Shown: positions 1 through 43,014 of the stretch, in pieces
Layout: every line of letters starts with the position of its first letter
Numbering within the stretch: position 1 is the stretch's first letter
NCBI GenBank assembly: GCA_003153375.1
Contig: PLYM01000273.1
Span: 1 to 43,014, forward strand
DNA length: 43,014 nucleotides
Direction of reading: 5' to 3'
Source: Planctomycetaceae bacterium
Lineage (GTDB): Bacteria > Planctomycetota > Planctomycetia > Pirellulales > PALSA-1355
Notes under the pieces: model-generated
What the model was told of the DNA's origin: nothing
What the model saw: the letters and a program-made list of their open reading frames with translations, nothing else
Databases searched by the model: none
Program-made: the position numbers and the translations under genes

Positions 1-531
1 TGGAAAACCTTTGCCGGCAAGAGCAGCGTGATCTCGGTGACGCCCGAGGGGGCGCTCAATATCAAGAACGGCCCTGGCCAGGCCGAGTCGGAGGCCCTGT
101 TTGGCGACTTCGTCTTCCAAGGCGAGATCATCTCGAACGGCAAAGAGCTCAACTCGGGCATCTTCTTTCGCAACATTCCCGGTTCGTTGGCCCAGGGTTA
201 TGAGAGCCAAATCCAGAACGGCTATAAGAATGGCGACCGCACCCAGCCCAAGGACTGCGGCACGGGCGGCTTTTATCGGCGGCAAAACGCACGCAAGGTA
301 GTGTCCAACGACTTCGAGTGGTTCCACAAGACGCTGGTCGTCTCGGGTCCGCACATGGCCACCTGGATCAACGGCTATCAGGTGAGCGACTGGACCGACG
401 AGCGAAAGCCCTCGGAAAACCCGCGGGAAGGGCTGCGGGTGGCGCCGGGCAGCCTCACCATTCAGGGGCATGACCCAACCACCAATTTGTCGTTCCGGCA
501 CCTGCAGGCGGCCGAACTGCCGGCGCGTTAG
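1..531 (+). CDS. DUF1080 (3-keto-disaccharide hydrolase-like) protein, C-terminal part
   Basis: The frame is open from base 1, so the 5' end lies outside the window; 176 codons remain. The residues NSGIFFRNIPG, GYESQIQNG and SFRHLQAAELP fit the LamG-like beta-sandwich of DUF1080, a family greatly expanded in planctomycetes and linked to sugar binding or 3-keto-glycoside hydrolysis. It is usually exported or lipid-anchored, but the signal region is not visible here. The stop is a TAG at 529-531, and a new gene follows about 110 bases later. The family call rests on motif recognition; substrate is unknown. Confidence 0.8.
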   Translation, partial: WKTFAGKSSVISVTPEGALNIKNGPGQAESEALFGDFVFQGEIISNGKELNSGIFFRNIPGSLAQGYESQIQNGYKNGDRTQPKDCGTGGFYRRQNARKVVSNDFEWFHKTLVVSGPHMATWINGYQVSDWTDERKPSENPREGLRVAPGSLTIQGHDPTTNLSFRHLQAAELPAR

Positions 532-644
532 AAATTTCTTTGACAATTGCGTGGTCGAATAATTATGCTGTCTGTGCTGCGGTTCAGCAGAGAGCAGGTG
601 TGCACTCCTTTCACTTCCCGTGCAAACCAAGCCAAAGACAGGTG

Positions 645-1118
645 ATGACGATGACCCTTCAGGAAATTCTCAACGCCAAGGGCCGAGCGGTTCATACCAT
701 CGGCTGGAACGCCACGCTCGAAGACGTGGTGCAAACGCTCGTTCGACACAATTGCGGTTCGCTGATCGTCTGCGACGTTTCCGACGATCGCGATAAGCGC
801 CATGACGACGCCGGTCCGCCAGGACACATGGTCGGCATCATCACCGAGCGCGACATTCTGCGGGCCTGTGCCCGGCACCAAGGCCCGCTGGCGTCGCTCA
901 AGGTTGCCGACGCCATGACGACCGACGTGGTCACCGGCTCGCCGAACGACTCGGTCGAAGCCACGATGGGCCTGATGACCGAGATGCGCATTCGCCACTT
1001 GCCCGTCGTCGAAGGCGGCCAACTGCAAGGTCTCGTCTCGATCGGCGACGTCGTGAAACTCCAGTACGACCGCCTGTCGATGGAGAATCACTACCTGAAG
1101 AGCTATATCCAGGGGTAG
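645..1118 (+). CDS. CBS-domain pair protein
   Basis: A protein of 157 residues made almost entirely of two CBS motifs. The first covers roughly residues 10-75 (GSLIVCD, VGIITERDILR) and the second roughly 90-150 (MRIRHLPVVEGG, GLVSIGDVVK). CBS pairs bind adenosyl nucleotides such as AMP, ATP or SAM and usually act as energy sensors. The loop between the strands of CBS1 carries an acidic insertion (DDRDKRHDD). The frame is open upstream to a TTG at 540, but ATG 645 (or 651) places translation at the start of the first CBS helix, so the upstream part is taken as leader. The TAG stop lies in the first unit of the heptad repeat that follows. Confidence 0.85.
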   Translation: MTMTLQEILNAKGRAVHTIGWNATLEDVVQTLVRHNCGSLIVCDVSDDRDKRHDDAGPPGHMVGIITERDILRACARHQGPLASLKVADAMTTDVVTGSPNDSVEATMGLMTEMRIRHLPVVEGGQLQGLVSIGDVVKLQYDRLSMENHYLKSYIQG

Positions 1119-1249
1119 TGAGTAGGGGTTGGGGAGCAAGGGTTGGGGGCTAGGGACTAGGGGTTAGTGACGAAGAATTCATTTCCTAATCCCTAACCCC
1201 TAATCTCCAATCCCTACCCCCTAATCCCCAATCCCTACGCCCTATCCCC
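1116..1249. repeat. opposed heptanucleotide arrays forming a long G/C-rich inverted repeat
   Basis: Eight 7-base units close to TAGGGGT run from 1116 to 1171, and nine units close to TAATCCC run from 1187 to 1249. The two arrays are roughly reverse complements and can fold into a long imperfect stem with a loop near 1172-1186. The arrays sit between two convergent genes. The TAG stop of the CBS gene (1116-1118) and the TAG stop of the opposing gene (1244-1242) both lie inside repeat units. A bidirectional terminator is the simplest role; the G-runs could also form quadruplexes. Confidence 0.85.
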
Positions 1250-2291
1250 CCTTCACCTCATACCACTCGATCTTGTCGCGATCGACTTCGACGCCAAGGC
1301 CGGGGCCCGAGGGGACGGCGAGCATGCCGTCGGCGATGCGCAGCGGTTCGGCGAGGATGTCGTCGTGCAGGAGTGGATAGGAACACTCGTGCCCGCTGAT
1401 AAAGCTGGGCGTGGCGGCGGCCAGTTGCAGCGTGGCGGCCAGAGCCAGCCCCGAAGTGCCTTCGATGCGCAGGCTGGCCGCCAGACCGGCGGCATCAGCG
1501 ACCACGGCGCACTGGCGCGCTCGGGCGATGCCGCCCACTTGCACCGGATCGACCATCACGTACGAGGCCGCGCCCGTGCGGGCCAGTTGCACGATGTCGG
1601 AAGGAGCTTGCAGGGCCTCGAAGACGCCAAGCGCCACCCGCGACTGGGCCCGCAACATCGCGATGCGCGCGGCGTGGCCCCCGGCAAACGGATCGAGCAC
1701 GAACTGCACGCTGTCGGGTTCTAGTTCGTTGCAAAGTTGCAGTGCGCCGCCAAAGTCGTAGCGGCCCCGGCCATCGAAGCGAAACTGCACCCGGTCGCCA
1801 CAGGCTTCGCGAAGCGTGCTAACGAGCTTCAGGTCGGCGGCCAGCGAGCCGGCGGAACTGATCATCTGCGAGTTGATGGCCTGAGCCGAAAAGGCCCGGG
1901 CCCAATGCGCCACCGTTTCGGGCGGCCCGGCCGGCAGACGGACCGAAAGCGGCACGCTGTGCCGATAGCCGCCGCCCAGCAAATGGCACAGCGGCTGGCG
2001 GGCCGAACGGGCGATCAAATCCCAGAGCGCCATCTCGATGCCGCAGGCCACGGCCCGATCGGCCAACGCGTCGAGCGCCAGAATGGTCTCGACGTCGTAT
2101 ACCTCGCGCCCGGCCAGCACGGCCAGCAGTCCCTTGCGCCGGCCGGCCAGTTCGCCGGCGCGCCACCATTTGCGGGTCTCTCCCCAGCCTTCGCTGCCCG
2201 AGTCGCTGGCCAGGCGCACCAAAAGCGAGCGTACGGCGCCGCCGCTGGCCGGCAACTCGATCAGGAAGAATTCAAGGTCGCTGATGTTCAT
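1242..2291 (-). CDS. enolase-superfamily (mandelate racemase / muconate lactonizing type) protein
   Basis: A protein of 349 residues with the two-domain layout of the superfamily: an N-terminal capping domain (about 1-110, with EGWGETR and ALWDLIAR) and a TIM barrel. Likely metal ligands are D173 (FRFDGRG), D200 (VLDPF, where most relatives have an E) and the GVFEAL segment near 221-227. The lysine pair normally at the end of strand 2 (KxK) is replaced by INSQMISS near 140-146, and the strand-6 lysine position reads MVDPVQVGG. The true MLE or OSB-synthase chemistry is therefore doubtful. The start at 2291 is chosen because MNISDLEFF begins the capping domain. No pathway partner is adjacent. 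Confidence 0.75.
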   Translation of the reverse strand: MNISDLEFFLIELPASGGAVRSLLVRLASDSGSEGWGETRKWWRAGELAGRRKGLLAVLAGREVYDVETILALDALADRAVACGIEMALWDLIARSARQPLCHLLGGGYRHSVPLSVRLPAGPPETVAHWARAFSAQAINSQMISSAGSLAADLKLVSTLREACGDRVQFRFDGRGRYDFGGALQLCNELEPDSVQFVLDPFAGGHAARIAMLRAQSRVALGVFEALQAPSDIVQLARTGAASYVMVDPVQVGGIARARQCAVVADAAGLAASLRIEGTSGLALAATLQLAAATPSFISGHECSYPLLHDDILAEPLRIADGMLAVPSGPGLGVEVDRDKIEWYEVKGG

Positions 2292-2406
2292 CGTGATGCG
2301 CGTGCCGGACGCTCGAGCGCGAGTCGGCGCGCCTCTTAACACTCAACGGTGCTTCGCCCGGATGGGACCCGCTCGAATGGAACCAGGGCCCGCGAGGCGA
2401 AATGGG

Positions 2407-3345
2407 TCACGAATGGAGCTGCGCCATTTGGCGAAACTCCTTGGGAAGCGGGAAATAAACCTCTTCCTCGCGGATCGCGCGCGACTCGGTCGTGGCGCCA
2501 AATCGCTCTTCGAGCAGCTTGACGCATTGCTCGACGACGTTCTCCGGCGCGCTGGCGCCGGCCGTAATCAGCACCGTGTCTTGCGGGCCGAACCAGGCGA
2601 GGTCAATGTCGGCCGGGCCGTCGATCAGATGGGCGGCCACGCCGGCTTCGGTCGCCAATTCGGCCAGCCGCTGGCTGTTCGAGCTGTTCTGACTGCCCAG
2701 CACCAGCACCACGTTGGCCTCGCGGGTCAGCAGGCGCACGGCTTCCTGGCGATTTTGCGTGGCATAGCAGATGTCTTCTTTCGGCGGCCCGACGATGTGC
2801 GGAAACCGCTGCTTGAGTCGGGCGATGATGCGATTGGCATCGTCGACCGAGAGCGTCGTTTGCGTCAGATAGGCCAGCTTGTCGGTCGACAGTTCGAGCC
2901 GATCGACGTCCTCGGGCGATTCGACCAGGATGATGGCCTCGGGCGCTTCGCCCATGGTGCCGATCACTTCGTCGTGCCCCTCGTGGCCGATCAACACGAT
3001 CGTGTAGCCGTCTTTGGCATAGCGGACAGCTTCGAGATGCACCTTGATCACCAGCGGGCAGGTGGCGTCGATGGTCTTGAGGTTCCGCTCGGCGGAAATG
3101 CGGCGAATCTCGGGCGAGACGCCGTGGGCCGAGTAGAGCAACTGGGCTCCCTCGGGCACTTCATCGAGCGTTTCGACGAACACGGCTCCCTGAGCGCGAA
3201 ACCGCTCGACAACGTGCTTGTTGTGGACGATCTCGTGATAGACGTAGATCGGCACGCCAAAGAGCTTGATGGCCAACTCCAGCGTTTCGATGGCCATGTT
3301 CACGCCCGCGCAGAAGCCGCGGGGACTGGCGAGAATGATCTTCAT
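2407..3345 (-). CDS. ispH: 4-hydroxy-3-methylbut-2-enyl diphosphate reductase (IspH/LytB)
   Basis: Last enzyme of the MEP isoprenoid pathway; it reduces HMBPP to IPP and DMAPP using a [4Fe-4S] cluster. The 312-residue protein has the three cluster cysteines C12 (RGFCAGV), C96 (DATCPLV) and C193 (DICYATQ). Substrate-binding residues are also in place: H41 (IVHNKH), H74 (YSAHGVS), H124 (HEGHDEVIGT), E126 and the SQNSSNS loop. The start at 3345 is set by the ASPRGFCAG N-terminus and an AAGGT ribosome site just upstream. It is transcribed away from hpnCDE, which uses the C15 product made downstream of IPP/DMAPP, so the two form an isoprenoid locus. Confidence 0.96.
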   Translation of the reverse strand: MKIILASPRGFCAGVNMAIETLELAIKLFGVPIYVYHEIVHNKHVVERFRAQGAVFVETLDEVPEGAQLLYSAHGVSPEIRRISAERNLKTIDATCPLVIKVHLEAVRYAKDGYTIVLIGHEGHDEVIGTMGEAPEAIILVESPEDVDRLELSTDKLAYLTQTTLSVDDANRIIARLKQRFPHIVGPPKEDICYATQNRQEAVRLLTREANVVLVLGSQNSSNSQRLAELATEAGVAAHLIDGPADIDLAWFGPQDTVLITAGASAPENVVEQCVKLLEERFGATTESRAIREEEVYFPLPKEFRQMAQLHS

Positions 3346-3427
3346 ACCTTGCGATCTGGTGTTGGCACGGCGTGCTGACCACGATGGCACGGCGTCGCTG
3401 GCGTGCATTGGGGGGCGTTTCGAGACT

Positions 3428-3455
3428 TTGCAATTGGCCGGCCATTCATCATAAT
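3428..3455 (+). promoter_or_regulatory. candidate sigma-70 promoter for hpnCDE
   Basis: TTGCAA at 3428-3433, a 16-base spacer, then CATAAT at 3450-3455. Transcription would start near 3462 and leave a leader of about 87 bases before hpnC. It overlaps a candidate promoter on the other strand. Read by eye. Confidence 0.5.
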
Positions 3456-3475
3456 GCACCCGCCGGGGTTGTGAA
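3448..3475 (-). promoter_or_regulatory. candidate sigma-70 promoter for ispH
   Basis: On the minus strand TTCACA (3475-3470), a 16-base spacer and TATGAT (3453-3448). The -10 element shares bases with the -10 of the opposing hpn promoter, so only one polymerase can occupy the site at a time. The leader would be about 95 bases. Confidence 0.5.
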
Positions 3476-3548
3476 TAGACGGATCGCACGATCGTGAAGC
3501 CCAACTCCGAACCACCCCACCAGACCCTGCACGGATCGGTCGGACTCG

Positions 3549-4502
3549 ATGGCGCAGCTCTCGGTAGTCGCGGACCTTGCCAGATACGGACCGCAAGCGC
3601 ACGATCTCGGCCGCGCTTCGGGCGCCGAGGCCTTGGCCTATTGCCGGCGCTTGGCGCGGCGCCACTATGAGAATTTCACCGTCGTCAGCTTTCTGCTGCC
3701 GCGCCGGTTGCAGCCGCACTTTCACGCGATCTATGCCTACTGCCGCTGGGCCGACGACCTGGCCGACGAAACGCGCCGCGAAGACAGCTTGATGCTCTTG
3801 GACTGGTGGCAGCGCGAGCTCGACGCCTGCTATGCCGGCCGGCCGCGGCATCCGGTGTTCGTCGCCCTGCGATCCACGATCGACGAGTTTTCGATTCCGC
3901 GCGAGCCGTTTGAGCGTCTGTTGATCGCGTTTCGTGCCGATCAGCACGTGGCCCGCTATGCCACGGGCGAGGACGTGCTGGCCTATGCCGAGAACTCGGC
4001 CAATCCGGTGGGCCGCTTGATTCTGTACCTGGGCCGCTGCCACGACGCCGAGCGCGGAGAGCTGTCCGACTCGATTTGCACCGGCCTGCAACTGGCAAAC
4101 TTTTGTCAGGACGTGGCCCGCGACTGGCACCGCGGCCGCGTGTACCTTCCGCAAGAAACGCTGAGGAAATTCGGCTGCGACGAAGCGACCTTCGAGCACG
4201 GCGAGTGCAGCCAGGCCTTTCGCCAGGCCCTGCGCGAAGAAGTCGAGCGGGCCGAGGGGCTGCTGCGGGCCGGCGAGCCGCTGGTCGAAAAGATGCCGCG
4301 CGAGTTGCGGCTGGAGGTGGCGCTGTTCGTGGCCGGTGGGCTGCGCATTCTGCAAGCGATTCGCGATCTCGATTACAACGTTTGGCGGCGTCGACCGACG
4401 GTCTCGCGGATGTCGAAGCTGGGTTTGTTCGTGAGCTGTTGGTGGCGGACCCGTCGAAGCATCGCCGCGGACGCGTCAACCCGGAAGGAGCCGCGGACAT
4501 GA
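3549..4502 (+). CDS. hpnC: squalene synthase HpnC (hydroxysqualene synthase)
   Basis: A trans-isoprenyl diphosphate synthase of 317 residues. In the known HpnCDE route HpnD joins two farnesyl diphosphates to presqualene diphosphate, HpnC converts that to hydroxysqualene, and HpnE reduces it to squalene. The first aspartate-rich motif is D69-D70-L-A-D73 and the second is D188-V-A-R-D192 followed by WHRGRVYLP, both typical of the family. It is assigned HpnC rather than HpnD from the WADDLADE and NFCQDVARD forms and from its first place in the operon. The stop overlaps the hpnD start (ATGA), so translation is likely coupled. Confidence 0.9.
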   Translation: MAQLSVVADLARYGPQAHDLGRASGAEALAYCRRLARRHYENFTVVSFLLPRRLQPHFHAIYAYCRWADDLADETRREDSLMLLDWWQRELDACYAGRPRHPVFVALRSTIDEFSIPREPFERLLIAFRADQHVARYATGEDVLAYAENSANPVGRLILYLGRCHDAERGELSDSICTGLQLANFCQDVARDWHRGRVYLPQETLRKFGCDEATFEHGECSQAFRQALREEVERAEGLLRAGEPLVEKMPRELRLEVALFVAGGLRILQAIRDLDYNVWRRRPTVSRMSKLGLFVSCWWRTRRSIAADASTRKEPRT

Positions 4503-5383
4503 ATCGCGACCTTGCGGCCAGCTTTGCGCATTGCCGGCAGATTGCCCGGCGGTCGGCTTCGAGTTTTTACTACTCTTTCCTGCTGCTGCCCAAGCACAAG
4601 CGGCTGGCGATGTTCGCGCTTTATGCCTTCCTGCGGCGGACCGACGATTTGAGTGACAGCCATGAGTCGGTCAGCCAACGGCGCGCGGCGCTCGAGGATT
4701 GGCGGCGTTCGTTCGATCGGGCGGTGCAGGGCACATTCGACGACCCCCTGTTGCCGGCCGTGGCCAGCACGATCGAGACCTTTGGCATTCCGCACGTCCA
4801 TCTGCACGACGCGATCGACGGCGCGGAAATGGATCTGGAGACGCGCCGCTACGAGAACTTCGCCCAGTTGGACGAATACTGCTATCGCGTGGCCTCGTCC
4901 GTGGGCCTGGCCTGCCTGCGCATCTGGGGCTGCACGAGCGACCGGGCCTGGCACCCGGCGCGCCAGTGTGGCACGGCGTTTCAGATGACCAATATCCTGC
5001 GCGACCTGAAAGAAGACGCGGCCCGCGGGCGGATTTACCTGCCGCAAGAGGATTTTGACCGGTTCGGCTACACGGCGGACAATCTGCGGGCTGGCGTGCG
5101 CGACGAGCGATTTCGCTCGCTGATGCGCTTCGAAATTGAACGCACCGAAGGGTTGTATGCCGAGGCAGCGCCGCTCGAACAGTGGCTGGAGCCCGATGCC
5201 CAGCGAGTGTTCGGCAGCATGGTGGCCGTTTATCGGGCGTTGTTGGGCGAGATCAAGCGGCTCGACGGCGACGTGCTGACGACGCGCGTGCGTTTGAGCC
5301 GCTGGCGCAAGATGCGAATCGCGACGCGCTGGTACTTGTTTCCCGCGCCAGCCGACCGTGCGGCCGGAGTCGTCTTGCCATGA
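4499..5383 (+). CDS. hpnD: presqualene diphosphate synthase HpnD
   Basis: A second trans-isoprenyl diphosphate synthase, 294 residues, paralogous to HpnC. The motifs are D49-D50-L-S-D53 (RRTDDLSDS) and R168-D-L-K-E-D173 followed by AARGRIYLP. The SFYYSFLLLP block near residue 22-31 is characteristic of phytoene/presqualene synthases. It is expected to condense two farnesyl diphosphates into presqualene diphosphate at the membrane face. The start ATG at 4499 overlaps the hpnC stop and the gene ends in an ATGA overlap with hpnE. Confidence 0.92.
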   Translation: MNRDLAASFAHCRQIARRSASSFYYSFLLLPKHKRLAMFALYAFLRRTDDLSDSHESVSQRRAALEDWRRSFDRAVQGTFDDPLLPAVASTIETFGIPHVHLHDAIDGAEMDLETRRYENFAQLDEYCYRVASSVGLACLRIWGCTSDRAWHPARQCGTAFQMTNILRDLKEDAARGRIYLPQEDFDRFGYTADNLRAGVRDERFRSLMRFEIERTEGLYAEAAPLEQWLEPDAQRVFGSMVAVYRALLGEIKRLDGDVLTTRVRLSRWRKMRIATRWYLFPAPADRAAGVVLP

Positions 5384-6798
5384 CGTCTGGCGCTGCCGGC
5401 GCCGCGCCGACCGTGGCCGTCGTGGGTGGTGGCCTCGCCGGCTTGGCTGCCGCCGTGGCCTTGGCCAGCGCCGAGTGCCGGGTCGAGCTGTTCGAAGCCC
5501 GTCGCTGGCTCGGCGGACGCGCCGCGTCGTTTCACGATCCGAAGACCGATGAACTGGTCGACCATTGCCAGCACGTCAGCATGGGCTGCTGCACGAACCT
5601 GGCCGACTTTTGCCGCCGCACGGCCATCGACGCATTCTTTCGTCGTGACCGCACGCTGCACTTCATTGGTCCCGATGGCCGTTGCTATCCGCTGGCCGCC
5701 TCAGCCTGGCTGCCGGCACCGTTGCACCTGGCCAGCGGGTTTTGGGGGTTGAAGTATCTTTCGATCGGCGAACGAATCGGCATCGCCCGGGCGATGTGGC
5801 GGTTGATGCGGATGCGCGGCGCGGATGACCAGCGGCTGCCCACGGTTGGCCGCTGGCTGCGCGAGCAAGGACAATCGGAGCGGGCGATCGAATGGTTCTG
5901 GGGCGTGGTGCTGATTAGCGCGCTGGGCGAAGATCTGGATCGCGCGTCGCTGTCGGCGGCGCGCAAAGTGATCGTCGACGGTTTTCTGGCAGCTCGCGAA
6001 GCGTATACGGTCGAGGTTCCGCAAGCACCGCTTTCCACGCTCTACGGCGTGCGACTGCAAGCATGGTTCGCCCGTCACGGCGTCGCACTGCACGTGAACG
6101 CGCCGGTTCGCCAGGTGAAGCTCGAGGGGCAGCCCGCGGTCGTTTTGGCGGATGGCGCGACGCGGCGATTCGACAAGGTGGTCGTGGCGCTGCCGTGGTC
6201 GAAAGTGCGCGACGTGCTGTCAGACGAGATCGCGGCCGCGTGGCCGCTGGTCGAACAACTGGGCTCGATCGAGGCGGCGCCGATCTCGGGCGTTCACCTG
6301 TGGTTCGATCGGTCGGTGATGGAGTTGCCTCATGCCGTGCTGGTGGGCCGGCTGGGCCAATGGATCTTCAAGCGTGACCGGCAAGGGGATGGGGCCCACG
6401 AGGGACACTACTATCAAGTCGTGATCAGCGCGTCGCGCAATTTGGCGGGCCGCGATCGCCAACAAATCGTGGCCGAGGTTTGCGCCGAATTGGCGGCCAT
6501 CTGGCCCGCCGTCGGCGCGGCCCAACTGCTGCACGCCCGCGTGGTGACGGAGCACGCAGCCGTCTTCTCCGTGCGGCCGGGCTTGGATCACGCTCGGCCG
6601 CTCCAGCAAACGCCGATCGCGGGGCTGTTCGTGGCGGGCGATTGGACCGCGACCGGTTGGCCGTCGACGATGGAGAGTGCGGTTCGCAGTGGTTATCTGG
6701 CGGCCGAAGCGGTGCTCCGATCGCTCGGTCGTGAACAACGCTTCCTGGCGCCCGATCTGCCGCGCGGGTGGCTGGCGCGAACGTTGATCGCCGATTGA
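5380..6798 (+). CDS. hpnE: hydroxysqualene dehydroxylase HpnE (FAD-dependent)
   Basis: A flavoprotein of 472 residues in the amine-oxidase / phytoene-desaturase fold. The N-terminal dinucleotide-binding motif is VVGGGLAGL (about 14-22) with an acidic LFEAR ending strand 2, followed by GGRAASF. The C-terminal FAD motif is GLFVAGDWTATGWPSTMESAVRSG (split over about 415-440). It reduces hydroxysqualene to squalene, completing the HpnCDE route. Squalene could feed hopanoids or, in some planctomycetes, sterols; no cyclase gene is in this window. Start 5380 overlaps the hpnD stop by four bases. Confidence 0.92.
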   Translation: MTSGAAGAAPTVAVVGGGLAGLAAAVALASAECRVELFEARRWLGGRAASFHDPKTDELVDHCQHVSMGCCTNLADFCRRTAIDAFFRRDRTLHFIGPDGRCYPLAASAWLPAPLHLASGFWGLKYLSIGERIGIARAMWRLMRMRGADDQRLPTVGRWLREQGQSERAIEWFWGVVLISALGEDLDRASLSAARKVIVDGFLAAREAYTVEVPQAPLSTLYGVRLQAWFARHGVALHVNAPVRQVKLEGQPAVVLADGATRRFDKVVVALPWSKVRDVLSDEIAAAWPLVEQLGSIEAAPISGVHLWFDRSVMELPHAVLVGRLGQWIFKRDRQGDGAHEGHYYQVVISASRNLAGRDRQQIVAEVCAELAAIWPAVGAAQLLHARVVTEHAAVFSVRPGLDHARPLQQTPIAGLFVAGDWTATGWPSTMESAVRSGYLAAEAVLRSLGREQRFLAPDLPRGWLARTLIAD

Positions 6799-6811
6799 CG
6801 ATGGCGCCGGC

Positions 6812-7939
6812 TTACGACGCCATTTTCGATTCGCGCCGCAGTTTGCGACGATCGGCTCGCGACAGCGCACCCTGGCTGTCGGGATCGACCCGACCGACGA
6901 CGGCGGCCGGGGCGACGAATTTATCGGCCGTGGGCTTGGACTGCGAGCCGGCCACGGACGTCGCCGCCTGCGACTTCTCGACGGGATCCAAATCGCTTCG
7001 CCCCTTCGTCGCGGTCTTGGGCGTTGCGGCCACGGCCAGCTTCTCCGTGGCTTTGGCGGCACGTTTGGCCTTCTTGCGTTTGGGCTTCGAAGGTTTTACG
7101 GCCACGCGGCCTTCGATCTCGAGCACCACGTGGCGTGCATAGAGCAACAAGGTCGCCAGCAAGAACACGTAGCCCACGAGGCAACTGGCTCGCGCCACGA
7201 GCGGCCGCCAAACTTCGGACACCGCCGGCAGCCAATCCAGCGCGACGGCCGCCGCCAGCAGGAAACTGCCGATACTTGATAGCAGCACCAACACGGTCAA
7301 ACGCGAGCGCCGCACTTCGATCAGCAGTCGCAAGCCCATCGCGCCGAGCACGACGCCCGTGCCGATGGGCCAGACGACGGAATCGTCCAGCGAGCTCAGC
7401 CCGGCCAGGTGGCGGCAGAGGCCATGGGCCAGGTCGGCCAGACCGGCTGTTTCGGCGCAACTGGCCACGAGACACGCCAATGCCGCCCAAATCCACAGGC
7501 GGTAGCGACCGTGATAGTCGTCGACCCGATGGCGGCGCAGGGAGTAAATCAAAAGCGACGTCAGGCTCGCGACCAGCAACAGCGTCGAGGCCAGCCAGTT
7601 TCCCAGGTTGTGCGAACTGCTGAGACCGAGTGGCAAGAGTTCCTCGGCGCTGACGACCTCGGCGAGCGTGGCAGACCAGATTGAGAGCGCCGCGACGATT
7701 CCCACCGTCGACAAGGCGCCGGCCACGACCAGGCCAATCATCGTCAACCGCGACGGCACGAAATCGTGAACCGGTCGTTGGCGAGCGAGCTTCGCCGCGG
7801 TGGCATAGGCGGCCGCACCGGGTCCGGTTTCGCCGGCCGGTCCCGCAGCCAGGCGAATCGGCGAGCTTTCATCATCCGCTGCGCCGGCGAGCGAGTCGTC
7901 GGCAAGCAATCGGCGGCGGCGTTCGTTGCGAAGACTCAT
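6812..7939 (-). CDS. hypothetical multi-spanning membrane protein
   Basis: A 375-residue protein not recognised as any named family. It starts with a basic, low-complexity cytoplasmic stretch (SLRNERRRRLL) and then about six hydrophobic segments between residues 65 and 265 (for example MIGLVVAGALSTVGIVAAL and TVLVLLSSIGSFLLAAAVAL). The tail is long and very basic (KPSKPKRKKAKRAAKATEK) and ends SRADRRKLRRESKMAS. The start at 7939 is the ATG nearest the first conserved-looking block; upstream sequence in frame is Cys-rich and unlikely to be coding. It converges on hpnE with 13 bases between them. Function unknown. Confidence 0.65.
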   Translation of the reverse strand: MSLRNERRRRLLADDSLAGAADDESSPIRLAAGPAGETGPGAAAYATAAKLARQRPVHDFVPSRLTMIGLVVAGALSTVGIVAALSIWSATLAEVVSAEELLPLGLSSSHNLGNWLASTLLLVASLTSLLIYSLRRHRVDDYHGRYRLWIWAALACLVASCAETAGLADLAHGLCRHLAGLSSLDDSVVWPIGTGVVLGAMGLRLLIEVRRSRLTVLVLLSSIGSFLLAAAVALDWLPAVSEVWRPLVARASCLVGYVFLLATLLLYARHVVLEIEGRVAVKPSKPKRKKAKRAAKATEKLAVAATPKTATKGRSDLDPVEKSQAATSVAGSQSKPTADKFVAPAAVVGRVDPDSQGALSRADRRKLRRESKMAS

Positions 7940-8514
7940 GCCTGGGCGCAGCTCAATTCTTAGTCGACCGTGCTCGAGAAAACGGACGGCGGAGCCTGGG
8001 CGAGCACAAAGGAGAGATTTTGAAACCTCGAACGCCTGTCCCGTTTGTTTCGGATTCGGCATTTCCGAGCAGCCGACTCTAGTCTGGCCCCGCCCGAATT
8101 CGCATGCCGGACAGCGTCGAACCGCGGCGGCAAGCTGGCGAAGCTTTCCGACGCGCTCGCGAGCAGCGGGGGTCGACAATGTGCCACGGTTTTGTGCGGC
8201 CAAACGGCACCGCGGTGCGTTTGGCAAAGCGTGAGGCCGGCACTCTCGGCGCATCCGGCAGAGGCCGAACAACCGTTACGCTCTCCGGCGCACCCCCTCG
8301 CGGATGGCGGGCGGCGTTTTTGACCTGATCTCGCGGCGACGTAGAGTTTTGCGAGGCTTGCCAGATGGCAAAGGAATCTTGCAGACGCCGCCTGGGATCT
8401 ACCAACCCGGGGGGGCCGTCGTTCCTTGGCTAGCCGTCTCTATTTGTCAGCATCTTGAACGACCTACTGCCACGACCGCCGCGCGGCGTGAGAGAGAATA
8501 GAGCACTCGGCACC
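7940..8514. other. 575-base intergenic region between divergent genes
   Basis: This stretch separates two divergently transcribed genes and should hold both promoters and leaders. I see no convincing -35/-10 pair, no RNA gene and no strong hairpin. The frame upstream of the next gene extends to a TTG at 8455, but that extension has no recognisable protein character. Confidence 0.4.
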
Positions 8515-10695
8515 ATGGAACAGACCGTCGCGGAAATCAGCTCGCTGTTGCAACAATTCGACTTGGGAATGGTCGACGGCCAGACGTCGAAGGATCACGG
8601 CGCGAAGGACCCCGTTTCGATGCGGGTGCAGTCGGCGCGGAGCCTGTTCGCGGCCCTGCGCAATAAGCACTCACCGACGGCCGCCCACGGGCTGCGCGTG
8701 GCGTTGGGATGCTCGTCCTGGGCCGTGGCCTTGGGGCTGGAGCGGCCTTTTCGCGATGAGTTGGAAATCGCGGCGCTGCTGCACGATATCGGCAAACTGG
8801 GCGCGCCCGATCGATTGCTGCACAAGCCGGGAGTGTTGGCGCCGGACGAAGCCAAGGTGATGGACCAGTACCGGCTGGCCGGGCTCGAGATTCTGGCCGA
8901 TTGCGGCATGTCGCGAACCATTCTGGAAATCAATCGCCACTCGGCCGGTTGGTACAACGGCAGCCGCCCCAACTATCCGCTTGTGGCCGACACGATTCCC
9001 GCGGGCTCGCGCATTCTGGCCATCGTCGACGCGTTCGACTCGATGACCTCGGAACAAGTCTATCGCCGTGCGATGTCGCGCGAGCGGGCGTTGCACGAGT
9101 TGTATAGCCATGCCGGCACGCAGTTCGATCCCGACTTGGTCCAGCTGTTCAGCGAGATGCAGGTCGCGGTGCAATCGCCCTTGATGACCGTGGGACATTG
9201 GCTGCTATCGCTGGATCCCAACCCGGCGACGCGTCAGGGGCGCAGTCTGGCCGCCGCGGCACAACTGGCCGATGCGGCTCCGCCCGAGCTGTTGTTTCAG
9301 CAAAAGCTGCTCGACAACATGTACGACGCGGTGATCTTTGTCGACTCGAACATGAACATCATCCAGTGGAACCGCGGGACCGAACGCCTGACGGGCATCG
9401 CCGCGTCGAGCGTGATCCATCGCAGCTGGTCGCCGGCCCTGATCGGCATGCGTGATCAACAGACGGGGGCCTTGAACGCCATCGAATGCCCGGTCGCCTA
9501 CTGCATCAATACCGGCGTGCAGTCGCTACGGCGGCTGCTGGTGGCCAATCGCAATAATCGTCCGATCGCGGTCGACGTTCACATGATTCCGGTCGTATCG
9601 CAGGACGGCGCCACGCACGGCGCCACGATGATTCTGCACGACGCGTCGCCCGAGGCCAGCCTCGAGGAGCGCTGCCAGAACCTGCACGAGCGGGCCACGA
9701 AGGACCCGCTGACGCAGGTGGCCAACCGGGCCGAGTTCGATCGCACGCACGACCTGTTCATCAACGCGCATCTGGATCGCCAGTTGCCGTGCAGCTTGAT
9801 CATGTGCGACATCGATCATTTCAAGAGCATCAACGACACTTACGGGCACCAGGCCGGCGATGAGGTGTTGCGGTTCTTCGGTCACTTCCTGGCCAGCGAG
9901 TGCCGCCCCGGCGATTTGGTGGCCCGTTACGGCGGCGAGGAGTTCGTCATGCTGTGCGCCGACTGCAACAACGCCGGCGCCGCACGCCGCGCGGAGCAGA
10001 TGCGAAAGACGATTAGCGAGCTATCGCATGCCGTGCTGAATCAAAGCGCGATGACGGTGAGCTTTGGCGTCACCGAGATTCAACCGGGCGACACGCCCGA
10101 CTCGATGTTGCGCCGAGCCGACCGGGCGCTGTTGGAAGCCAAACGGATGGGCCGCAACCTGGTCGTGCAACTGGGCGACGGCCTGGGCGACTTTGCCGAA
10201 ATCGCGACGCGCGAGGCGATGCCGGTCTCGGACAAGAGCGAGTTATTCATCGAAAAGTCGGTGGTCACGGCGGTGCCGTTGAACCTGGCCATCGAGAAGC
10301 TGCGCGGCTTCGTGCTCGACCACAACGCCGAGATCCTGGCGATCAAGGCCGATCGGCTGGAATTGCTGATCGCGGCCGATCGCGACCGACCGGGACGACG
10401 TCGCTCCGACCGGCCGATTCCGTTCCTGGTCGAGTTGAGTCTCTCGGAACATCGCGTTCCGGCGGCCGCGGCCGAGGGTCGCACGCCCGCCCAGATCGCG
10501 CGCACGCGCGTGATGGTTGCCATCCGTCTGAAGCGCGCCCGCGATCGGCGCAACGCCGACGTGCTGGAGCAAGCCGGCGGCATCCTGGCCGCCATCAAAT
10601 CCTACTTGATGGCCGTTGACGAAACGGAGCCGTTGAAGGCCTCGAACGGCCGACGCGCCGCCAATCTCTCGACGTTATGGCTGAAAAGCCGCTAG
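8515..10695 (+). CDS. HD-domain / PAS / GGDEF signalling protein
   Basis: A 726-residue cytoplasmic protein. Residues about 45-215 form an HD hydrolase domain of the HD-GYP type, with the HD pair at H90-D91 (LLHDIGK) and the RILAIVDAFDSMTSE segment. The GYP triad region reads HSAGWYNGSRPNYP, so the diagnostic residues are degenerate. A PAS domain follows (about 260-385, VDSNMNIIQWN). Next comes a GGDEF diguanylate cyclase domain (about 400-560) with the intact signature GGEEF at 473-477 and an RxxD inhibitory site (RPGD) five residues before it. The last 150 residues are helical and unassigned. It should make c-di-GMP; hydrolysis by the HD part is uncertain. Confidence 0.85.
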   Translation: MEQTVAEISSLLQQFDLGMVDGQTSKDHGAKDPVSMRVQSARSLFAALRNKHSPTAAHGLRVALGCSSWAVALGLERPFRDELEIAALLHDIGKLGAPDRLLHKPGVLAPDEAKVMDQYRLAGLEILADCGMSRTILEINRHSAGWYNGSRPNYPLVADTIPAGSRILAIVDAFDSMTSEQVYRRAMSRERALHELYSHAGTQFDPDLVQLFSEMQVAVQSPLMTVGHWLLSLDPNPATRQGRSLAAAAQLADAAPPELLFQQKLLDNMYDAVIFVDSNMNIIQWNRGTERLTGIAASSVIHRSWSPALIGMRDQQTGALNAIECPVAYCINTGVQSLRRLLVANRNNRPIAVDVHMIPVVSQDGATHGATMILHDASPEASLEERCQNLHERATKDPLTQVANRAEFDRTHDLFINAHLDRQLPCSLIMCDIDHFKSINDTYGHQAGDEVLRFFGHFLASECRPGDLVARYGGEEFVMLCADCNNAGAARRAEQMRKTISELSHAVLNQSAMTVSFGVTEIQPGDTPDSMLRRADRALLEAKRMGRNLVVQLGDGLGDFAEIATREAMPVSDKSELFIEKSVVTAVPLNLAIEKLRGFVLDHNAEILAIKADRLELLIAADRDRPGRRRSDRPIPFLVELSLSEHRVPAAAAEGRTPAQIARTRVMVAIRLKRARDRRNADVLEQAGGILAAIKSYLMAVDETEPLKASNGRRAANLSTLWLKSR

Positions 10696-10796
10696 TCGGT
10701 TTGATGCTCACAGCCGTGGCGTGGCAAGTCTTCATCGCCCGCTGGCGGTCTCGACTGACAACGCACATCGCCTCGTGCGCCGCGATGTGCGGCCAA

Positions 10797-10825
10797 TTGT
10801 CAGTTTTCCGGTAATCGGGTATGCT
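10797..10825 (+). promoter_or_regulatory. candidate sigma-70 promoter for the superoxide dismutase gene
   Basis: TTGTCA at 10797-10802, a 17-base spacer and TATGCT at 10820-10825. It lies 130 bases before the sod start codon in an otherwise empty intergenic region of 261 bases. Confidence 0.55.
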
Positions 10826-10956
10826 GCACGCCGATTCGCCGTATTGCGGTTCGTTCCGTCGACATGCTCGATCCACGGTCGCACCGGACGACCAGCGGTG
10901 CCACTCTCGCCGATTCAACAACCAGGCGCCGAGTCAACAACCAGGAGAACATAACC

Positions 10957-11565
10957 ATGCCCTATCAACTTCCACCGCTGCCCTACGCTTTCAATGCCTT
11001 GGAACCCCACATCGACGCGCGCACGATGGAGATCCATCACGACAAGCACCATCAGGCGTATGTCACGAACGTGAACAAGGCGATTGAGAACACCGAGTGG
11101 GACAATCGGCCAATCGAAGAGTTGCTGCGCAGTCTCGACAAGATCCCCGAGAAAATTCGCGGCGCGGTTCGCAATCATGGCGGCGGCCATGCCAACCATT
11201 CGATGTTCTGGACCACGATCGGTCCGGGCAAGGGTGGCGAGCCAACGGGCAAACTGGCCGATGCGATCAAAGCCGACCTCGGCGGGTTCGACGCCTTCAA
11301 GACGGCTTTCACCGCCAAAGCGATGGGGCGATTCGGCAGCGGCTGGGCTTGGTTGAGCCTGGACAAGAGCAAGAAGCTGATCGTCGAGGACACGCTGAAT
11401 CAGGACAGCCCATTGAGCCATGGCAATACGCCGCTGTTGGGTATCGACGTCTGGGAGCATGCCTACTACCTGCTCTATCAGAACCGCCGTCCCGACTACG
11501 TCGCCGCGTTCTACAACGTCATCGACTGGCCCGCCGTGGCCAAGCTCTATGACGGCGCCAAATAA
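10957..11565 (+). CDS. sodA: superoxide dismutase, Mn type
   Basis: A 202-residue Fe/Mn superoxide dismutase that turns superoxide into oxygen and hydrogen peroxide. Metal ligands are H27 ([13 protein letters not shown]), H81 ([10 protein letters not shown]), D164 and H168 ([11 protein letters not shown]). The GGHANH form and the active-site glutamine Q149 in NQDSPL are those of the manganese class, whereas iron enzymes place the glutamine near the second helix. There is no signal peptide, so it is cytoplasmic. An AGGAGA ribosome site precedes the ATG. The length is normal for the family. Confidence 0.95.
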
Positions 11566-11612
11566 CGGGGCCCAACGGAAGCGAAACCGCCAGCAGTCTT
11601 GGCTGAGTTATT

Positions 11613-11658
11613 AGCAGTCGGTGGCTAGCAGCTTTGGAGCTGGTAGCAGCCGATGGCT
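11613..11658. repeat. intergenic inverted repeat (TAGCAG-rich)
   Basis: Arms of 21 bases (11613-11633 and 11638-11658) match at 16 of 21 positions as inverted copies around a TTGG loop. It lies just downstream of sodA and may act as its terminator or as an mRNA-stabilising hairpin; there is no T-run directly after it. Confidence 0.6.
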
Positions 11659-11800
11659 GACAGCAGAGATGCGGGCACTGGCAATCAAAAACCCGCTTCG
11701 CTGGCTTATCAACTCGCAGCGATCCGGCGCAGCTTTCCACAAACGGCCTCGCATGGGGCCGCTGGTGAGCAGTGCCGGGTCGCTGTTTGCGTTTTTGCTG

Positions 11801-11828
11801 TTGACCGTCTGAAGCGGCCTTCTATAAT
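11801..11828 (+). promoter_or_regulatory. strong sigma-70 promoter upstream of the lipoprotein gene
   Basis: TTGACC at 11801-11806, a 16-base spacer and a perfect TATAAT at 11823-11828. Start of transcription near 11835 would give a leader of about 250 bases before the ATG at 12086. Confidence 0.65.
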
Positions 11829-12085
11829 CCCCGCCCTGCGTGCCCGAGATGGTGTGCGCATTTGGCGGCAAACTTTCCGGATTCGTATGGGGCGATCGCC
11901 CGAAGGAATCCGAATAACCAATAGTGATGGTGTAAATACCCCACATGGCAAGTCTCGAGCGAGCGATCGTCTCAAGCCGTGCCATGGTAGTCGGACGAGT
12001 CTTCAGGGAAGAGGACGCCGAGCACGACACGGATGTCGTTCGTCTCGCCGCCGCCCTTCCAGTTTTTCTCCAGAAGGCATGCGCG

Positions 12086-13270
12086 ATGCGAGCTTCAATT
12101 GCTCAATGTGCGGTGATGGTCGCAATGACCGTGGCTCTTGTCGGCTGTCGCACCGGCGCCGGCAACAACGGTTCGGCCTGGAACTGGGGAAAGAGCAGCT
12201 CGAACCAGCTCGCATCGGGCGCAGGCGCTAATCCGACGCTGCCGTCGGCCAACGCCACGGCGAGTAATCCGACCAGCCCGGCCGCTCGTCCCGGCGCGGC
12301 AGCGGGCTATCCCGATCAATCGGTCGCGGCGGCCAATGGCGCGAGTGCTTATGGCGCGCAACCGGCCGGCGGCTATGGCGCTCCGCCCGCGGGTGCCTAT
12401 GGTAATCAACCGGCCACTTATGGCAGCCCGACCGCGGCCACCGGCGCCCCGGCTGGTGCCTATCAAGGCCCGCCCGGACAAGCCTACGCTGCCGCGGGGG
12501 CCGCGGTTGCTCCGCAGGCCGGACCGTACAACGAGAACACAAGCCAGGCCGCGGCCGGCGGACAGCCGTATCCTTCGACCGGATATGGCAGCCCAGCCGC
12601 GGGCGGTTATCAGGCCGCACCGACGCAACCGCCGGCAGACGCGGGCCAGGCGCAGGCCTATCCGCCCAGCACGGGCGGTGCCTATGCCAACACGGCGCCT
12701 CCCGCCGCTACTGCGGCCGACGCCTATCAAGCTGCGCCGCAATCGCCGGCCGCCCAAGCGCCCGCGGCGAACAATGGAGCTTATGGCAGCACGCCGGAAG
12801 CAGCCGCTCAGATGGCTGACAACCAACCCCCAGCCGATCGCTATGCCCAAAACGCCGCGCCACCGGCTCAAGGCGAACAGGCCGCGGCCGATCGCTATGC
12901 CACGGCCAACGCCGGTGCGGCTCCGCCCGCCGATGGAGCCTATGGCGGCGCCGGTGCGGGAGATCGCTATTCGACCGGCGGCGCACAGCCCTACGTCCCG
13001 GGACAAACCGGCTACTCGCCCCCTGGCACTCCGGCTTATCAGATGCCGGGCCAACCGAACGTGGTCTCGACGCCGCGCCGCGATCCCTACTATCGGCCCG
13101 GCGGCACCAGCGACTATGTGGCTGGCAACGCCAACACGCCGGCTGCCGCGGTAGCCAGCGATCGCTACACTTCGCCCGCGGGGGCCGCTCCGCCGGCTGG
13201 CGTTGCTCCGCCCGATCAATACGCACCGCCGGGTGGCTATCAGTCGGCCAATCAGCCCACGGTTCGCTAA
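12086..13270 (+). CDS. Pro/Ala/Gly/Tyr/Gln-rich lipoprotein
   Basis: A 394-residue secreted lipoprotein with no recognised catalytic domain. The N-terminus is a short signal peptide ending in the lipobox LVGC with the acylated cysteine at residue 21. The rest is low complexity, built of loose repeats such as GAYGNQPATYG, ADRYA and PPAGAYG, with many YGxP and DRY units. Such composition suggests a disordered surface or periplasmic linker. ATG 12086 is chosen because it starts the signal peptide directly. The long frame on the opposite strand is a by-product of its repetitive codons. Function unknown. Confidence 0.8.
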   Translation: MRASIAQCAVMVAMTVALVGCRTGAGNNGSAWNWGKSSSNQLASGAGANPTLPSANATASNPTSPAARPGAAAGYPDQSVAAANGASAYGAQPAGGYGAPPAGAYGNQPATYGSPTAATGAPAGAYQGPPGQAYAAAGAAVAPQAGPYNENTSQAAAGGQPYPSTGYGSPAAGGYQAAPTQPPADAGQAQAYPPSTGGAYANTAPPAATAADAYQAAPQSPAAQAPAANNGAYGSTPEAAAQMADNQPPADRYAQNAAPPAQGEQAAADRYATANAGAAPPADGAYGGAGAGDRYSTGGAQPYVPGQTGYSPPGTPAYQMPGQPNVVSTPRRDPYYRPGGTSDYVAGNANTPAAAVASDRYTSPAGAAPPAGVAPPDQYAPPGGYQSANQPTVR

Positions 13271-13282
13271 GCGCAGCGTGAG

Positions 13283-14767
13283 CTAGGCGAGCACGTCTTG
13301 AATGACGCGGCCGTGCACGAACGTGAGCCGCTGCTCGGTGCCGTTGTGGAAGTAGCTCAGCCGCTGGTGATCGAGCCCCAGCAAGTGCAGAATCGTGGCG
13401 TGTAGTTCATACACGCTGCTGGGGTTCTCGACGGCCTGATAACCGAACTCGTCGGTTTGGCCATAGCTATGGGCTCGCTTGACGCCCGCGCCCGCCAGCC
13501 ACACCGTGAAGCCTTTGGGGTTGTGGTCGCGGCCATTCGCCCCCGCCTGAAACGTAGGCATGCGGCCAAACTCGGTGGTCCAGACGACGAGGGTGTCGTC
13601 GAGAAGCCCGCGGGCCTTCAGATCCTTGAGCAAGGCCGCCGCGGGCTGGTCCAGAATCGGCGCATGGACCTCGTATTGGGTCTTGAGCGTCTTGTGGCCG
13701 TCCCAGTTGCCGACGCCTTCTCCCATCGCGTACGCGCCGTTGAAGAGTTGCACGAAGCGCACGCCCCGTTCGAGCAGTCGTCGCGCGAGCAGGCAGTTGC
13801 GGGCAAAGCCGGCCTTGATCGTATTCGAGTCGTTGGTGCCATAGCTGGCGTGCATGGCGGTCGTCTCGCGTGACAGGTCGCCCACCTCGGGCGCGCTCAG
13901 TTGCAGCCGGGCGGCCAGCTCATAGCTGGCGATGCGCGCGCTCAGCTCACTGTCGCCCGGATTGCGGGCCAGGTGTTTGTCGTTGAGCAGCTTGAGAAAG
14001 TCGTGCGTCGAACGTTCGGCTGCGGCGCTCAGTTCGCGCGGCGTGGCCAGGTTGGCGATGGGCTCCTGGGCATTGAACGACGTGCCCTGAAACACGGCCG
14101 GCAAAAAGCCGCTCGACCAATTGCTGGGGCCGGCTTGAGGTTGGCCGCGCGGATCGGGTATGGCCACGAATGCGGGCAAGTTGTCGCACTCGCTGCCCAA
14201 AGCGTACGAGATCCACGCGCCGGCGCTCGGATAGCCTTCGACCGTGAAGCCGGTGCTCATGAAGTTCTCACCCGGGCCGTGGGTGTTGATTTTCGAAGTC
14301 ATCGAGTGGATGAAGCACATCTCGTCGGACAATTCGGCCAGGTTCGGCAACAGGTCGGAAACCATCTTGCCGCTTTGGCCACGCGGCTTGAATTTCCACG
14401 GGCTCTTGATCAGATTGCCGCTCTTGCCCTGAAAGGTGACCAGCTTGTCGGAGCCCGGCATCGGCGTGTTGTGCCGCTTGATCAGCTCGGGCTTGTAGTC
14501 CCAGGTATCCAAATGGCTGCACGCGCCGGAGCAAAAGATCATCAGCACCCGCTTGGCCCGCGCCGGAAAGTGGGCCGCGCGAGCCCGTAGCGGCGCCTCG
14601 GGCGCAATCGCCGGACGGATCGGCCCCGCTTCGGCAGCCAGCAATCCCTCTTGCGCCAACAAGCCGGCCAGCGCAATGCCGCTCAGCCCGCCGGCGGCGT
14701 GTGAGAGAAAATTGCGCCGATCGAGTAAGCGCAGGCCAGCGGGTGAGAGTGGGTTGTCTGGGGGCAT
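13283..14767 (-). CDS. DUF1501 protein, Tat-exported (sulfatase-like fold)
   Basis: A 494-residue protein of the DUF1501 family. The N-terminus has a twin-arginine signal (DRRNFLSHAAGG, arginines at 17-18) and then the typical blocks KRVLMIFCSGACSHLDTWDYKPEL, FMSTGFTVEGYPSAGAWISYALGSE and WTTEFGRMPTFQ...GRDHNPKGFT. The fold belongs to the alkaline-phosphatase/sulfatase superfamily, but the reaction is not known. In planctomycetes these genes are almost always paired with a DUF1549/DUF1553 cytochrome protein. Here that partner lies upstream on the same strand but is separated by two small genes. Confidence 0.9.
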   Translation of the reverse strand: MPPDNPLSPAGLRLLDRRNFLSHAAGGLSGIALAGLLAQEGLLAAEAGPIRPAIAPEAPLRARAAHFPARAKRVLMIFCSGACSHLDTWDYKPELIKRHNTPMPGSDKLVTFQGKSGNLIKSPWKFKPRGQSGKMVSDLLPNLAELSDEMCFIHSMTSKINTHGPGENFMSTGFTVEGYPSAGAWISYALGSECDNLPAFVAIPDPRGQPQAGPSNWSSGFLPAVFQGTSFNAQEPIANLATPRELSAAAERSTHDFLKLLNDKHLARNPGDSELSARIASYELAARLQLSAPEVGDLSRETTAMHASYGTNDSNTIKAGFARNCLLARRLLERGVRFVQLFNGAYAMGEGVGNWDGHKTLKTQYEVHAPILDQPAAALLKDLKARGLLDDTLVVWTTEFGRMPTFQAGANGRDHNPKGFTVWLAGAGVKRAHSYGQTDEFGYQAVENPSSVYELHATILHLLGLDHQRLSYFHNGTEQRLTFVHGRVIQDVLA

Positions 14768-14812
14768 GGTGGGACAACTTATTCCAATCTGAAAGCACCG
14801 CGTGGCACACAA

Positions 14813-15040
14813 TCAAGCGGCATCCACTGCCGCGTAAACCTTGCCTCGCTGAGCCAGCCAGGCCACATCGCCGCGCTCGGCATGCTCTTTCACCTCTCGC
14901 AGCAACTGAACAGTCTCCGACTCATAGCAGGGCTCGTCGGTGTCGTCGATCGGAACGACCATTTCGACTTCGATCGCAACCACATACTTTTCAGTTTGAA
15001 TCAGCCGGGTTCGTTTGATTCGTTGTCCAGGAATTTTCAT
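14813..15040 (-). CDS. small hypothetical protein, partner of a DUF4258-like gene
   Basis: A 75-residue protein. The N-terminus is basic (KIPGQRIKRTRLIQTEKY), the middle is a strand-forming VAIEVEMVVPIDD and the C-terminus is helical (LLREVKEHAERGDVAWLAQRGKVYAA). I know of similar small proteins next to DUF4258 genes in planctomycetes, an arrangement like a toxin-antitoxin pair, but no activity is established. Only two bases separate its ATG from the stop of the frameshifted gene upstream, so the two were one operon. Confidence 0.7.
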   Translation of the reverse strand: MKIPGQRIKRTRLIQTEKYVVAIEVEMVVPIDDTDEPCYESETVQLLREVKEHAERGDVAWLAQRGKVYAAVDAA

Positions 15041-15042
15041 GG

Positions 15043-15337
15043 TTAACTCTGATCGAAAAAGTGCACGGTTACCAGTTTGGCGACACCGCTTTTCCGCAAA
15101 TGAGACCAAACAGCCTTAAACTCCGTGCCGTCGGGTAACGATTCTCGAACTTCAACAACTGGATTTGGAAGCGCGTCGGCCCGTTCACAAATCAATTCAG
15201 CGCCGTCAAATCCGACGACCGCCTGCCACTCCAAAAATACCACGCTCTTCCAATCGCTCGGCAACGTGCTCGCCAACGATATATTTGTCCTCGGCCACAA
15301 GCCGCTGAATCGTGTCGTACAGCGATCCCCTTGGCAT
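15043..15337 (-). pseudogene. DUF4258-like gene broken by a one-base homopolymer frameshift
   Basis: The frame from ATG 15337 encodes MPRGSLYDTIQRLVAEDKY, VGEHVAERLEERGI and then runs off into nonsense. A second frame picks up LEWQAVVGFDGAELICERAD through VEVRESLPDGTEFKAVWSHL and KLVTVHFFDQS to the stop at 15043. The break is in a run of five T on the coding strand near 15232-15237; with four T the two halves join as EERGILEWQAVV. Joined, the protein would be about 97 residues and resemble DUF4258, a RelE/HigB-like toxin-type fold. This is either real decay or a sequencing error in a homopolymer. Confidence 0.75.
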
Positions 15338-15548
15338 CGTCGAAGTGCGGGGTCTGCTTACCACCCCAATCTTAACACGCGGCTTGACGGCACGAAGCCC
15401 TATCACGGCCAAGTCGAGGGACTCCAGGTCGCTCGCACGTGGATACTTTGCCGGGCACCTTGCAGGAACCTTCCCGGGTAGCGCGTCCTGGGGTGGTTCG
15501 TCTTTTTGGTGGGCGATTCGTCCGCCACAAGCACCACATCGTTCTGAG

Positions 15549-18389
15549 CTAATTCAGATACAAAAACTCATTCGCGTTGTATAACGCCCTGCAAAATACC
15601 GGCAGACCCTGCTCGCCGATCAGCGCCCGCGCCGCGGCCAATTCATCGCTCTCGGGCGGGCGTCCAAAGGCCAGCCAGAAGGCGAGGCGGATTTGCGATT
15701 CGACGTCGCCGGGGGCTTCGCGCTCCAGACGCCCGGCAAACAAACCGGCCTGTTGCAGCATGAAGGGGCCATTGAGCAGGTTGAGAGCCTGCAAGGCCGT
15801 GGTTGAAATGTTTCGCCGGGCCATGGTCTGGCTGGAATCGGGACAGTCGAATTCGCCGAACGTGGCGTCCTGTCGCATCCGCGGCTTGTTCTGGTACACC
15901 ATGCGCCGCCACTCGGCCGGACCGAACGATTTCTTGGGAGTATAGACCTTTACGTAGTTCGTATTCGGCTCGAAAACGTCGTACCCCGGTCCGCCCATCC
16001 GCAGATCGAGCGCGCCGCTGGTCCACAGCACGGCATCGCGAATCGCTTCGGCCTCGAGCCGGCGCGGCGCAAACCGCCACAACAGTCGATTGCCGGTGTC
16101 GATCGCCGCACAGCGCGCATTCGGCTGACTCGACTGACGATACGTGGCCGAGAGCATGATCATGCGATGCAGCGCTTTGGGGCGCCAACCGGCGGCCATG
16201 AATTCGCTGGCCAGCCAATCGAGCAGCTCGGGGTGCGACGGGCGGCCGCCGTTGAATCCAAAATCGCTCGGCGTCTTCAGCAATCCTTGGCCAAAGTGGT
16301 AGTGCCAGATGCGGTTGACGAACACGCGAGCCGTCAGCGGGTTCAGCGGGCTGCCGATCCATTGGGCCAACGCCAGACGGCGCTCGGCTTCCGGCGCGTC
16401 GGCGGCCAGTGGAAGCGGAGCCCCGACCGCCACGATGGCGCCAGGATTCACCACGTCGCGTTTTTGCAGGGGCTCGCCACGATAGAGCAAGTGCGTTGGT
16501 TCGGGCTTGGCGAACGTGCCGGCATAAATGTCCTGCGGCGTCAGCTGTTCGAGTCGAGCCGATAGAGACTCGGCCTGATGGCGGAAGCCGGCCACGCGCT
16601 CGGCAACGTCAGGGGGCAGGCTGTCGGCAGGCGTTAAGCTCACGGCGGCCACGGCTGGGTCGTACGCCTGCCGGTCTTCGCTGTCGGCAACCCGTTGCCA
16701 GGCCTCGCCGTTGACACTGACTTCGATCCGGTAGCGAGTCGGCAGACGGTCGCGAAACGTGCCTTCGCGGTCGCGAGCCCAGCAGACACAATCGATTGTT
16801 GTCGGCTGCGGCAGTTCGATCCGCACCCAGCCCGCGCCGGCCTCGGCCGAAATCCAACTATGGCTGTTGCCATAGCGGCCGTCGTTGATGTGGTCCAACT
16901 TGTGCAAACTCGAGGTGCCGTTGGAGAACACGCTCGATGCCGCCGACCTGGCACCCAAGCTGGCCAGGGCTACGTTTCGCGAGGGCTCCTCGGCCGAAAA
17001 TACTTCCAGCTCGTCGATGCAGGGCTCGCTTTGGCTGGTGGCCAACACGGTCAACCGCACGAATCGCGCGCGTACGGGCTCAAAACGATCGACGTTCATC
17101 CGCGGACTGACCGCCGAACGCCGGGCCGTTGGCGGCGCGGGGCCGACATGCGCCAGCGGCTGCTGCGCTCGGGTCAGTTCCTGCGCTTCGCGCTCGATGG
17201 TCGCCAGTTGCTGGCGCAGCTCGGTCTCCTGTTGCTTTCGCTGCTCAGAATCCCCCGTGCGCCACGCCCGCTGGCCGTGCTGCACGCCCGCGAAAATGGC
17301 CTGCAGCGCGTAATAGTCGTGCTGCGAAATCGGGTCGAATTTGTGGTCATGGCACTTGGCGCAATTGGCCGACAGGCCCAGGAAGGCGCTCGAGGCCGTC
17401 GAGACCATGTCGTCTAGGTCGTTCAGCCGCTGCTGAAGAGTCAACTCGATGTCGGGGCTGCCAACGGCGTCGTGAGCTCCGCCCACCAGAAAGCCCGTGG
17501 CCGCGTCGACGCCCAACTGGTCACCGGCCAACTGCTGGAGCACGAACTGGGGATAGGGCAAATCGTCGTTGATGGCCTGAATGACCCAATCGCGATACGG
17601 CCAGGCATTGGGCCGGGCGGTGTTGGTCTCATAGCCGTTGCTCTCGCCGAAACGGACCACGTCGAGCCAGTGCCGCGCCCAGCGCTCGCCATAGCGGGGC
17701 GAGGCGAGCAGCCGGTCGACGAGCTTTTCATAGGCGTCCGGCGAGCCGTCGCCGACAAACGCGTCAATCTCTTGTCGCGTGGGAGGCAGCCCGAGCAAAT
17801 CGAGCGAAGCGCGGCGAATGAACGTGGCGCGGTCGGCTTCGGCGGCCGGCGACAAGTCGAGTTCTTCGAGCCGGGCCAGCACAAAGGCATCCAGCGGCGT
17901 CCGCACGCGCTGGGGCTGGCGAATGGTTGGCACCGGGGGACGATTGGGCTTCGAGAGCGACCACCAGTCGCGTCCGGCGCGGACATCGGTCGTGAACTCG
18001 GCCGCGCTCAGTGTTCGCCCAGCTGGCCAAACGGCGCCGGAGGCGATCCAGGTCGTGAGTTGAGCGATTTGGGCTTGGGACAGGCGTTGCCCTTTGCCCT
18101 CCGGCGGCATCTCGCTGGCCGTGATGCGGGCGAGAAGTTGGCTGGCCGTGGCGTCGCCGGCCACGATCGCCGGCTGCTGGCTCTCGCCGCCCTTGGCTGC
18201 CGTGGCGGCCTGGGTCAGGTCGAGGCCGCCGGCCAGGTCCGAAGCGTTGTGGCATCCGGCGCAGTGGCGCACCAATACCGGGGCCACGTCGTGCTCGAAG
18301 TCCACGGCATCGGCCGCGCCCAAGGGCGCCGCCATGGCCGCGCAGCAGATCCAAGCCAAAGCCAGCAGAGTGGCGCGCAACGTCTGCAC
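15549..18389 (-). CDS. PSCyt1-DUF1549-(F5/8 C)-DUF1553 cytochrome-like protein
   Basis: A large exported protein of about 946 residues. After a signal peptide (ATLLALAWICCAAMAAPLGAADA) comes a cytochrome-c-like PSCyt1 domain with the haem motif CAGCH and the MPPEGKG loop. DUF1549 follows (IRRASLDLLGLPPT, RWARHWLDVVRFGESNGYE), with a second haem-like motif CAKCHDHKFDP. A discoidin-like F5/8 type C carbohydrate-binding domain (VRIELPQPTTIDCVCWARD) is inserted before the C-terminal DUF1553 (NPLTARVFVNRIWHYHFGQGL, RNISTTALQALNLLN). GTG 18389 is preferred: the frame continues to 18509, but that extension crosses a palindromic repeat. It normally acts with DUF1501 proteins; substrate unknown. Confidence 0.85.
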   Translation of the reverse strand: MQTLRATLLALAWICCAAMAAPLGAADAVDFEHDVAPVLVRHCAGCHNASDLAGGLDLTQAATAAKGGESQQPAIVAGDATASQLLARITASEMPPEGKGQRLSQAQIAQLTTWIASGAVWPAGRTLSAAEFTTDVRAGRDWWSLSKPNRPPVPTIRQPQRVRTPLDAFVLARLEELDLSPAAEADRATFIRRASLDLLGLPPTRQEIDAFVGDGSPDAYEKLVDRLLASPRYGERWARHWLDVVRFGESNGYETNTARPNAWPYRDWVIQAINDDLPYPQFVLQQLAGDQLGVDAATGFLVGGAHDAVGSPDIELTLQQRLNDLDDMVSTASSAFLGLSANCAKCHDHKFDPISQHDYYALQAIFAGVQHGQRAWRTGDSEQRKQQETELRQQLATIEREAQELTRAQQPLAHVGPAPPTARRSAVSPRMNVDRFEPVRARFVRLTVLATSQSEPCIDELEVFSAEEPSRNVALASLGARSAASSVFSNGTSSLHKLDHINDGRYGNSHSWISAEAGAGWVRIELPQPTTIDCVCWARDREGTFRDRLPTRYRIEVSVNGEAWQRVADSEDRQAYDPAVAAVSLTPADSLPPDVAERVAGFRHQAESLSARLEQLTPQDIYAGTFAKPEPTHLLYRGEPLQKRDVVNPGAIVAVGAPLPLAADAPEAERRLALAQWIGSPLNPLTARVFVNRIWHYHFGQGLLKTPSDFGFNGGRPSHPELLDWLASEFMAAGWRPKALHRMIMLSATYRQSSQPNARCAAIDTGNRLLWRFAPRRLEAEAIRDAVLWTSGALDLRMGGPGYDVFEPNTNYVKVYTPKKSFGPAEWRRMVYQNKPRMRQDATFGEFDCPDSSQTMARRNISTTALQALNLLNGPFMLQQAGLFAGRLEREAPGDVESQIRLAFWLAFGRPPESDELAAARALIGEQGLPVFCRALYNANEFLYLN

Positions 18390-18495
18390 CCCCGGAGAAA
18401 ACGCCGATGTCGGTCGCAGAGGGTACGATAGACTGCCCGCCGAGGGGCTGTCAAATTGCCGCCAGAACTCTTGCCGGGGCCGCGTGAAGACACAA

Positions 18496-18549
18496 CTAGC
18501 CCGAGGCACGAGCGCGACATTCGCAGGTCGCGCTGGCGCGTCGGGCTAG
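18496..18549. repeat. REP-like palindrome (CTAGCCCGA type)
   Basis: Two 23-base arms (18496-18518 and 18527-18549) are inverted copies with three mismatches around an 8-base loop. The ends read CTAGCCCGA and TCGGGCTAG. I recall closely similar palindromes as dispersed intergenic repeats in Pirellula-type genomes. The repeat overlaps the 5' extension of the frame of the PSD1 gene and argues against a start there. Confidence 0.75.
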
Positions 18550-18571
18550 TGAATGGACTGCCTGGCGTTCG

Positions 18572-18622
18572 AAACGGTGTCACGTCAAAAACGGTGCCGC
18601 GTCAAAACGAGACCACGTCAGC
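18572..18622. repeat. three imperfect 17-base tandem repeats
   Basis: Units at 18572-18588, 18589-18605 and 18606-18622 share the pattern AAACGGTGYCRCGTCAA; the first two differ at two positions and the third is more diverged. They lie between the REP-like palindrome and the end of the next minus-strand gene. Confidence 0.6.
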
Positions 18623-18661
18623 AACAGTGCTGTACCGCAGGTCGTGACGCGGCGGCTGGCG

Positions 18662-18988
18662 CTACCAGCCCATGACCATGTTGGACTCGATCACCTTCCG
18701 AGCGCGCTCCAGGTCTGAGCCGGTCTCGTGCATATAGAGCCGAATCGCGTGTACCTTGTCGCCGGCGGCCTTCGACAGGCAATCGCGGGCGGTCGAGCAG
18801 GGGTCGGACGGCTTGGCGGCGATGCCTAGGGCCGACTTGGAAATCACCCACGTGTCGCGGGGTCGCTTGGTGAGTCGAATCACCCGATCACCTGGATAGG
18901 CTTCGTTGACGACCGTCGAGGCGGCATCTTCGTCGCTGGCCCAGGTGATAATGATATGACAATCAGTCTCCACTTCGAACAACGGCAT
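18662..18988 (-). CDS. hypothetical small protein
   Basis: A 108-residue protein that I cannot assign. It opens MPLFEVETDCHIIITWASDEDAA and has a basic middle (RVIRLTKRPRDTWVISK), then two cysteines (PCSTARDCLSKAAGD) and a helical C-terminus (GSDLERARKVIESNMVMGW). The start is fixed by a near-perfect AGGAGGG ribosome site 8 bases before the ATG. A sigma-70-like promoter lies about 105 bases upstream, so it is probably monocistronic. The good signals suggest a real, well-expressed gene. Confidence 0.75.
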   Translation of the reverse strand: MPLFEVETDCHIIITWASDEDAASTVVNEAYPGDRVIRLTKRPRDTWVISKSALGIAAKPSDPCSTARDCLSKAAGDKVHAIRLYMHETGSDLERARKVIESNMVMGW

Positions 18989-19092
18989 GTGCGTACCCTC
19001 CTTCAGCGTGTCATGGAGTCGAAATGACCCATTCCCAGCAGCCTTGGCCCCTGAGCAGGGAGCTTGCGCAAGGGTCCGCCGCATACTTGATT

Positions 19093-19121
19093 ATCGTAAA
19101 ACTTGGCTGCCGTTTCGTCAA
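19093..19121 (-). promoter_or_regulatory. candidate sigma-70 promoter for the small hypothetical gene
   Basis: On the minus strand TTGACG (19121-19116), a 17-base spacer and TACGAT (19098-19093). It lies 105 bases upstream of the ATG at 18988. Confidence 0.5.
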
Positions 19122-19229
19122 CGTGCCGCGAACCGTGGTCTCGCGGTTGCCAACGTCCGGCCGCATGGGGCGGCAGCGCAGGCGGCAGTGGGAAAACGTC
19201 GAGGAATCTCGGCAGACAGCCTAGGTCGC

Positions 19230-20132
19230 TCAGACCGCGACTTCGTCGGCAACCCGCGTTTCGATCGGTTCGATGTCGGTGCCCGTGTGGCGGTAGACCC
19301 GATTGCGTCCGGCGGCTTTGCCGCTATACAGAGCCGAGTCGGCCCGCGACAGCAGGCTTTGCACGTTGTCGCCGTCCAGCGCCGTGGCCACCCCACCGCT
19401 GATGGTCAGCCCGAGGCCGGTTTCGACCAGGCTGCGAACCCGCTCCGCGAACAGGCAGGCGCTTTGCAGCGTGGTTTTGGGCAACACGACCACGAACTCT
19501 TCGCCGCCGTAACGGGCCACGATGTCGGTGTCGCGCACGCTCTCGTCGAGGATGCGGGCCACGGCCTGCAACGTGCGATCGCCGTGCAAGTGGCCTTTCT
19601 TGTCGTTCACCTGCTTGAAGTGATCGATGTCAAAAATGGCCAGCGAAAACGGCTCCTCGTAGCGCTCCATCAAGGCAAACATCGAGTCGAGCGTCTCGTC
19701 GAGACCGCGGCGATTGCTGACCCGCGTCAACGGATCGGTGCGAATTTCGCTGAAGGTCATCAATTGATTGGTTTGCTGACGAATTTCGTCATACGACTGG
19801 GCGATCTGCTCGGCCAACCGCAGCGTCGGCTTCAAGATCTGCTCGGCCTCGCCACACAATTCCTGCCAGGCGGCTTCCTTGTCCTGCGTGCCCAGTTCGC
19901 TGACGCGGTCCTTGAAGCGGGCCACGTTCGAATGGTGCGCGGCCAGGTTCTTGCGAACGTTCTCGGCGATTTGTTCGAGCTCCTTGGCGATCACCTTGGC
20001 GCGGCGCAGCTCGCGGCGGGCCTTGTCGGCCTCGTAAACCGCCCGGGCGCGCGATCCGCGACCCGCCAGGTAGCCCAACACCGCGATGATCGACAACGCC
20101 ACAGGCAGGGGAATTTCGTAGGGGAAGTCCAT
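19230..20132 (-). CDS. membrane-anchored diguanylate cyclase
   Basis: A 300-residue protein with one N-terminal membrane helix (about 8-24, PLPVALSIIAVLGYLAG), a coiled-coil/helical linker (30-130) and a GGDEF domain. The signature GGEEF is at 209-213, the substrate-site segment FDIDHFKQVND lies near 167-177, and an RxxD inhibitory site (R200-D203) sits five residues before the signature. It should make c-di-GMP from GTP and be product-inhibited. No sensory domain is present, so input may come through the helical linker or dimerisation. Confidence 0.9.
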   Translation of the reverse strand: MDFPYEIPLPVALSIIAVLGYLAGRGSRARAVYEADKARRELRRAKVIAKELEQIAENVRKNLAAHHSNVARFKDRVSELGTQDKEAAWQELCGEAEQILKPTLRLAEQIAQSYDEIRQQTNQLMTFSEIRTDPLTRVSNRRGLDETLDSMFALMERYEEPFSLAIFDIDHFKQVNDKKGHLHGDRTLQAVARILDESVRDTDIVARYGGEEFVVVLPKTTLQSACLFAERVRSLVETGLGLTISGGVATALDGDNVQSLLSRADSALYSGKAAGRNRVYRHTGTDIEPIETRVADEVAV

Positions 20133-20219
20133 GACTTAGCTCTTTGCGGGTTTCAAACGAGTTTTTTGAGGCGAGCGCGGCGCGCACGTTTCCACTCGAA
20201 GCGTCGCCATGCGCGGGCG

Positions 20220-20360
20220 TTAGTAATTCTTACGCGATCCAAATCCTTGCAGGAGCACGAAGCCGACCACGCAGATCACGACCATCAGGACGCCAATCTG
20301 GTAATAGTCGTACCGTGCGAGGTGCAGCATGACCGATCGGTATAGGCTGCTAAACGACAT
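20220..20360 (-). CDS. 46-residue single-pass membrane protein
   Basis: A short frame, ATG at 20360 and TAA at 20222-20220. It encodes a basic/aromatic N-terminus (SFSSLYRSVMLHLARYDYY), one hydrophobic helix at about 22-40 (IGVLMVVICVVGFVLLQGF) and a basic end (GSRKNY). The composition follows the membrane-protein pattern of a real small protein rather than random high-GC coding. No strong ribosome site is visible (only an A-rich stretch). It lies 87 bases upstream of the diguanylate cyclase on the same strand and could be cotranscribed with it. Confidence 0.55.
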   Translation of the reverse strand: MSFSSLYRSVMLHLARYDYYQIGVLMVVICVVGFVLLQGFGSRKNY

Positions 20361-20614
20361 CTTTTTGCCAAGGGGGCCGATTGATTGCTCTTTGGTAAAT
20401 CTAGGTTACGAACGGTGCCACAGGCTGAAGTAGGACAAAAACCGCGTCGCCATATTGCTCGATAGCGAAGTGTCTGGCTGCGATCGTAACTCCGAATCGA
20501 TTCGTCCGAACCAGCCGGCACAATCACTACGATTGGGCTTTCTCGTGAGGACCATTTTCCGCGTCGCCAACCGGAGGCGCGGAAGAGACGTATTGGTTGA
20601 GCAGGAGCAAACTC
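20361..20614. other. divergent intergenic region
   Basis: Holds the start regions of the small membrane protein (minus) and the copper-monooxygenase fusion (plus). No clear promoter pair or hairpin could be picked out by eye. Confidence 0.35.
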
Positions 20615-22519
20615 GTGTCTCTGGAACTGCCTGGAACTGCGCGCATGCGGTGTCTGATCTTGGTTTGGATCGTGATCAGCGTGACGATCGCCGCCGCAGA
20701 CCGAGCGATCGCCGCCGAGAGCAAAACGATTGTCGGCTGTCGTGTCGCGATGGGCCAGGAGTTTCGATTCGACGCCCTGGCCGAAAGCCCCCTGGTCGTC
20801 GTGGCGTTTCTGGGGCTCGAGTGCCCTTTGGCACGCCTCTATTCGCAGCGACTCAATGAACTGCGCGAGGAATTTGGCCCACGCGGAGTGGCGTTTGTCG
20901 CGCTGAGCGCGAATCGTCACGACACTTTCGAGGCGACGAGGGAGTTCGCCAAGGGTTTGAACTTCCCCATGCTGCACGACGACGCCGGGCGCATGGTCGA
21001 GGAATTTGGCGCGACGCGATCGCCCGAAGTGTTTCTGCTCGACGAACAGCGCGAGGTGATCTACCGGGGGCGGATCGACGATCAGTATGCCCCGGGCGTT
21101 CACGGTCGCACGGCGCCCGCGCGGCGCGACCTGGCCGAGGCGATTCGCCAAGCGCTGGCACGCCAGCCGATCGAGGTTGCCGAAACCGAGCCGGTCGGCT
21201 GCCACCTCGACCGCGGTCCGGCCATCGCGGTGGACGAAGGAATCACCTATTCACGCGACATTGCCGTGATTCTGGATGCCCGTTGCGTCGAATGTCATCG
21301 ACCGGGCGAGGCCGCTGGGTTCTCGCTGGTTGAATATGAAGACGCCGTCATCTGGCGCGAGACGATTCGCGACGTGGTCGCCGCGAAACGCATGCCGCCG
21401 TGGGGAGCTCGGGGAGGACATTTTTCCAACGACCGTTCTTTGTCCGACGAGCAGCGGCGACTGATCCTGGCTTGGATCGACGCCGGAGCGCCCGAGGGCG
21501 ATCCGACCGAGCGGCTGCGGATGCCGAGGTTCCAGGACGGTTGGCAGATTCGGGCCGATCGGGTGTTGTCGATGCCCACGGCGTTCGAAGTTCCGCGCGA
21601 GGGCGTTCTCGATTATCAAGAGTTCGTGATCGACCCCGGATTCACCAGCGACACCTGGGTGCAGGCCGTGGAGATTCGACCTGGCAATCGCGCCGTCGTA
21701 CACCACATCAACGTCTATGTGAAGCCCAAGGGAGCCGACAAGGACCGGCTGTACGTCAACAGCCTGGGTGACTACTACCTGGCCGTGGCCGTGCCGGGTA
21801 ACTCGGTGACCCAGTTCCCGCCAGGCACCGCCAAGTTGATTCCCGCCGGCTGGACGATCGTGATGTCGGTTCACTACACGCCCAACGGCAGCGCGCAACG
21901 CGACATCAGCAGCCTGGCGCTGGAATTGGCCGATCCGCGACAAGTCCACAAGCAGATCGCCACGCGGGCGATCCTGGACGACTATCTGGTGATCGAGCCC
22001 GAGTCGCTCCAGACCGTCACGCATCGCTGGACGGTGGAGGACGACTACACGCTCCATGCCCTCTATCCGCACATGCACTGGCGCGGCAAGTCGATGCGGT
22101 TCGACGCGCGTTATCCGAACGGCGAGACGGAACTTCTGCTCGACGTGCCGGCCTATGATTTCGCCTGGCAGTTTCGCTACGTGCTCAGCACGCCGCGCGA
22201 GCTGCCGCGCGGCACCGCGATCACCGTTACGGCCGTGTACGACAACTCGACCGCAAACCCCAACAATCCCGACCCCCGAGCCACGGTGCGCTCCGGCCGC
22301 CAGTCAACCGACGAGATGTTCCAAGCCTGCTTTGAGATTTGCCGCACGCACGAGGACCTGGTGGCCGCCAGGCAACATCGCGCATGGACAATCGCCTGGG
22401 TGGGCCTCGTCTTGGCCACCGCCGGATACGTGTGGCACCGGCTGAGCGCGGGTCGGGAGAAGACGGGCCGTTTGCGGCCTGAACTGGTCGAACCCGTGGG
22501 AATGGCCCGGTTCCCTTGA
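20615..22519 (+). CDS. redoxin / cytochrome c / PHM-like copper monooxygenase fusion
   Basis: A 634-residue exported protein with three domains. After a signal peptide, residues about 40-190 form a thioredoxin/peroxiredoxin-like domain with a single cysteine C70 (LECPL) and no resolving partner. Residues about 210-310 hold a c-type cytochrome-like segment with haem motif C224-V-E-C-H228 and MPPWGA. Residues about 320-580 resemble the copper type II ascorbate-dependent monooxygenase fold, with all expected ligands: H363-H364 (VHHINVYV), H420 (SVHYTP), H486 and H488 (PHMHWRG) and M568 (DEMF). One membrane helix near 590-608 anchors the C-terminus. GTG 20615 is chosen for its AGGAG site. Oxidation of an unknown extracellular substrate is inferred. 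Confidence 0.85.
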   Translation: MSLELPGTARMRCLILVWIVISVTIAAADRAIAAESKTIVGCRVAMGQEFRFDALAESPLVVVAFLGLECPLARLYSQRLNELREEFGPRGVAFVALSANRHDTFEATREFAKGLNFPMLHDDAGRMVEEFGATRSPEVFLLDEQREVIYRGRIDDQYAPGVHGRTAPARRDLAEAIRQALARQPIEVAETEPVGCHLDRGPAIAVDEGITYSRDIAVILDARCVECHRPGEAAGFSLVEYEDAVIWRETIRDVVAAKRMPPWGARGGHFSNDRSLSDEQRRLILAWIDAGAPEGDPTERLRMPRFQDGWQIRADRVLSMPTAFEVPREGVLDYQEFVIDPGFTSDTWVQAVEIRPGNRAVVHHINVYVKPKGADKDRLYVNSLGDYYLAVAVPGNSVTQFPPGTAKLIPAGWTIVMSVHYTPNGSAQRDISSLALELADPRQVHKQIATRAILDDYLVIEPESLQTVTHRWTVEDDYTLHALYPHMHWRGKSMRFDARYPNGETELLLDVPAYDFAWQFRYVLSTPRELPRGTAITVTAVYDNSTANPNNPDPRATVRSGRQSTDEMFQACFEICRTHEDLVAARQHRAWTIAWVGLVLATAGYVWHRLSAGREKTGRLRPELVEPVGMARFP

Positions 22520-22730
22520 CCAGCGACCTAGGGTTTGTGATATTGGTCGTGGTTCTGAATTCGTCCGCTCGTTGGGCTCTCATTGTTCAACGAGGACCAA
22601 CAGCCGGATCAGAATCGTGCAACTTTCGATGCGGCCGTGACTTACGCCGCCAGATCAAAAGCCGTTTTTTCGCACAGTAGGTGAACGCCCGGCGAACCTG
22701 ACATCGTCGCCGTCGATCAATCAATAACCT

Positions 22731-22804
22731 GGGGGTGTAGCTCAGTTGGTTAGAGCGCTAGCCTGTCACGCTAGAGGCCGAGGGTTCGAGTCCCTTCACC
22801 CTCG
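22731..22804 (+). tRNA. tRNA-Asp (anticodon GTC)
   Basis: A 74-base cloverleaf: acceptor GGGGGTG pairs with CACCCTC (one G-U), D-arm GCTC/GAGC, anticodon stem CTAGC/GCTAG with loop CTGTCAC and anticodon GTC at 22765-22767, T-arm GAGGG/CCCTT with loop TTCGAGT, and discriminator G73 as expected for tRNA-Asp. CCA is not encoded. The 3' part from the anticodon loop is the attachment site of the tandem elements downstream. Confidence 0.97.
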
Positions 22805-22817
22805 CTCATTCTAAGTC
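22763..22817 (+). repeat. attachment-site repeat, left copy (in tRNA-Asp)
   Basis: 55 bases identical to 38345-38399. It begins at the first base of the anticodon loop and covers the 3' part of the tRNA plus 13 bases beyond it. Similarity, no longer exact, continues into the integrase leader. This is the att core used by element 1. Confidence 0.92.
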
Positions 22818-22842
22818 TCGCCGAAATCTTCACTTAGATTAC

Positions 22843-22859
22843 CTGCCAACGGTTGGCAG
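22843..22859 (+). terminator. hairpin after tRNA-Asp, left copy
   Basis: Arms CTGCCAAC and GTTGGCAG around a single base, followed by GC-rich sequence and a short T-run (TGTTTT). The matching hairpin at 38425-38441 keeps pairing although the arm bases differ, which supports a selected structure. It would end tRNA transcription or attenuate read-through into the integrase gene. Confidence 0.6.
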
Positions 22860-22881
22860 CAGCGGCCTGTTTTCTGGGAAA

Positions 22882-22899
22882 GCGCGTATTTACACGCGC
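22882..22899 (+). promoter_or_regulatory. inverted repeat in integrase-1 leader
   Basis: GCGCGT and ACGCGC arms with a 6-base spacer, 23 bases before the integrase start codon. A different but longer palindrome sits at the same place before integrase 2, so this is a likely operator or leader structure. Confidence 0.5.
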
Positions 22900-22922
22900 G
22901 GCTCTTAGAGGAAAGGTTCGCT

Positions 22923-24173
22923 ATGTCAACCATCCGCAAGCGCAGGGTCCCCGGTTACTGCTTCCACAAGGCCTCGGGGCAGGCCATCGTCCGACTGTGG
23001 GGCAAGTTTCTGTACCTGGGAGAATACGGGTCGCCGGAAAGCTACGCGAAGTACGCTCAACTGATCGCCGATTGGAGCAACGGTCAGCCAGAGCCCGCGA
23101 GGCCGCAGGGCGAGATCACGATCATCGAACTGGTCGCAGCCTGGCGACGCCACGCCCTGCGCCACTATCAAAAGGACGGCCAGCCAACAGGCGAGGTCTG
23201 CAACTTCGACCACGCAGCCAGGCCGCTGGTCGCGCTGTGCGGCGACGAGCTGGCCAGGAACTTCGGCCCGCTCAAGCTCCAAACCGTCCGCAACATGATG
23301 ATCACCGGTTTCACCAGCCGGCTCGGAACGCCGGTCAACGGAGTCTGCCGAGGCCAGGTCAACGCCCGGATCGGCCGCATCAAACGGATCTTTCGCTGGG
23401 CTGAGTCTCAAGAATTGGTACCGGCCAGCCTATCCCACGCGCTAGCAACCGTGAGGGGACTACAACGCGGCCGAACCGAGGCCCGCGAAACCGAGCCCAT
23501 TGGCCCGGTCAACGATGAACACGTCGAGGCCACCCTGCCCTACCTGCCGGCGATCGTCGCCGACATGGTCCGCGTGCAACGGCTCACCGGCTGCCGGCCG
23601 GGGGAAATCTGCTTGATGCGCCCGCGCGACGTGGACCGCCGGGCCACGCCCTGGCAGTATCGCCCGGCCAGTCACAAGACCCAGCACCACGGCCGGGCCC
23701 GCGTCATTTTCATCGGCCCAAGGGCGCAGCAGATCCTGCTGCCGTACCTGCTGCGCGATGGGGACGCCCGCTGCTTCACGCCGACCGAGAGCGAACGCAA
23801 ACGGAAGGAGCACTTGCGGGAGCATCGGAAAACTCCGGTCCAACCGTCCCAAGTCGATCGAAGTAAAAGCCGCCCGCGGGTACGGCCTACGGATCGCTAT
23901 ACAAAGGACGTCTACGCGCGAGCCGTCCGCCGCGCCTGCGACGCAGCCAACGAAAAAGCCATGCAGGACAATGGGACCGCAAGAGAAGAGAAACGAGCAG
24001 TCCCCCGATGGACACCGAACCAGCTGCGCCACACGGCCGCTACGGAGATCCGCCGACGCTTCGGCCTGGAGGCCGCGCAAGTTTGCCTGGGGCACTCGGC
24101 CGCGAACGTCACCCAGATCTATGCCGAGCGCGACAGCTCGCTCGGTTTGGAAGTCATGCGACAAATAGGCTAG
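22923..24173 (+). CDS. tyrosine integrase of element 1
   Basis: A 416-residue tyrosine recombinase expected to insert and excise element 1 at tRNA-Asp. The N-terminal part is a DNA-arm/core-binding region, and the catalytic part has R225 (TGCRPGEIC), R369 with the following H370 (NQLRHTAAT), H391 (LGHSAA) and the nucleophile Y400 (TQIYAERD). The usual first His of the HxxR box is Asn. The same change occurs in integrase 2 (38509-39735), to which it is clearly related along its whole length. An AGGAAAGG site precedes ATG 22923. It is read in the tRNA direction and lies 118 bases from it. Confidence 0.93.
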   Translation: MSTIRKRRVPGYCFHKASGQAIVRLWGKFLYLGEYGSPESYAKYAQLIADWSNGQPEPARPQGEITIIELVAAWRRHALRHYQKDGQPTGEVCNFDHAARPLVALCGDELARNFGPLKLQTVRNMMITGFTSRLGTPVNGVCRGQVNARIGRIKRIFRWAESQELVPASLSHALATVRGLQRGRTEARETEPIGPVNDEHVEATLPYLPAIVADMVRVQRLTGCRPGEICLMRPRDVDRRATPWQYRPASHKTQHHGRARVIFIGPRAQQILLPYLLRDGDARCFTPTESERKRKEHLREHRKTPVQPSQVDRSKSRPRVRPTDRYTKDVYARAVRRACDAANEKAMQDNGTAREEKRAVPRWTPNQLRHTAATEIRRRFGLEAAQVCLGHSAANVTQIYAERDSSLGLEVMRQIG

Positions 24174-24282
24174 ATTCTCAACTGCCCGGGGCGCGGCCGT
24201 ACACCGCTCACAACCGGCTGCCACGCGTTTCATTCACCTGGACGCGCGGCGGCCTGGTTGGCCCGGCTAACAAAGGTGAACC

Positions 24283-26646
24283 ATGGAACCGCGGAACGTT
24301 GGCGCCGAGCAACCGCGCCAGACCCTCGAGAGTTTCGCCGCCGAGTTCGTGATCGAGCGCGGCTACCTGCCTGACTCGGCCAAGCCGATCCACGCCGCCG
24401 CGAGGGTTTTCTCGAGGTTTTGTCGCGAGATACGCCGACCAGGCGAACCTGCGGACCTGTCCGAGAACCGAATCAACAACTGCCTCGCGATGTTGCACAA
24501 GGCGCAATACGCCGCGGCAACCGTGAACAGTCGCCGCGACGCGCTAGTGGAACTCGGAAACCAGGCCGCAAAATGCGGGCTTCTCGTCGCTCCGCTCGAC
24601 AACCAGAAAATCATCCTCTTCGCGGAGCGAGCTGACTCCCCGGCCGATACCTTTCGATCGAGCCGCCGCTGGGCGCCACCCCGTGCACGAGGGAAATTCC
24701 GCCACCAAGACGGGAAGAGAGTGAGCCCTCCGGATGGACGTGCCTACCGAGCAACCGTTGTTCTCGATTCGGCCGCGGTCGCTCGAGTGCTGAAGCGCGA
24801 TCGCTGGCGCCCCGCCATGAAAAAGCCGCCGAGCGCCAGCGCCCTCGAGGCCCTGGTCGCCGCGTATTTGAAGAAACACCGTCTCGGGGACGACAGCTCG
24901 CCAAACCTCCGGAAAGCGGCGCGAGCATTCGACAAGTGGCACCAGGCGAAACACGGAACGCCGTTCGAACTGCGGGACTTTTCCGAGGCGCTGGCCAACG
25001 ATTTCGTCGCCTCGCTGCGCAACGAAGGCCTCGCAAGCGCCACGCTGGCCGAGAGGCAAAGCTGCATTGTCAGGCTCTACTATTACGCCGCAAGTAGACG
25101 ACTCGTCGGCCAACCAGACCGAAACAAAATCGAGTGGGTGCAGCGCCCGCAACCCGCGGGAAACAGGATCGAGCCGGAAGGCTGGGAACGGTTGCTGGCA
25201 GTCGTCGACCGCGAAGAAACGGGGCCAGCTGCGCCAGGGTTCGGCCCCCTCGAGCATCGTATTTTGCTGCTCATCATTCGTGATACGGGCTTGCCGCTGG
25301 CCACGTGCACACAACTTAAAGCCGCGGATGTGGACGAAGACGGCTGGATCAGCCCCGAGGCGACCAGGAGCAAGGCAACGCAAAGGATACCCCACCGCCT
25401 GCGCGCCGACACAATGGACGCCATTCGCCGACGCGGAACAGGATCCAGCGACCGCCTCGCGCCGTGGCCCTACACCGAGGAAGTCTACCGCAAACGCCTG
25501 AAACTCTTCTTCAAGCTCGCAGGCCTGCCGTGCAGCGACCCCATTAGAACGCTCCGCCGAAGCTCGACGAGCATCCTCGAAACCGTCGGGGCACAGTTGG
25601 GCCACGCCTATTACGGGTCGCGACGAGCTGCCAACTCCCACGGCCTCCGGTACATCGACCCCAGCATCGCGCAGCGCCGGCCCCAAACGTCCAACGCGGA
25701 CCGAAATCGATACTGCCACCAGCAGCGTGAGATAGGGAAAACGTTCGAAGAAATTCGAATCGCCGCCAATGAAAGCCCGGACGGATGGGAAAAACTTAAA
25801 ACGCCGCAGGATGTGATGAACGCCATCGAGCGCCACCTCGCCCGGATGCGGATCAAACCGGCCACGCAAGCCAAGGCGCGACGCAACGCCGAAAACCAAA
25901 TTAACGATCGGCCACGCCGCGCAACTTCTGTCCCCGTGGCCTTCCGCCAGGAAGAGATCGAAAGCTTGCTCGCAGCGATCCGCATCTTTCACCCGAAACG
26001 ACCGCCTCCCGGTTGGGACAACCGCCACGACATGGCACTGGTGCTGTTTATCCTCGATACCGGATTCGGGCTCGGGAAGTGCCTGGCGCTAACGAAAGCG
26101 AACCTCAGCGACAAGGTGCTAACGTTCGAAGGACGCGCCCGAGAACTCAGCCCGGACACGCTAGACGCGATCCAGGCCGCGCCTTCGCCGCCAACCGAGC
26201 CGCGGCTCTTCGCCTGGCCGAGATCTCAAAACGCTTACCTGCACCGGCTGAGAATACTCGGTCGCGAATCCGGGCTGCCGGTCTCGGGCCTCATCCAGAA
26301 ATTGCGCCGGACCTGGGCCACCAGCCTAGTGGGGCGCGAGTACCGAGCCCCGCGCCAACCCGCGAAGGCCGCCCAGGGCCAGACCAAAGATCCACGCCGC
26401 GAGTTTTGCTACTTGGAGTGCACGAAAGCACGGCCGGACCCCTATAAACAGATCATCAAGCTCTGCGCCGAGAAACTGCCGGGATCCAAACCCATCAAAA
26501 GCCTCAGCGGGGTCGCATTCTTAGCCAATCAGTTCGCCGAGGAAAACGGACTCGATCCAGTGCCACCGCGCCAACGACCGCGCGCGAAAAAACGCCCCGC
26601 TCGGGGCCGTTCTCAAAATCGCTCGTCAAAAGCGCGCCTCAGCTGA
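24283..26646 (+). CDS. double tyrosine-recombinase-fold protein with degenerate active sites
   Basis: A 787-residue protein. Two core-binding-like helical regions (about 12-105 and 185-290) precede two recombinase-catalytic-like regions (about 300-470 and 545-700). Region 1 keeps TLRRSS and a tyrosine Y457 (GLRYIDPS), but the first arginine of the TGLR box is replaced (DTGLPLATC) and the box-II His is missing. Region 2 has DTGFGLGKC and LIQKLRRTWATSL, again lacking the first Arg and the His, with no clear tyrosine. It probably binds DNA as an internal pseudo-dimer and does not recombine it. The tail is very basic (RQRPRAKKRPARGR). An AAAGGTG site precedes the ATG. It shares an SAM-like domain style with the 28944-30944 protein. 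Confidence 0.7.
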   Translation: MEPRNVGAEQPRQTLESFAAEFVIERGYLPDSAKPIHAAARVFSRFCREIRRPGEPADLSENRINNCLAMLHKAQYAAATVNSRRDALVELGNQAAKCGLLVAPLDNQKIILFAERADSPADTFRSSRRWAPPRARGKFRHQDGKRVSPPDGRAYRATVVLDSAAVARVLKRDRWRPAMKKPPSASALEALVAAYLKKHRLGDDSSPNLRKAARAFDKWHQAKHGTPFELRDFSEALANDFVASLRNEGLASATLAERQSCIVRLYYYAASRRLVGQPDRNKIEWVQRPQPAGNRIEPEGWERLLAVVDREETGPAAPGFGPLEHRILLLIIRDTGLPLATCTQLKAADVDEDGWISPEATRSKATQRIPHRLRADTMDAIRRRGTGSSDRLAPWPYTEEVYRKRLKLFFKLAGLPCSDPIRTLRRSSTSILETVGAQLGHAYYGSRRAANSHGLRYIDPSIAQRRPQTSNADRNRYCHQQREIGKTFEEIRIAANESPDGWEKLKTPQDVMNAIERHLARMRIKPATQAKARRNAENQINDRPRRATSVPVAFRQEEIESLLAAIRIFHPKRPPPGWDNRHDMALVLFILDTGFGLGKCLALTKANLSDKVLTFEGRARELSPDTLDAIQAAPSPPTEPRLFAWPRSQNAYLHRLRILGRESGLPVSGLIQKLRRTWATSLVGREYRAPRQPAKAAQGQTKDPRREFCYLECTKARPDPYKQIIKLCAEKLPGSKPIKSLSGVAFLANQFAEENGLDPVPPRQRPRAKKRPARGRSQNRSSKARLS

Positions 26647-26791
26647 CGCGCGCAGGGCCCCACGAAGACACTGCCGCCAACGGACTTACGGCACTGTAAC
26701 TCTGCAACATTTCCAACGGTCTCCCCCTCGCACACATTCAATGCGTGTGTCGAACGCTCGCTTTCGCTTGCAAGCCACAGGGGAACTATCG

Positions 26792-27169
26792 ATGGCCAAG
26801 AAAATAAGCACCGCGCCCGGTGCGCAAGAGCCGGACGCAACGAGAAAGCTAGCCGGGGAGAAGCTATACCGGCTACACAAGCTCGCCAAAATGGTGCCTT
26901 CCTGCAGGAGCGGCAGGCCCCGCTCCGTCAGTACGATTTTTCGTTGGATGACGGATGGCCTACGGGGCTCGGCCGGCGAACTCGTGTTCCTCGAATGCGT
27001 CCGCCGAGGCACCGTCCGGATGTCGTCTCGAGAGGCGCTCGGTCGTTTCTACGAAGCCTTGAACGCGCAGGACACCGCGAAACGGCCAGCCGCACCTGAA
27101 ACAACGCGCGAGCGTAAGGCGCGAACGCAGCGAGCCGAGTCCGAGCTCGCACACACGCCGAACTGCTAG
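26792..27169 (+). CDS. DUF1580-type small DNA-binding protein
   Basis: A 125-residue protein. The core (LHKLAKMVPSCRSGRPRS, VSTIFRWMTDGLRGSAGELV, LECVRRGTVRMSSREALGRF) matches the pattern of DUF1580, a planctomycete family resembling excisionase/MerR-type helix-turn-helix proteins. Both ends are low complexity and charged. ATG 26792 has an AGGGGA site; an upstream ATG at 26741 in frame lacks one. In this position an excisionase or regulator role is plausible, but it is only inferred. Confidence 0.75.
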   Translation: MAKKISTAPGAQEPDATRKLAGEKLYRLHKLAKMVPSCRSGRPRSVSTIFRWMTDGLRGSAGELVFLECVRRGTVRMSSREALGRFYEALNAQDTAKRPAAPETTRERKARTQRAESELAHTPNC

Positions 27170-27386
27170 GGCACCCAAACAAACCGCGTCGCGGCCAATA
27201 AAAAAGGCCGCGCGGGCCGGCAAGCCCGATCGCGGCAAAGAAAGCAACCCATGCATCTTCGCTTCGGCCCTCAGCCGAATCAAGCCCCCCAGCAAACGGC
27301 ACAGGATGTGCGCGCCGCCGGGGGCTTCGTGATCGGGCAAACTGGCTGCCAAGAATCCCAGCCTCAAACCCGATGGAGTCGACGTC

Positions 27387-28403
27387 ATGGATGAAAAAAG
27401 CGCTGAGTGGACGGTCAACAATTGGCCCGGACTGCGAGGCGAGGCAAAGCGCTCGTTTCACCTGTGCTGGAAGAAAAACGGCCACCAGCCTGGTGAACTT
27501 TGGATCAGCGACATCGAACTTATGGAGCTCAACGGGACCAGCGGTCGAGCCGTAAGAAGATACCTCGAAACCTTGTCCCAAAAACGCCTCATCAGAATTC
27601 TCGAACGCTTGCCGGGGCGAACGCGAATCTACCTATGCGAGCCGCGCGAGGTATGCAATGACGGGAAGCAGGAAGCGGAGCGCCCGCTGCTTGAACCTTT
27701 CGCCGAACTGGCCGGAGCGAGCAACCGTCGCGCCGACAGCGCAACCTACCGGGCGGTTCTGGCGACAGATGTGACGCCAGAACCGCCGCGCCTTAGGGAT
27801 CCTTTGGGGTATGGGTATGCGCATCGACCTTTACCCTTGGACCCTTTGGAACCTTTGTTACCTGAAGGTAGGGGCCCGCAAGCATTACCGGAACCGGCGC
27901 CAGATGCAGCGCCGCATCCGACCGACAAAGCGTCGCCGCCTGCGCAGCGATCCAGCCAGCAGCCCGACCGCGAAACAGCAGCGCTCGCAGACATCGAGCG
28001 CCGAGCGAGAGCAGGCGCAGCCGCGGGGTTTCGACCGAGCCAGCCAGCCGCCGCCCCGCCACGCGTGGACTTCCGCGGGGCCGCCGCACGAGCCGAGTAC
28101 GCCTTGCCAGGCAACCCGGCGCGCTCCGCGAGAATCGAGCAAATCGTGGAAAGGATCCGCACCAGAGTCGCCGATCCGGAAATCCGCGAAACGCCGATGC
28201 TTCGATTCGCCACGGCCATCGTCGACAACCTGGTGCCAGAGCGCGAGCTCGACTCGGTGCTCCTGAGCATTGATCGGGCCCGCCGCGACAAAACGCTCAT
28301 GGGCTCGCCCTGGTGGTATTTCGTCGGGGCCGGCCGAAAAATCTTCAAGCGACACGGCATAGAAGATCGCTGGCCTACCGAGGCACCGGAGGGACGGAAG
28401 TGA
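27387..28403 (+). CDS. winged-helix DNA-binding protein, possibly replication or regulatory
   Basis: A 338-residue protein. Residues about 10-90 form a winged helix-turn-helix of the replication-initiator/DnaD-like kind (GELWISDIELMELNGTSGRA, RRYLETLSQKRLIRIL, LPGRTRIYLCEP). A long Pro/Ala-rich disordered linker (about 140-230) leads to a C-terminal helical domain (about 245-330, RIEQIVERIRTRVADPEIRE, SPWWYFVGAGRKIFKRHG). Such wHTH-linker-helical layouts occur in phage replication proteins. It is the first gene of a four-gene set with 4-base overlaps; its stop overlaps the GTG start of the next gene. Confidence 0.7.
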   Translation: MDEKSAEWTVNNWPGLRGEAKRSFHLCWKKNGHQPGELWISDIELMELNGTSGRAVRRYLETLSQKRLIRILERLPGRTRIYLCEPREVCNDGKQEAERPLLEPFAELAGASNRRADSATYRAVLATDVTPEPPRLRDPLGYGYAHRPLPLDPLEPLLPEGRGPQALPEPAPDAAPHPTDKASPPAQRSSQQPDRETAALADIERRARAGAAAGFRPSQPAAAPPRVDFRGAAARAEYALPGNPARSARIEQIVERIRTRVADPEIRETPMLRFATAIVDNLVPERELDSVLLSIDRARRDKTLMGSPWWYFVGAGRKIFKRHGIEDRWPTEAPEGRK

Positions 28404-28621
28404 ACGCCTCTCCCACCTGTCGCAATTGCGGCTCGACCGAGTTCTGCGAGATTCCCGTCCACCAGGGCCGCAGCGTCCGGCGCGACTGCGCCCGATGCGG
28501 CAGAACCTTCAATTTCCCCGTCTGGAACGGAGAGCAAAACGAGACGAGCGCCGCCAAAGCGGCGACCAGCACCGCGGGCGAAGAGTTGGCCATCAACCAT
28601 CGAAAGGAAAACCGGCAATGA
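28400..28621 (+). CDS. small zinc-ribbon protein
   Basis: A 73-residue protein starting at a GTG that overlaps the upstream stop (GTGA), with GGAGG seven bases before it. Two CxxC pairs (CRNCGSTEFCEI and CARCGRTFNFP) make a zinc ribbon; the rest is a charged, disordered tail. Probably a DNA- or RNA-binding accessory protein. Its stop overlaps the next ATG. Confidence 0.7.
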   Translation: MNASPTCRNCGSTEFCEIPVHQGRSVRRDCARCGRTFNFPVWNGEQNETSAAKAATSTAGEELAINHRKENRQ

Positions 28622-28947
28622 CATCGACAGCGCCACCAAAATCACCGAGGAGACGAGGAAGCGCCAAGCCGCTGACGTTCACCCGCCGCAAACGGATCCG
28701 CGGACGGAACGCCCGAACGCACCGCGAGTGGCAGGACGAGACAGGCAGCTACCTCATCATCTGGCGCAAACAAGCCTACGGGGTCAGCCTGCCGCCCCAA
28801 TTTTTCGCGCTCACTATGCCGCCCGGCTTCAGCTCCGAGGAGTACCGGATCACGCTCGACGGTCGACCGCCGAAGCCATTTCGAACATTCAACGCCGCCG
28901 CAACGGCCTGCCAGAATCACGCAGACCAAACGGGGGCCGCACAATGA
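28618..28947 (+). CDS. small basic hypothetical protein
   Basis: A 109-residue protein with a strongly basic N-terminus (PKSPRRRGSAKPLTFTRRKR) and a compact C-terminal part rich in aromatic and beta-forming residues (GSYLIIWRKQAYGVSLPPQF, PFRTFNAAATACQNHADQ). No family is recognised. An AAAGGA-type ribosome site precedes ATG 28618, which overlaps the upstream stop, and the TGA overlaps the ATG of the recombinase downstream. Confidence 0.7.
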   Translation: MTSTAPPKSPRRRGSAKPLTFTRRKRIRGRNARTHREWQDETGSYLIIWRKQAYGVSLPPQFFALTMPPGFSSEEYRITLDGRPPKPFRTFNAAATACQNHADQTGAAQ

Positions 28948-30944
28948 TCGCTCGATCGACTCAGCTGAGCGAAGCCCACTCCCCCGCGGCAATTTCGCTT
29001 GCCGATTTTTTCGAACGCTGTTTCGCACCCGAACGACTCAAGGGCGCGAGCAGCCCTCGCCGTTACACCCACGCGATCTTTTGGCTCGGCAAGGCCCTCG
29101 GACGCGCGCCATCGTTGGCCGACGTGACCACGAACAACGTGCGCGCCGTCGAACGGCTCATCCGCAAGAACGGCTTCAGCGCGGAGCGGGCCCGAAGCCT
29201 GAAAACTCGCCTGTTCGCGATTAGTCGCTTTGCCTCGCGGCTGGGCCTGGTGGAAACCTGCGCGCTAGCGCCAGCCGTTCGCCAGGCCGCAGTGCCCGCG
29301 TTTCTCAAGACGACACCCGCGCCGGGAACGCTGGCCGCCACCCTCGAGCGCTTCAATGCCGAGGGGGCGGAGTCAAAGCACCCGGCCGCAATCGCCGCCC
29401 GCGCGGCCGCGGTTCGCGCCTTCGACGTGTTCCTGGGCCGCTACGCCACACCCGCGGAGCTGACCACGGAGCAGCTCACGAAGTTTCGTCACGAAATCCT
29501 GTCTATGGGGCGGGCTGAGTCGCTGCACCGCGTGTACTGCAAGCGGCTCAAATCAATCGGCCGAATGCTCACACCCGAGCAATTCCCGCTGCCGCAGACG
29601 ACGAGCAGAAAACTACCGCCGCCAGAGCACGGAACAATCCGCGAGTTTTACGAAGAGACATACCGGCCGGAGCGGCTGATCGCGTGCAGCGCTAAAACAG
29701 CGCGAGACTACCGTTACACGTTCCGGTTACTTTTCGAGTTCGCTGGCCGAGACCTTACGACGGCCGAGCTATCGGACAGGATCGCGGGCGACTTTCTAAC
29801 CTGGCTGCTCGCCGGGGGGATGAGCGCCATCACGGTGAACGGTCACCGTCGCAGGCTGTTCGCGCCATGGAGGCTCGCGGCAGAGCGCGGGCAAACCGCT
29901 AGCGCCCCGAGAGTGCGCAAGATCCCCGAGTCGACTGATGCTCCCGATGCGTGGAACGCGGAGGAGGTGGCGCGGATCATCCAGGCTCCGCTGAGCATTC
30001 AATGGCAACGGCCGATCGACGGCATCCCGGCCGGCGCATGGTGGCACGCGTTCTTGTTGGTGGGTTATTACACCGCGCTACGCCGTGGGTCGCTGCTCAA
30101 ACTCCGCCGCCAGGATGTGAACCTGGAAAACGGCTGGATCAACGTCGGGGGCGACAAAATGAAAAACCGCCGCGGCCAGCGCCTCCGCATCGGCCCCGAT
30201 GCGGTCGCCGCCGTCGCCGCAATCTGGGGCCCTGAACGCGAGCTGCTATTTCCATGGCCGCTCCTCCGAAACGCGGCCTTTAACCATTTCCGCCGAATCG
30301 TCGCCGCAGCCGGAGTAGCGCCGAGCACGCGCAAAGCGATGTCAGGGATCCATAAGCTCCGCAGGACCGTGGCCACGATCACAACCGTTAAGCGAGGCCT
30401 CGCCGCGGCCGCTGCGCTGCTCGGGCATAGCGGAACCGAAATCACGAAGCGGTATGTCGACCCGAGCAAGGAGGCAGGCCAAGACGCTACGGAATACCTG
30501 CCCCAAATCTCGCGCGGCTCGAGGCCACAGACCCCGCCCGCCGCTCTCAATCCCGCCGAAGCGCTTCTCGAGGCCAGGGCGCTTCTAGAGCGCGGCAACG
30601 CCACGGCCGCGGCCATGACAGCGAGAGCCGCGCTAGAACGCTGGCTCAAAATCGAGAGCCAGCGCCACGGCCTACGACCGCCGAAGGGTTTCGGGGGACT
30701 GGCCGGCCGAGCCCGCCACCTGGTGCGCGCGGGCCGCCTGGTCGAATCGACCTACCGCCAAATCCGCCGCGCCGCCAAGGCCGGCAATCGCGCCGCTCAC
30801 GGCCACCAGGTCGCCCCCGGCAAGGTTGCCGCAATGGTCGAGCTCGTCGAGCAGATCTTCTCTGCGAGCGTGTCCGAGACGCCGGGCACAGCCAGTATTT
30901 CGCGCGGCATAAGCGGCACCGAGAGAACGAAGCGCGGAAGCTGA
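28944..30944 (+). CDS. tyrosine recombinase with repeated core-binding domains and C-terminal DUF4145/HEPN-like domain
   Basis: A 666-residue protein. Three SAM-like core-binding domains can be seen (about 17-105, 130-215, 230-320), then a tyrosine-recombinase catalytic domain with R380 (TALRRGSLL), box-II H470 and R473 (IHKLRRTVAT), H495 (LLGHSGTE) and nucleophile Y504 (KRYVDPSKE), so it looks active. A C-terminal helical domain (about 535-645) has the NPAEALLEARALLERGN opening, ARAALERWLKIE and the GNRAAHGH motif typical of DUF4145/HEPN-like domains. It is the last gene of the coupled operon. It is not the att integrase and may act in replication, resolution or copy control. Confidence 0.8.
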   Translation: MIARSTQLSEAHSPAAISLADFFERCFAPERLKGASSPRRYTHAIFWLGKALGRAPSLADVTTNNVRAVERLIRKNGFSAERARSLKTRLFAISRFASRLGLVETCALAPAVRQAAVPAFLKTTPAPGTLAATLERFNAEGAESKHPAAIAARAAAVRAFDVFLGRYATPAELTTEQLTKFRHEILSMGRAESLHRVYCKRLKSIGRMLTPEQFPLPQTTSRKLPPPEHGTIREFYEETYRPERLIACSAKTARDYRYTFRLLFEFAGRDLTTAELSDRIAGDFLTWLLAGGMSAITVNGHRRRLFAPWRLAAERGQTASAPRVRKIPESTDAPDAWNAEEVARIIQAPLSIQWQRPIDGIPAGAWWHAFLLVGYYTALRRGSLLKLRRQDVNLENGWINVGGDKMKNRRGQRLRIGPDAVAAVAAIWGPERELLFPWPLLRNAAFNHFRRIVAAAGVAPSTRKAMSGIHKLRRTVATITTVKRGLAAAAALLGHSGTEITKRYVDPSKEAGQDATEYLPQISRGSRPQTPPAALNPAEALLEARALLERGNATAAAMTARAALERWLKIESQRHGLRPPKGFGGLAGRARHLVRAGRLVESTYRQIRRAAKAGNRAAHGHQVAPGKVAAMVELVEQIFSASVSETPGTASISRGISGTERTKRGS

Positions 30945-31000
30945 GCAGGCTCGCGCACCAAGAATGGAAACCGGAAAACTCAAACCGAGGCGACGGGATT

Positions 31001-31014
31001 ATTTCGCGCGAAAT
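31001..31014. promoter_or_regulatory. perfect palindrome resembling Noc/parS sites, upstream of the ParB-like gene
   Basis: ATTTCGCGCGAAAT is a perfect 14-base palindrome 50 bases before the ParB-like start codon. It has the same outer frame as the Noc site ATTTCCCGGGAAAT and the parS core TTTCACGTGAAA, with other central bases. A related one-mismatch copy is at 37288. Likely bound by the ParB-like protein or a regulator. Confidence 0.5.
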
Positions 31015-31064
31015 TGCATCGCCGCCGCCCCAACCATCACCACCGTTAGAAGAGAGGTTCGACC

Positions 31065-32027
31065 ATGGCCACCGTAGCCCGAAACCAACATAGCGATCGC
31101 CGCCAGCTCGATCGCGACCAGCTCCGCCAGATCCCAATCGAGTTGATCGATCCCAACCCGAACAACCCTCGCGAAGATTGGGAGACCCAGCAAATCGACC
31201 GTTTGATCCCCAGCGTTCGGCGCTTCGGGCTGATCGAGCCGGCCATCGTGCGAGCGCTCATCACCGAAGCGGGCGAGCGCTTCGAGCTGATCGCCGGCGA
31301 GCGACGGTTCCGAGCCGCGAAGGCCGCAGGGGAAAAGACCATCAGCTGCATCGTGCGAAACATCTCGGGCGAAGACGCGCTGGCGCAAATGCTAATTGAA
31401 AACCTCGAGCGCAAGGCCCTCTCGCCGCTCGAGAAAGCTCGATTCCTCAAAAGGCTCTGCACGCCCTGCAGGCTTGGAGGCGCCGGCCTCAAGCAGAAAG
31501 ACGCCGCGCGATTGTTCGGCAAAACGCAGCCGTGGGCCGCCAGCCTATTGGGCCTCTTGGAACTGCCCGAGGCCTGGCAACAAAGGTTAGCGCGCGGAGA
31601 GATCGAGCTGACGCAGGCAAGATCGCTGATTGCCCACCGCGACCGCCCAGAACTCTTGAAGGCCATCGAACTCGACATGAAACGTAACGCCTTCGCCTGG
31701 AGGACGCAGGTAGACTTCGACCGCAGTTTAAAACTGCTGCTGGCCGATCAGACAGCGGGCAGCGTCTCGCCGCCACGCAGCCCTCGAGCCGCCAAATCGG
31801 TCGCACCCGGTCCGCGGCAGCCGAGCCGCGAGGCCAACCAGGCTGTCGCCGGCCGATCCCGCCAGGCTAGCGCCGAGATCGCCGGCGATCGTTCGGAGCC
31901 AAGCGCGCCGGCCGCCGAAGACGTCGCCGCGGTGTGCGCAGCCATCGCGAGACTTTCAGACCAGGAGCTCAGCCAGGTCGAGGCCGCCGCCAGAGACCGC
32001 CGAGAGCAATTGCGCAAGCAACGCTGA
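31065..32027 (+). CDS. ParB-like partition/transcription protein
   Basis: A 320-residue ParB-family protein. The N-terminal ParB/Srx CTPase domain has IPIELIDPNPNNPR, the box FELIAGERRFRAAKAAG (GERRFRA is the CTP-binding box II) and QMLIENLERKALSPLEKA. The HTH region follows (GLKQKDAARLFGKTQPWAAS, LLGLLELPEAW, GEIELTQARSLIA). The C-terminal third is disordered with a short final helix. No ParA ATPase gene is visible in the element, so it is an orphan, as in Noc-like or KorB-like regulators. An AGAGAGG site precedes the ATG. Confidence 0.88.
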   Translation: MATVARNQHSDRRQLDRDQLRQIPIELIDPNPNNPREDWETQQIDRLIPSVRRFGLIEPAIVRALITEAGERFELIAGERRFRAAKAAGEKTISCIVRNISGEDALAQMLIENLERKALSPLEKARFLKRLCTPCRLGGAGLKQKDAARLFGKTQPWAASLLGLLELPEAWQQRLARGEIELTQARSLIAHRDRPELLKAIELDMKRNAFAWRTQVDFDRSLKLLLADQTAGSVSPPRSPRAAKSVAPGPRQPSREANQAVAGRSRQASAEIAGDRSEPSAPAAEDVAAVCAAIARLSDQELSQVEAAARDRREQLRKQR

Positions 32028-32081
32028 GCCACCAGAGTCCGTTTTCTTAATCCCCTTATCACCGCCCGCGGAGTCCAAAAC

Positions 32082-32657
32082 GTGAGAACGATTCAAACAC
32101 TCGACCAGCCCTTCGAACGCAGCAAAAAAACCAAGGCTCTGGAGGACAAACTCAACCGCCGCGCTGAAAGCCACAACGCTGCCTGGGAAAAGCACGAAGC
32201 CGAAAGGGAGAAACTGAAGGCCACTGAGATAACGCCTTCGAATTCCCGCAGCATCGCCGAGGCCTCGTCGGCTCTCGGGCATGAGAAACTAAAACTGCTC
32301 GCGGAGGAGAAGATCATCCGCGAAGAAATCGACTCGCTGTACAACGATTACGAGCGAGACATGCATGCCGCTCGAACCGCCGCGTACGAGGCGCACGCGG
32401 CACAAGAAACCGAGGTCCGGGCCAAGCTCGTGGAGATCGGCTACGTCGATGGAATTATTCCGGGAGGCGACAGGTTGTCGATCACGCCGGGACTGATCGC
32501 GGCCCACCCTTCAGTCTTCGGGGCCCGTCGCAAGAAAGACGCCATTGAAAGCGTATCGCTCTACGCAAATAGAGGCTTAAACACCGCAGCCCTCGAGGAG
32601 CTCGCCGCGGAGATCGAAAAGATCAGAGCCGAGCTGCTGGGGCCCGCCGGCCGGTGA
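32082..32657 (+). CDS. hypothetical coiled-coil protein
   Basis: A 191-residue protein starting at GTG 32082. Residues about 15-130 are charged and predicted helical/coiled coil (SKKTKALEDKLNRRAESHNA, EKLKLLAEEKIIREEIDSLY). A small C-terminal part has GYVDGIIPGGDRLSITPGLI. No family is recognised. It follows the ParB-like gene by 54 bases on the same strand and may be cotranscribed. Confidence 0.65.
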   Translation: MRTIQTLDQPFERSKKTKALEDKLNRRAESHNAAWEKHEAEREKLKATEITPSNSRSIAEASSALGHEKLKLLAEEKIIREEIDSLYNDYERDMHAARTAAYEAHAAQETEVRAKLVEIGYVDGIIPGGDRLSITPGLIAAHPSVFGARRKKDAIESVSLYANRGLNTAALEELAAEIEKIRAELLGPAGR

Positions 32658-32968
32658 CAATCCAGAATTGCGAAAGGGGCGCGCTGTCCCACGACATGGC
32701 GGCAGCGTTCCCCGATCGCGATCGCCTGGCCGCGGTACCCGCGCACCTCATCGACCTGTGCGCGACGCGGCCGGCGCCAAACAACCTCGGGGGGGGGGCC
32801 GCGCTGCCAGCGTGCACGCGAGGGGCCGTGCCGCGAACATTCCCGGGGCGCCGCTCGTATCCTCACACGTCTCAGGTAGGTGACCGGTCCGGTCCGCAGC
32901 CACACGCGCGGTTTTCTTCGTGCCCGCGTAAAGTCGTGGTGCGGGCCGGCCGGGCTTCATCCGCCTAA
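32654..32968 (+). CDS. doubtful small frame overlapping the previous stop
   Basis: A GTG at 32654 overlaps the preceding stop by four bases, like other genes in this element, and the first ~45 residues (ALSHDMAAAFPDRDRLAAVP) look protein-like. The rest is Pro/Arg/Gly-rich, contains a run of nine G near 32790 and looks non-coding. A short real gene truncated or frameshifted at the G-run is possible. Confidence 0.3.
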   Translation: MTIQNCERGALSHDMAAAFPDRDRLAAVPAHLIDLCATRPAPNNLGGGAALPACTRGAVPRTFPGRRSYPHTSQVGDRSGPQPHARFSSCPRKVVVRAGRASSA

Positions 32969-33574
32969 CCGGGATGCTCCCAGCGTCTCACGCAGCCGGC
33001 TGCCCGCCGGCGTCGCCCTCGGCACTCCCTACCACACCAACCCGCGTCCGCGTCAGGCTTTAGGGTCGGCGCCGCCATGCCTGCCAACCTGGCAGGCGCC
33101 CCGCGCGGGGGGACGCCACCTGTCGCGCGCGCCTCTTGGGTCCTTACCGGGCCATCGCGCGTCCCGGCCCCAACGGGAACAGCCGAATAACACAACACAG
33201 TTACGAACGCAGTCGAATTGCCAGCGCCGCTGCCAAACAAACGGCGAGATCGGACCGCCTGCCGGCGCCCGGCCGCAGTGCACGGCCGAACCCCGCGCCC
33301 CGTTCCAAGCGCGCAAAAAAAACAAATGGGAAACCCATTAACCTGACCCGCGCCGGATGAGCGCGAGAGCGCTGACCACGTAGTATCTGCTAGAGCCCAC
33401 CAAGCTCGGCGCCCTGAACCGAGCCCCGCCTTCTTAAGGGCCCGCGCCGCGAGGCAACGGCCCCACTTCTAGGCCGCTCGCGCCAAGCGAAGCGAGCATC
33501 GGGCTTCGAACACTGCCGACAAGCGAAACGGACACGAACCTCCGGGAGAATGGGCCCGCACGGGCCCCCACGCC
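32969..33574. other. gene-poor, hairpin-rich stretch in mid-element
   Basis: About 600 bases without a credible gene. It holds a perfect hairpin at 33079-33097 (GCCTGCCA / TGGCAGGC, 3-base loop), a 12-base palindrome CCCCGCGCGGGG at 33099-33110, a GAGA-loop hairpin near 33360-33373, and a GGGCCC-GGGCCC hairpin at 33551-33566 just before the tape-measure start. Candidate roles are replication origin, packaging or regulatory site; none can be fixed by reading. Confidence 0.45.
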
Positions 33575-35755
33575 ATGGGCGCAAATGAAATCAGAGCGGG
33601 CCGCGCCGCCGTCGAGATCAGCGGCAAGGACAAGCTCAGCGGATCGTTGACCCGCATCTCCGCCCGCTTCAAGGGCTGGGCCGAGAGCATCAAGGCCACG
33701 GGCAGCAAATTGGCCACCAGCAAGCTCGGCCTGGGCTCTATCCTCGCCGAGGCCTTCACCACCACCGGGATCGCCGGCGCTGTGAAGGCGTACGGCTCCG
33801 CGGGCTCAACACTGCTCACGCTCTCGAAAAAAACCGGGGTCACCGTCGAGCAGCTCTCCAAACTCAAATACGCCGCCGCCGCAACGGGCGGAGAATTCGA
33901 AGACGTCGAGGTCGGGCTGCGCGGGATGGACAAGTTTATGGGCAAGGTCGCCAAGGGGGGCGAAGAGGCCGCGGACACGCTGCGCCGGCTTGGCCTCAAT
34001 GCCGGGATCCTCAAGTCCCTGAGCCCCGACCAGCTCTTCGATACGCTCGCCAAAGCAGTCGGGCGCGTCTCAGATCCCACACAACGCGCCGCCCTCGCGA
34101 TGCAAGTGTTTGGCAAAGGCGGAGCAAACTTGCTCCCGGTAATCAACAATCTCGCCTCCCTGCAGAAGGAGGCCGAGGAACTCGGCGTGGTGATGAGCAC
34201 CGAGGCCGCAGAAAAGGCCCACGGGATGGAGAAGGCGCTCACGCGCCTCGGCATCGGGGCGAAGGGGATATTTTCCGCGATCGGCTCGATCTTCGTGGAG
34301 GACGTCACCCGACTCGCCGAGCGTATTCTGCGCGTAATAATCACCGTGCGCGACTGGATCCGCGAAAACAAAGCGCTCGTCGGCACGGTACTGCGCACGG
34401 CGGCTGCCGTGGCCGCCGTCGGGTCCGCCGTGGTCGCTACGGGGCTACTTTTTGGAGTCGCCGCCAGCGCCTTTGGAGGATTAGCGAGCGCGGCCGCGTT
34501 CGTGGGCGCCGGCCTGGGAGTGGTGACCACCGTAGCCGGGGCCATCTTATCACCGATCGGCCTGGTGATCGGCGCCGTGGTCGGCCTCGCCGGTTACTTC
34601 TCCTACGCCAGCGGGGCCGCCGGCGCCGCCTTCGAAATGATCCGCTCCGCCCTGGGCCCGCTCGCGGAGGACGTCAAAAGCGCCTTCGAAGCCATCCGCA
34701 ACGCGATGGCCGCCGGGGACCTCGGCGCCGCCGCGAAAGTACTCTGGGCCCTGATCCGCGTCGAGTGGCTTGCGGGCACGCAATGGATCTCCGCCAAGTG
34801 GCAGGCCTTCACCGATTTTTTCGTCGACACCTGGCGCGCGGCCGTGTACGGCACCGCGTCGATTCTGACCTCCGCCTGGTCGGGCCTGCAGGCCATTTGG
34901 GACAACCTCACAACGGGGGTACTGGCCGGCTGGGAAATGGTCGCAAACGGGATCGAAGCGAGCTGGGAATTTGTCATTCAGAGCCTACGCAAGGGACTCT
35001 CGGTGGTCATCTTCGCCATCGAGACCATTGAGGACACCTTCCGCAACGTCATCAATGCAGTTGCGGACATCTGGGATGCGATGATTGTCGGCATCAAAAA
35101 GGGGATCGACTCTATCGGCGCTGCGCTGGGCTTCGGCAGCTCCGCGGACACGATCGACTTTAACGCCGACCGCCGCAAGAAAGATCGCCACAAGGACGAC
35201 AAGGGCGACCGGCGCACAGAGTTGGCCGACCGCAACGCGAAGATCGACGCCGAGACCGAAGCCCAGGGGGCCGACCGCCGCGGCCGCCATGGGGCGGCCA
35301 TCGCCAACTTGGCCACAGGCAGCGCCAACAGTCAAACAGAACTCCAACAGCAGAACGCCGCCGCCCAGAAAAACCTCGCCGACGCCGCGGCCGCGGAGAA
35401 GCAGGCGCGCGACGCCGGTCGCGATGCCGCCAACCAGGGCGATCGGGACGCCGCCGACAAAGCGCTCAAGGAAGCCCAGGACGCGTTCGCCGCGGCCAAG
35501 GATTTGGCCATGGCTCTCACGCCGATCGAGGGCGGCAAAGTGGACGACGGGGACGAGGAAGACCCAGAAAAGAAAAACAAGGAGCTCGAGGCCCAGGGAA
35601 AGAGCTCGGGAACGTTCAGCGCCTCCGCCGCCGTGCGCATGGGGGGCGGCGACGACTACGCCCAGCGCACCATGGTCGCGACCGAGGGGACCTACCAAGA
35701 AATGAAACAACGCCGCAAGCAGGGACAGGGCGGGGGAGAACCGGTCTACCGCTAA
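33575..35755 (+). CDS. phage-type tail tape-measure-like protein
   Basis: A 726-residue protein. The N-terminal part (about 70-215, LSKKTGVTVEQLSKLKYAAA, ALAMQVFGKGGANLLPVINN) is the typical tape-measure core, followed by long hydrophobic stretches (about 270-345, AAVAAVGSAVVATGLLFGVA, GAILSPIGLVIGAVVGLAGY). Trp-rich repeats occur about 390-490. The C-terminus is charged and Ala-rich coiled coil (NAAAQKNLADAAAAEKQARD). In tailed phages this protein sets tail length and helps DNA entry. It is somewhat short and no other tail gene is adjacent except small neighbours. ATG 33575 lies behind a GGGCCC hairpin and lacks a clear ribosome site, so the start is uncertain. Confidence 0.82.
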   Translation: MGANEIRAGRAAVEISGKDKLSGSLTRISARFKGWAESIKATGSKLATSKLGLGSILAEAFTTTGIAGAVKAYGSAGSTLLTLSKKTGVTVEQLSKLKYAAAATGGEFEDVEVGLRGMDKFMGKVAKGGEEAADTLRRLGLNAGILKSLSPDQLFDTLAKAVGRVSDPTQRAALAMQVFGKGGANLLPVINNLASLQKEAEELGVVMSTEAAEKAHGMEKALTRLGIGAKGIFSAIGSIFVEDVTRLAERILRVIITVRDWIRENKALVGTVLRTAAAVAAVGSAVVATGLLFGVAASAFGGLASAAAFVGAGLGVVTTVAGAILSPIGLVIGAVVGLAGYFSYASGAAGAAFEMIRSALGPLAEDVKSAFEAIRNAMAAGDLGAAAKVLWALIRVEWLAGTQWISAKWQAFTDFFVDTWRAAVYGTASILTSAWSGLQAIWDNLTTGVLAGWEMVANGIEASWEFVIQSLRKGLSVVIFAIETIEDTFRNVINAVADIWDAMIVGIKKGIDSIGAALGFGSSADTIDFNADRRKKDRHKDDKGDRRTELADRNAKIDAETEAQGADRRGRHGAAIANLATGSANSQTELQQQNAAAQKNLADAAAAEKQARDAGRDAANQGDRDAADKALKEAQDAFAAAKDLAMALTPIEGGKVDDGDEEDPEKKNKELEAQGKSSGTFSASAAVRMGGGDDYAQRTMVATEGTYQEMKQRRKQGQGGGEPVYR

Positions 35756-35862
35756 CGGCGATCGCTGCAGCGAAGGAAGTAGACACCCCAAAAGCTTTGC
35801 CCGCCGGGTAAACCAAACCCGCCCCCGCCCGCGCAAATCCTTTACCGAACAGAGGCCCCGCT

Positions 35863-36273
35863 ATGACACTGCTTTGCATGCCAGACGCCGACGACACCGC
35901 GACCCTGCCCGCAGCCGCGGGCTCGACCTTCTCCGCCGGGATCGACATGAACCCATCGGGGGCACCGTTCGGCCTCCGCGGGATGTGCTTGTGGGCCGGA
36001 GCGCCAGCGCTCACCACCACGCAGCTACCGAACGGGCAAACGATGGTCTATGACCTGCAGGTCGCCACGGACGCGGCCTTCACGACGCCGGTCACCCAGG
36101 CCGCCGCCGTGATCGCCCAAACGGGCGCGGGGGGAGTCGGATCCGCCGGAGCCACCGGCAAAGCGGAGATCGCGCCCCAATCGTCCTATCGCTTCGCGCG
36201 GCTCAAAGCCACCGGCTCGGCGTCGATCGGGGACTGTAGCGCCCTGCTCGCCACGCTGCACGCCCGCGAGTAA
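35863..36273 (+). CDS. small virion-like hypothetical protein
   Basis: A 136-residue protein, mostly Ala/Thr/Gly with beta-forming segments (AGIDMNPSGAPFGLRGMCLW, VYDLQVATDAAFTTPVTQAA, SSYRFARLKATGSAS). The pattern YDLQVATDAAF recalls capsid-cement or decoration proteins of the Bbp16 type, but this is a weak resemblance. It follows the tape-measure gene by 107 bases with AGAGG upstream of its ATG. Confidence 0.55.
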   Translation: MTLLCMPDADDTATLPAAAGSTFSAGIDMNPSGAPFGLRGMCLWAGAPALTTTQLPNGQTMVYDLQVATDAAFTTPVTQAAAVIAQTGAGGVGSAGATGKAEIAPQSSYRFARLKATGSASIGDCSALLATLHARE

Positions 36274-36353
36274 CCACCGAAAACGAAGCGCTCCGCCGAG
36301 TGTCCATTTTCAGCCAAGCCCTCAAGACCTCGCCGCGCTAAGCAGAGAAAACC

Positions 36354-36731
36354 ATGCGCAACCGTCGACGCAAGGGCGATGCCGACCAGCAGGATTGGTA
36401 CAGCGACTTCATCGGCGCAACCAGGCTCGAGAAACAACGCGATTGCGTGGACGCAGGTTTCCGGTCGTGTGCGCCACGCCAAGGCCGTGCGCAGAGCCCG
36501 CGAGCGCGACGCCGGAGCTCAAAAGAAGGCGCCCGACAGACAGCGGCCGCGTTCGTGGGCGCGGGCCTGGGCCTGGTGGCCACCGTGGCCGGGGCCATCA
36601 TCTCGCCGGTCGGCCTGGTGGCCGCGGCAACCGTCGGACTGGCAGGCTATTTCATCTACACCAGCGGAGCCGCTGGCGCCCGCCTTCGAAGCGCGCCGCC
36701 GAAACAAAAGGAGAGCGAACAATGCACATGA
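36354..36731 (+). pseudogene. remnant of a second tape-measure-like gene
   Basis: The open frame reads a basic, unrecognised N-terminus and then AAAFVGAGLGLVATVAGAI, SPVGLV and TVGLAGYFIYTSGAAGA. This closely repeats part of the tape-measure protein (its bases 34491-34636 match 36544-36690 at the DNA level). The copy has one extra base near its end that shifts the frame before FEA, after which it stops. It is a decayed fragment of a paralogue or a partial duplication, though the short frame could still be translated since its stop overlaps the next start. Confidence 0.65.
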
Positions 36732-37111
36732 GTCAACGCAAAAAAGCCACCGTCGCCTACCCGCATTTTGTTAACAGCACTGGAAAGTGGGTATATCCGG
36801 ACGCACTGCCCACGGAGGCGGCGCCCGAGCGCAACGAAGACGACCGCCAGAAAGCAGAACTGGCCGCCCGGGCCGCGGAGGGCAAACGGTTTGTCGAAAC
36901 CTTCGGCGAGCTGGGCGCCACGTGGTTCGCCGAGGGGAAAACCTTCGACGAGGCGAAGGCGAGCTTCGCGGGCATCGACGAACGCAAGGCCGCGCTCCAG
37001 GCGATCTTCGCGGACCAAGCCAAAGAAAAACGTAGGGCCGAACTCACGGCAGCGCACGGCCCAGGCATGGCCCGGATTATTGCCGGCCTGGAAATGCCAG
37101 CCAGCAACTGA
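36722..37111 (+). CDS. hypothetical protein resembling the tail of a phage head protease or scaffold
   Basis: A 129-residue protein. AGGAG lies nine bases before ATG 36722 (a second ATG is at 36728). The N-terminus carries VAYPHFVNSTGKWVYPDALP, and a helical centre (FVETFGELGATWFAEGKTFD, EAKASFAGIDERKAALQAIF) recalls the C-terminal scaffold-like region that follows ClpP-type head-maturation proteases. No protease domain is present. That resemblance is from memory and is weak; the protein may simply be a small helical phage-derived product. Confidence 0.6.
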   Translation: MHMSQRKKATVAYPHFVNSTGKWVYPDALPTEAAPERNEDDRQKAELAARAAEGKRFVETFGELGATWFAEGKTFDEAKASFAGIDERKAALQAIFADQAKEKRRAELTAAHGPGMARIIAGLEMPASN

Positions 37112-37287
37112 GCCCAGGTAGATCCGCCGGCCGGTCCGACCGCGGGTAACGGGAAGCCGGCCGGCGAGATACCGGGACCAACAGAAAAACGGGCGCGAGC
37201 GAAGGCACAGGGAAATCGAGCCGCGGCAGACCCGGCAACGAGCCAACCGCGGACCGGGCCCCAGATCCGAAACCTAGGCCGCGGGTT

Positions 37288-37301
37288 ATTTCGCGCGCAA
37301 T
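37288..37301. promoter_or_regulatory. near-copy of the ATTTCGCGCGAAAT palindrome at the HTH gene start
   Basis: ATTTCGCGCGCAAT, one mismatch from the palindrome at 31001. It overlaps the first base pair of the following ATG, so a bound protein would block transcription or translation start of that gene. Confidence 0.4.
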
Positions 37302-37485
37302 GATGATCGACGCCAGAGACTCGCCGCTTAAGACTCGAGCAGAGGTCGCCGCCCTGCTCGGGATCTCGAGCAAGCGGACCGGCGAAATCGAAAGGCGCGC
37401 GCTAAAGAAGGTGCGCAGGGCAATCGAGCATGAAGCCGAGCTCGCCGGCCTCAGCGTCCGCGAGTGGCTGTTCGCGGAGCGCTGA
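37300..37485 (+). CDS. sigma-70 region-4-like HTH protein (a)
   Basis: A 61-residue protein; the core TRAEVAALLGISSKRTGEIE followed by RRALKKVRRAIEHEAELAGLS has the form of sigma-70 region 4 helix-turn-helix. It ends REWLFAER. It is a clear paralogue of the minus-strand gene at 37581-37796, facing it. A regulator of element transcription is the likely role. A palindrome shared with the ParB-like promoter region overlaps its start. Confidence 0.75.
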   Translation: MMIDARDSPLKTRAEVAALLGISSKRTGEIERRALKKVRRAIEHEAELAGLSVREWLFAER

Positions 37486-37580
37486 CCAGGCGACCCAAAC
37501 CAGAAAGATCGGAGGCACGGCAGCCGCGGACGATCCCGCACGGGCGCAGCGAGCAGCAAATCGGGCGCGACCCCGAGTCG

Positions 37581-37796
37581 TCATCCTTCCCCACCGAGCC
37601 ATTCGGGGACACTCAGGCCAGCGGTCCGGGCCTCGGCCGCGAACGCCGCGCGGATCTTCCGCAGCGCGCGGTGCTCGATCTGATAAACGCGCGTGCGCGA
37701 GATTCCCAGCAGCTGCGCAACCTCGAGCTGAGTCTTGGGCTCGGCAACATGCGAGGTCGCCGGGCCAGGTCGGGCTGTTACCACCTGCAACTCCAC
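37581..37796 (-). CDS. sigma-70 region-4-like HTH protein (b)
   Basis: A 71-residue protein; TQLEVAQLLGISRTRVYQIE then HRALRKIRAAFAAEARTAG and LSVPEWL. It is paralogous to the plus-strand gene at 37300-37485 with the same final LSVxEWL pattern, and closer to canonical region 4 (RVYQIEHRALRKIR). GTG 37796 is chosen because GGAGGT lies eight bases upstream; a TTG at 37799 is also possible. It is the only identified minus-strand gene in element 1. Confidence 0.78.
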   Translation of the reverse strand: MELQVVTARPGPATSHVAEPKTQLEVAQLLGISRTRVYQIEHRALRKIRAAFAAEARTAGLSVPEWLGGEG

Positions 37797-38058
37797 CAAT
37801 GCCCACCTCCGCCGCCGGCCACGCTACCGCCCGCGCCGCCGACACCGCCGCGGCCCGCGCCCCTGAATAGCCGCAGCCCTCGAGACCAAGGCCCGCAGCG
37901 TGGCCAGGACACAGCGGAAGCACGATCGGCCATCAACTTCGCCGCTGCACCGTGGGCAACGCTCCACGCGTCCTCTCCGGGCCGTGCGATCGAACAAAGG
38001 GACGACAGCGCAGCCACCTCAACTTGCCCGCCGTGGGCCGCGCTGCCTGATGCTAACT

Positions 38059-38079
38059 AGCGCTATCCTGTCGAGCTAG
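38059..38079. repeat. tRNA-Asp anticodon-arm-like sequence
   Basis: 21 bases that match tRNA-Asp bases 22755-22775 at 18 positions, including the loop CCTGTC. There is no T-arm or acceptor around it, so it is not a tRNA gene. It may be an old or secondary attachment core. Confidence 0.45.
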
Positions 38080-38206
38080 CGCGCTTAAGCCACATCGACG
38101 CACCATCGAAGCAGCGCGAGCGCGGAAAAAAGAGAATAGGCAGACCTGCACCAGTACGCAGAACAACGCGCGCTGCTACGCGCGTGCGCTTCTGATACGC
38201 GAGACT

Positions 38207-38245
38207 CTCGCAAATCGCCGCTTCCGTTTGCGAGTTCTTGCAAAC
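38207..38245. repeat. TYGCAAA inverted and direct repeats near the right end
   Basis: CTCGCAAA (38207-38214) and TTTGCGAG (38227-38234) are perfect inverted copies. GTTTGCGAG (38226-38234) and CTTGCAAAC (38237-38245) form a second near-perfect inverted repeat with a 2-base centre. They lie 100-140 bases from the attachment repeat, where integrase arm-type or excisionase sites would be. Confidence 0.55.
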
Positions 38246-38344
38246 GCAGCCGCAGACGCTAGACTCAACAAAAGCCCCAGAAAACTAGGGTCTTTTAATG
38301 AGTGCGTGAAAATCGGCCGAGAAATAGGGCACGGCCTGGATCGA

Positions 38345-38399
38345 CTGTCACGCTAGAGGCCGAGGGTTCGAGTCCCTTCACCCTCGCTCATTCTAAGTC
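38345..38399 (+). repeat. attachment-site repeat, second copy
   Basis: Exact copy of 22763-22817: the tRNA-Asp 3' part from the anticodon loop plus 13 bases. It is the right end of element 1 and the left end of element 2. The tRNA 5' half is absent. Confidence 0.92.
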
Positions 38400-38424
38400 C
38401 CGCCGAAATCTCACGTTAGATTAC

Positions 38425-38441
38425 CTGCCGGCGTTCGGCAG
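38425..38441 (+). terminator. hairpin after the tRNA fragment, second copy
   Basis: Arms CTGCCG and CGGCAG with loop GCGTT, then CGCGGCC and five T. It lies at the position corresponding to the hairpin at 22843-22859 with compensating arm differences. Here the T-run makes it a more canonical rho-independent terminator. Confidence 0.6.
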
Positions 38442-38461
38442 CGCGGCCTTTTTCACGAGTG

Positions 38462-38485
38462 GCAAAACGGTAATTACCGTTTTGC
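38462..38485. promoter_or_regulatory. perfect 24-base palindrome before integrase 2
   Basis: Half-site GCAAAACGGTAA followed at once by its exact reverse complement TTACCGTTTTGC. It lies 23 bases before the integrase-2 start codon, at the place where integrase 1 has a shorter inverted repeat. A repressor operator or mRNA hairpin controlling integrase is likely. Confidence 0.65.
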
Positions 38486-38508
38486 GCTTTTTCGAAAGGA
38501 ACCGCACA

Positions 38509-39735
38509 ATGCCCCGTCTCAAGAACGCCTTTCCCAAGTACCGCCATCACAAGGCCTCTGGCCAAGCAGTGGTCACGCTCAATGGCGCGGATATCTACCT
38601 TGGCCCTCATGGATCGACCGCCAGCCGGCTCGAGTATGACCGGTTGATCGGCGAGTGGCTTGCCGGCGGACGACGCCTGCCCGGAACATCAACAGGCGAC
38701 AACACGACCATCGTCGAGATGCTGGCGCGCTACTGGGTCTTCGCCACCCACCACTACCGGACCCGGGACGGTAAGCCATCCAAAGAGCTCGACAACATCC
38801 GATACGCGGTTCGACCGTTGAAACGACTCTACGGCCACACGCTGGTCAGTGAGTTCGGACCGCTGGCCCTGAAGGCCCTTCAACAGCGAATGGTCGACGA
38901 CGGCCTGTGTCGGCCGGTCGTCAATTCCCGGATTGGTAGGATCAAGCGCGTCTTTCGGTGGGCCGTATCTGAACAGGTCTGCCCGCCTGCGGTGTTGCAA
39001 GGCTTGGAATCCGTGATGGGACTCCAGCGGGGGCGAACGGATGCCAGGGAGCCGGGCCCGGTCCTGCCTGTTGATGAAGCAAAGGTCGATGCCACCCTGC
39101 CCCATCTTCCAGCGGTCGTGGCCGATATGGTCCGGTTTCAGCGGCTTGTGGGATGTCGACCCGGCGAAGTCTGCTGCCTCCGGCCGGCCGATGTCGACCG
39201 GTCCAAGGAAATTTGGAGCTATCGACCACTGAAACACAAGACCGAGCACCATGGTCACCAACGTGTGATCTTCATTGGTCCTCGAGCCCAGGGGATTCTG
39301 CGTCCATACCTGCTGAGAAATACCGAGTCGTTTTGTTTTTCTCCGGCCGAGAGCGAGCAGCAGCGGAAACGGGAAATGCGTGAGGAACGGAAAAGCAAGG
39401 TCCAGCCCTCGCAATTCGATCGAAGCACGCGACGGCCTGAGGTCAAGCCGGGCAAACGCTACCGGAAGGACGCCTATGCGAGGGCGATTCGACGTGGCTG
39501 CGACAAGGCTTTCCCTACGCCAGAAGGGGTGACGGAGGAAGAGCAGGCAGAGTGGCAGAAGGATCACCGCTGGTCGCCGAACCAGCTAAGGCATGCGGCC
39601 GCGACTGAGATTCGTCAGCGATTCGGCCTCGAGGCGGCGCAAGTCGTGTTGGGCCATAGTCGAGCCGATGTCACGCAAGTTTATGCAGAGCGGGATAATG
39701 GGTTAGCCGCGAAAATCATGAGCGAAGTGGGATGA
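38509..39735 (+). CDS. tyrosine integrase of element 2
   Basis: A 408-residue tyrosine recombinase closely related to the element-1 integrase (shared blocks HKASGQA, NSRIGRIKRVFRW, GLQRGRTDARE, RLVGCRPGEVC, NQLRHAAATEIRQRFGLEAA, VTQVYAERD). Catalytic residues are the Arg of GCRPGE, the Arg of NQLRH, the His of LGHS and nucleophile Y392. The first box-II His is Asn, as in its partner. ATG 38509 has AAAGGA before it; the frame is open upstream through the att repeat, which is not coding. It should use the same tRNA-Asp site. Confidence 0.93.
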   Translation: MPRLKNAFPKYRHHKASGQAVVTLNGADIYLGPHGSTASRLEYDRLIGEWLAGGRRLPGTSTGDNTTIVEMLARYWVFATHHYRTRDGKPSKELDNIRYAVRPLKRLYGHTLVSEFGPLALKALQQRMVDDGLCRPVVNSRIGRIKRVFRWAVSEQVCPPAVLQGLESVMGLQRGRTDAREPGPVLPVDEAKVDATLPHLPAVVADMVRFQRLVGCRPGEVCCLRPADVDRSKEIWSYRPLKHKTEHHGHQRVIFIGPRAQGILRPYLLRNTESFCFSPAESEQQRKREMREERKSKVQPSQFDRSTRRPEVKPGKRYRKDAYARAIRRGCDKAFPTPEGVTEEEQAEWQKDHRWSPNQLRHAAATEIRQRFGLEAAQVVLGHSRADVTQVYAERDNGLAAKIMSEVG

Positions 39736-40250
39736 CGGACCGCACAAAGCCGGTTCGCCAGGATCGCTCGTGCTGAGCTTAAGCGGCAGTCAGCGAGTTC
39801 CAGGTCGTTGGCCATTGGCGTGCGTCTGTGAACCGCTCTCGCGTTCGGTCGAATCCTTGCACTTTGGTAATGTTGGCGCGTCTGCCGCGATGCAGTGCAT
39901 AATGTAGGTAGTGTAGACCCCGCATGAAAGTGCGAGGCTTGCTGTAGCTAAGGGGGCCTGCTTCTTCGAACCAGGAGGGCAGGCCTTTTTTCTTTCGCCC
40001 ATCACCGCACTCCGACAAATCGGTGCGATTTGGTCAGCGTCGCTGGCCGCGGTTATGCCTCCGGTCAACGTGCGCGAATGCGTAATCAGCGACTAGGCAT
40101 GTGCTGAGCAGGGTCACTAGTCGCCTAACTCGGCTGCACACGCAAACGGCCTGAACCAGACCGGCTGCTGGTGATTGTCGGGATTCCCGAGCTTCACTGT
40201 AGGTGGCAGTCGATGCAATCGACTTTGGACAGCGAACGGGCGGGACAGCG
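39736..40250. other. gene-poor stretch after integrase 2
   Basis: 515 bases without a credible gene. The only structure seen is a hairpin with a T-run at 39955-39991, preceded by a small stem (CGCA/TGCG near 39921-39934) and a weak promoter-like TTGGCG...CATAAT (39873-39903). A small RNA ending at the hairpin is possible. No third copy of the attachment repeat is present. Confidence 0.4.
39955..39991 (+). terminator. candidate rho-independent terminator
   Basis: GGCCTGC (39955-39961) pairs with GCAGGCC (39979-39985) across a 17-base loop and is followed by six T. It is 220 bases beyond the integrase-2 stop, so it may end that transcript or a separate small RNA. Confidence 0.5.
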
Positions 40251-40649
40251 CTACACTGATGACTGGACCGATGAGTCTTTGTCGGCAGCTTCGAGCCCTA
40301 ATGCCTCGGCAAATCGATTCCAGTCCAGGACGCGATAGTGGCTGAACGATTGAAAGGGCTTATGCGGCTTGTCCTGGCCAACGAATTCAATCGTCGGCTT
40401 GATCTTCAGGAAAACGTCATCCTGCCAATAGTCGCGGGGCGGACCATTCTCGCGAGGCGGAATCGACCAGGAATGCAAATGAACCGGCGCTTCTGAATAC
40501 CTAGCGGAGCCTGGCTTGTAAAGCAGAGCGCAATTCTTGCCCAGCGGCTGTGGCTGATAGAGCGTGACGTACTGGTCTGTCTCTGATCCTTTCTGCCGTT
40601 CGTTCCTGGCGACAAGTGCCTGATAGACCGTCAAGTAATCCCAATCCAT
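40251..40649 (-). CDS. hypothetical protein
   Basis: A 132-residue protein not recognised. It is rich in aromatic residues and prolines (MDWDYLTVYQALVARNERQK, SWSIPPRENGPPRDYWQDDV, FQSFSHYRVLDWNRFAEALG) with balanced charge, which makes a real globular protein likely. A GGGGGCGAAG stretch before the ATG is only a fair ribosome site. It points opposite to its neighbours. It could be cargo of element 2 or older chromosome. Confidence 0.6.
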   Translation of the reverse strand: MDWDYLTVYQALVARNERQKGSETDQYVTLYQPQPLGKNCALLYKPGSARYSEAPVHLHSWSIPPRENGPPRDYWQDDVFLKIKPTIEFVGQDKPHKPFQSFSHYRVLDWNRFAEALGLEAADKDSSVQSSV

Positions 40650-41040
40650 GGCTTCGCCCCCGAGCTTCGATTTAGACTCGTTCGTGCGAATTCATCTTGT
40701 GTGGTCGGCCGGCCATGCAGCGTAATGCTCAAGCGGCGGCTGGATGGATGGAATTCTCGGCGCGCATTGACCCTTGTTGTATAGATCAACAAGCGAGCCT
40801 GGAGCCCGCCAACCGCTCGGCCCATTTCCGCAAAAGTTTTAGCAGTTACGCTGAATCGCCACGATACGCGTCGTGGGTCTGAACCGGGTGTTCAGTGTCA
40901 TTTGTTCCCCCGGCATCGCTTACAACGAAGGGGGCCAGCGAGTGCCGGAAATGGGTGGTTTAACCGCAGATCCGAAATGCGGATAGGTTCATGCGATTGA
41001 AGTGCGTCGGGGCGAAAAGACACCTGCCGGAGGCTGGATC
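40650..41040. other. intergenic region before the nuclease fusion
   Basis: 391 bases without a gene. No promoter pair is convincing. If the downstream genes form an insertion element, its left end should be in here; I cannot define a terminal inverted repeat because the right end is outside the window. Confidence 0.35.
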
Positions 41041-42996
41041 ATGACTACCAAGATCACAAGCGATGTGCTGGAAGGCTACGTGTATTGCAAATTCAAGGGC
41101 CGTCTGAAGCTCTCTGCGGAGTTGGCGAATAAATGCGATTTCGAGGCAATGCTCACGGAGCTACGAGCCGAGGTCCGGCTCAAAGCGATCGACGCGATCC
41201 TCGTCCAGCACACAGGGGATCAGGTCGTCAGGAACACTCGCCTCACGACCGCCGGCCTGAAGCGGGGTCCGGAATTCATCCTCGACGGAACCTTTGAGGA
41301 TGATTCGCTGTCGCTCCATTTTGACGGGCTGAAAAGAACGGAGGGGGAGTCGAAGTTGGGAGATTTCCACTACCTGCCGGTGCTCTTTCACGAGGGCCGG
41401 CATGTCAAGAAAGAGCAGAAGCTACTTCTCGACGTGTATGGGATAATCCTGTTCGGCTTACAAGGAAGGGCTCCAGCTTACGGGGCCATCTGGCACGACC
41501 GGGAGTGCAAGGCGACGAAGGTGAAGTTGAATCCCGATCACCGGAAGGCCGAGCACGTCCTGCGAGAGTTGAAGGACATGGCGACTTCAGGTTCGGTGCC
41601 AAGGCTCCTTCTCAACGACCACTGCACGGTGTGCGAGTTCCGCCAGCGGTGCCACGAGCAGGCGGTACGAGAGGACAACATCACCCTACTACGAGGTATG
41701 GGGGAGAAGGAGGTCAATCGCTATGCCCGCAAGGGCATCTCGACGGTGACCCAGCTGTCATGCACCTTCCGCATGCGGAGGAGAGGGAAAAGGGTCAAAA
41801 TGCAACAGCGGCCTCATTACCTTGCCCTCCGGGCGCTGGCCTTCCGGGAAAAGAAGATCTACATCCTCGGGACTCCGACAATTCCGCTAACGCCAGTGCG
41901 CCTGTTTATGGATTGCGAAGGCGACCCGGAGCGGGGGTTCGTCTACCTCATCGGCCTAACGGTCGTTGGGAACGGGGAGGAGAGGCACTACTTCTTCTGG
42001 GCCGACAAGGAGTCGGAGGAGAGGTCGATCTTTCAGCAGTTCCTCGACGTAGTGGGGAGGTATCCCGGTTCCACCCTTTTTTACTACGGCAATTACGAAC
42101 GGGCGTTCCTCCGGAGGATGCGGAAGATTGCGGTAGGGAAGAAGTTGGTCGACCGTTTGCTGGCCGACTCCTGCAACATCGTCTCGGTCATCTACGCCAC
42201 CATCTACTTTCCGACCTACTCGAACGGTCTGAAGGACGTAGGCGCGTACCTGGGCTGCACCTGGTCCGAGGGCAACGCATCCGGGTCACAGAGTGTGGTG
42301 TGGCGACGGGCGTGGGAGGCGAGCGGCGAGAATTCCGTCAAGCAGAAACTCATCACCTACAACGCAGAGGACTGCGCCGCCCTGCGGCACGTGACGGAGT
42401 TAATTGCCGCGATCGTCCAAGGGGCAGGAGAGGGCGGAAGCCAAGCCGGTGGCGCTGCCGGGCTGCCGCAAGTGGCCCGGGCGGAGGACATCCCAGCTTC
42501 CACGCTCCCCTGGGAATTCGGCCGACAGCATTTCGCCTTCCCGGAACTCGAATACGTCAACAGCTGTGCATACTTCGACTACCAACGGGACAAGATATTC
42601 GTCCGAACCAACGAGACGCTGAGCAAAGTACACGCCCGCAAGCTGCGGCGGCGCACGAGGAAACTCAGGGCCAACCGGAGGATCGTGGTCCGGAGCCTGC
42701 GATGTCCGTTCTGTCGGGGAAGAGCCATTCAGCGCTACCCGGACAAGATGCACGTCAAGCTGGCCTATGATTTGCGGATCACCGGGAGCGGGATTAGGCG
42801 GCAGGTCATCGAGTGCGCCGCTGCACTCCACCGCTGCCTGGAGTGTCACCGAAAATTCCTTCCACGCCGATACAAAAGGCGGGACAAGCACTTTCACGCC
42901 TTGAAGAGTTGGGCCATGTACCAGCACATCGCCCACTGTGTGAGTTTTCAACGGATCGAGGAGATGCTCCGCGAGTTCTTCGGCCTGCACGTATGA
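41041..42996 (+). CDS. RecB-like (TM0106 type) / DEDD RNase H-like protein fused to a transposase-like zinc ribbon and HTH
   Basis: A 651-residue protein. Residues about 1-190 resemble the RecB-type PD-(D/E)XK module of TM0106-like proteins, but the expected lysine of the motif is not seen (YLPVLFHEGRHVKK). A cysteine cluster follows (C195-x2-C198-x5-C204), then a helix-hairpin-like region. Residues about 285-460 form an RNase H-like 3'-5' exonuclease fold with D291/E293 (MDCEGDP), YYGNYE near 348-353, LKDVGAYLG and D444 (YNAEDCAAL). The C-terminus has a zinc ribbon (C555-x2-C558, C599-x2-C602) and a helical segment (HALKSWAMYQHIAHCVSFQR) like the N-terminal region of IS66-type transposases. 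GGAGG lies eight bases before the ATG. Confidence 0.75.
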   Translation: MTTKITSDVLEGYVYCKFKGRLKLSAELANKCDFEAMLTELRAEVRLKAIDAILVQHTGDQVVRNTRLTTAGLKRGPEFILDGTFEDDSLSLHFDGLKRTEGESKLGDFHYLPVLFHEGRHVKKEQKLLLDVYGIILFGLQGRAPAYGAIWHDRECKATKVKLNPDHRKAEHVLRELKDMATSGSVPRLLLNDHCTVCEFRQRCHEQAVREDNITLLRGMGEKEVNRYARKGISTVTQLSCTFRMRRRGKRVKMQQRPHYLALRALAFREKKIYILGTPTIPLTPVRLFMDCEGDPERGFVYLIGLTVVGNGEERHYFFWADKESEERSIFQQFLDVVGRYPGSTLFYYGNYERAFLRRMRKIAVGKKLVDRLLADSCNIVSVIYATIYFPTYSNGLKDVGAYLGCTWSEGNASGSQSVVWRRAWEASGENSVKQKLITYNAEDCAALRHVTELIAAIVQGAGEGGSQAGGAAGLPQVARAEDIPASTLPWEFGRQHFAFPELEYVNSCAYFDYQRDKIFVRTNETLSKVHARKLRRRTRKLRANRRIVVRSLRCPFCRGRAIQRYPDKMHVKLAYDLRITGSGIRRQVIECAAALHRCLECHRKFLPRRYKRRDKHFHALKSWAMYQHIAHCVSFQRIEEMLREFFGLHV

Positions 42997-43014
42997 ACGG
43001 TGCTCGAATAGTGC
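42993..43014 (+). CDS. start of a downstream gene, cut by the window end
   Basis: ATG at 42993 overlaps the preceding TGA (ATGA) and the frame stays open for the seven codons visible (MNGARIV). Translation is probably coupled, or the two frames are joined by frameshifting. A transposase catalytic part is expected from the C-terminal domain of the upstream protein, but nothing here proves it. Confidence 0.45.

Follow-up and report, generated by a model that had tools for sequence, protein, structure and literature searches.

The 787-aa protein encoded at positions 24283-26646 of the window (the whole stretch of DNA analysed, 43,014 nucleotides from a Planctomycetaceae bacterium) contains two tyrosine-recombinase catalytic folds in tandem on a single chain, as confirmed by sequence profiles and AlphaFold2 models. 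Judging by the residues at their active sites, both folds are apparently unable to cut DNA. The gene lies within an element inserted at a tRNA-Asp gene and sits beside the tRNA integrase, in the seat that related elements give to a companion recombinase.

The 3' part of tRNA-Asp and the bases that follow it are repeated over 55 bp further along the contig, and the repeat therefore defines an element of 15.58 kb. The main features are:

22731-22805, + strand: tRNA-Asp (gtc), the integration target (ARAGORN; Rfam RF00005)
22763-22817, + strand: att core at the tRNA end, 55 bp exact, beyond which identity goes on with mismatches
22923-24173, + strand: tyrosine integrase, 416 aa, presumed integrase of the element (Pfam PF00589, 5.1e-9; PHROG integrase)
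24283-26646, + strand: ORF of the 787-aa double pseudo-recombinase, position confirmed
28728-30944, + strand: 738-aa companion-type recombinase with three core-binding domains, a complete catalytic domain (R, K, H, R, H, Y) and a weak DUF4145 C-terminus
31065-32027, + strand: ParB-like protein, adjoining the 738-aa recombinase, as it does at the related loci L063 and L064
38345-38399, + strand: att core at the far end, an exact 55-bp copy 15,582 bp away

The 787-aa gene begins 109 bp after the integrase gene on the same strand. No terminator-like site was found on the + strand in the gap between the two, and no sigma-70-like promoters were found in 22800-27500. Gene order in the element runs from the integrase and the 787-aa gene through a weak DUF1580-like gene, a 338-aa gene and a small zinc-ribbon-like ORF to the 738-aa recombinase, ParB and a tape-measure-like gene. 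The last of these (33575-35755; PHROG 8462, 5.5e-34) is the only tail gene recognised, and a second copy of it, degraded and incomplete, lies 2 kb on, at 36354-36731 (80% over 138 nt). A recombinase with three core-binding domains followed by ParB is seen in three genomes (window 28728-32027, L063 1433-4591 and L064 9377-12505), and this pair is possibly a resolution and segregation module. A second integrase (window 38302-39735) directly follows the far att copy, and a further att copy is present on another contig of the same genome (G000 contig C22, 2586-2654), beside a recombinase fragment; several elements therefore appear to have used tRNA-Asp serially. The tRNA-Asp contig of a same-genus genome ends about 180 bp past the tRNA.

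Codon-position GC in the 787-aa ORF is that of a gene (0.65/0.51/0.73), with a GC3 of 0.75 in each catalytic part, and is gene-like throughout, spacer and tail excepted. Upstream of the ATG, the stretch AAAGGTGA would be a plausible ribosome-binding stretch. A PHROGs search assigned the protein to an integrase family (3.8e-11). Because a single core-binding domain was all that Pfam recognised at gathering level (PF02899, residues 210-272, 6.9e-5), separate core-binding and catalytic family profiles were built from 12 distant relatives, with the query left out. In ORF residue numbers, which are the protein numbers plus one, the core-binding profile matches residues 3-112 (6e-5) and 174-292 (2e-9), and the catalytic profile residues 318-461 (4e-17) and 552-702 (3e-15). 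The domain order is core-binding, core-binding, catalytic, catalytic, and the chain is laid out as follows:

24286-24615, + strand: core-binding domain A, with no catalytic domain of its own (profile)
24799-25155, + strand: core-binding domain B (profile; Pfam PF02899)
25231-25662, + strand: catalytic fold B (profile, residue alignment, structure)
25690-25860, + strand: helical linker segment between the catalytic folds
25933-26385, + strand: catalytic fold C (profile, residue alignment, structure)
26560-26643, + strand: basic tail of 28 residues, net charge +11

Both kinds of domain are duplicated within the chain: folds B and C share 28% identity (E 5e-12), and core-binding domains A and B share 31% (E 3e-7). 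The linker resembles a 153-aa ORF in another planctomycete (L029 1420-1878; 39% identity, E 1.3e-5, z 14.6) and is perhaps an unnamed small domain. The helical segments that follow folds B and C were considered as copies of one another, and this was rejected (pairwise z -0.6). A sequence search of solved structures with the 787-aa chain returned a chance-level match only, and a search for defence systems gave no match for the chain and one weak match for ParB.

An initial annotation, drawn from the sequence alone, had proposed two tandem recombinase-like folds, added core-binding-like regions and a basic tail. The tail is real, and each half of the chain matches tyrosine-recombinase core-binding or catalytic profiles from which the query was excluded. 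The core-binding regions hold up in part: two of them score by profile, but only two, and by the same search none was detected for fold C, which is preceded by a different helical segment.

Structure prediction agrees with the profiles. A full-length AlphaFold2 model was made from 25 alignment rows, combining window and related-locus sequences, and has pLDDT mostly above 84 for residues 190-450, while its confidence over the N-terminal core-binding domain is moderate. This model did poorly over the C-terminal half, which no alignment rows cover, and a second model of that half was therefore used; with 27 rows, its pLDDT is mostly above 88 for about residues 555-684. Among the matches listed by Foldseek for the full model, 50 of 50 are tyrosine recombinases. 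VIA-align, whose lists carry weight for the matches in them but not for the families missing from them, aligns the first fold with XerH (Z 16.1, rmsd 3.8 over 265 residues) and residues 290-466 with the catalytic domain of HP1 integrase (Z 15.4, rmsd 2.6 over 150 residues). Residues 86-254 of the C-half model (about 550-718 of the protein) match XerA (Z 16.8, rmsd 2.5 over 155 residues), and the second fold also matches XerH (Z 15.1, rmsd 2.8 over 158 residues). Further matches to Tn1549 Int, lambda Int and Cre, together with the profiles, place both folds in the tyrosine recombinase superfamily, rather than in the unrelated fold that would have counted against the annotation. Given its independent profile match and its structural match to XerA, fold C as a chance resemblance was rejected.

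The annotation had also held that each fold lacks the first catalytic arginine (Arg I) and the box-II histidine, and the alignments bear this out residue by residue. In fold B, P338 stands at Arg I and R422 at the box-II His, while K364, R425 (Arg II) and the tyrosine Y457 are retained. In fold C, G596 and Q672 occupy these two positions, the lysine hairpin is deleted and R675 (Arg II) is retained; the candidate nucleophile Y710 aligns with the tyrosine in one alignment only. The significance of the losses was gauged in 91 catalytic domains of relatives, a set that leaves out identical domains, five redundant loci (L083, L084, L086, L090 and L091), the window domains and the first domains of two-headed proteins. 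Arg I is arginine in 90 of the 90 domains aligned there, one of the 91 being gapped. Arg II is conserved in 89 of 91 (2 gaps), His III in 84 of 91 (4 gaps, 3 Asn) and the nucleophilic tyrosine in 82 of 91 (9 gaps). The box-II position, with one gap, is histidine in just 44 of 90 and otherwise mostly Lys, Arg or Gln. Since relatives so often replace this histidine, its absence was rejected as proof of inactivity by itself, and of the residue losses only that of Arg I argues for inactivity.

Apart from itself, the 787-aa protein has partial matches only, 23-40% identical to it. They were recorded in 13 of 397 genomes of the class, 7 of 57 genomes of relatives, 16 of 396 of the order and 3 of 236 of the phylum, where each count includes the window's own genome and the sets overlap. 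The wider family is large: with a cut-off of E 1e-10, the 738-aa protein is matched in 46 of 196 genomes of the order. Searches for relatives found none in phage and plasmid records (0 matches), and those of viral contigs were unproductive, whether run with the 787-aa chain or the 738-aa alignment; the relatives at 30 viral loci are all single-headed.

Around family members one arrangement recurs. The order tRNA, integrase, companion(s) is present in 15 of 36 loci; in 4 of 36 there is a tRNA with no integrase between, and in 17 of 36 no tRNA lies in the available piece, many of these pieces being short. The 36 loci were picked for the companion and not for tRNAs, 34 of them coming from two hand-picked sets. 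In the 311 kb of sequence that lie no more than 4 kb from a companion, tRNA genes number 18; the 154 kb farther off have 2. Eight of the ORFs on the tRNA side were checked by Pfam as integrases, that of L070 scoring just below the gathering level. Elements of this kind are found at tRNA-Leu, -Val, -Lys, -Gly and other tRNAs (L065, L067, L068, L069, L082, L132 and others); next to the integrase they encode between one and three overlapping companion recombinases, which have as many as four core-binding domains. The 787-aa gene sits in this companion seat beside the tRNA integrase, and the earlier suggestion that it belongs to an element with an active recombinase is upheld, the integrase being its neighbour. 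Companions in the seat mostly look catalytically complete, and the seat alone is therefore no proof of a non-catalytic role.

That no standard family has this layout, as had been stated, is too strong. Profile searches revealed six relatives with two catalytic domains in one chain (L065, L070, L071, L072, L073 and L085), though in another order: core-binding, dead, core-binding, live, usually with the dead domain first and the live one second. At Arg I their first catalytic domains read S, S, S, K, R or P, and in the profile alignment these domains stop short of His III and the tyrosine. The second domains keep their active-site residues, except that the box-II His is Gln in L065 and L070. Two catalytic domains were seen in none of 14 additional loci, which had been picked in part for their long ORFs. 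Large ORFs at L072 4542-6404 and L073 5733-7622, whose first residues read like serine recombinases, lie near two-headed recombinases, as do possible phage head genes, which suggests prophages.

A FastTree phylogeny of 99 domains, each with at least 110 aligned positions and with the same five redundant loci dropped, groups the first domains of L071, L072, L073 and L085 in one clade (0.96), while those of L070 and L065 fall elsewhere. Folds B and C of the window are sisters (support 0.85), a pairing that long-branch attraction could have produced, and few of the deep nodes are well supported. The scattering of the first domains, taken with the sister relation of the window folds, suggests that two-headed chains arose independently several times, with modest support from the tree. 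In pairs among L072, L073 and L085 the dead and live domains are about equally conserved (55 versus 59, 49 versus 49 and 52 versus 48%), which argues that selection maintains the dead domain in some members of the family. When L071 is one of the pair, the dead domain is less conserved than the live one in all three cases (34 versus 52, 29 versus 54 and 27 versus 47%).

The explanation we prefer, tentatively and at a little below an even chance, is by analogy with GinC and Tfp: the 787-aa protein would be a non-cutting, DNA-binding companion of the integrase. It would be a recombination-dead member of a family of planctomycete tyrosine recombinases with multiple core-binding domains, which ride as companions beside a tRNA integrase. 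The catalytic domain of an ancestral companion would have been duplicated within one gene, and both copies would then have lost Arg I. Co-produced with the integrase, the protein may still clamp DNA through its core-binding domains and catalytic folds, and at the element ends it could provide non-cutting subunits that aid assembly or tip the direction of the integrase reaction; DNA binding, the partnership with the integrase and an effect on recombination are what we infer for it. The initial annotation had suggested that the protein could bridge DNA, set directionality, or compete with or dock to the active recombinases of the element. Against the companion explanation, no binding site of the protein was identified, and no full-length match but the protein itself is found in the overlapping sets of 397, 57, 396 and 236 genomes. 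A broader and more doubtful conjecture is that in planctomycete mobile elements evolution has time and again joined a dead catalytic domain to a live one in a single recombinase chain (here the second is dead as well), the dead domain acting as a covalent pseudo-subunit that sets which half-sites can be cut. Tyrosine recombinases act as tetramers, with two subunits cutting at a time. If the conjecture were true, half-of-the-sites control would be hard-wired in the polypeptide rather than arising from tetramer dynamics.

A role as a transcription repressor or lysogeny-type switch that binds operators, like MrpR/YopR of SP-beta or SroF of phi3T, is a live alternative because these solved phage repressors share the fold, and it is possible, if on the doubtful side. 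Each half of the chain matches them structurally (8a0a, Z 10.8 for each; 9rd5, Z 12.3 and 12.6), although active recombinases rank above them. MrpR has lost Arg I and the box-II His, keeps Lys and Tyr, which is the pattern of fold B, and represses without recombining (PMC10516654). The tape-measure-like gene and ParB would fit a phage-like switch. MrpR, however, has about 320 aa with one core-binding and one catalytic domain, whereas the 787-aa chain has two of each, and a repeat scan of the element, a weak one in which only the largest families are listed and the sequence is GC-rich, gave no clear intergenic family of operator-like repeats. The MrpR comparison also weighs on a further reading, that the protein still cleaves or exchanges DNA through an unusual active site, a neighbouring arginine or a site completed in trans: fold B does retain Lys, Arg II and Tyr, but a similar residue set is inactive in MrpR, and the invariance of Arg I among the aligned comparison domains makes such activity highly improbable.

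The damage to both active sites, the orphaned core-binding domain and the missing ortholog could also be read as decay, the protein being an ex-recombinase with no present function, and the same element does hold a degraded tape-measure fragment. Decay is nevertheless unlikely, as 788 codons have stayed open with gene-like composition outside the spacer and tail and a ribosome-binding stretch in front, and both catalytic parts fold confidently in the models. The dead domains of relatives are also as conserved as the live ones in three pairs, if less so in the three with L071. It is more improbable still that the 787-aa protein pairs with the 738-aa recombinase as its non-cutting subunits, in dimer resolution or in segregation with ParB. 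In favour of such a pairing, the 738-aa protein keeps all its active-site residues (RKHRHY) and adjoins ParB in the window and at L063 and L064; but its gene is 2 kb from the 787-aa gene with three genes between, and around the 738-like genes of L063 and L064 no counterpart of the 787-aa gene was detected (at L063 only 2.5 kb past ParB, on one side).

Compared with known systems, the preferred companion reading has clear precedents: recombinase-fold proteins that are catalytically dead are known, so the kind of protein is not new. GinC lacks the first Arg and is part of a four-gene operon essential for GInt recombination (PMC5385486), and Tfp of the strand-biased circularizing elements (SEs) lacks the RHRY residues (PMC10214605), as given in the accessible parts of these papers. 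Like the 787-aa protein, both have the recombinase fold without catalytic residues and are encoded beside active tyrosine recombinases of the same element. They appear to differ from it, in a comparison by description only, in that those parts describe no second catalytic domain, and in their fixed operons with two active recombinases and GinD or Srap; in the window the adjacent gene is a tRNA integrase, 109 bp upstream, and one complete recombinase lies 2 kb on. MrpR/YopR and SroF have the fold and, in the case of MrpR, the losses of fold B, but they are single core-binding and catalytic units and proven or named repressors, whereas no operator repeats were identified among the largest repeat families of the element.

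The six two-headed relatives are like the 787-aa protein in having two catalytic folds per chain, one of them degenerate, but they keep the C-terminal domain intact and alternate core-binding with catalytic domains, while in the window both catalytic folds are dead and follow two core-binding domains. RIT elements and Tn554-type sets have several separate, active tyrosine recombinases side by side in one element; here, in contrast, a dedicated tRNA integrase is present and has as its neighbour a single chain whose two folds are both dead. A literature search, mostly outside subscription journals and including the accessible part of PMC8138268, found no description of a chain with two dead folds, of planctomycete dead-plus-live chains, or of a tRNA, integrase, companion class of accessories. 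The apparent novelties are a single chain in which both catalytic folds are dead, and the recurrence of dead-plus-live chains in planctomycete elements. The way in which tRNA, integrase and companion recur in this order suggests that integrative elements of planctomycetes have an accessory class not described before. Such chains could supply ready-made dominant regulators of recombination, and two fused catalytic folds, of which the inactive one is kept by selection in relatives, would make the asymmetry of cutting in the tetramer directly testable.

Follow-up and report, generated by a model that had tools for sequence, protein, structure and literature searches.

A candidate tyrosine recombinase with a predicted HEPN-fold tail beside an orphan ParB in a tRNA-Asp-integrated element of a Planctomycetaceae bacterium

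The element and its genes

The DNA analysed here, referred to as the window, is a stretch of 43,014 nucleotides from a Planctomycetaceae bacterium (GCA_003153375.1, PLYM01000273.1:1-43014), whose main features are listed in Table 1. Positions 27387-30944 are occupied by four open reading frames (ORFs), named genes 1-4, which are joined by three 4-base overlaps (GTGA, ATGA, and ATGA), in agreement with a preliminary description of this sequence. Tight overlaps are common in the window, where they were found in 5 of 26 co-oriented gene pairs, and those within genes 1-4 are at most evidence of translational coupling. A 16-bp inverted repeat (GGCGGTTCTGGCGACA / TGACGCCAGAACCGCC) is present in the interior of gene 1 (27752-27787).

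Genes 1-4 and the adjoining parB gene are located inside an element integrated in tRNA-Asp, which the preliminary description had missed. The first gene after attL, int1, probably codes for the element's own integrase. Beside it, a 787-aa protein contains two recombinase-like catalytic regions, from both of which the catalytic Arg and His are missing (TGLPLATC and TGFGLGKC; IRTLRR and IQKLRR), and reads as a double dead recombinase. At the other end, int2, which is 53% identical to int1, appears to begin a further element, or the remnant of one, arranged in tandem; no third att copy occurs in the window, and the right end of this tandem element would lie outside it. Genes for terminase, portal, and capsid were not detected in the window element. 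A 138-bp internal duplication (34490-34627 and 36543-36680, 80% identical) involves part of the tape-measure gene, a fragment of which constitutes the ORF at 36354-36731. In addition, two small sigma/HTH-like ORFs at 37300-37485 (+) and 37581-37796 (-) are convergent and show 50% mutual identity.

Table 1. Coordinates of the tRNA-Asp element, its genes, and its predicted domains and sites in the window
Feature	Position	Strand	Evidence or remarks
tRNA-Asp, element attachment site	22731..22805	+	ARAGORN
attL, 55-bp direct repeat over the 3' part of tRNA-Asp	22763..22817	+	Repeat comparison
int1, tyrosine integrase adjoining attL	22923..24173	+	PF00589 E 5e-9; position
787-aa protein, two recombinase-like catalytic regions	24283..26646	+	phrog_1 E 4e-11; BLASTP
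DUF1580-like small protein	26792..27169	+	E 2e-4, slightly under cut-off
Gene 1, winged-helix, replication-initiator-O-like protein	27387..28403	+	338 aa; weak phrog_345 match, E 0.054
Gene 2, zinc-ribbon protein	28400..28621	+	73 aa; two CxxC pairs; weak family matches only
Gene 3, small basic protein	28618..28947	+	109 aa; relative in G024
Gene 4, predicted tyrosine recombinase and HEPN-fold tail	28944..30944	+	666 aa
First core-binding-like repeat (gene 4)	28992..29279	+	aa 17-112; BLASTP cross-alignment; three SAM stretches in relative
Last core-binding domain (gene 4)	29637..29918	+	aa 232-325; PF13102/PF02899
Catalytic domain (gene 4)	29964..30470	+	aa 341-509; PF00589; R380, K407, H470, R473, H495, Y504
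Predicted HEPN-fold tail (gene 4)	30552..30872	+	aa 537-643; five helices; usual R missing from the motif AKAGNRAAH
Diverged parS-like palindrome GTATTTCGCGCGGCAT	30895..30910	.	Motif search
parS-like palindrome TTATTTCGCGCGAAAT	30999..31014	.	Between recombinase and parB
Orphan ParB	31065..32027	+	ParB_N, HTH_ParB, GERR motif; no ParA-binding G[KR]G[LFI]
191-aa protein common to the G011 element	32082..32657	+	E 4e-15, 6e-17
Tail tape-measure protein	33575..35755	+	phrog_8462 E 5.5e-34
parS-like palindrome TTATTTCGCGCGCAAT	37286..37301	.	Motif search
attR, identical 55-bp repeat	38345..38399	+	Element length 15,582 bp
int2, right after attR	38509..39735	+	53% identical to int1

The tight coupling of genes 1-4 had been read as a sign of one machine. 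This view was not supported by comparison with G022, G011, G110, and G394, the related genomes in which a recombinase of the gene 4 type precedes a similar ParB: the three upstream genes are not kept there, no homologues of genes 1-3 were detectable beside the recombinase, and homology between genes 1 and 3 and G011 genes of similar size could not be detected. Elsewhere, genes 1-3 have distant relatives only. The recombinase and ParB are kept instead, and the conserved unit is thus the recombinase followed by ParB and not genes 1-4, a link that had been overlooked. A winged-helix gene related to gene 1 is present in G046, where the next genes are three other small ones, overlapping by 1 to 4 bases, and a longer ParB; the recombinase is absent from this locus. 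An operon type comprising an initiator-like gene, small genes, and ParB thus recurs, and one lineage of it contains the recombinase.

Catalytic core and C-terminal tail of the gene 4 protein

The product of gene 4 matches the Phage_integrase family (PF00589, E 1e-13) as well as SAM-like core-binding families. Its active site is intact, as had been proposed (R380, K407, H470-x-x-R473, H495, and Y504), and these residues together with the family match identify it as a predicted tyrosine recombinase. In the G011 relative, the second catalytic His is replaced by Asn. With regard to the three core-binding domains previously assigned to this protein, the presence of several is supported by the alignment of its N-terminal part to the core-binding regions of other recombinases and by the G022 relative, in which Pfam finds three SAM_5 stretches, whereas it reveals a single region in the window protein. 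The full-length structure model (pLDDT 49) is too poor for use, and the number three therefore rests on sequence.

The C-terminal part contains the reported GNRAAHGH at residues 614-621. Its DUF4145 (PF13643) scores are 18.7 bits in the window, 15.6 in G011, and 28.6 in G022, for a Pfam cut-off of 23.1. When modelled alone with one relative, residues 530-645 formed a five-helix bundle (pLDDT 81), whose best match in the PDB was the HEPN protein 2hsb (Z 15.1, rmsd 2.1 over 111 residues). Nearly all of the best 35 PDB matches are HEPN proteins, including Csm6, HepT, AbiA, AbiV, and MtlR, and helical bundles unrelated to HEPN reached a Z of about 6 in this comparison, far below that of 2hsb. A credible match came from fold comparison alone, as the tail sequence gave none in a search against the PDB. 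The model thus bears out the suggested HEPN-like nature of this domain, which is predicted to adopt the HEPN fold.

The three known members share the motif R..[AL]K.[GA]N.AAHG with local variation (AKAGNRAAH, AKTANNAAH, and LKTANRAAH), in which R609, K612, N615, and AAHG are invariant. The Rx4-6H RNase motif is absent from all three tails, none of which has an Arg 5-7 residues before the His: the usual Arg position is Ala, Ala, and Leu if taken eight residues before the His and Gly, Ala, and Ala if taken five before it. Ordinary DUF4145 domains of related genomes differ in this respect: in 11 motif readings, the residue eight positions before the His was Arg or Lys, and Gln in a single case. 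The absence of the usual Arg from every tail makes RNase activity unlikely and speaks against the earlier idea of RNA or nucleotide sensing through an active HEPN domain. Under the rule set out by Anantharaman et al., HEPN domains without Rx4-6H would bind nucleic acids and have no catalytic activity, and family membership is accepted for domains that lack the motif (PMC3710099). The tail is probably a dimerisation or nucleic-acid-binding module. A tail that, despite its missing canonical Arg, is able to sense or cut RNA, or else to bind ParB or detect the CTP state of ParB, could gate recombination; the pair would then consist of an RNA- or nucleotide-controlled site-specific recombinase and an orphan ParB clamp, but this is quite improbable.

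Full-length relatives with the tail were found in G022 (C4) and G011 (C265), at 38 and 40% identity, respectively. No further tailed relatives occur in samples of 396 genomes of the order and 397 of the class, and a search of 255 genomes of the phylum with a profile built from six recombinase relatives added none. Pattern-based searches found none in viral contigs; of those run on genome contigs, one retrieved the G011 locus only and another nothing. Relatives in phages and plasmids were not found by tblastn either. G394 and G110 carry tail-less relatives with the same ParB partner. In the tree, the five ParB-paired recombinases cluster (89/95), and the three tailed ones cluster within them (94/97). 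Most simply, the tail would have been gained once in this small three-member branch, a course consistent with the tree though not proven by it; the three tailed copies known are all from draft assemblies. Its absence from two of the five ParB-paired recombinases indicates that the tail is dispensable.

Tandem recombinase genes were also observed. In G394 (L063 9312-12977), the gene order is recombinase, decayed second copy of its catalytic domain, ParB, and resolvase fragment; a 178-aa ORF considered there as a split-off HEPN domain was rejected, being the decayed catalytic copy itself. At other planctomycete loci (L038 1460-6521, L039 1582-4783, and L068 2222-5022), tyrosine recombinase genes occur in tandem as pairs or triplets, several of them with 4-base overlaps.

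The preliminary description had linked the recombinase and its HEPN-type domain to defence. Genes 1-4 could be envisaged as a system for anti-phage defence or RNA sensing, with an active HEPN RNase that recombination triggers, a reading compatible with the fold of the tail and with the common fusion of DUF4145 domains to restriction enzymes and helicases (PMC3710099). Such a system is highly improbable given that the tails lack Rx4-6H and have Ala or Leu in place of the Arg/Lys of ordinary DUF4145 domains, that two of the five recombinase-ParB pairs do without the tail, and that the operon mates are not conserved with the recombinase. PADLOC, which covers known families only, returned no family for genes 1-4, and their surroundings are of prophage type; a defence role is unlikely.

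The ParB partner and the elements that carry the pair

The ParB encoded after gene 4 comprises ParB_N (E 8e-25) and HTH_ParB (E 2e-10) domains and a GERRxRA box, the features of a ParB CTPase. A recombinase lies directly upstream of ParB in all five members of this subfamily, as opposed to none of 25 other ParB loci; in G394, the decayed recombinase copy intervenes. Among 313 genomes with some ParB, the ParB profile gave scores above 430 bits for five members and 217 for the next one. Since these five loci also served to build the profile, the result means that members of the subfamily lacking the recombinase did not turn up, and does not amount to independent sampling. The subfamily has five members in 396 genomes.

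No ParA was detected in the elements by a Walker-A regular expression (deviant Walker A), and the ParA-binding motif G[KR]G[LFI] is absent from all five subfamily ParBs. Classical partition is therefore unlikely, and these proteins qualify as orphan ParBs by the usage of PMC12704722, in which orphan ParBs such as Noc have roles outside partition.

The four non-window loci contain 11 sites of a parS-like palindrome, GTTTCCNNGGAAAC (one mismatch at most), against 0.27 expected, the motif having been derived from the same five loci where it was first noticed. It was not found in six controls (about 114 kb). The palindrome is similar to canonical parS, TGTTTCACGTGAAACA. The window has its own diverged variant, of the TTATTTCGCGCGAAAT type, with three sites (30895, 30999, and 37286) against 0.17 expected.

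An orphan ParB without a ParA motif and palindromes near parB and other genes would also suit a regulatory or DNA-inversion switch, in which ParB spreads from the palindromes and controls genes or presents sites to the recombinase; orphan ParBs with functions other than partition, such as Noc, are known (PMC12704722). However, neither an invertible segment nor inverted recombination sites were found near the pair, and we regard such a switch as unlikely.

The G011 element (15,267 bp) is of the same design as that of the window. It is flanked by near-identical 55-bp repeats at 3044 and 18311, has its own integrase at the right end, and shares with the window element the tailed recombinase, ParB, and the 191-aa protein. 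In G022 and G110, the gene after ParB codes for a large serine recombinase, and portal/capsid genes are located near the pair, while the G394 contig contains a P4-type integrase gene in addition to the resolvase fragment after ParB.

It may be asked whether the gene 4 recombinase is itself the integrase of another phage, nested or ancestral, retained as a fossil or an alternative enzyme with ParB as its neighbour by descent. Its membership in the phage-integrase family would agree with this, as would the degraded or satellite-like look of the window element, with no terminase, portal, or capsid gene detected, and the position of the G394 pair near the chromosomal border of its element. On the other hand, another integrase-type gene is found near the recombinase-ParB pair in all five loci (in G394, the resolvase fragment and the P4-type integrase), which argues against an integrase function of gene 4. 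Moreover, the position at the att repeats is held by the other integrase in the window and in G011, where the tailed recombinase is internal, and no att-like repeats could be detected beside the pair in the window or in its relatives. An integrase origin of this kind is thus doubtful.

Proposed role and comparison with known systems

The reading that we favour, tentatively and with a probability of about 0.45, is that the product of gene 4 is an accessory tyrosine recombinase and belongs, with the orphan ParB, to a maintenance module of a prophage- or satellite-like element, the HEPN-fold tail being confined to one branch. Genes 1-4 and parB would form the replication and maintenance region of a 15.6-kb element that int1 integrated in tRNA-Asp, and the 666-aa protein would be a second tyrosine recombinase working with the adjoining ParB. 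ParB would most likely load on the predicted parS-like sites near the pair and organise the DNA of the element, and the recombinase may resolve multimers or otherwise process the excised, replicating element, by analogy with Cre in phage P1. The role proposed for the pair is based on plasmid prophages, which typically have ParB-type partners and Cre/Xer-type recombinases for dimer resolution (PMC8026635). The difference between the window palindromes and those of the other four loci counts against this maintenance role, and no recombination site for the gene 4 recombinase was identified.

These observations point to recurrent use of a recombinase-ParB pair by mobile elements in a phylum that has received little study. 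Were ParB to control the action of the recombinase on the excised element, the DNA of the element would be handled without ParA. The tail, as modelled, would offer a clean case of an HEPN-fold domain without the usual active-site Arg that has been reused on a DNA enzyme.

Several known systems resemble parts of this locus. The element is similar to phage satellites and small tRNA prophages in its size of about 15 kb, its tRNA att repeats, its integrase, and its tape-measure gene, and like satellites it has no detected terminase, portal, or capsid gene; the likeness is one of size, att sites, and gene content. Gene 4 resembles Cre of phage P1, which occurs with ParAB (Xer/Cre systems of plasmid prophages), in its catalytic residues and in sharing a phage-type element with a ParB gene. 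Unlike Cre, it has several core-binding domains and a predicted HEPN-fold tail and directly adjoins parB; unlike the P1 system, the window element has no detected ParA, is integrated, and possesses another integrase.

The tail resembles DUF4145 (PF13643) of the HEPN superfamily in its predicted fold and in the [GA]N.AAH motif, with the G022 relative above the Pfam cut-off, and differs from it in being fused to a tyrosine recombinase and in having Ala or Leu instead of the basic residue eight positions before the His. A fusion of HEPN and tyrosine recombinase domains is not among the DUF4145 fusions described previously (PMC3710099), and no paper naming both 'HEPN domain' and 'tyrosine recombinase' was found in the literature searched. 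The fusion thus appears to be undescribed in that literature, and gene 4 would join two protein families that it does not record together.

Finally, the subfamily of the window ParB shares with orphan ParBs of the Noc-like, mobile-element type (PMC12704722) the ParB_N domain with GERR, HTH_ParB, nearby parS-like palindromes, and the lack of a ParA-binding motif. In contrast to other orphan ParBs, its members form a subfamily of their own and are always preceded by a recombinase of the gene 4 type.
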